This document shows positions 1-32,309 of a stretch of 32,309 nt of DNA, piece by piece. The notes below the pieces were generated by a model. It did no database searches. It was not told where the DNA came from and worked only from the letters and a program-made list of their open reading frames with translations. Every line of letters begins with the position of its first letter. Positions within the stretch are counted from its first letter, which is position 1. The stretch spans positions 1 to 32,309 of the forward strand of contig CAIXIX010000605.1 of the NCBI GenBank assembly GCA_903919615.1. Direction: 5' to 3'. The DNA comes from an uncultured Chthonomonas sp. Its GTDB lineage: Bacteria; Armatimonadota; Chthonomonadetes; Chthonomonadales; Chthonomonadaceae. Both the position numbers and the translations under genes were made by a program.

Positions 1-512
1 ACGCGGCTGAAATCGGCGCTTCTACAGATTTCTATGAGAAGCACGACATTCATATACACGTACCGGCTGGAGCCATACCTAAGGATGGTCCGTCTGCAGG
101 AATAACAATGACTACAGCCCTGGCATCCCTATTTAGTGGGCGCAAAGTGAGGCCGCTTCTAGCGATGACGGGTGAAGTCACACTCAGCGGTAGAGTACTT
201 CCTATCGGGGGATTAAAGGAGAAAGCGCTTGGCGCTCGTCGTGCAGGAATTGATATGATTATCTGTCCGGAGCGGAATCGAAAAGATGTGATGGAAGATC
301 TCCCTGAGGAGGTTCGAGAGAGCATCAAGTTCGAATTCGTGAGTGATGTTGCTGATGTCCTGAAGATGGCTCTGTTGCCACCCGAACAACAGCCGGAACC
401 GGGAATAAAGCCAGAGGGAAACAGCAGCGTGTCTGCAACGCCTCGCGCCGCAGCTCGAAGAACCAGACCCGCCCCTCGCCGAGACACTCCACCGGCGCCG
501 CCATTGCACTGA
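1..512 (+). CDS. lon: ATP-dependent Lon protease, C-terminal part (partial at window edge)
   Basis: The frame is open from the window edge (first full codon at base 3) to TGA at 510-512, so only the C-terminal proteolytic domain is present. Lon is a cytoplasmic AAA+ protease that degrades misfolded and regulatory proteins. The catalytic serine lies in KDGPSAGITM (codon 93-95) and the catalytic lysine in GGLKEKALGARRAGI. The two are 43 residues apart, matching the Ser-Lys dyad spacing of the family. After the usual end of the domain (about ...DVLKMALLP) there is a tail of roughly 45 residues rich in Pro, Arg and Ala, which is longer and lower in complexity than a typical Lon C-terminus. A strong terminator follows 19 bases downstream, so lon ends its transcription unit. 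The identification is secure; the ATPase and N-terminal domains are outside the window. Confidence 0.96.
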   Translation, partial: AAEIGASTDFYEKHDIHIHVPAGAIPKDGPSAGITMTTALASLFSGRKVRPLLAMTGEVTLSGRVLPIGGLKEKALGARRAGIDMIICPERNRKDVMEDLPEEVRESIKFEFVSDVADVLKMALLPPEQQPEPGIKPEGNSSVSATPRAAARRTRPAPRRDTPPAPPLH

Positions 513-530
513 CGCGCGACGAGTGAATCT

Positions 531-583
531 AGAGACACGGCGCATCGACCTGTATAGGTAGGTGAGCCGTGTCTCTTTTTTTT
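531..583 (+). terminator. Intrinsic terminator after lon
   Basis: A perfect 11-bp stem (agagacacggc at 531-541 with its complement at 566-576) with a 24-base loop runs into a run of eight T (576-583). It lies just after the lon stop codon. Confidence 0.9.
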
Positions 584-673
584 GGAGTGTGATCTTACTC
601 ACACCGAATCAGTAAATGAAACATGATTGCCTGCAATTTCGTATCTAATATGTAAGTAGTGTTCAAAAATAGG

Positions 674-702
674 TTGACAAATATGCACATGTACCGTACA
701 AT
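674..702 (+). promoter_or_regulatory. Sigma-70-type promoter P1 upstream of the 859 gene
   Basis: TTGACA (674-679), a 17-base spacer and TACAAT (697-702) give a perfect -35 and a 5/6 -10 at ideal spacing. The region is AT-rich and intergenic. The expected transcript start near 709 leaves a leader of about 150 bases before the ATG at 859. Confidence 0.75.
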
Positions 703-748
703 ACTTTTGTCTACACAATGGTGTCGATGTATTTCTATCTGTGCAGCT

Positions 749-817
749 CAATTGCTCGGTTATCCACTACATATAGTAGTGTATGATGAATCTCTGATAT
801 AATTAACCGAGCGATTG
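749..817 (+). repeat. Nested inverted repeat in the leader of the 859 gene
   Basis: Arm caattgctcggtta (749-762) pairs with taaccgagcgattg (804-817), a 14-bp stem with one G-T wobble. The 41-base interior holds a second hairpin, cactac (765-770) with gtagtg (776-781). In DNA this could be a spaced operator; in a P1 transcript it would be a structured leader. There is no T-run after it, so it is not a simple terminator. Confidence 0.7.
795..803 (+). promoter_or_regulatory. Extended -10 promoter P2 inside the inverted repeat
   Basis: TGATATAAT is a perfect extended -10 element (TGn plus TATAAT). No clear -35 is present, as is common with extended -10 promoters. Start would be near 810, giving a short leader of about 50 bases. 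The downstream arm of the inverted repeat overlaps the predicted start point, so a protein bound there could block it. Confidence 0.5.
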
Positions 818-858
818 TTGAAACCAATGTACGTTACCTGAAGAACAGGAGAACTACA

Positions 859-1383
859 ATGAGCGTACCGCTTAGAGTGGAGTGCTACAGGTTCGAGGAT
901 GCAGAACCTTGTAAGATTTCGAAACCTACGACAAAAACGATAAGAAGACGCGTTATCCGTCCGTTTAGCCGTCTCGTCACAATCGGCACGATATCGATCG
1001 TGTTCTCGGTGCTCGGTCTGGCTGCTGTTGGCGCAATGACACTGATGAGAGGGTTTGCAGCCGGAGCTGATCTGAAACCAATCGGTCAGAGCAGTTTTGG
1101 GCCGCTTTCGTCAGTAGTCGGGTCGGTTCATCGATCTGAAGGTTTTGTTACCGTAACCGGTTCCGTTTCGAATCCTGGCGGCCTGGCAGCGTCAGACGTT
1201 CAGGCGATCGTGGAACTGGTAAATGGTCAGAATCAAACGGTTCAGATTGAACGCGCCATGGTTGCTTTTGGCGGGGTTTCTGCCGGACAGAGCTCTCCAT
1301 TTAGCGTAACAGTTACAGACGAACCTACTGCCGTAGGTTACCGCTTGAACTTTCGACATGCAGACGGTCGTTCAATAGAGTAG
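859..1383 (+). CDS. Membrane-anchored protein of unknown function with an extracytoplasmic beta-type domain
   Basis: 174 residues. ATG at 859 is preceded by AGGAG about 8 bases upstream. Residues 1-37 are basic (TIRRRVIRPFSR just before the membrane), residues about 38-61 form one transmembrane helix, and the remainder (about 75-174) is rich in Val, Ser, Gly and Thr, with alternating hydrophobic strands such as GFVTVTGSVSNPGG and AIVELVNGQNQTVQIERA. That pattern resembles small extracytoplasmic beta-sandwich domains of the FxLYD/DUF3426 kind, where a 'SNPG' turn follows the second strand. I do not recognise a specific family. The topology is likely N-in, with the domain outside. It stands alone behind lon and has its own promoters and an unusual structured leader, which suggests specific control. 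Confidence 0.75.
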   Translation: MSVPLRVECYRFEDAEPCKISKPTTKTIRRRVIRPFSRLVTIGTISIVFSVLGLAAVGAMTLMRGFAAGADLKPIGQSSFGPLSSVVGSVHRSEGFVTVTGSVSNPGGLAASDVQAIVELVNGQNQTVQIERAMVAFGGVSAGQSSPFSVTVTDEPTAVGYRLNFRHADGRSIE

Positions 1384-1595
1384 TGCAACCTAACGCTAGG
1401 TGCGAAATTACCTGGTTGAGCAAATGCAACGTCTGAACTGTAAGCAATTGGAATGCACGTTTCAGTTGAATCAACCATACGATGCAACTTTTGCATACAG
1501 TGCCTGTAGCCCCGGAGGAAACGTCCGCTGTTGCGATGAAACACTGAACATCACTTTGAGCCCTGCGACAGTGTTGATTGACCGGTGTTTATCTT

Positions 1596-2075
1596 ATGGA
1601 CGGATTTCTCATTCGCGAAGCCGAGGCTGCCGATCGTGAACAGATTGGCTTGTTATGGCTATATCAGATGCGCTTTCACCAACGCCGTGACTCGCGCTTC
1701 TCAATACCTCAAGATGGCTGCCAGCAGTATGAAAAAAGAGTAGCGGAACTTATCCGCTCCCGTGACGGTAAAGTTCTTGTTGCTCAGGATGTTGCTTCGA
1801 GTGAGGTTGTTGCCTATATCATGGGCGAGATAAAGGATAGGCCATCTATCGGTATCGACGGCGCTTTTGGTTTTGTGTCTGACCTTTATGTGATGGAAGA
1901 GTGGCGACGCGTGGGTCTCGGGCGGTCTCTATTTGTAGAGTTGCGCAAATGGTTTGTATCTCGAGGCGTATCGGCCGTTGAACTGTATGTATCGGAGCGA
2001 AATCCCGCTGCGGTGGAGTTCTGGCAAGAGCTTGGTTTGCAAAAATACCTCTTGTTGATGCATCTGGATTTGTAG
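1596..2075 (+). CDS. GNAT family N-acetyltransferase
   Basis: About 159 residues from ATG at 1596 (MDGFLIREAE). An in-frame TTG at 1578 is possible, but the GNAT fold normally starts with the strand 'FLIREAE'. Motif A, which binds acetyl-CoA, is clear in VSDLYVMEEWRRVGLGRSLF (R-x-x-G-x-G/R). Motif B follows in AVELYVSERNPAAVEFWQEL. Length is normal for a single GNAT domain. The acceptor substrate cannot be read from sequence; small-molecule amines or protein N-termini are usual for the family. No good ribosome-binding site is visible before either start. It is not clearly in an operon with its neighbours: 212 bases separate it from the gene before and 147 bases from leuB. Confidence 0.85.
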   Translation: MDGFLIREAEAADREQIGLLWLYQMRFHQRRDSRFSIPQDGCQQYEKRVAELIRSRDGKVLVAQDVASSEVVAYIMGEIKDRPSIGIDGAFGFVSDLYVMEEWRRVGLGRSLFVELRKWFVSRGVSAVELYVSERNPAAVEFWQELGLQKYLLLMHLDL

Positions 2076-2222
2076 TTACGCTCTCCTAAACACAACTTCA
2101 GCATGTGGTACTCTGTATGTCGGTATACTGCGCGAACTCCTGACATCCTTCTGATTTTCTCCAGACCCTGTGCTCAGCGTCGATCGCAGCAGAATTCGAT
2201 TATCCATTTTGGAGGATATTTC

Positions 2223-3323
2223 ATGACTTTTAAGATTGCCGTTCTACCAGGGGACGGTATCGGCCCGGAGATTATTGACCAGGCCGTCAATGTAATCGGT
2301 GCGGTCGCAGCGCGATTCTCAATTGCTCTGGAGCTGAACTCTGCACTTGTCGGCGGAATCGCATATGATGCGACCGGGCATCCGCTGCCGGATGAAACGC
2401 TGGAACTATGTCGAAATTCGGATGCAGTTCTGCTCGGCGCGGTCGGCGGTCCTAAGTGGGATTCCGTACAGCCTGCATCGCTAAGACCTGAAGTTGGAGC
2501 GCTGCTGCCGTTGCGGCGTGAGCTTGGTCTGTTTGCCAATCTTCGCCCCGCCACACTGTTCCGGGCTCTGTCAGCTGTATCTTCGCTGCGTTCAGATATC
2601 GTTGGCGACGGCCTCGATCTGCTTGTTGTCAGAGAACTTACAGGTGGCATCTACTTTGGTCAGCCAAAGGGACGAAGCGCTGATGGTTTGACTGCGACGG
2701 ATACATGCGTTTATTCGAAATCTGAGATTGAGAGAATCGCGGTAGTTGGCTTCGAGGCTGCTCTAAAGAGAGGCAAGAAACTTTGCTCCGTCGACAAGGC
2801 AAACGTCCTCGAGACCTCTCGTTTCTGGCGCGAAGTCGTTATTGAAGTCAGCAGCCGGTATCCGCAGGTTGAGCTCTCCCACATGCTCGTTGATAATTGC
2901 GCGATGCAGCTTGTCAGGAACCCAAAACAGTTTGACGTAATCGTTACAGAAAACATGTTTGGAGACATTCTAAGCGACGAGGCATCTATGTTAACTGGTA
3001 GTCTTGGTATGCTGCCGTCGGCAAGCCTTGGCTCAACACCGACTGCAGGCGGTGCAGGAACGTTTGGTCTCTACGAGCCGATCCATGGCTCTGCGCCGGA
3101 CATTGCAGGTAAGAACATCGCCAATCCTCTCGCTACGATCCTCTCATGTGCCTTACTCTTCCGTCATTCGCTGGGCGCCGAAGATGCGGCGGTTGTTATT
3201 GAGTCAGCAGTTACATCGGTCCTGAACGCTGGTTATCGCACGGCAGACATTGCCGGTAATGCCGATGTACCTCTGGGCACCGTTGAGATGGGCAACAAAG
3301 TGCTCGAAGCCCTGCTTGCGTAA
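2223..3323 (+). CDS. leuB: 3-isopropylmalate dehydrogenase
   Basis: 366 residues from ATG at 2223, set by GGAGG at 2211-2215 (7-base gap); the frame is open further upstream but lacks support. The enzyme oxidatively decarboxylates 3-isopropylmalate to 2-oxoisocaproate with NAD, the third step of leucine synthesis in the cytoplasm. Evidence: N-terminal [15 protein letters not shown], the substrate-binding arginines in [14 protein letters not shown] and [12 protein letters not shown], the metal-binding aspartates in VDNCAMQLV and [12 protein letters not shown], and the nucleotide-binding end [21 protein letters not shown]. Length is standard. It lies alone, without leuA, leuC or leuD beside it, and ends at a hairpin shared with the convergent gene. 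A TATACT element at 2124-2129 could be a -10, but no -35 fits. Confidence 0.96.
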
Positions 3324-3338
3324 TCAAACATAAATAAC

Positions 3339-3377
3339 GGGCGGCCAGAAATCGAGTTCGTTTGATTCCTGGCCGCC
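3339..3377. terminator. Hairpin between convergent genes, possible bidirectional terminator
   Basis: ggcggccag (3340-3348) pairs with ctggccgcc (3369-3377), a 9-bp GC-rich stem with a 20-base loop. It sits between leuB and the convergent acetyltransferase gene. T-runs on either side are poor, so the terminator call rests mainly on position and stem strength. Confidence 0.5.
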
Positions 3378-3400
3378 TGCAATAAGTTCATCAGCGACTG

Positions 3401-4231
3401 CTATTCCTTGTTTATAACATTTTCCTGGTTCGCTGGAATCATCCACAGATCAAACGTGCCCTGACATGTAAATCCAAGTCTCCTATAGACGGGTTCTCCC
3501 ATTGCACTTGCCTGAAGCGTAGCAAATTGGCAACCGGATTCTCGAGTATAGTTCACGGCGCGTGCAGTGACCGCCGCTCCAATTCCTTGATTCCTAAACT
3601 CACTTAGTACGGAAACGCAGAATATACCTCCCGATTCATCATTCAGGTGGAGTAGTGACGTGCCGACCGGGTCGCGATCTATGTACGCGGTGAAAAGTCG
3701 TACCCGCGAACTAGAATTCTCTGGATGTTGGACTAGTGGCCGCATCAGGTCGAGGACCTGTAGAGGCATGTTGGAACCGATGCTGCAGGTTTTGATCCAC
3801 TCAGAGATCTCAAGCTCAGTTGACGGTTCTCTAATCTCAAGCCCATCTGTTGGGCGAACGGTAAACAAGCCAGAATCAGACCCGATGCTCATACCAGGCA
3901 TACTCGATGCGAGGGAATAGCCAAGACTACTCAATACGTTTGCTGCGTTAGCGGGTCGGCTGCAAGGGCCAAGGAAGACGGCAAATGGACAGCCTTTGTC
4001 GCGAAAATAGCGCGTACAATCGGATACTGTTTGAGCAAACTTGTCTGAAGTTGCGAGAAATCTCGTCGCAATGTTAGCCACGGGGTGTAACGCGCCTGTA
4101 TAGCAGCGCAAAACGTCCTCAGTTTCCAGTACTTCACTGCCGGGTATGCATGCGAATTGTCGATAGAAGTCATCGACGTTTCGTTCGTTAATTCTGGCGA
4201 GTTCTGCGTTGGTTTCGGAAAGTGAGTCCAC
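3401..4231 (-). CDS. Two-domain GNAT family acetyltransferase
   Basis: 276 residues from a GTG start at 4231, with AGGA about 9 bases upstream. The C-terminal half (about 130-265) is a recognisable GNAT domain: FCVSVLSEFRNQGIGAAVTA carries the acetyl-CoA-binding R/Q-x-x-G-x-G/A motif, and ATLQASAMGEPVYRRLGF is motif B ending in the usual 'YRRLGF'. The N-terminal half resembles a degenerate GNAT domain: FAVFLGPCSRPANAANVLSS has the spacing but not the glycines. Such tandem GNATs often keep only one active site. Its start is 16 bases after the stop of the GH106 gene, so it is probably co-transcribed with it; whether it modifies a sugar or an amine is unknown. Confidence 0.85.
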   Translation of the reverse strand: MDSLSETNAELARINERNVDDFYRQFACIPGSEVLETEDVLRCYTGALHPVANIATRFLATSDKFAQTVSDCTRYFRDKGCPFAVFLGPCSRPANAANVLSSLGYSLASSMPGMSIGSDSGLFTVRPTDGLEIREPSTELEISEWIKTCSIGSNMPLQVLDLMRPLVQHPENSSSRVRLFTAYIDRDPVGTSLLHLNDESGGIFCVSVLSEFRNQGIGAAVTARAVNYTRESGCQFATLQASAMGEPVYRRLGFTCQGTFDLWMIPANQENVINKE

Positions 4232-4247
4232 TGATAAGTCCTATTAA

Positions 4248-7200
4248 CTAATGGATTAGCAGGCGCGGCGACTGCAGTTCAACCGGGCCGAGAAGGCCGG
4301 ATGGATCGAGGGGCGCGCCTGGACTGAAGAACGGGATTGTTGTATGCGTGTACTTCTTGTCAGGTGTTAGCGCCGAGTCCCCGATCAGTCGATTAACCCA
4401 CGTGTTGGTTACGGCAATGACAATCCGATTGGTACCGGACACGAGCGCTTGGCCAACTTCTACCCGATACGGAGGTTTCCACAGTACGCCAAGCGCATGC
4501 CCATTGACCCGTACCTCTGCCAAACTGTGAACGTCTCCGAGATTTAAATAGATCGGCGCACCCTTATCGACAAGGAGATGTGGCGGCAGCGTGATCTCTT
4601 TGCTATATATTGCGGTTCCGGAATAGTGTTTAATTCCGTCCTCGCCACTTTTTGTCCAATCTTCAAGTGAGTTAAACGTCACAGCGCGAGGACCTCCCCA
4701 CGCCGGATCGAATTTCACCTCCCACGGCCCTTCGATGTGAAGTCGATAGGGTGGTGAGGTAACGGCAGCTCTCACAGCGGAGCGCGAAGACGTCTGTACG
4801 AGGTAGTTTCCCTGTTCCCAAGCGTAAAGTTTGCCGGAAGATTCCGAACTGGAGGACGTGTCGACTAACGGCCACTGAGACCTTGGACGGTATGGCGGCA
4901 AGACAATGGTATCGTTTTCCGTGAGCGTGATCGTTCCAGGTTTGCCACCGATCGTGTAGTCGATGCGGGCAGATTTGACCCGCAGCGGAGCAGGGTCACT
5001 ACCGGCCAGATCATTGGATGCTTTCGCATACAGCTTGTTGTTACGGATCATCGAGGAAAGGCGTGCAGTAACGTCGATCTGGGCTCGGGTCTCCGCCAGA
5101 ATACCGTAGACGGCATGGCTAATTCGAAGCTGCTGCGCAACTGAATGAACTGCCGCTGGTTTCTCGACGTGTTCGAAGTGGGTGGCGTGAGCATCATTCT
5201 TTCGGAACACGACAAATATGGACTGCCCTGGTTCAAAATCCAGGGTTACCTCTGTGCGTCCGTCCGCAGTCGATCGCCAAATAGGAGCAGGCTTTTCCTC
5301 GCCGGACTCGGGGTTCCATAATTCGGGCGCCTTTCCCGAAATTCGAAATGTGCAGTGAGCCAGCACGCGTTGTTGTTCGTGATTTGCAACAAAATAGAGG
5401 TCCTGGCCGTGAAGAGTCCTGTGCAGGTAGTTAATTGAAGCACCATCTACATCGTGTGAAAAATCTTGCAGCACCTTGCGTTGACGAAGTAAATCACTAA
5501 CGCCACCATAATCGCCAGTCCAAACAATTTTGCCGCGACCAACAGTGTGTTCGATGACATGCTTGCCATCGATGGCGCCCCATAGGACATTTGCGATCTG
5601 CTTGACCTGTTCTTCAGAACCCGGATAACCTCTTAGCCCTGCAGAATGGGCAGGCCGCGGACCAAATACTATGGCTCCCTGGCTAACCAGGCTGGCAATG
5701 CGACGGAGCGTATCGAGCGAAATCGACGGATCGTTAGGCAGGATGAGAAGTCGGTATCGCGCGCCTGACGGCAGGAATAGCGATCCGTCTGATGGGGAAA
5801 CAGATATCCGCTTCATGAGAGTTTCATGATCCGCGCCATCGAGCCTGTAACCAGGCGGTGGGTCGCTGAATGCTCGCCCATCACCCTGAAATTGCAGGCA
5901 ATCGTCACCCTCGTAAGATAAGATGTCTGCTGCGCACTGACCTGATTGCAACACGTACTGGCAGCGGGCCAGGTAGCGGAAGTAGGCTTCGCCCTGGTTC
6001 CACCAGGTTAGATTTCTGGTGAGATAGATACCGTTGCCCCAAGCTGTTCCGGGCTTTTTTCCATCGGTGTCTGGCTGATGTGTGCTGGAATGAAAGTAGT
6101 AGCGATTCACTCCCTGGCTGTAAATCCAGTCTCCCCAGATTTTCATGTTCCAGGGAGTAAAGTTCCAATCTTGATTCGCCGTAAACGATTCCGCACCTAT
6201 GATGCGGCGGCCGTAGGTGTGTGCCGCAGAAGAAGCCATTAATGCGAGCTTGCCATCATTAGCATTCCCGTACCAGAATTCGCTCATGGGCATGTCGTTA
6301 AGGCCAGATGCATGAAGCGAATCGAAGTTGCCATTTCCGTACGCTTCGACCTGGCCCTTCATCCCATGATTATGCAGAAGCTGTGAAAAGTAGCCCCAAT
6401 AGTTTGAATCAAATAGTCCGGCAAGTGTCACCTGAAGGTCGTGGGTGAAGCGGTGCGTAAGATCCTCCGACTCCACAGTACGACCAGTCAAGGTGACAAG
6501 CCAGGGCGCCGCATCGTAGCCATTTTGTGCATTAAACTCTGCGGAAAGGCCATTCGTCCAGTTCTGTGAACCTACTTCATAACTATCAATTAATGAGTAA
6601 ACGAGCGATTTGCCAGCAAGAGGGCCTGCGTCTCGAATAGCTCGGTCCATCATTCCGGCAAAATGATGATCGAGCGCTTGCCTGCTAAGTTTATCGCACT
6701 CTAACCCCAATCCATGAGCTGATGCAGGGTGGTTTACCGCTCCTGTCGACGTTGCGCCAAATCGAATGACAGTCCACCTTCCCGCCGTGGGATGCCAGTT
6801 TCGGTTCGTCCGGAGATTAATGATCGAGGATAAACGTACCGGTCCGTTCACTCCAGGACCTGGGCCAAGCAAGTTTACGGAGGCTAGCCTTACCGCGTTT
6901 TCGCCGGCCGAGAGTTTGAACACGAGGCGGAAATTTCGAGACTTAGTTAGCGGGAAAGCAGCGCGGGATTGCCAGTTGATATCCTGAGGTGGCTGAACTG
7001 TAGAAAGAGTGCGCCAGTTTTTTGATTCGTCCATTGCCTCAATGGTGGTCTGCTGAATTGGGTAGGGATTTAGCCATTCGAAGCCATTGTCGGTTGGCTT
7101 CGGCTGGCGCTGCACGATTGCGAAACGTATGCTGCTCGCAAAGAACTGTTGCGGACAGCTAAATTCGATCCATGCCAAACCAGACGGGTCACCGTGTATC

Positions 7201-7829
7201 TCTATAGACTTGGCGCCGCTGCCGCCAAAAATATACGCCCGATCTTCCGGCGAAAATACTGCGCCAGAACTCAGGGTGATCTCCGGATTAACTTCCGACA
7301 TCATTGGGCCGGACTCAGATGCCGGAGTTGGAAACGCAACTGCAGCAGTATCTCTGTAATAGCCGTACCGAACATAGGGCATGGGTGGTGGTACGAGCGT
7401 TCCAGGTTGCGTGGACTGCGCCTCGCTCCAAACCACCATCTTCATTGAGTCCGCAGGTGTAATCCATGGCCCACCGCTGGAGCTCCAGCCATCACAGTTC
7501 TCAATGCCAAGTTCAAGACCTAATCGTGCAGCCTCCTTTACTGCAAAAGAGGTCAAGTTCCACCACTGCGGAGACATAACGGGCGTTTGCCCCTCGGGAA
7601 GCGTAGCAACATTACAGATGGTTCCGCCACCAATGCCAACCCGTTTCATTGCCTCAAGATCCGCAGTGATGCCTGCTGCGCTTATATGCCCATTCGCCCA
7701 GTGCCACCAAACTTGCGGGCGAGCGTCGCCCGGCGGGTTTTTGAAGCCGGCAGCCAGGTCGAGTACTTGAGCAGATGCATAGCTAGTGACGAGAAAGAGC
7801 GTTACTAAGGGGGTTAACTTCTTGAACAT
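4248..7829 (-). CDS. Secreted GH106-type alpha-L-rhamnosidase
   Basis: 1193 residues with a Sec signal peptide (cleavage near residue 20, YASA/Q). GH106 enzymes remove terminal alpha-L-rhamnose from plant pectins (rhamnogalacturonans) and flavonoid glycosides. Evidence: ARPQVWWHWANGHIS with GITADLEAMKRVGIGG (residues about 36-68), ENCDGWSSSGGPWITPADSM (110-129), DSYEVG (415-420), GAESFTANQDW (545-555) and the HQPDTDGKKPG...TWW block (583-610). Glu418 and Glu547 are the obvious candidate acid/base residues by motif. The C-terminal about 150 residues form a galactose-binding-like sandwich, with LGDVHSLAEVRVNGHALGVLW near the end. Size fits the family (about 1100-1200). No good ribosome-binding site is visible. 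It is the fourth gene in the run of minus-strand genes facing the NRPS and is followed closely by a GNAT gene. Confidence 0.88.
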   Translation of the reverse strand: MFKKLTPLVTLFLVTSYASAQVLDLAAGFKNPPGDARPQVWWHWANGHISAAGITADLEAMKRVGIGGGTICNVATLPEGQTPVMSPQWWNLTSFAVKEAARLGLELGIENCDGWSSSGGPWITPADSMKMVVWSEAQSTQPGTLVPPPMPYVRYGYYRDTAAVAFPTPASESGPMMSEVNPEITLSSGAVFSPEDRAYIFGGSGAKSIEIHGDPSGLAWIEFSCPQQFFASSIRFAIVQRQPKPTDNGFEWLNPYPIQQTTIEAMDESKNWRTLSTVQPPQDINWQSRAAFPLTKSRNFRLVFKLSAGENAVRLASVNLLGPGPGVNGPVRLSSIINLRTNRNWHPTAGRWTVIRFGATSTGAVNHPASAHGLGLECDKLSRQALDHHFAGMMDRAIRDAGPLAGKSLVYSLIDSYEVGSQNWTNGLSAEFNAQNGYDAAPWLVTLTGRTVESEDLTHRFTHDLQVTLAGLFDSNYWGYFSQLLHNHGMKGQVEAYGNGNFDSLHASGLNDMPMSEFWYGNANDGKLALMASSAAHTYGRRIIGAESFTANQDWNFTPWNMKIWGDWIYSQGVNRYYFHSSTHQPDTDGKKPGTAWGNGIYLTRNLTWWNQGEAYFRYLARCQYVLQSGQCAADILSYEGDDCLQFQGDGRAFSDPPPGYRLDGADHETLMKRISVSPSDGSLFLPSGARYRLLILPNDPSISLDTLRRIASLVSQGAIVFGPRPAHSAGLRGYPGSEEQVKQIANVLWGAIDGKHVIEHTVGRGKIVWTGDYGGVSDLLRQRKVLQDFSHDVDGASINYLHRTLHGQDLYFVANHEQQRVLAHCTFRISGKAPELWNPESGEEKPAPIWRSTADGRTEVTLDFEPGQSIFVVFRKNDAHATHFEHVEKPAAVHSVAQQLRISHAVYGILAETRAQIDVTARLSSMIRNNKLYAKASNDLAGSDPAPLRVKSARIDYTIGGKPGTITLTENDTIVLPPYRPRSQWPLVDTSSSSESSGKLYAWEQGNYLVQTSSRSAVRAAVTSPPYRLHIEGPWEVKFDPAWGGPRAVTFNSLEDWTKSGEDGIKHYSGTAIYSKEITLPPHLLVDKGAPIYLNLGDVHSLAEVRVNGHALGVLWKPPYRVEVGQALVSGTNRIVIAVTNTWVNRLIGDSALTPDKKYTHTTIPFFSPGAPLDPSGLLGPVELQSPRLLIH

Positions 7830-7965
7830 TGCAATTGAATTCTAAAACGGCGACGATGCGCTGTTTTGCCGATGGATGAGCTTGGATTTGCTGGAACAAC
7901 AGGCTACGGCATCTGGAGTGATCTTACGTGTTCTCTCCAGACGCCGCGCCAGGGTGGGGGACAAA

Positions 7966-9120
7966 TTAGTTAGCGAAGAAGCTATCTGAAAGAGCAGTCT
8001 TCAGGTTGATGTGATTGTAAGGCATGTCATATGCTTTGGTTTTATCGGTGGCATTTGCAATATATGCGTCGCCGGTTGCGGGTCGGAATACCACCGCATG
8101 AAGCGAACCTGTGTGCAGCGTCTTCATCAGATCCTGAGCGGCAGCAACATCAATCTGACCATATAGAGACTGCAGGCTGTTGCCGACCTTCTTATTCCAG
8201 GCGCTGCTCATTCCCATCGACATATAGACCATGCCAGGCTTTGTGGAAAAGGGCAGATTATCCGAGCTGTAGACATCACACTTTGTGTGGGAGGTCTTAA
8301 GCGCTCGAACCTGGTTTTCTGTTGCCGATGAGATGCAGTAGAGTAAGGATGTGGTTCGAGTGCCGTTCTTTACCAGGTCAACCGCCTGATTGAGGTTCGT
8401 TGCAAACTCAACTGTATCCCGTATCACAAAGTTAAGCGGCCGACCGTCAAAGCTGTCCGTCTGCATATCCCAGTCATCGCCGATCTCGGACATGGCGATT
8501 CCTGAAGCGTTCATGCCAGTGACCATGCCGATTTGTCCCAACCAACTGACGTTAAGAAATGGAACGCCATGATCGGGTTTGTAGACTATGATCGCCGGGT
8601 ATTTTTGTATGCCTACACGTGTCTCATAATCCAGAGCCCTGATCTGAATGAGGTCGTTGCCTTTTGTTGCCTTGCCTACTGCGGCAAAGAACGTGCAATG
8701 CCATTCTGAAATGTCCGGCACTGCCAGCCCACGCTGTATTTCTTCAATCGGCAGGCCGGATCCGTCTGCTAGGCCCCTGATCTCCTGAAGATACTCCGGC
8801 CTGAGGTGCCTCGTATAACCGGACCAGATTGCATCGACCTCAGCAGTTGATTTACCCAGTCCAAGCAGCATGATTGGGCTGACCCTGTGAGTCATGTACC
8901 GAATCTCTGCGGCGCATAGTTTTCCGTGAGCGTATCCCATTTCGTAGGGTGTGCCTTTGAGGTAGAGCACCGTCGCCTTAGAGCCGTCGGCTCCAACTTC
9001 AATCCGCTTTCCATGCGCGTTTACATCCACAGTTTGAGCGGAGAGGGCTTTTGGCAGGAAAGCGGTACAGAGCAGGCCAGCCAGGGCAATTACGGACACG
9101 TTTCGCAAATGTAGTCGCAT
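7966..9120 (-). CDS. C45-family autoproteolytic acyltransferase/hydrolase (Ntn fold)
   Basis: 384 residues with a Sec signal peptide (about 1-28, ending KALSA/Q), so it acts outside the cytoplasm. The family (acyl-CoA:6-aminopenicillanic acid acyltransferase and relatives) self-cleaves to expose an N-terminal cysteine that makes or breaks amide bonds of small N-acyl or peptide substrates. Evidence: GTPYEMGYAHGKLCA (56-70), candidate nucleophile Cys142 in SEWHCTFFAA, and IRALDYETR followed by a strand, as is typical of the family's 'R-x-x-D' element. The residue before the Cys is His, whereas the fungal enzyme has Gly. A GGGAG about 10 bases upstream supports the ATG at 9120. It follows the S45 acylase gene by 49 bases, so the two unrelated Ntn-hydrolases are likely co-expressed. 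The substrate is unknown. Confidence 0.85.
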   Translation of the reverse strand: MRLHLRNVSVIALAGLLCTAFLPKALSAQTVDVNAHGKRIEVGADGSKATVLYLKGTPYEMGYAHGKLCAAEIRYMTHRVSPIMLLGLGKSTAEVDAIWSGYTRHLRPEYLQEIRGLADGSGLPIEEIQRGLAVPDISEWHCTFFAAVGKATKGNDLIQIRALDYETRVGIQKYPAIIVYKPDHGVPFLNVSWLGQIGMVTGMNASGIAMSEIGDDWDMQTDSFDGRPLNFVIRDTVEFATNLNQAVDLVKNGTRTTSLLYCISSATENQVRALKTSHTKCDVYSSDNLPFSTKPGMVYMSMGMSSAWNKKVGNSLQSLYGQIDVAAAQDLMKTLHTGSLHAVVFRPATGDAYIANATDKTKAYDMPYNHINLKTALSDSFFAN

Positions 9121-9169
9121 ATAGAAGTCGCTCCCATGTCGTGTGCACAGTTGAATCGTATTGCTCGTC

Positions 9170-11323
9170 TTAGTGTTGGGTTGTCGATGCGTCGTCGCCA
9201 GCTTTCAGGGCGCTGGCTGTGCCGTAGTCAAAATGTAAGGTTGCAGTGATATGCTTCATCAACTCTGATCTATTCAGGAAGTAGGTCGATCCAACCTCGC
9301 CCTTGGAGAAGAGTTTCTCGGCCATATCGTCCCAGTGCCCGCTTGACTTATGGTCACTTTCGCCGAGCGGGAGGATGAACCAGGACTGCGGCGGATTAGT
9401 CATGGCAACGATCTGAGTTGCAGTCTGTCCGCCATGTCCGACCATTACTCCGTTCATTGGATCATAGGAGACCGCATGGGGTGTGGCCATGCCCACATCA
9501 TTTTGACCGCCGTTCAATGAACCGCCACTCGAAGGATATGTGCGCTCACCACCTTCACGGCCAACACGGAAATACTTGCCGTACGGCACGTCAATCTGCC
9601 CAAAAGTACTGCGCATCCAGTCGGCTCCTTTCGACAGGGCCTGCACAATCTGTGCGTCTGTCAGGCTTGCCGGAGGCTCCGTTTGGTGCGCAATCTCGTG
9701 AGGAAGATTAAGTTTGAACGCATAATACGCCATCGCAGATGTTGAATCCGCACTGCTTACGCGGTTCCATGAGAGTATTTGATCGAGAAGATGTGCTGGC
9801 AGATCGCTTTTACTGTCTGCAACCGCTATGGATGCTCTTGCTAACCTCTCTTGCCATAGCTGAGCGTGCCACACCTCAGAACTAAAGGCGATTTCGATCA
9901 TTTTCTCTACTGAGACGGACTTCGTTCGATCCAGCAGCTCAGTCATCATCTCCGAACGCTGATGTCGGGGCAGATCTTGTGTTGCGTTATACAGGTAAGG
10001 ATATTTGCTGTACTTCTCAGGTACTAGCGGGCTGTTGCGCATCATTCCCGCGGGGGTAACATTGCAATTATGCATGTAGCCGCTTGGTGGATTCGTTATC
10101 TGGACGTAGTCGTGGGAGCTATGTATACCGCGGAACTCTGTGCGTGACGTGTTTCCAGGAACGGGACGGGTCCAATCGACTCCCTTTGCCCTGATCGGCA
10201 CGCGACCGGTGCGCTGATAGTAGATGTCGCCCTGTACAGTGGCGACCATCACGTTTTGCATCATGAACTGGCGCATGTCGAGCGCTCGTTTCATCTCATT
10301 GAGATTTCGCGCGGTCATCATTGCATACGACTGATCAGCAAGGCCAACCGCCTCGTTGTACAGGCTAGCCATTGCGTATGCATGCCCGGGACTGTGCGCG
10401 ACGATGGGTCCATGGTGCGACGACTCGAAAGTTAGGTCTTTGTACACGATGCCGTTCGCAGTCTTAACGCCGATCCTCGAAGTCCAGGTCTTCAGGTTGC
10501 GCCACTTACCATCGTATTTGTATTGGTGGGGGTTGGCGGGATTCAGCTCTTCTTCATATACGTCGGTAGTATCGGGACCACCTGTTGTCATTGCAACAGA
10601 GCAGAAGCGGCTATGTCCCAGGGTAGGCAGCGGCATACCCACTAGAGCTGCACCGCTAACCTGGTAATCTCCAGCGTATATCCTCTCTGCGTAGAAGCGG
10701 AATGGGCCATACCACGTGAGATGCGGGTCGATGACGGCAAGTGGGACGTGCATGGATGATCTTGAAGGTGCGATTAGCATCTCATTCGAGCCATGATAGA
10801 TAGGAGGCGGATCGAATCTGAGACCGGCCTTGCTCAGGTCATCCTCCGCTTCACCAAGCGGCCATCCCCAGATAATGTATCGGCCAAGCGCGATGGCATC
10901 CCAGGGATGAATCTCCTGTGCCCAGGCCGGCTTCTGTTCAGGATGATCCTGTATGAATTTCCTGACCCCATCCTGATACGCTTCAATGCACTCCCTAACA
11001 ATTGGACTGACTTGATTGTATTTCTGCCTGGCAATCTCTTCGTGCCTGAATAGCCGCTGTTCCGCGTCCTCCGACAGATGATCTGGCCCAAGTACTTCAG
11101 AGACCGTTCCTGCGGCACGCCGGTAGTTTAATAGAAGCTCCTCAAGTCGGTCTTCAGCCTGAGCATAACCCAAAGCGTACGATGCGCCACGAAGGTTGTC
11201 TGAGTAGACATGCGGTACGCCCCATTCGTCGCGATACAACGTTGTATCCGAGTGGGCTATACGAGCGAGACTGCAAACCGCCGCAGCCACAAATGTCAGA
11301 ACAAAAAGCGAACGCCGTGTCAA
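9170..11323 (-). CDS. Penicillin acylase family (S45) amidase
   Basis: 717 residues from TTG at 11323, chosen because TGGAG lies 7 bases upstream and because it begins a good signal peptide (TRRSLFVLTFVAAAVCSLARIAHS). S45 proenzymes are exported, cut themselves into alpha and beta chains and hydrolyse amide bonds (beta-lactam side chains, N-acyl-homoserine lactones, N-acyl amino acids). Evidence: early YRDEWGVPHVYSDN and ASYALGYAQAEDRLEE, a spacer, then HGSNEM with Ser179 as the new beta-chain N-terminal nucleophile, then AVIDPHLTW and late GGQTATQIVAMTNP. Size is normal for the family. The usual Trp after GSN is replaced by Glu-Met, which may indicate a different acyl pocket. It faces the Pls-type synthetase gene and precedes the C45 gene. 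Confidence 0.9.
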   Translation of the reverse strand: MTRRSLFVLTFVAAAVCSLARIAHSDTTLYRDEWGVPHVYSDNLRGASYALGYAQAEDRLEELLLNYRRAAGTVSEVLGPDHLSEDAEQRLFRHEEIARQKYNQVSPIVRECIEAYQDGVRKFIQDHPEQKPAWAQEIHPWDAIALGRYIIWGWPLGEAEDDLSKAGLRFDPPPIYHGSNEMLIAPSRSSMHVPLAVIDPHLTWYGPFRFYAERIYAGDYQVSGAALVGMPLPTLGHSRFCSVAMTTGGPDTTDVYEEELNPANPHQYKYDGKWRNLKTWTSRIGVKTANGIVYKDLTFESSHHGPIVAHSPGHAYAMASLYNEAVGLADQSYAMMTARNLNEMKRALDMRQFMMQNVMVATVQGDIYYQRTGRVPIRAKGVDWTRPVPGNTSRTEFRGIHSSHDYVQITNPPSGYMHNCNVTPAGMMRNSPLVPEKYSKYPYLYNATQDLPRHQRSEMMTELLDRTKSVSVEKMIEIAFSSEVWHAQLWQERLARASIAVADSKSDLPAHLLDQILSWNRVSSADSTSAMAYYAFKLNLPHEIAHQTEPPASLTDAQIVQALSKGADWMRSTFGQIDVPYGKYFRVGREGGERTYPSSGGSLNGGQNDVGMATPHAVSYDPMNGVMVGHGGQTATQIVAMTNPPQSWFILPLGESDHKSSGHWDDMAEKLFSKGEVGSTYFLNRSELMKHITATLHFDYGTASALKAGDDASTTQH

Positions 11324-11330
11324 TTCGATA

Positions 11331-11335
11331 CTCCA
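11331..11335 (-). promoter_or_regulatory. Ribosome-binding site deciding the TTG start of the S45 acylase
   Basis: TGGAG on the minus strand lies 7 bases before the TTG at 11323. The nearby ATG at 11361-11363 is in another frame, so this site is what supports the TTG. Confidence 0.6.
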
Positions 11336-11390
11336 TTTCCTTGCCTTTAGATATCCAGGACAATGATCAGATTATCATCGTCAAACTAAC

Positions 11391-11768
11391 TCAGTTCTCT
11401 TCTTCGCCGCGTTCTTCTTCTTTTGTGTCGTCGAACTGCGGTTCGAGCAATCTCTGTTTTGAACCTTCGATTGAAGGATGCAGCAGCTCCTTGTCGCTTA
11501 TAGTAGAGACAGAGGATGCTGCACGCAAAAGATATGCCGCCTCAGGTGGGGCTTCCGGGTGCCACTCATGGAGGGGATCCGGGTAGAAAACCGTAGTTGG
11601 ATCGGGGCTAGTCGATCTTGAGTTTAGCGAAATAACCAGCCATCCACCGGGAACCTTAGTGCGCCACATTTCTAGAATATATGTGTGTCGCATTTCGCGT
11701 GACTGCAACTCTTGCTGGCCAACATATTCCCACGTCATCGATTTATTGCTCTTCTTGCCTATTTTCAT
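11391..11768 (-). CDS. Small soluble protein of unknown function (KVPGGWLV type)
   Basis: 125 residues from ATG at 11768; an in-frame GTG at 11780 and an inner ATG at MTWEYVG are alternatives, none with a strong ribosome-binding site. There is no signal peptide or membrane segment. The core MWRTKVPGGWLVISLNS, after an N-terminal MTWEYVGQQ, resembles a motif I have seen in short uncharacterised bacterial proteins, but I cannot name a family. The C-terminus is extremely acidic (DDTKEEERGEEEN). The gene lies 67 bases before the S45 acylase on the same strand and next to the divergent synthetase gene, so it may belong to the same unit. Codon-level coding is plausible but not proven. Confidence 0.6.
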   Translation of the reverse strand: MKIGKKSNKSMTWEYVGQQELQSREMRHTYILEMWRTKVPGGWLVISLNSRSTSPDPTTVFYPDPLHEWHPEAPPEAAYLLRAASSVSTISDKELLHPSIEGSKQRLLEPQFDDTKEEERGEEEN

Positions 11769-12018
11769 TGCGTGATACACCCTGTTGTTACATTGCTCTA
11801 TCCAGACAGTAACGGATCTAATGTTAAGGAAAACAACACCGGAAACCTGCCTGTATCACAATCTGTGCTATCCTATATGGCAGCTCGATATATCTAAAGA
11901 TTTGCAATCGCAGTTGCTTTTGGTAACAGGGCGAATGATGCTAGTTATCCTGCGTACTCTGCCCTTATAAGAATTGCGAAACTCGAAGCAGAGTGGACGC
12001 CGAAGAGGTCGATTTTTC

Positions 12019-15000
12019 ATGTCTGAGTCGCATACGTCTGAAGGGGCGCCGACGCCGTTGCCGGATGCTCTCAAGATCAATGTCGGCTTGCTCCAGCAGC
12101 CACTCAAAACTGTTATTGATCCCGTTTTTAATCATGGTCGCTCAATTCCGGATAGGATTGCGATTGTTTCAAGCGATCTAAACCTCACCTACGCTGAACT
12201 AAACTCTAGATCCAACCAGATTGCCTATGCAATCAAGCAGCTTGGTATTCGACGAGGCGACCGCGTCTCGTTTGTCTTAAATCGTGGTTCAAAGACGGTT
12301 TTGCTTATTGTTGGCATTTTGAAAGCAGGCGCCGCGTATGTGCCGCTAGATGCTAGCTCTCCTTTAATGCGAATCAAAGACTGCTTAGAAGACGCCCAAC
12401 CAGGGCTGATAATCCATGAGGAATCCGGGTTAGCCGGCGATCTGACTTTTGATCCTTCTGTTCGCCGAATTAGTATTGATGACCTGTTTGCGCTTGCAGA
12501 TCGTGAATCGGAAGATCCCGACGCCCTTTGTGCAGACGCTGTCCGTCCGGAAGACCTTGCCTACATCATCTTCACTTCGGGTTCAACAGGCCGTCCGAAG
12601 GGCGTCCCAATTTCACACGCCGCTTTAGCGAATTTCGTGGTTGGGAATCAACAGGAGTGCATTTGCCTTCTGGAAAGCGACGTGGTGTTTCAAGGTTTTT
12701 CACCTGCGTCAGATGGGCATCACGAGGAGATATGGCCCACCTTTCTGGTAGGCGCCAGGCTGGCAGTTGGTGGCGCTAAAGAGGTGTATTCCGGGTTCGA
12801 TCTTGCAGCGTTCTTAAATCTGCATCAGGTTACAGTAATATCCTGTGCGCCAACGCTCCTTTCCATGGTGGATCAGGATATACCTTCACTGCGGCGGATC
12901 CTATTCGGCGCTGAGAACCTGCCGAGCGCACTTGTGGAGCGATGGTGGCGGCCAGGCCGGACCATTTTGAATACTTACGGTCCAACTGAAGCGACGGTCG
13001 GTGCGACTTTCGGTGAGTGTGTACCGGGTAAGCCCATTACGATCGGCAGGCCGCTTCCGGGTTACGCTTGTTACATTCTTGATGAAGCCTTTCAAAAAGT
13101 CGTCGCGGGTCAAGATGGCGAACTGTGTATCTCAGGCATCGGGGTATCGAAGGGATACTATCGACGAGACGACTTGAGTTCAGGTAAGTTTCTCCCGAAC
13201 CCTTTTCATGTTCGTGGCCAACAGACGAAAACTCTGTACAGGACGGGTGATCGAGCGAAGTACGACGATAGCGGAAACATCGTTTGGCTCGGCCGAATTG
13301 ACGGACAGGTTAAAATTCGCGGGCACCGAATTGAGCTATCTGAGATTGAGAGCAGCCTCGCTGCATGTCCGGGCATCCAAACTGGCGTAGCTGTGGTTAG
13401 AGATACCGATGTTGGTGATAAGATGCTCGCCGCATTGATAGTCCCGCGGGCAGGGGAAAAGTTTCAGGTTGGTGATGTTCTGGAACACTTGCGAGACACG
13501 CTGCCACCCTACATGGTGCCCCAGACCCTGGAGCAGGTAGACGCGATTCCGCGATTACCCAGCGGGAAAATTGATCGATCGGCCTGCCAGCATATGCGGG
13601 GCAAGGCATTTCGTATTGAGCGCGAGATTGTACCGGCGCGTACACCGAACGAGCAGCGAGTGATCGACGCATGGCAAGAGTTGTTTCCTCACACGGTTGT
13701 CTCTGCTACTGATGATTTCTTCAGGGACCTTGGCGGATATTCATTGCTGGCATCGCGATTTATTTCTCAGCTTAGAAATGAAAGGCAATTCATCCGGGTT
13801 TCTGTGCTTGACCTGTACGAAAATCCAAGTGTGAGAGGATTTGCTTCAGTTCTAGACTCACAGGTACATCACGAGGGCAAGGTTCCTGAGTTTAAGCATG
13901 TACCTGCCTCCCGATATACTATTGCCAGGATTGTTCAGGCGTTTGGGGTGTTAATATTGTTTGGCATCCAGGGTCTCTTCTGGCTAGGACCAATCATTGC
14001 GGCAATTTACCTCTCGGCTGAGCTCGGGCATCACGATGCTATAGCTCTCCTCTTAGGTGTGGTGATGCATGCAGCATCGGTTCCTCTCTATCTTCTCCTC
14101 GTTATTGCACTCAAATGGCTGGTAATGGGCAGGTGCAAGGAGGGGCACTACCCGCTGTGGGGCAGTGTTTATCTGAGATGGTGGTTTGTCGGGCGGTTGT
14201 TTGTATCCGCTCCTGTAACGGTAATAACCGGCACACCCCTAGCAGCTGTCTACTTGCGAGCACTTGGCGCCCGCATTGGTAAAAATGTCCTGATCGAGTC
14301 TTTGGAGATAGATTGTCCGGACTTAATTACCATCGGGGACGATTGCAGCTTTGAGAATTCTGCATGGATCCATCCGGCTGAGGTCGCCTACGGAGAGCTT
14401 CATTTCGGCAAGGTAATCGTCGGCAATGGGTGCAGCATCGGAGTTCGCTCAGGACTATCCGCAGGTTCATCAATGGCAGATGGTTCTGCACTGCGTGACC
14501 TCACTTGTGTCCGAACTGGAACATCTGTTCCGGCAGGTGAAGAGTGGCAAGGAAGCATCGCCCGCAAATGCGAAGATAGAGTACTTCCTGAATATGATCC
14601 CGCAAAGCAGCCATCGCATTCTCGCCTGGCACTTTTTGCAGTCATCCAGACCTTGCTCGTTGTGCTCCTCGCGGTCCTTGAGTCTATTCCATTTGTAACG
14701 GTTGCATTTACCCTTTACAACTTAAGCGAAGGGTTCACAGCCTACCTTTGGGAGCCCGTGTACGCCATTGTTCTTGTCTGCTTTGCCTCTATCCAGGTCC
14801 TCATCGTTAAGTGGGCTGTGATGGGAAGGCTAAAGCCTGGCACGTACCCGTTCCCGGGAGGGTACTGGCTGCGAAAGTGGTTCACAGACAAACATCTTGA
14901 GCTCACTAGCGGAATCATTGTGCCGATCTATGATTCCCTGTTTGCGAGGCCGTGGTGTATCGCGCTCGGAATGAAGTGCGGTCCCAGATGCGAAATCGCT

Positions 15001-16044
15001 CTTCCCAGGAGGATGCCGTACGACCTTGTTTCAATGGGCGAAGAGAGTTTCCTCGCTAGCGAAGTCAGCATCGGCAGACCAATACGACGCAACGGCAACA
15101 TAACGCTCGAAAACACGGTCGTCGGTAATCGCTCGTTCCTGGGAAACGACTCGGTGGTGCCGCAAGGCTCAAATGTGCCAGATGATTTTCTGCTGGGTGT
15201 ACTCTCGGTGTGTCCTGGCCCTGAAAGCACAAGCGGCGGAGAAGAACAAGCCTGGTTGGGGTCGCCTCCGTTTCGGATGCCAAATAGGCAAGTGGTGGAT
15301 ATCTTTGACCCTACGCGCACTTACCGGCCAACCCGCAAGCTCTATTTGCAGCGGCTGATTCATGAGACCGTTCGAATATTTCTTCCGAGCCTGTGTTCGC
15401 TAGTCGTAGCCTCGGTACTTGTCGAAGGGTTCGTGTCTATCTGGGTGCAGCACTCGTTTGTCCTTGCCATCTCTGCAATCCCTGGTCTTTATCTCATAGG
15501 GACGCTTATTGGATCGCTAATCTGCCGTATCTCGAAGCAGGCCTTCATTGGTGAATACCGTCCGACTATTCAGCCTCTTTGGAGCCAGTTTGTCTGGAAA
15601 ACTGAGACCCACTCAGCAATATTGCACGATTTCGCAGCGCCTCTTTTCCTTACAACATTGCTTGGAACCCCATTCCTGCCATGGTTTATGCGATTCATGG
15701 GCTGTAAAGTTGGTAAGCGTGCCTTCATCAATTCGACGGACTGGACGGAGAGCGACCTGATCACCATAGGGGACGATGTTGCGATTAATGCCAATGCACC
15801 CCTGCAGGCACATCTCTTTGAAGATCGTGTGATGAAAGTCGGCCCCATTCGGGTTGGCGATCGCTGCAGTGTTGGCAACTACTCTGTAATCCTGTGCGAT
15901 TCGGAATTGAAAAACGACTCACTCGTCGGGCACCTTTCGCTGGTAATGAAGGGAGAGACAATTCCATCGCACACCTACTGGGCCGGTTCGCCAGCGCAAA
16001 TATGCGATGATCTGGATGTCTCTGCTGCTGTCACGACATTGTAA
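12019..16044 (+). CDS. Pls/PosA-type membrane-bound single-module NRPS, putative poly(amino acid) synthetase
   Basis: 1341 residues from ATG at 12019 (AGAGG about 10 bases upstream); a TTG at 11974 would add 15 residues. Order: adenylation domain (about 40-525) with FTSGSTGRPKG (185-195), NTYGPTEATVGA (318-329), YRTGDRAKYDD (407-417) and LPSGKIDR (513-520); carrier domain (about 540-610) with the phosphopantetheine serine Ser575 in LGGYSLL; then three repeats, each of two membrane segments plus a left-handed-beta-helix-like domain (about 630-860, 865-1090, 1105-1330). Repeats one and two share K-W-x-V-M-G-R-x-K-x-G-x-Y-P (699-712, 931-944). Epsilon-poly-L-lysine synthetase has this layout and nearly this length. 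There is no condensation or thioesterase domain. By alignment the pocket reads D-G-E-S-L-G-T-V-G-K, close to the lysine code as I recall it. Product inferred: a cationic homopolymer or short amide oligomer. Confidence 0.88.
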   Translation: MSESHTSEGAPTPLPDALKINVGLLQQPLKTVIDPVFNHGRSIPDRIAIVSSDLNLTYAELNSRSNQIAYAIKQLGIRRGDRVSFVLNRGSKTVLLIVGILKAGAAYVPLDASSPLMRIKDCLEDAQPGLIIHEESGLAGDLTFDPSVRRISIDDLFALADRESEDPDALCADAVRPEDLAYIIFTSGSTGRPKGVPISHAALANFVVGNQQECICLLESDVVFQGFSPASDGHHEEIWPTFLVGARLAVGGAKEVYSGFDLAAFLNLHQVTVISCAPTLLSMVDQDIPSLRRILFGAENLPSALVERWWRPGRTILNTYGPTEATVGATFGECVPGKPITIGRPLPGYACYILDEAFQKVVAGQDGELCISGIGVSKGYYRRDDLSSGKFLPNPFHVRGQQTKTLYRTGDRAKYDDSGNIVWLGRIDGQVKIRGHRIELSEIESSLAACPGIQTGVAVVRDTDVGDKMLAALIVPRAGEKFQVGDVLEHLRDTLPPYMVPQTLEQVDAIPRLPSGKIDRSACQHMRGKAFRIEREIVPARTPNEQRVIDAWQELFPHTVVSATDDFFRDLGGYSLLASRFISQLRNERQFIRVSVLDLYENPSVRGFASVLDSQVHHEGKVPEFKHVPASRYTIARIVQAFGVLILFGIQGLFWLGPIIAAIYLSAELGHHDAIALLLGVVMHAASVPLYLLLVIALKWLVMGRCKEGHYPLWGSVYLRWWFVGRLFVSAPVTVITGTPLAAVYLRALGARIGKNVLIESLEIDCPDLITIGDDCSFENSAWIHPAEVAYGELHFGKVIVGNGCSIGVRSGLSAGSSMADGSALRDLTCVRTGTSVPAGEEWQGSIARKCEDRVLPEYDPAKQPSHSRLALFAVIQTLLVVLLAVLESIPFVTVAFTLYNLSEGFTAYLWEPVYAIVLVCFASIQVLIVKWAVMGRLKPGTYPFPGGYWLRKWFTDKHLELTSGIIVPIYDSLFARPWCIALGMKCGPRCEIALPRRMPYDLVSMGEESFLASEVSIGRPIRRNGNITLENTVVGNRSFLGNDSVVPQGSNVPDDFLLGVLSVCPGPESTSGGEEQAWLGSPPFRMPNRQVVDIFDPTRTYRPTRKLYLQRLIHETVRIFLPSLCSLVVASVLVEGFVSIWVQHSFVLAISAIPGLYLIGTLIGSLICRISKQAFIGEYRPTIQPLWSQFVWKTETHSAILHDFAAPLFLTTLLGTPFLPWFMRFMGCKVGKRAFINSTDWTESDLITIGDDVAINANAPLQAHLFEDRVMKVGPIRVGDRCSVGNYSVILCDSELKNDSLVGHLSLVMKGETIPSHTYWAGSPAQICDDLDVSAAVTTL

Positions 16045-16076
16045 CGGTGACTCCAATTGGTTAACTGCCTTTAATG

Positions 16077-16106
16077 TTGCGGCTCTTCGATAAAACAAAG
16101 TATAAT
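16077..16106 (+). promoter_or_regulatory. Promoter candidate for the ABC importer operon
   Basis: TTGCGG (16077-16082), an 18-base spacer and a perfect TATAAT (16101-16106) lie in the gap after the synthetase gene. Transcription would start near 16113, about 115 bases before the chosen start codon. Confidence 0.5.
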
Positions 16107-16227
16107 TGCGCGTCTAGAGCCTCCGTTTCCGTTGGGAAATTTAGCCACCGCGACCGTGGTTGTACGGGTGACTACTTGTACCGAGTCTCGATATTCTAAC
16201 GTACTGGTATTACGATTCGAGAATACT

Positions 16228-17106
16228 TTGTCTAAACAGTTAAGATCTAACCTTGTTGGCTACGCCTTCGTGGGGCCCTGGATTATTGGATTTCTTGTAT
16301 TTACTGCCTTTCCTTTCCTGTCGAGCATCTACCTTTCATTTAACCGTTACAACATTGTAAAGCCACCCGTGTGGGTTGGGTTACAGAACTACTCAACACT
16401 ATTTCACGATGACCCTCAATTTCGGCAGGCGCTTTTAGTTACTCTGAGATTTGCCTTTTGTTCCGTGCCGATGAGCATAGTCGCGGGCGTCTGCCTTGCA
16501 CTCCTCCTGAATCAGAAGGTGCGAGGGCTCAGTATCTATCGTACTCTCTTCTTTCTTCCTTCGATCGTGCCAACTGTTGCGTCTGCCACCATCTTCCTAT
16601 GGCTCTTCAATCCAGAGATTGGGCTAATAAACCAGATCCTAAGCCTGTTTCACATACAAGGGCCCGCGTGGCTCCTTGATACGAAATGGGCGCCATGGAG
16701 TCTCATTTTTATGTCACTCTGGGGTGTCGGCAATAGCATGGTGATCTATCTTGCTGGCCTTAAAGACGTTCCAACCTACCTTTATGAAGCAGCTTTGATA
16801 GACGGAGCCAACTCACTTCAGCGTCTGCGGCATGTGACACTACCCATGCTAACTCCCGTAATCTTTTTCAATCTTGTAATGGGTGTGATCGGTTCGTTCC
16901 AGTATTTTACTGAAGCTTATATGATGACAAAGGGCGGTCCCGAAGATGCGACACTCTACTACGCGCTTTACCTATTTATGCGAGCGTGGCGCTACCTTGA
17001 TATGGGATATGCCAGTGCGCTTGCGTGGGTGTTGTTTGCCGTAGTCATGAGCATAACCCTGCTGCTATTCCGGTCTCAGAAGAAGTGGGTGCATTATGGC
17101 AGTTGA
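16228..17106 (+). CDS. Carbohydrate ABC transporter permease (MalF/UgpA type)
   Basis: 292 residues from TTG at 16228 (SKQLRSNLVGYAFVGPW). The frame is open to a TTG at 16132, but the extra 32 residues have no ribosome-binding site and would be unusual for the family; the start is uncertain. Six transmembrane segments are expected, beginning with FVGPWIIGFLVFTAFPFLSS. The EAA loop that docks the ATPase is EAALIDGANSLQRLRHVTLP. It forms the inner-membrane channel with the permease at 18465. Its stop overlaps the next gene by 11 bases, so translation is likely coupled. The sugar cannot be read from the sequence. Confidence 0.92.
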   Translation: MSKQLRSNLVGYAFVGPWIIGFLVFTAFPFLSSIYLSFNRYNIVKPPVWVGLQNYSTLFHDDPQFRQALLVTLRFAFCSVPMSIVAGVCLALLLNQKVRGLSIYRTLFFLPSIVPTVASATIFLWLFNPEIGLINQILSLFHIQGPAWLLDTKWAPWSLIFMSLWGVGNSMVIYLAGLKDVPTYLYEAALIDGANSLQRLRHVTLPMLTPVIFFNLVMGVIGSFQYFTEAYMMTKGGPEDATLYYALYLFMRAWRYLDMGYASALAWVLFAVVMSITLLLFRSQKKWVHYGS

Positions 17107-18475
17107 TGACGAGCTGACGGAGCAGGGGCGATCCAGGCGTGCAGCTTTAAAGAGTGCGGCAGGGGTTGCAGTTGCTGCTGCCGCGGGCGTTTTCTTGCTA
17201 GAGCCGGCTCAATTCATGATAGGGAAGAGCCGCAAGAAAGTAAGATACTGGCACGAACTCGGCGGTGAATGGTTAAAGCCGATGGAGAGCATCCTGGAAT
17301 CGTTTAACCGCAGCCAGGATACCTATGAGATGGACCCGCTGCTGATTTCGGACAGCGAGGCCGATTCAAAAATGATGTTATCGACGGTAGGTGGCGAACC
17401 GCCAGACGTCGTGCTCATCTGGACGCAAGCGACCAGCGAGTGGGCCGACAGCGGCCTTCTCCATCCGCTCGACAGTTTCATGACTCCCGCTGAGATGGCG
17501 TGGTTCAAGACGCGAACCTACCCGGTGGTACGAAAGAGCGGATGGTTCAAGGGTAATCTCTACGGTCTCGTGATGGGATTTGACCTGTTTGTGTGCTTTT
17601 ACCGGCCAGACCATTTTAGACAGGCAGGGTTAGACCCAGATAAGTTCCCTGAGACACTTGAGGAGCTCGTCGAAGTTGGCGATCACCTGCACAAATTCAA
17701 TGCTTCGGGTGATATCACTAGAATGGGCTTCTTGCCGAGCCATTTTGATCGATTTGCTGCTCTTTTTGGTGGCGGATTCTACAACGAAAATACCGGTGCA
17801 TTAACGCTCAATACTCCAGAGAATTTGAGAGCGCTTAATTTTTTAGCCGACTGTCGTAAGCGATTCGGTCCAGATGGCTTCAAGAAAGTCATCCGGTTCG
17901 AATCGGGACTGTCGTCAGACGATGGCGCCTCCTGGCCGTTCATTCAAGGCAACTATTCGATTCTTGTGGACGGTGAATGGCGCGTGGAACAGCTCCATCG
18001 GTACAAACCCGATCTCGAGTACCGCACAATTCCAGTTCCACCACCAAAAGGCGGCAAGAAGCGCGCAAGCTTTGCAATGACGAATTTTTTAGTCATGCCT
18101 AAAGGCGCCAGGTGTCCCGATGGAGCGTGGGAGTTTATCCGATTCTGGACCGGACTACGCAATCCAGCCGCGGCAGCTCAGTTTTATCCTTTGCTCGGAT
18201 GGATGCCACTCTCCCCAGATGTAACCCATGCACCGCAATATCAGGCGTGGTTGAATGAGGTACCGCAATACAGATCGTTCCTCGACGTCGCAGAGAGTGA
18301 CAATATTCGAATAACACCGCCTGTGCCTTTTCAGCTGTACCTAATGGACCAGGTTCAACGGACCGACGACTATGTGAGCCGCGGTACGCTGACACCGGAG
18401 AAGGCCCTTGTGCGGCTCGAACATGACGTTGCGCATGAGCTTGAGCGAAGACGGAGGCTAGGCTATGCTGACTAA
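17096..18475 (+). CDS. Sugar ABC transporter substrate-binding protein, Tat-type signal
   Basis: 459 residues; ATG at 17096 lies inside the end of the preceding permease gene. The N-terminus has GRSRRAALKSAAG followed by an Ala/Val-rich helix (VAVAAAAGVFLLEP), which fits a Tat signal (S-R-R-x-x-L-K) rather than a Sec lipoprotein signal; no lipobox cysteine is seen. The mature part is of the extracellular solute-binding protein family 1 kind: KVRYWHELGGEWLKPMESI, GGEPPDVVLIWTQ, GNLYGLVMGFDLFVCFYRP and GNYSILVDGEWRVEQL are the usual landmarks. It would deliver an oligosaccharide or sugar to the two permeases. The end overlaps the next gene by 11 bases. Confidence 0.92.
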   Translation: MAVDDELTEQGRSRRAALKSAAGVAVAAAAGVFLLEPAQFMIGKSRKKVRYWHELGGEWLKPMESILESFNRSQDTYEMDPLLISDSEADSKMMLSTVGGEPPDVVLIWTQATSEWADSGLLHPLDSFMTPAEMAWFKTRTYPVVRKSGWFKGNLYGLVMGFDLFVCFYRPDHFRQAGLDPDKFPETLEELVEVGDHLHKFNASGDITRMGFLPSHFDRFAALFGGGFYNENTGALTLNTPENLRALNFLADCRKRFGPDGFKKVIRFESGLSSDDGASWPFIQGNYSILVDGEWRVEQLHRYKPDLEYRTIPVPPPKGGKKRASFAMTNFLVMPKGARCPDGAWEFIRFWTGLRNPAAAAQFYPLLGWMPLSPDVTHAPQYQAWLNEVPQYRSFLDVAESDNIRITPPVPFQLYLMDQVQRTDDYVSRGTLTPEKALVRLEHDVAHELERRRRLGYAD

Positions 18476-19343
18476 GTCCTCCAACAAAGGATTGCTCCAG
18501 GGCAGAGCACGTATACTTACCCATTTGACACTCGTCGCGTTAAGCATTCCTGCAATTCTGCCTATGGTTTGGATGATTGCAACATCGTTCAAAACAGACA
18601 AACAGATCTTTGCCACCGAGGGACACGAATCAGCGCTCTATCTGCTAAAGCATATGATTCCCCATCCGTTTTACTGGAAGAATTACCCAGCAGCTATTCA
18701 TGCGATCCCGCTCGAAATCTATCTGAGAAACTCACTGCGTCTCTGCTTATTTAACGTCGTTGGCGCCGTGCTCTCTAGCGCTGTTGTGGCCTATGGTTTT
18801 GCAAGGCTCGAGTTCAAGGGCAAGAATGTCCTGTTCATGATCATGATCTCGACGATGGCGCTGCCAGGTCAGGTTACGATGATCCCCGTGTTTGTTGTGT
18901 TCCGGTGGCTGGGGTGGTACGGAAGTTACCTGCCATTGACTGTGCCTGCATTCTTCGGTAATGCATTTTTCATCTTCCTCTTAACGCAGTTCTACAAATC
19001 CCTTCCAGGTGATCTTAGCGAAGCCGCACGAATCGATGGAGCAAACGAGTGGACGATTTTTGCGCGCGTTATGCTGCCGCTGGCAAAACCAGCGCTGGCG
19101 ACGTGCGCTCTATTTCAATTTCTGGCAACATGGAACGATTTCTTCGGTCCTCTCATCTATATTAATGACGTGCGCAAATACCCGCTCGCATACGGGTTGC
19201 AGCAGTTCTTATCTAATCACGGGAGTGAATGGGCGCGCCTTATGGCTGCATCCACACTTTTCGTGTTGCCTGTAATTGTGCTATTCTTTTTTGCACAACG
19301 CACCTTCATTGAAGGAATCGCCACAACGGGTGGCAAAAACTGA
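18465..19343 (+). CDS. Carbohydrate ABC transporter permease (MalG/UgpE type)
   Basis: 292 residues; ATG at 18465 overlaps the end of the binding-protein gene by 11 bases. The first membrane helix is LTLVALSIPAILPMVWMIATSFKT, a hallmark of the MalG type, and the EAA loop is EAARIDGANEWTIFARVMLP. It pairs with the 16228 permease. No ATP-binding subunit follows in the window: the next gene is a prepilin, so the importer probably shares an MsmK/UgpC-type ATPase encoded elsewhere, as many sugar importers do. A perfect TGTGA-N6-TCACA palindrome begins two bases after its stop codon. Confidence 0.93.
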   Translation: MLTKSSNKGLLQGRARILTHLTLVALSIPAILPMVWMIATSFKTDKQIFATEGHESALYLLKHMIPHPFYWKNYPAAIHAIPLEIYLRNSLRLCLFNVVGAVLSSAVVAYGFARLEFKGKNVLFMIMISTMALPGQVTMIPVFVVFRWLGWYGSYLPLTVPAFFGNAFFIFLLTQFYKSLPGDLSEAARIDGANEWTIFARVMLPLAKPALATCALFQFLATWNDFFGPLIYINDVRKYPLAYGLQQFLSNHGSEWARLMAASTLFVLPVIVLFFFAQRTFIEGIATTGGKN

Positions 19344-19344
19344 A

Positions 19345-19360
19345 TGTGACAAAAATCACA
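19345..19360. promoter_or_regulatory. CRP/FNR-type palindrome (TGTGA-N6-TCACA)
   Basis: TGTGACAAAAATCACA is a perfect copy of the core of the enterobacterial CRP site. It lies between the importer operon and the prepilin gene, about 140 bases before the latter's start. Small DNA palindromes of this kind occur by chance; a CRP-family regulator in this organism is not shown. Confidence 0.4.
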
Positions 19361-19498
19361 GGTGTTCAGGGGCATTAAGTGTAGGAAATCAATCTGCGCT
19401 TGTTGAAACTGACAACTAGGACGTACTCTGGGCTTGTATGGGCTCAAGAAGCCAGGTACGTACGCATCGAAGCTGGTAGGTATAAGGAGACTGGTGTT

Positions 19499-20323
19499 AT
19501 GCAACAACGCCGCCAAGGTTTCACACTCATCGAACTGCTAGTTGTTATTGCAATTATCGCAATACTCGCAGCAATTCTCTTCCCCGTATTCGCACAGGCT
19601 CGTGAAAAGGCCCGTGCAATTTCCTGCCTTTCCAATCTCAAGCAGATTGGCACTGCGTCAATGATGTACGTGCAGGATTATGACGAGACGATCGTGCCCG
19701 CTGGCAACCGGTACGCTCACCAGAACGACCCATGCTTCAACGGCAATTCGAACTACAACGCCAACAACCGGGCTTGGGTCGATTGGGAAATTCCGCTGAT
19801 CCCGTATACTAAAAATACGCAGATCTTCGTGTGCCCGGATCGCGTTCAGTGGGGTTGTTTCGGCTACGCGATGAACACAGATTCTACGGATGACGACTTC
19901 CCTGGCCCTCCCTCACCTCCCGGCGAGTGGGCAACAGACACAGCTGGTGGTGGCGGAGCCACCGTTAGCCCGGTTACACTCGCAGCCGAAGTCTCACCCG
20001 CGGAACTCGTAGTCTTCTACGATGGCCACGATGAGAAACTCGAGAACCTGTTCGCGGTCGGAGCTAAAGGTGATGGAGTGCCAGACACCGAAGGTTGGGA
20101 GACCATGGACTCCTGGCTTCAAGCGGTCAAGCAGGGCCTGATCAATGACGCGTACCTGACCACCAACTTCCCGGTGGGTCCGCTGCGCCACTCCGGTATG
20201 ATGAACGTCTCCTGGGGTGATGGTCATGCGAAAGCGGTGCGCTTCAGCTCACTGCAGCAGCTAAACCTCAACATTCAGGACACGAACTACACGCTCGCCA
20301 ACGATCCTAACTGGCCTGAGTGA
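19499..20323 (+). CDS. DUF1559-type prepilin/pseudopilin with H-X9-DG motif
   Basis: 274 residues; ATG at 19499 is set by AAGGAGA (19484-19490), 8 bases upstream. The N-terminus is a type IV prepilin: short basic leader QQRRQG, cleavage between Gly7 and Phe8, Glu at mature position 5 (FTLIE), then the hydrophobic helix [19 protein letters not shown]. The following [20 protein letters not shown] is typical of the large DUF1559 families of Planctomycetes and Armatimonadota. The C-terminal [14 protein letters not shown] contains H-X9-DG. Such proteins are processed by prepilin peptidase and are thought to be surface or envelope pseudopilins of unknown role, usually present in many copies per genome. 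The next gene starts 20 bases later. Confidence 0.93.
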
Positions 20324-20331
20324 TGTAGGGC

Positions 20332-20336
20332 AGGAG
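20332..20336 (+). promoter_or_regulatory. Ribosome-binding site deciding the TTG start of the 20344 gene
   Basis: AGGAG lies 7 bases before the TTG at 20344; no ATG is available nearby in frame. Confidence 0.65.
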
Positions 20337-20343
20337 CACGACC

Positions 20344-20709
20344 TTGGCCTCACCAAAAGTTAAAGAACTGGGAGCGCAGAAGGCTTCGACGCCGCTCATC
20401 ATTGCCGTAGTGATCGTGGTTGTGCTTCTCCTGGGCGCTGGGGGATTCTATGCGTTTAATGGCGGATGGAAAACTTCAGGTGCGCAGGAGTATGAGTACA
20501 AGCATAGTGTTCTTCCGATAATGGCAGCCAAACATGGAGACATGGAGGCTTTCAATGAGGAGAACAAGTATCGTAAAGAGCATGGTCAGGCGCCGCTGGT
20601 TCTGCCAGAAAAGCCATCATCACAACCAGACCCTGATGCCTTTAAGAAGATGCAAGAGCAGCTGAGCAAAGGTGGACAGGGTGGAGCAGCTTCCCCAGCA
20701 GGGCAATAA
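20344..20709 (+). CDS. Small single-pass membrane protein of unknown function
   Basis: 121 residues from TTG at 20344. Residues 1-16 are polar, 17-39 form one transmembrane helix (LIIAVVIVVVLLLGAGGFYAF), and the remainder is a hydrophilic tail with EYEYKHSVLPIMAAKHGDMEAF and a low-complexity Gly/Gln/Pro end. Topology is probably N-in with the tail outside. It is almost certainly co-transcribed with the DUF1559 prepilin 20 bases upstream and is closed by a strong terminator. Small membrane proteins with Gly/Pro-rich tails often sit behind DUF1559 genes; I infer an accessory role with the pilin but cannot name a function. Confidence 0.8.
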   Translation: MASPKVKELGAQKASTPLIIAVVIVVVLLLGAGGFYAFNGGWKTSGAQEYEYKHSVLPIMAAKHGDMEAFNEENKYRKEHGQAPLVLPEKPSSQPDPDAFKKMQEQLSKGGQGGAASPAGQ

Positions 20710-20737
20710 GCTCCGAAAGTAAGACATAGCATCAATG

Positions 20738-20771
20738 CGGGCTCCGTCCAAAAGGCGGAGCCCGTTCTTTT
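20738..20771 (+). terminator. Intrinsic terminator of the prepilin operon
   Basis: cgggctccg (20738-20746) pairs with cggagcccg (20756-20764), a 9-bp stem with a 9-base loop, followed by ttcttttat. Confidence 0.88.
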
Positions 20772-20777
20772 ATCCTG

Positions 20778-20800
20778 GCTTGGGAGAGATTCTCCCAGGC
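20778..20800 (+). repeat. Hairpin directly before the ATG at 20804
   Basis: ggcttgggaga-type left arm (20778-20787) pairs with 20791-20800 over 10 bp including one G-T pair, with a 3-base loop. It ends three bases before the first ATG of the propeller protein. It either occludes initiation there or shows that the true start is downstream. Confidence 0.6.
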
Positions 20801-20803
20801 TAA

Positions 20804-23104
20804 ATGAGAAGGATCTATAAAAAGTTGGTTCGACCAAACTTCCTTTCAGATAAGGCGCTTATATTGCGCAAAGCTGCGCTAGCTATCCTGTGTACAATTG
20901 CGCCGCTGAATACAAGAGCCCAGGCCCCCGATGTGCCATTCGAGCAGGACTACCATGAGGAGTATCCGATCGGGGCAGCCGGGGCAGCTAACGACGTTCG
21001 TGCGCTAGCATTCGACAATCACGGTGCGCTGTGGGCAGCCACGGGCAGCGGTGTCTGGGTGCTTCGACATGGCGAAACGCACTGGAATGCTCCAGAGGGA
21101 AGCGCTAACCTTGGCGCAACTCTCTCGATCGCTGCACAATCCAATGGCACAGTTTGGATTGGCACCTGGAATGGTCTTTTCAAAGCGGAACGAGGCACGA
21201 TTCAAGCAACCGCCGTCACTGGCTCGGCCATCGGTGCCATAGCTCTCGATAACAACACTGTTTATGCAGGTGGGCCGAAGGGCGTCTGGTCCAGCGTGAA
21301 CGGCACAAGCTTTGCAGCAGTAGCAGGATCATGGCAAACCGTAATCCGCAGCATTCTTCCTCAGCCTGGCGGTGGGCTATGGGTCGGTACAGCGAGCGGC
21401 CTGTATCGTATCGCAAAACAGTCCAGCGGCCCCAACTCGAATCGACTTTCGCATCCATCTGATCTCCTGAGCAGCAACGTCTCAGCGATCAAGCGGCTTC
21501 GCAACGGTGAGATAGCGATCGGGTCTAATGGTGGACTAGATTTATATAATGCGAACGGCAGGGTTCAATCCTTTTCCGCATTAAACGGTATGCCATGCAG
21601 AACGGTTCGCAGCGTAACGGATGATGCCTCCAACCGTATATGGGCCGCTACAAAGATTGGCGTTGTTCGCTATTCGGGTGGCCGATGGAGTCTGAGGAAC
21701 AGCCGAAGGTGGCTTCGAAATGATGACTGCAGAGATGTTGCCATCGATAAGGATGGTACCGCATGGGTCGCAACCGCGGATGGCGTCGATGCGATTCGAC
21801 ATCGCACGATGACGCTCGAGTCTAAGGCAGCCTACTTCCTGGAACAGTTGAGAATTCGGCACTTTCGAGAACCAGGTCTCTGTGGTCCCGCAGTGCTTGA
21901 TAAGCCCGGCGACCTGTCTAAGAGCTTTATCGAAGATGATGACAATGATGGTGAGCATACCGGAATGTATCTGGCCATGGAGTCGATGCGCTATGCGGTA
22001 ACCAAGGATCCCGAAGCGCGGGAACATGCGAAATCGGCATTTCATGCACTGATGGCATTGCAGTGCATCACTGGAACGCATCACTTTATCGCTCGGTCGA
22101 TGGTGCGTGTCGATGCGGCCGTTCAGCCCAGACATGAGGTGGATAGGACGTTCACACCGGAAGAGATATCGGAGATGAACAGGACCGATCCGAGGCAGAA
22201 GGTGATTGCGAAGCGCTGGGTACCAAGTCAGGACGGTAAGTGGCTGTGGAAGCGCGATGCTAGCTCCGATGAAGTCGACGGGCACATGTGCGGCTACGGA
22301 ACCTATTATGATCTTGCTGCCGATGCTGATGAAAAGAAGCTTGTTGCGGATGAGGTTGACCGGCTCATAGGCGGCATTGTGGATCATGGGTTCCTTCTGA
22401 CGGATATCGATGGTAAAGGCACTGAATGGGGCGATTGGAGCCCGGCTAGCCTCAACGGCAATCCCAACTGGCACGAGGAGAAGGCAGGCAATTCGGTTGA
22501 AATCATAGCATTCCTGGGTGTAGCCTATCACATGACCCAAAACACGAAGTACCTGAACGCCGCGAAATCACTCCTCTATCAGCACGGTTATAAACAGAAC
22601 ATGGTTGAAACTATTTTCGATACGCCGTCGGAACGAACCCATATCGAGGATGAGCTTCTCACGATCGTATATCCCAATCTCTTCAATCATCTGATAGAGC
22701 CAGAGCTCAAGTCGACCGCCGCGCTGAGCATTCAGAACTGGCATCGCTCGTGCGAACACGAAGGCATACCCTTCTACGACTTTGTTTACAACCGCTATTC
22801 TGGCAAGAAAGTGGACCTCGCACCTGCGTTAGAGACGCTTAAGGACTGGCCGCTCTCGCACATCGAATGGACCGTTGATACCAGCATCAGGGATGATGTT
22901 CACAAGAACCTGACGCCTGGCCTGGACGATGGGTTTGTGGATCGGATTCTACCGAGGTCCGAGATGGGCCTTTGTATGTGGGATCAGGAGCCATTTAAGG
23001 CCGTAATTGGGAATGGGGGACAGCGCGAAGATCGACAAAACGACTGGCTGCTGTCGTACTGGATGGGGCGATATTACGGGCTCGTCGGTCCCGCATCTCA
23101 CTAA
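20804..23104 (+). CDS. Exported two-domain protein: beta-propeller plus alpha-helical (barrel-like) domain
   Basis: 766 residues from ATG at 20804. A TTG at 20864 would start exactly at a classical Sec signal peptide (LRKAALAILCTIAP...RAQA), and the hairpin at 20778-20800 makes that start credible. Residues about 60-340 are propeller blades of the 'two-component regulator propeller' type: GALWAATGSGVWVL, GTVWIGTWNGLFK, GGLWVGTASGLYR, NRIWAATKIGVVRY, GTAWVATADGVDAI. The C-terminal about 420 residues are alpha-helical with EDDDNDGEHTGMYLAMESMR, DASSDEVDGHMCGY and LKDWPLSHIEW; these blocks recur in the convergent gene at 23184. No kinase or DNA-binding domain is present, so it is not a regulator. 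A six-hairpin-type carbohydrate-active domain is my inference; no catalytic activity is proven. Confidence 0.82.
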   Translation: MRRIYKKLVRPNFLSDKALILRKAALAILCTIAPLNTRAQAPDVPFEQDYHEEYPIGAAGAANDVRALAFDNHGALWAATGSGVWVLRHGETHWNAPEGSANLGATLSIAAQSNGTVWIGTWNGLFKAERGTIQATAVTGSAIGAIALDNNTVYAGGPKGVWSSVNGTSFAAVAGSWQTVIRSILPQPGGGLWVGTASGLYRIAKQSSGPNSNRLSHPSDLLSSNVSAIKRLRNGEIAIGSNGGLDLYNANGRVQSFSALNGMPCRTVRSVTDDASNRIWAATKIGVVRYSGGRWSLRNSRRWLRNDDCRDVAIDKDGTAWVATADGVDAIRHRTMTLESKAAYFLEQLRIRHFREPGLCGPAVLDKPGDLSKSFIEDDDNDGEHTGMYLAMESMRYAVTKDPEAREHAKSAFHALMALQCITGTHHFIARSMVRVDAAVQPRHEVDRTFTPEEISEMNRTDPRQKVIAKRWVPSQDGKWLWKRDASSDEVDGHMCGYGTYYDLAADADEKKLVADEVDRLIGGIVDHGFLLTDIDGKGTEWGDWSPASLNGNPNWHEEKAGNSVEIIAFLGVAYHMTQNTKYLNAAKSLLYQHGYKQNMVETIFDTPSERTHIEDELLTIVYPNLFNHLIEPELKSTAALSIQNWHRSCEHEGIPFYDFVYNRYSGKKVDLAPALETLKDWPLSHIEWTVDTSIRDDVHKNLTPGLDDGFVDRILPRSEMGLCMWDQEPFKAVIGNGGQREDRQNDWLLSYWMGRYYGLVGPASH

Positions 23105-23116
23105 CCGGTTAACAAA

Positions 23117-23167
23117 AATGGCGCAATCCCCCTGAAAACCAACAGGAGAGTTGCGCCATTCTTTTTT
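23117..23167. terminator. Bidirectional terminator between the propeller paralogues
   Basis: aatggcgcaa (23117-23126) pairs with ttgcgccatt (23151-23160), a perfect 10-bp stem. Six T follow on the plus strand (23162-23167), and on the minus strand the A-run at 23114-23118 gives U residues. It serves both convergent genes. Confidence 0.88.
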
Positions 23168-23183
23168 GTTCAGCCTCGGCCCG

Positions 23184-25181
23184 TTACTTCTCTACAGGCA
23201 GATAACAGAAGTAGACCCCACACCAGTATCCCAGCAGCCAGGCAGCGCCATCGTCATAACCGTGGCCATCTGAGCCTCCTGCTGCATCAAACGGGTTTCC
23301 ATTCCAGCGGTGTAGGAACCGCTCGGACATCGGAAGCACCCGGCTAAGTTCACGTTTCGCGTGCAGGCCACGCCCCTCTTTAAAGACGACATCCGCTCTC
23401 CTGCTGTTATCCATCCGCCATTGAATGCGATCCATCGGCCAATCTTGCAGAGTCTCGATCGCTTCGTCTGGAGCGCATGCCAGACCTGTGAGCCCACCGT
23501 ACGTGAAGTTATACCAGGGGCTGTGCTCGAATTTGAGAGATTGCAACACTCCATTGTCTTCCCATGTATTGCGGAACGATTGCAGGATCACTCGCCGCCT
23601 ATCTGGGTTCTTTTCCAGTGCTAGCAGGTTGTGATAGTCCATGTTGGCCATTTCGTCGTCGGAATGGTTGAGATTCTGCCATTCTGCAGCCGCTCTGGTA
23701 CGCCAAACTAGCGTGTTAAGCAGGTAGTGATGTTCATGGATCAGGTTTTCGTAGATGGTATCGTATTTCTTGTCGCCAGTAACGTGGGACGCGATCAACA
23801 AATACCCCAACAATTCGAGTGAGTTTAGACCGCGCTGATCAGCCCATTTGGGGTCTTCATTAATAAACTGAGGACCAAAGACAGCCCAGCGGGTTTTTCT
23901 GCCTGTGTGACCGATCAGGTTGAAACCGCCAGCGACGATGTTGTCGGTTACCCTCCGGCACGTTGCGGCAATCTGTTGTTTCTGTTCTGGGGTTGCCGCA
24001 AGGTCAAAGAAGGTGAGCCAGGCATAGTAATGTCCGTCAAGCTCATCACTGCTTGTATCGCCTTTGCACCAAAGGTTTTTCTGAACGGGAGACCTGAACC
24101 AGATCTTCTCCGTTTCACCATCGATTCGTACAGTCTCGTCGGCACTAAATCCTGTGTTGCCCGCCGCAATCTCCTCGTCTGTAATTATTGCTCGAGCTGG
24201 GAAACCAGAGATGCCAGTTACACGCTCTAACTCTAGCATCGCGTGCATCGATTCCCAACCCTGCTTTTGCGCCTCTTCATCATGCGTTGCAGCGAACCGG
24301 TATGCCTGTGCTGCTACATAAATGGAGTTCCACAGCCCATCGTTATCACTGACTTCAAACGTGCTGCCTTCAAGCGTGCCCGGATTTTTGAGCGTGCGCT
24401 CATTGATGAATCCGCGACGATTGTTGTACTTTTGTGTTAAATCGTTGAAGTATTTCGCTTTTGCGCCAAGTGTGATTAACTTCTCTTGAATCGAGGAGAT
24501 ACCTTTGGAAGTCTTCAGCCAAACTCGCCCGCTTGCGTCGCCCCAGATGTTGGTAACATGGTTGTCGAGCAGCCAGCGACGCCCGGCGAAGTAACGGAAG
24601 CGTCCAGAACGCATTCGCCATGCACCATCGTCCGTACCGGCCCAGACGTCCCCGTTAGGCGCTGTGTATAAACATTGAAGCACTTCGATGGGCATGCCAT
24701 CTCGGCGATCGATGATATGCCACCAGTTTCCGCCATCCGTTAGGAAGAGACCAAAGTTGCTTCCCGCTAGAATCTGCCCGTCATGGTCAGACGCGACACA
24801 AGTGATCTCCGTATCCACGGCGACCGGCGGCTGGAGAGGCTTCTGCGAGAGAGGAAGGATGAGCTTTCCAAAATCTCTATTGCCTGGGCCAGATCGGAAT
24901 ACACCGCGATCTGTAACCACCCATACTGCCCCGTTTCGTGCCTTAGCTGCGGAAAGGATCTTGGAACCTGCTGGCAGCTTTGTCTGATCTACAAAATCGT
25001 AAGACGGCTTAGGCTCGTCGACTCCTGCGGGCAGTGATGCACCCGTTGCGAAGTGCTCTGCAATCAACTGCGGGAACACTCCTCCGGCTGGCGCTGCCAC
25101 TGCATGTGGAGCAGAGGTTGCGATGGCAAGCACCGCAATCATGGCTCCAGCAAATGCGGTTGCGCTGAAGAACGCACTCAT
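23184..25181 (-). CDS. Exported two-domain protein: short beta-propeller plus alpha-helical (barrel-like) domain, paralogue of the 20804 product
   Basis: 665 residues; ATG at 25181 is preceded by AAGGAGAC. The signal peptide is an Ala-rich Sec type (residues about 1-29, ending AVAA). Residues about 65-240 carry fewer propeller blades than the paralogue: GAVWVVTDRGVFRS, GQILAGSNFGLFLT, GDVWAGTDDGAWRM, GRVWLKTSKGISSI. The helical domain has the same ordered blocks: EVSDNDGLWNSIYVAAQAYR, DTSSDELDGHYYAW, LQDWPMDRIQW, ELSRVLPMSER and a final WLLGYWCGVYF. Those blocks align with the 20804 product across the whole C-terminal part, so the two are old duplicates. It lies 46 bases behind the sialidase-like gene, so the two are probably co-transcribed. 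Function unknown; extracellular glycan processing is likely from context. Confidence 0.84.
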   Translation of the reverse strand: MSAFFSATAFAGAMIAVLAIATSAPHAVAAPAGGVFPQLIAEHFATGASLPAGVDEPKPSYDFVDQTKLPAGSKILSAAKARNGAVWVVTDRGVFRSGPGNRDFGKLILPLSQKPLQPPVAVDTEITCVASDHDGQILAGSNFGLFLTDGGNWWHIIDRRDGMPIEVLQCLYTAPNGDVWAGTDDGAWRMRSGRFRYFAGRRWLLDNHVTNIWGDASGRVWLKTSKGISSIQEKLITLGAKAKYFNDLTQKYNNRRGFINERTLKNPGTLEGSTFEVSDNDGLWNSIYVAAQAYRFAATHDEEAQKQGWESMHAMLELERVTGISGFPARAIITDEEIAAGNTGFSADETVRIDGETEKIWFRSPVQKNLWCKGDTSSDELDGHYYAWLTFFDLAATPEQKQQIAATCRRVTDNIVAGGFNLIGHTGRKTRWAVFGPQFINEDPKWADQRGLNSLELLGYLLIASHVTGDKKYDTIYENLIHEHHYLLNTLVWRTRAAAEWQNLNHSDDEMANMDYHNLLALEKNPDRRRVILQSFRNTWEDNGVLQSLKFEHSPWYNFTYGGLTGLACAPDEAIETLQDWPMDRIQWRMDNSRRADVVFKEGRGLHAKRELSRVLPMSERFLHRWNGNPFDAAGGSDGHGYDDGAAWLLGYWCGVYFCYLPVEK

Positions 25182-25227
25182 TTCATAGTCTCCTTATCAA
25201 CTGGGAATTGGTGATTACCAGGTGAGT

Positions 25228-26514
25228 TTACTTAATAGGTTCTCTGCCTTCCGGTGAGAGGAGCCACGCTTCATTGAACACCGCGTGTTTGATGCTTTCA
25301 CCGGGAGATCCGGACTTGCCGGGAGTAAATGTGTAGGTCGCGTGGATCAAGCCATCGTGTGCTTGAATTATCGATGGGTACGCAAATGTGCCGTATCCGG
25401 GCTTATCCTCGGCACGTTCCAGGTGTTTCTTGTACAGCCACGTTCGGCCCTCGTCTTCTGAAACGCTCACTGCGAGGCTGTGTCTGCCGTTCTCCGTGTC
25501 GTTGTTAATAACGACCCATCTGCCGCTCTTAAGTATCAGGCCCTCTACACCGGCGCCGGGATCCGGCAGTACGATGTCGTGGGCGAGCGTCCAGGTAACT
25601 CCATCGTCAGTAGACTCCGACTGCATAATGCGTTGGGGCGGCGGTCCATTGTCGCGGAAATAGGCAATTAAAGTCTTATCTTTCCTCTGCAATATGGAAG
25701 GCTGAACATTGCTTTGCCCGATGATGGGTGCGCTGCAGCTCCAGGTCGCGCCTTCATCATCCGTGTAGGCCACGAGCGAAAAATCGAAACCATCCGAGTA
25801 AAGGGGCAGAAGCAGACGCTTAACACCAGCTCTGGTCGTAATTAAAGTAGGATGGGCTCGCGTCATCCAGCCCAGACGCACGGCAAGCTTGTTATGCGCC
25901 TTTGCCTTCTGTACATCGAGCAGCTTTCTCATCTGATCAGCGCGCCCAGGCATTGCATTAGCCACGGGAGCCCATACTGCTTCAAGATCTTTATCAACAG
26001 CAGCCGGGAACTCGGGGCCTGGTTTCAGCAGAACGAGATCGCTAAGCTGCCAAACCGGGATCGTTCCCTGTTTCTGATAGGTAGAGCTGACCTTAACGCG
26101 AGTGATAGCGCTCTCCCACTCATTGTCTAAAATGGTTGAGTGGAAGAGCCATAATCTCTTTTTGGGGTCTACCCAGATACAAGGATTAGTGTCCGGGAAG
26201 CCAGGTGTATCGGAAACTACAAACTCCTTTTCCCAAACGTTCGAGCCCTTTTTGAGCCGAGAACCCATAACCGCGACATCGTCGGCATGTCTCTCTCCGG
26301 ATCCGCGGTACCAGACTGCAAACAGTCCACCATCGGGCATCTCGACGACACAGCTTCCATGATTGTGCTTATTGCTGAGCGGAAAGATCAGCTCACCTTT
26401 TAGACTCGGTTTCACATTTCCTGGCTCGGACATCGCCGTGGATACTCCTGGCATAGCCAGCATCATGGCGACAGCAATAACTGCGCCGAAACTCTGGCCG
26501 AAGCGGTAAACCAT
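25228..26514 (-). CDS. Secreted sialidase-like (BNR/Asp-box) protein
   Basis: 428 residues from ATG at 26514. This start is set by AAAGGGAG ending 6 bases upstream; longer in-frame starts lack support. The signal peptide is FGQSFGAVIAVAMMLAMPG...A. The fold is a six-bladed sialidase propeller: an early LSNKHNHGSCVVEMPDGGLF with FAVWYRGSGER, and three Asp boxes of the S/T-x-D-x-G-x-T-W type (TDDEGATW, STDDGVTW, SEDEGRTW). The Arg in 'WYRGSGER' and the later IIQAHDGLIHATYTF match the layout of exo-sialidase-like families that act on sugars or sugar acids, but these families are broad and the substrate is not sialic acid by default. Neighbours are GH28-like and propeller-barrel genes, which suggests a plant or microbial glycan. 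Confidence 0.83.
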   Translation of the reverse strand: MVYRFGQSFGAVIAVAMMLAMPGVSTAMSEPGNVKPSLKGELIFPLSNKHNHGSCVVEMPDGGLFAVWYRGSGERHADDVAVMGSRLKKGSNVWEKEFVVSDTPGFPDTNPCIWVDPKKRLWLFHSTILDNEWESAITRVKVSSTYQKQGTIPVWQLSDLVLLKPGPEFPAAVDKDLEAVWAPVANAMPGRADQMRKLLDVQKAKAHNKLAVRLGWMTRAHPTLITTRAGVKRLLLPLYSDGFDFSLVAYTDDEGATWSCSAPIIGQSNVQPSILQRKDKTLIAYFRDNGPPPQRIMQSESTDDGVTWTLAHDIVLPDPGAGVEGLILKSGRWVVINNDTENGRHSLAVSVSEDEGRTWLYKKHLERAEDKPGYGTFAYPSIIQAHDGLIHATYTFTPGKSGSPGESIKHAVFNEAWLLSPEGREPIK

Positions 26515-26520
26515 AAACAT

Positions 26521-26528
26521 CTCCCTTT
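26521..26528 (-). promoter_or_regulatory. Ribosome-binding site deciding the sialidase-like start
   Basis: AAAGGGAG on the minus strand, 6 bases before the ATG at 26514. Just upstream is a small 6-bp hairpin (cgcggc 26531-26536 with gccgcg 26542-26547). Confidence 0.6.
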
Positions 26529-26717
26529 GACGCGGCTGCTTGCCGCGCCTCAATTAAAACACATCTTGCGTGCACCCGATTGGCCTGTGCGAGCTGCGTC
26601 GCAGCAAGCAGAGACCCTACCATTTGGAAGCCACCCTTGTAACGTTTGAGCCTTTTGGGTTCGGTTCGCCCGAGAATCAGCATCGGCGTGCACGAACCAA
26701 CCTCTCCTGTTCTCAAG

Positions 26718-28307
26718 TTAATCCGTCGCAGCCTTTGCCTTTGGACCGAATCGATAGTGGTGGCCGGCCTCTCCAGCGAAGGTGTCTCCATACATCATTC
26801 GAACAGCTCCCCAACACACAATCGGAGTAACGGCAAAAACAACTACTCCTGTTGTGAGCCACCGCTTCATCAATGGCGCGTAGCTCGGGGCTTGCATTAT
26901 CTTTGTCTCTCGCGGTTTCCTTGTCCAAAACACGAGCATCAGGCTGCAAAGGAGGCCGTTTACGAAGATAGTTCCTTCCGTAACCAGGCGCACCTTATCA
27001 AACGCCACGAGCGCCTTCATAAAGTTGGCGACGATCATCCACCACATGAGTCCGAGATAGAGAAGCTGTGCTTTTCCATAAGACGTGACGGGCACAAACG
27101 CTAGAGGACGCTTGAGATGCTCGCGAATTAGGAGAAGGAAAGTCACCGCAAGTAAGAAGTAAAACAGATCGAACCATCCGGGCGTCGTCAGGAAGTAGAG
27201 CTGCGGCTTTATGGCCTTGGCATCCATCCAGTCTTGCACCTCTTTCCACATGTTCAGGTACGTGAGTAGCAGAAGGAGGAATGCCACACAGGCTGCATTA
27301 TAGACCCTTGGAACTTCTGGCTCGTCGGTCACCTTCGGGGCGGTCTTTACAAGTATCAGCATGGATGCGGCCTGGGCAAGTCCGTTCATAAAGCCATAAC
27401 TCTGCTCGAGAACGCTGTGCCAGTTGGTTGGATAGTCATGCGTTATCTTAACTTCTATGAGCTTAAAGAGCACGCCGATCGAAAAAGCCATTCCGCCGAG
27501 GATGCCCGTGACTACCGCAGATAGGAGAACGCCGCTGAGTTTGCTTCGATGCAGGTAGTAGAACATCCCCGCAGTCAGGCCGACGTTGCCGGCCCAGCAA
27601 TCACTCTTGCCAGGAAGCATCGATGCGTTGATGCCAAACACTTTGTGCAGTCCGACGACTGTAAGGAAACCGACCCACCACCCAACAGACATTACCAGCA
27701 GCATTCGCTCTGCCCAATCGAGCCTGCGTCTGATTACACCCCGTATAAGGAGCACCGCAATGGCGAGTGCGGCGGAGATCCAGTCTGTATCGAACCAGTC
27801 GAGGGGATCGTGCTTCTTGTATATCGGGTTGGAATAGACAAAGTGGTTCTGAATTAGCTCTGAACACCACCAAGTGAGAAAGATGATTGCAAGCGGTATA
27901 AAGAACTGACGTAGGCGTTCTCGAGAGAGGAAAGCAGCTAGAGCGGTGCCTGCTCCGCCAACTGCGCCCCAGAGGAAGCCAACGGCTGCAAGACAGAAGA
28001 AACCGTAGAGTACCGTTTCGTTTTGACCTGAGTGAGTGTAGGCGATCGCTACCATGTAGGCAATACAGGCGCCGATAGACCAGCCTATGGCGCCGAACAC
28101 GCCGAAATAGGCGACGCGGTCCATCCAGTCCTGTCGGCGAGAGATAAGTACTGCCGCCATCGCAGCAAGCGCTCCTGGCAGCGCCGCGCCCCATTGGTGC
28201 CCGAAGTTTCCGCGGATTCCCCAGCCGATAGATAGCGAGAGGCCAACGAAGAGGTAGGTCCGTAGACGCGAGGGCGATGCGCCATCGGCACCTGCTATTT
28301 CCGACAT
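26718..28307 (-). CDS. Polytopic membrane protein of unknown function
   Basis: 529 residues with about 12 hydrophobic helices; ATG at 28307 is preceded by GGAG six bases upstream. The N-terminal SIGWGIRGNFGHQWGAALPG is striking because charged, Trp and Gly residues are conserved inside the first helices. I recall similar 'GWGIRG-GH-GA' membrane proteins from Planctomycetes and Bacteroidetes, where their function is also unknown. Other notable parts are NHFVYSNPIYKKHDPLDWFDTDW, a loop with several Asp/Lys, and LPGKSDCWAGNVGLTAGM. The C-terminal tail is polar (FGPKAKAATD). It lies between the GH28-like and sialidase-like genes on the same strand, so it may move or modify a glycan product across the membrane; this is inference from context only. 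Confidence 0.8.
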   Translation of the reverse strand: MSEIAGADGASPSRLRTYLFVGLSLSIGWGIRGNFGHQWGAALPGALAAMAAVLISRRQDWMDRVAYFGVFGAIGWSIGACIAYMVAIAYTHSGQNETVLYGFFCLAAVGFLWGAVGGAGTALAAFLSRERLRQFFIPLAIIFLTWWCSELIQNHFVYSNPIYKKHDPLDWFDTDWISAALAIAVLLIRGVIRRRLDWAERMLLVMSVGWWVGFLTVVGLHKVFGINASMLPGKSDCWAGNVGLTAGMFYYLHRSKLSGVLLSAVVTGILGGMAFSIGVLFKLIEVKITHDYPTNWHSVLEQSYGFMNGLAQAASMLILVKTAPKVTDEPEVPRVYNAACVAFLLLLLTYLNMWKEVQDWMDAKAIKPQLYFLTTPGWFDLFYFLLAVTFLLLIREHLKRPLAFVPVTSYGKAQLLYLGLMWWMIVANFMKALVAFDKVRLVTEGTIFVNGLLCSLMLVFWTRKPRETKIMQAPSYAPLMKRWLTTGVVVFAVTPIVCWGAVRMMYGDTFAGEAGHHYRFGPKAKAATD

Positions 28308-28332
28308 GACTTGCTCCGAACAGTCTTTGCGT

Positions 28333-28366
28333 GACAGAATTGTGGCCAGTGCACCACAATTCTGTC
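28333..28366. repeat. 13-bp perfect inverted repeat upstream of the membrane-protein gene
   Basis: gacagaattgtgg (28333-28345) and ccacaattctgtc (28354-28366) form perfect arms around an 8-base centre, ccagtgca. It begins 26 bases upstream of the ATG at 28307. There is no T-run on either strand, so an operator or RNA hairpin is more likely than a terminator. Confidence 0.75.
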
Positions 28367-28493
28367 CATTTCTCTGCAGTTCAAATTCGGTTAGCTGCGC
28401 TGGTTATCCTGCGGCATCTGCGAATAATCAGACATTCTGACTCGGTCAGCAGTAGACCAAACTGCAAAAGCTTTATTCAGTTATGAATGCACA

Positions 28494-30104
28494 TCAATTC
28501 ATACGAAGAACAGACTGAGGCGCACCGTCGGTGAGGCTAAATGTTGCGTTATCCACGCCAAAGCGGTTTACCCGAATGTTCTTGCAGCGCTTACCCCGGA
28601 TACTGCAAATCCATGCGTCGGCCTGGGTTTCCAAGGAATTGACGATCATGTTCGTGCTATTAACTACTTCAGCAGATGGAGAATGCGGAACGATCCATGT
28701 GCTCAATCCTGATATCCGCACTCCGTCTGTGTCTTGAATCCAAACAGGAAGCTTAGGCGTGGAAGCAGATGATGGTGACGGCGGAGCCTGGTTCCAATCG
28801 ACTTTCCGATCGTCCAAAACGCTAAGTCGCCAGAACTCGGTCTTGCATTGCAGATTTATGTCTCTCAATGTCAGTTTTCGTACATGTCGAACGTACAATC
28901 CGTCGGCAGGCAGTGGGCCAAACATATCCGGATCCGGATATTCCTTAGTCTGCTCCGGCACGGCATAACCTGGTGGGGCAAGCATGTTGGCGCCGGTATA
29001 ACGAATCCGGAAATCAGTGAGCGAAACGTCTTCGATATCACTGCCCGGAATGCCTGAAAGCATACAAGGCTGGGAGGCATCTTCAACAACAACGTGCGAG
29101 ATCGAGACATTGCGAAGGCTGCCGGGTTGCGGTGTGGGCATGTCTCGCCCCCTGTTTCCTAACCTCACAAATACGGGGCTTCTAACAAAGAACATGCTCA
29201 CATTTGAAATTGTCACCCCTGCAATGTTTGCGCCATCTACCGATTCGAGCGCAATACCGCTTGATGCCGGCGCTACCCGAGCGAGACCGCACATCACGCA
29301 GTTATCCAGAGCAATATGCTGGAAGTCGCTACCTGTCTCTGTTCCGATCTTAAAGCAGTTGCAATATGTCGATAGAAAACAGTTCGAAATGACCACGTTA
29401 TCGCAAGAGCGATGCTCGCCGAGCGAATAGCTCGATTTTAGAACGATGGCGTCGTCCTCACACTCGATGTGGCAATTGGATATTCTAATGTTTCTGCAAG
29501 AGTCGGGGTCAATTCCATCTGCAAGGCCATGCAGGATCGTCACTCCCTCAATCTCAACATAGTCGGTCCCAATAAGGCTGATGTTGTAATTGGGGGCGTT
29601 CTTAATGGTGATGCCCTGAATCTTGATGAACTGGCAGCGTTTTAGGGCAATCGGTTTTGGGCCTAACCTTTGTACAAAATTGGAATCGATCTGTCCCTCT
29701 CCAACAATAGATACGTGTGAGATATCTTCACCCCAGATCAATGCAAGATGGAAAAACGAGGTCTCTCTGTCGGAAGCGTTCTTGAAGCCAAGCACTTCTG
29801 GGGGATCGTAGGCAGCGAGGCTCCTAATGCCTTTAATCGTGGAACCTGCCTGCAGTCTCAGGGTGATATTCGATTTCAGATGAATGGATCCTGTTAGATA
29901 CGTGCCTGCAGGAAACACCACATCGCCGCCGCCGCGCGCAGCGATCCCATCGATGGCACTTTGGATCGCAGTCGTGTCAATAGACTTACCATCTCCGGCA
30001 GCGCCATAGCTGCGGACAGTGGTTTGCTCCTGGCAATAACAGATAGTGCCAGAGCATGTAAGGCACAGGCTGCAGAGAAGCAACATTAGTGAGAGGCGCA
30101 TCAT
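28494..30104 (-). CDS. Secreted GH28-like right-handed beta-helix protein
   Basis: 536 residues with a Sec signal peptide (about 1-24). GH28 enzymes hydrolyse polygalacturonan and related pectins outside the cell. Evidence: TTVRSYGAAGDGKSIDTTAI with VVFPAGTYLTGSIHLKSNITL at the front, as in all pectinase-like beta-helices, and the active-site region LADGIDPDSCRNIRISNCHI (Asp196, Asp199) with CEDDAIVLKS (Asp217, Asp218). The place where GH28 normally has G-H-G reads STYCNCFKIGTET, so the conserved His is Cys248 here; this is a known look of divergent bacterial GH28-like proteins, and the activity may differ. The gene begins 24 bases after the stop of the KimA-like gene, so it is likely co-transcribed. 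Regulation may involve the promoter at 32111. Confidence 0.87.
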   Translation of the reverse strand: MMRLSLMLLLCSLCLTCSGTICYCQEQTTVRSYGAAGDGKSIDTTAIQSAIDGIAARGGGDVVFPAGTYLTGSIHLKSNITLRLQAGSTIKGIRSLAAYDPPEVLGFKNASDRETSFFHLALIWGEDISHVSIVGEGQIDSNFVQRLGPKPIALKRCQFIKIQGITIKNAPNYNISLIGTDYVEIEGVTILHGLADGIDPDSCRNIRISNCHIECEDDAIVLKSSYSLGEHRSCDNVVISNCFLSTYCNCFKIGTETGSDFQHIALDNCVMCGLARVAPASSGIALESVDGANIAGVTISNVSMFFVRSPVFVRLGNRGRDMPTPQPGSLRNVSISHVVVEDASQPCMLSGIPGSDIEDVSLTDFRIRYTGANMLAPPGYAVPEQTKEYPDPDMFGPLPADGLYVRHVRKLTLRDINLQCKTEFWRLSVLDDRKVDWNQAPPSPSSASTPKLPVWIQDTDGVRISGLSTWIVPHSPSAEVVNSTNMIVNSLETQADAWICSIRGKRCKNIRVNRFGVDNATFSLTDGAPQSVLRMN

Positions 30105-30128
30105 TGAACCATCGTTTCTATTCTCGAA

Positions 30129-32033
30129 TCATTTGCCCGACGTGCCCGTGTCTGGAGAAACATACCACGGCACGCTAATTACAACGACCCGCCGGTCTCC
30201 ATGCAAGAGCAGCGCAGCCTTCAACCACGCTGCGCGCTGATTGTGAAGCGGGTACTGATACCAGTGCGTTTCTATCAGTTCGGGAACGATGACCGCGATT
30301 GGCTGATCAGGATTGTTCCGCTTTAGCACACTGATATAGTTGATAAATGGATTGAACAGGCGTCGATACGGTGACTCGACGACTTCCAGAGGAATATCAT
30401 TGCGACCATCGGCTTTCAGCGGACCTCGCACATACGTGTCCCAGTTGGTCCGCAAGTTTGCGGTAATTTCCGCATCGGTGCCGATATGCACTGCGTGTAC
30501 CTGGGAGGACATCTGAAGGGCGAACCGCAGTCCTTTCTCAGTAGTTGTATCCCAGCACTTTACTGGCACAACCACGATGGGCTCGTGCATAGCGCTCAAG
30601 TCGAGCGGTCGAGCGCACTTCGTCTCGTTCGCAACATACCCGTAATGGGTACGAACCTTTAGGAAAACCAGTACAAATGCAGGAACGATGAGCGTTGTTA
30701 TCCATGCTCCTTCAGCAAATTTCGCGACCAGAATGATGACAAGAGCGACCGCAGTCGCAATCGCGCCGAGGCCATTAATGAACATGTGCCCACGATGCCT
30801 GCCTTCGCCGTTACGCTTCCAGTGAATTACCATTCCTGCCTGCGACAGGGTGAAAGCAAGGAAGGCTCCGATTGCGAAGAGGGGAATCAGCCGATCCGTT
30901 ATGCCTCCGAAGACAATCAGCAGCAGCGCAGAGAACAGCGTGAGGATGGATATGCCCAGGGTGTAAACCAGACGTCTGCCCCGGTTCTCAAATGCGTGAG
31001 GTAGGTAGTCGTCCCGGGCAATCAGGCGGCACAGCCGTGGGAAATCAGCAAAGCTTGTATTGGCAGAAAGACATAGAACTGAGAGGACACCGCCAATAGT
31101 AATGTAGTAGAAAATTCCGCGCCCGCAAACGGCCGAAATCAGCATCGAGAGGATGCTCTGATACGATGGGCTGTCCGGGTCTGTGGCCATGATCCCATAG
31201 GCATGTGCAACATAGGCGATGCCGGCGAGCAGCACTCCGAGGATGGCAACAATTGCTCCAAGTGTCTTCTGCGCATTCCTCACTGCCGGTGCGGTAAAGG
31301 CAGACACGCCATTGCTCACGGCCTCGACGCCTGTCATAGCGGTACATCCGCTGGCAAAAGCGCGGAGAAGTATCCACATGCCAACAGTGGCAGCAGATGG
31401 CGACAACGATGGGGTAGGGAAAGGAGTTACCGGGATCGGGTGGCCGTGCGACAGGATCGTTTTCCAGATGCCAATCACCAGAACCACCAGAAGAGTAACT
31501 GTAAACAGATAAGTGGGGATCGCAAATGCAAGCCCTGATTCACGAGTTCCACGCAGATTAACGAACGCGACAAGGCCGAGAATGAGCAGACAGACACCCA
31601 GAATGTGAGGATGAAGTGCTGGCACTGCGGAGACGAGGGCGCCTACTCCCGCTGCGATCCCGACGGCGACGTTAAGCACATAGTCCAGCAATAGTGCAGC
31701 GCCTGCGAGTAAGCCAAACTTTGGCCCGAGATTTTCGGAGGCGACCGTATACGAGCCTCCGCCACCCGGATATGCCGATATAGTCTGCCGGTACGAGAAG
31801 TAAAGCACTAACAACAAAGCAAGAATGACAGCGCTAATCGGCCCAATATAGTTGAGCCCCATCATCCCAAGCGGGAGAAGTATTGTTAAAGCCGACTCGG
31901 GGCCATAGGCAGCAGAGGACAAGGCATCCAGGCCAAGCATGGGAATGCCGGCAAAGACACCAACTTTCTGATCCTCCTCGTCCTGACTGGCAAGGGGAGT
32001 TCCAAACAACCAGTCTGTTAGGGAACGGGGCAT
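30129..32033 (-). CDS. APC-superfamily permease, KimA-like (probable potassium or amino-acid transporter)
   Basis: 634 residues; ATG at 32033. About 12 transmembrane helices are followed by a soluble C-terminal domain (about 470-634). N-terminal LGLDALSSAAYGPESALTIL and YPGGGGSYTVASENLG are the signature parts of the KimA/YdaO and related APC permeases. The soluble end (EPIVVVPVKCWDTTTEKGLRF, VHIGTDAEI and PIAVIVPELI) resembles the universal-stress-like cytosolic domain of KimA, which in Bacillus binds c-di-AMP. Potassium uptake with protons is therefore the best guess, but amino-acid transporters share the fold. The leader does not show a recognisable c-di-AMP riboswitch. A promoter lies at 32111-32139. 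Confidence 0.88.
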   Translation of the reverse strand: MPRSLTDWLFGTPLASQDEEDQKVGVFAGIPMLGLDALSSAAYGPESALTILLPLGMMGLNYIGPISAVILALLLVLYFSYRQTISAYPGGGGSYTVASENLGPKFGLLAGAALLLDYVLNVAVGIAAGVGALVSAVPALHPHILGVCLLILGLVAFVNLRGTRESGLAFAIPTYLFTVTLLVVLVIGIWKTILSHGHPIPVTPFPTPSLSPSAATVGMWILLRAFASGCTAMTGVEAVSNGVSAFTAPAVRNAQKTLGAIVAILGVLLAGIAYVAHAYGIMATDPDSPSYQSILSMLISAVCGRGIFYYITIGGVLSVLCLSANTSFADFPRLCRLIARDDYLPHAFENRGRRLVYTLGISILTLFSALLLIVFGGITDRLIPLFAIGAFLAFTLSQAGMVIHWKRNGEGRHRGHMFINGLGAIATAVALVIILVAKFAEGAWITTLIVPAFVLVFLKVRTHYGYVANETKCARPLDLSAMHEPIVVVPVKCWDTTTEKGLRFALQMSSQVHAVHIGTDAEITANLRTNWDTYVRGPLKADGRNDIPLEVVESPYRRLFNPFINYISVLKRNNPDQPIAVIVPELIETHWYQYPLHNQRAAWLKAALLLHGDRRVVVISVPWYVSPDTGTSGK

Positions 32034-32110
32034 TCGATGTATATGTCCTCTGTGTGCGGTATAAGTCGCGCTCTGGCTACGGAGGAAGCTGCGAAGCCAA
32101 TCCTATCCAC

Positions 32111-32139
32111 GTTATACATGGGGCGAACAATATAGACAA
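32111..32139 (-). promoter_or_regulatory. Promoter candidate for the KimA-like/GH28 unit
   Basis: On the minus strand TTGTCT (32134-32139), a 17-base spacer and TATAAC (32111-32116) sit at optimal spacing. The transcript would start near 32104, leaving a leader of about 70 bases. Confidence 0.55.
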
Positions 32140-32143
32140 CCTA

Positions 32144-32309
32144 TTATGCGCGACCAAGCGAAGTAATTGAAATGGTGAGTCTGAATGTCATGGGTGCGTT
32201 GCTGCCCGGGGTTGGGATTTCTGTTTTGGTTTGTCGTCGATGGGCTTGCGCTTCGACATTACGTGTTTCACCGTGATAGTGGCTTTTCAGGTCTCCGCAG
32301 TTCTGAGCT
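32144..32309 (-). other. Unassigned window end with a short open frame
   Basis: The last 276 bases hold no gene I can support. On the minus strand one frame stays open from the edge for 54 codons and stops at 32144-32146 (it contains GETRNVEAQAHRRQTK). It is too short to call, and could be the end of an unseen gene or noise. A small hairpin gtcga/tcgac lies at about 32235-32256. Confidence 0.25.

Follow-up and report, generated by a model that had tools for sequence, protein, structure and literature searches.

Gene and domain organization of the synthetase

The window, a 32,309-nucleotide stretch from a Chthonomonas-related Armatimonadota MAG (the phylum proposed in the sequence-only reading was confirmed), contained a Pls/PosA-type homopoly(amino acid) synthetase gene with the architecture A–T–(TM2–LbH)x3 at 12019..16044 on the forward strand, as delineated by ORF, NCBIfam, and Pfam scans. 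The gene started with an ATG at 12019, with purine-rich GAAGAGG 5′ of it, and the frame 12019–16044 encoded 1341 aa with zero internal stops. The NCBIfam scan placed TIGR01733 at residues 57–457 (370 bits) and TIGR02353 ("Pls/PosA family") at residues 639–1326 (574 bits against a curated cutoff of 423.1 bits; positions 2–695 of the 695-position profile), and Pfam placed AMP-binding at residues 42–381, AMP-binding_C at 442–517, and PP-binding at 546–610.

Five modules were arranged along the forward strand: (i) an adenylation domain (residues ~30–525; 12106..13593; NCBIfam, Pfam, and code alignment), including the DGHHEEIWP motif DNA (12712..12737) found in a scan of 291 Armatimonadota genomes; (ii) a carrier (T/PCP) domain (residues 546–610; 13654..13848; Pfam and alignment) with phosphopantetheine Ser575 in GGYS; and (iii) to (v) repeats C1 (residues ~635–862; 13921..14604; hydropathy and profile comparison), C2 (residues ~863–1112; 14605..15354; hydropathy, profiles, and alignment; containing Ser1014), and C3 (residues ~1113–1335; 15355..16023; profiles, model, and alignment; containing the H1265 motif), each composed of a TM pair plus a left-handed beta-helix. 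The carrier Ser and the adenylation core motifs were intact, and neither a condensation nor a thioesterase domain was detected in the window protein by the Pfam and NCBIfam scans.

Membership of the Pls/PosA family, this architecture, and a size like that of known synthetases had all been proposed in the sequence-only reading; they were borne out by the whole-profile TIGR02353 match in the HMM search, by Pfam, NCBIfam, hydropathy, and hhalign, and by the 1336-aa open frame of PosA, respectively, and the best matches did not fall in unrelated A–T–LbH enzymes. Judged by these sequence comparisons, the ORF is a true Pls/PosA relative, with a chance origin excluded. A pseudogene was ruled out by the lack of stops together with strong purifying selection relative to the genus-mate (pN 0.23; pS 0.80, saturated).

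PosA from Acinetobacter baumannii is the characterised delta-poly-L-ornithine synthetase (PMC10522769; PDB 8g95–8g98). PosA and the window protein shared domain order, TM placement, similar length, the carrier Ser, the pocket Asp/Glu, and the C3 QxH..ED motif, with 33% identity end to end; they differed in specificity code (DMEHNGTVSK in PosA and DGESLGTVGK in the window protein), A4 motif (FDMSFEE and SDGHHEE), GGE (GAE in the window protein), and one C2 residue (Asp in PosA and Ser1014 in the window protein). In Streptomyces sp. NBC_01454, the Pls-annotated gene (the A domain of a Pls: PDB 7wew) belonged to the same family and had the same architecture, with about 32% identity to the window protein; it was followed by an M1 metallopeptidase gene, which was absent at the window locus.

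Distribution and genomic context

The Pls/PosA family was found in 25/291 Armatimonadota genomes and fell into three clades. The source genome carried two copies from different clades, the window copy and L045 (contig C147 of G000); these shared the family but only 30% identity, and L045 had the published Bdellovibrionales code DSECYGGVTK and was neighboured by genes for a SET-domain protein and an HGSNAT-like acetyltransferase. The window clade was composed of seven near-full-length genes from three families of Armatimonadota plus one fragment, and DGHHEEIWP motif DNA occurred in seven of the 291 genomes, each carrying this clade. In the tree, the window clade was separated with 100/100 support from Streptomyces Pls and from clade B of Armatimonadota, which retained the alanine lysine-type code. 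An exact 8-mer contig scan matched the genus-mate only, one 8-mer having Ile where relatives had Val, and the best plasmid relative was 38% identical. The sequence-only reading had stressed a setting outside actinomycetes: the Armatimonadota gene is real, but such a setting is already known rather than new, given PosA itself, the many proteobacterial copies already annotated by NCBI, and the homologs reported across phyla and in fungi. Recent horizontal transfer was unsupported, as GC and GC3 matched those of the neighbours and the flanking order was shared with the genus-mate, and there was no sign of A/C domain shuffling, separate A and C trees each keeping the clade together.

The synthetase gene was flanked by a C45 acyltransferase-type gene (7966–9120), a divergent penicillin-amidase gene (9170–11323), and downstream ABC transporter genes (16132–19343) of the sugar/glycerol-phosphate uptake type by NCBIfam and Pfam. 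That these genes form a cluster with the synthetase and process or move its polymer is highly improbable: they adjoin it, and the amidase and transporter genes also lay beside it in the genus-mate (67–81% identical), but gene order was generally conserved between both genomes (lon and leuB included), none of these genes was beside the synthetase in L049, L050, and L051, the transporter in L052 was on the opposite strand and separated from the synthetase by further genes, and the transporter type is one of uptake. An operon with the ABC transporter or with the divergent Ntn-hydrolases was likewise rejected, the arrangement not being conserved beyond the genus. A PPTase gene was located directly downstream of the synthetase in four clade members, and the source genome had two PPTases. 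Counting against polymer synthesis, no gene devoted to monomer supply, export, or polymer degradation was linked to the synthetase in the window. No promoter or terminator signal exceeded chance expectation in the scans, and Rfam gave no match.

Adenylation pocket and candidate monomers

The code of the window protein (D232, G233, E236, S275, L295, G297, T319, V327, G328, and K517) was identical in 7/7 near-full-length clade genes. The register was verified: the alignment columns gave exactly the published PosA code, the PosA row was confirmed by a match to PDB 8g95, and the lysine-type code was recovered in the gene annotated as epsilon-poly-L-lysine synthase. Asp and Glu at positions 1 and 3 (D232 and E236) were present in all seven clade members and in 28/28 other family members, and mutating the residues at these positions abolished PosA activity (PMC10522769). 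The pocket is of a diamino-acid type, with Asp232 for the alpha-amine and Glu236 for the side-chain amine.

The remaining positions set the window code apart from the lysine (DAESIGTVVK, with Ala at position 2), ornithine (DMEHNGTVSK), diaminobutyrate, and beta-lysine codes, and it matched no characterised synthetase code in the main text of PMC10522769 (more codes are given in its Supplementary Table 2). Compared to the lysine code of Streptomyces Pls, seven of ten positions were alike (D, E, S, G, T, V, and K, with Glu at position 3), and A→G, I→L, and V→G changes were found at positions 2, 5, and 9, respectively. A lysine code opened to Gly at positions 2 and 9 points most strongly to L-lysine as the monomer, or to a lysine-like diamino acid that is substituted or somewhat bigger; ornithine, diaminobutyrate, and diaminopropionate would be less likely.

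A narrower version of this proposal, namely that the enzyme polymerises plain L-lysine into ordinary epsilon-PL, as an epsilon-poly-L-lysine synthetase whose pocket has been relaxed, has a little less than an even chance: the seven shared positions favour it, as does the nearly 10-fold rise in Lys use caused by the smaller position 2 in PosA M218A (PMC10522769), but the invariance of the two Gly positions in 7/7 clade members from three families makes a selected change likelier than drift, and the window clade grouped with neither clade B, which has the alanine code, nor Streptomyces Pls. L-beta-lysine, the monomer of the Streptoalloteichus hindustanus epsilon-poly-L-beta-lysine synthetase, is quite improbable; positions 1–4 (DGES) were the same as in the published code DGESISVVNK (PMC10522769), but four of the ten positions (5, 6, 7, and 9) differed, and this monomer is disfavoured because no lysine 2,3-aminomutase (TIGR00238) was found in eight genomes (the source genome and seven other clade carriers), although the same search was positive in 9/14 controls. 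The diaminobutyrate route was also disfavoured, with no dat gene over the cutoff in any of the eight genomes and a code that is not DFEC; the Pls/PosA genes of Streptomyces sp. NBC_01527 and Skermanella rosea, which shared family and architecture with the window gene, had DFEC codes and lay beside diaminobutyrate aminotransferase genes, neither being true of the window clade.

The clade further departed from all 28 other members compared in having Ser followed by His-His in place of the A4 Phe/Tyr (clade-specific motif S-D-G-H-H-E-E), GAE instead of GGE, and Ser1014 instead of a C2 Asp that was invariant in those 28 members. These departures make a changed substrate or chemistry possible. The possible novelty would lie in a clade with its own invariant pocket, whose product may be none of the known polymers; that this clade, found here in Armatimonadota only, uses this undescribed pocket and its S-D-G-H-H A4 motif to polymerise a modified lysine or a diamino acid exceeding lysine in size into a homopolymer unseen in nature is conceivable but rather unlikely.

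Beta-helix repeats and predicted polymer synthesis

Hydropathy revealed six TM helices arranged as three pairs (645–663/678–696, 870–888/917–935, and 1125–1143/1147–1165) plus an extra weak peak (94–112) inside the adenylation domain. Repeats C1 to C3 were mutually homologous (hhalign probability 99.95, 100, and 99.8%), and the family profile of the C-terminal repeats matched left-handed beta-helix proteins in PDB at 1e-13. The beta-helix assignment came from profiles only for C1 and C2 and from profile plus model for C3 (pLDDT 82; Z up to 15.4, about 15, versus LbH acetyltransferases). The structural fold expected in the sequence-only reading was recovered by modelling for C3; the AlphaFold model of the whole C-terminus (615–1341), built from a three-row alignment (window, L005, and L070), had pLDDT 32, and thus the three-fold packing of the beta-helices was not reproduced by modelling here. 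No relevant solved full-length Pls structure was found in the literature searched. The motif Q-x-H1265-x-x-E-D-x-x-x-K in C3 was family-invariant and kept in the window protein, with H1265 being the sole invariant His in the polymerisation region.

The window gene very probably specifies a membrane-bound NRPS-like Pls/PosA homopoly(amino acid) synthetase that would make an isopeptide polycation from a diamino acid. By homology, the A domain would adenylate the diamino acid using ATP, the monomer would be loaded onto the phosphopantetheine arm of Ser575, and a three-fold beta-helix assembly at the membrane would pass it on to a free acceptor, joining it to that acceptor's side-chain amine; His1265 in C3 would probably serve as the base. 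Repeated cycles would then yield a short polycation with isopeptide linkages, to be released at the membrane or across it, and its role might be antimicrobial or lie in the envelope or a biofilm. The cationic polymer suggested in the sequence-only reading would be a plausible product.

LbH transferases usually modify small acceptors, and the resemblance of the C-terminal repeats to LbH acyltransferases, the clade-specific changes in A4 and C2, and the unproven products of most of the Pls/PosA family would suit an enzyme that joins a single diamino acid to a lipid, sugar, or small molecule, the repeats acting as an acyltransferase on that acceptor without any homopolymer. This is improbable, given the whole-length match to a family known, from its characterised members, for homopolymer synthesis and the retention of the family-invariant C3 motif.

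To our knowledge, very few cationic homopoly(amino acids) have been described from nature; one of them, epsilon-polylysine, is already a food preservative. If plain lysine is activated, the window clade would extend a known family in a routine way. Its invariant pocket, shared by three families of a phylum with few cultivated members and unmatched by the published codes compared, would represent a compact lead to a further polymer, and its A4 motif together with the one C2 residue would provide natural variation for studying beta-helix polymerisation without a condensation domain.

Domain organization and fold of the window synthetase

The window synthetase gene (12019-16044, plus strand) was a stop-free ORF with an ATG start and GAAGAGG just upstream. 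Its 1341-residue product contained AMP-binding, AMP-binding_C, and PP-binding domains (Pfam), matched TIGR01733 at residues 57-457 (370 bits) and TIGR02353 (Pls/PosA family non-ribosomal peptide synthetase) at residues 639-1326 (574 bits; cut-off, 423 bits) in NCBIfam, and yielded no condensation or thioesterase domain in the Pfam scan; the adenylation domain, single carrier, length, and Pls/PosA kinship proposed in the sequence-only reading were thus borne out. The membrane-pair plus beta-helix repeats proposed there were likewise recovered: (i) hydropathy displayed six TM helices in three pairs, spaced as in PosA; (ii) the three C-terminal repeats (C1 to C3) were mutually homologous (99.8-100% probability in hhalign); (iii) a 28-row profile of the C-terminal region matched left-handed beta-helix (LbH) proteins in the PDB, namely gamma-carbonic anhydrases and hexapeptide acyltransferases, at ~1e-13; and (iv) a C3 model, predicted from nine repeat sequences with pLDDT 82, matched VatA, QdtC, and similar acetyltransferases (Z ~15, rmsd 2.5-4.7, 115-122 residues). 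A model of the whole C-terminus reached just pLDDT 32 and thus did not independently reproduce the pseudo-three-fold packing that an AlphaFold model had indicated for PosA (PMC10522769).

Relatives and gene neighborhoods

The source MAG comprised 7.4 Mb in 614 contigs, the window being contig C605. The closest relative gene (69% identical) lay in another uncultured Chthonomonas MAG of the phylum Armatimonadota (the genus-mate), as expected from the proposed Armatimonadota origin, and lon, leuB, and transporter genes were syntenic between the two. Pls/PosA matches (E of 1e-20 or better) were present in 25 of 291 Armatimonadota genomes, and 13 of these exceeded the family cut-off. Two copies occurred in the genome of the window. 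The Armatimonadota genes formed groups A (support 100/100), B (92/97), and C (100/100) in a tree of 35 proteins: group A consisted of seven near-full-length genes, the window gene among them (identity of the others to it, 51-69%), and of a fragment from genome G097; group C included the second copy. Occurrence of the family outside actinomycetes is already published, cross-phylum surveys included (PMC10522769).

Upstream of the window synthetase and divergent from it lay adjoining penicillin-amidase family and C45/AAT-type acyltransferase genes (7966-11323, minus strand; NCBIfam, Pfam), two different Ntn-hydrolase types side by side; downstream lay a permease/binding-protein/permease set of sugar or glycerol-phosphate uptake type. 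Only the amidase and transporter, not the C45-type gene, were common to the genus-mate, within a generally syntenic region, and neither directly adjoined the synthetase at other group A loci; none of the three was counted as a system part. A GH106 alpha-L-rhamnosidase family protein (1193 aa; 4248-7829; without a counterpart at the corresponding position in the genus-mate) and a GH28-like protein (28494-30104) appear to be signs of plant polysaccharide use.

The second copy (L045:4224-9824, contig C147) had specificity code DSECYGGVTK. A small SET-domain protein gene preceded synthetases of this type in six loci (L045, L055, L056, L057, L058, and L063), and an HGSNAT/DUF418-type membrane acetyltransferase followed in four (L045, L055, L056, and L058), which suggests that the product amines may be methylated or acetylated; partners of this kind are not known to have been reported for the family. 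A relative 51% identical to the second copy, on Streptomyces plasmids of ~220 kb (L073:4938-8957), shared the code but lacked the SET gene. A full-length Pls/PosA relative (L070:3001-6885), carrying exactly the PosA ornithine code DMEHNGTVSK, was found on IMG/VR contig IMGVR_UViG_3300031372_000055, which may be a mis-binned host fragment. Additional NRPS adenylation domains on contigs C121, C520, C8, and C323 of the window's genome, one 2992-aa frame containing three, indicated further nonribosomal peptide capacity.

Conserved residues, proposed mechanism, and selection

The adenylation motifs of the window synthetase were intact, and carrier Ser575 (35/35 sequences) and C3 His1265 in QxHxxEDxxxK (33/33 covering that position) were invariant. 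As in characterized members (PMC8949500, PMC10522769), the enzyme would use ATP to activate the monomer, load it as a thioester, and then pass it to a free monomer or oligomer at the side-chain amine, no canonical condensation domain being involved. We propose His1265 as a candidate base, on the model of the LbH acetyltransferases. Phosphopantetheinyl transferase (PPTase) genes directly 3' of the synthetase at four group A loci gave an independent sign of a working carrier; two PPTases lay elsewhere in the window's genome. Comparison with the genus-mate (pN 0.23, pS saturated) indicated strong purifying selection on the gene.

Specificity code and probable substrate of group A

The ten Stachelhaus positions were taken from an alignment including A. 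baumannii PosA (row confirmed against PDB 8g95), whose register reproduced the PosA code and gave group C the Bdellovibrionales code DSECYGGVTK, both already published (PMC10522769). All seven group A proteins had DGESLGTVGK, compared to DAESIGTVVK in a Streptomyces gene annotated Pls and DFEC codes in genes adjoining diaminobutyrate aminotransferase. The position 1 Asp and the position 3 Glu, which PosA requires (PMC10522769), were retained in group A, and positions 2 and 9 were Gly; position 2 is tied to substrate chain length (Phe, Met, and Ala for increasing length; same paper). Compared to 28 others, group A displayed Ser-Asp-Gly-His-His-Glu-Glu instead of Phe/Tyr-Asp-x-Ser/Ala-x-Glu-(Glu) and GAE instead of GGE; C2 Ser1014 replaced an otherwise invariant Asp. 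The DNA form of DGHHEE[IV]WP occurred in exactly 7 of 291 Armatimonadota genomes, namely the group A carriers.

A diaminobutyrate monomer is disfavored by the ill-fitting code and by the lack of a dat gene over cut-off in eight genomes. The beta-lysine code shares DGES with that of group A, but beta-lysine is disfavored as monomer: eight clade-carrying genomes yielded no gene of the lysine 2,3-aminomutase family, with MAG incompleteness and import leaving it some room. The group A code is that for lysine with two positions opened, which makes lysine or a slightly larger monomer our best guess for the window synthetase. The code and motifs of group A are absent from the main text of PMC10522769, the supplementary code table aside, and group A is accordingly placed within the known Pls/PosA family, with an uncharacterized pocket; that it makes a new polymer seems less likely than not.
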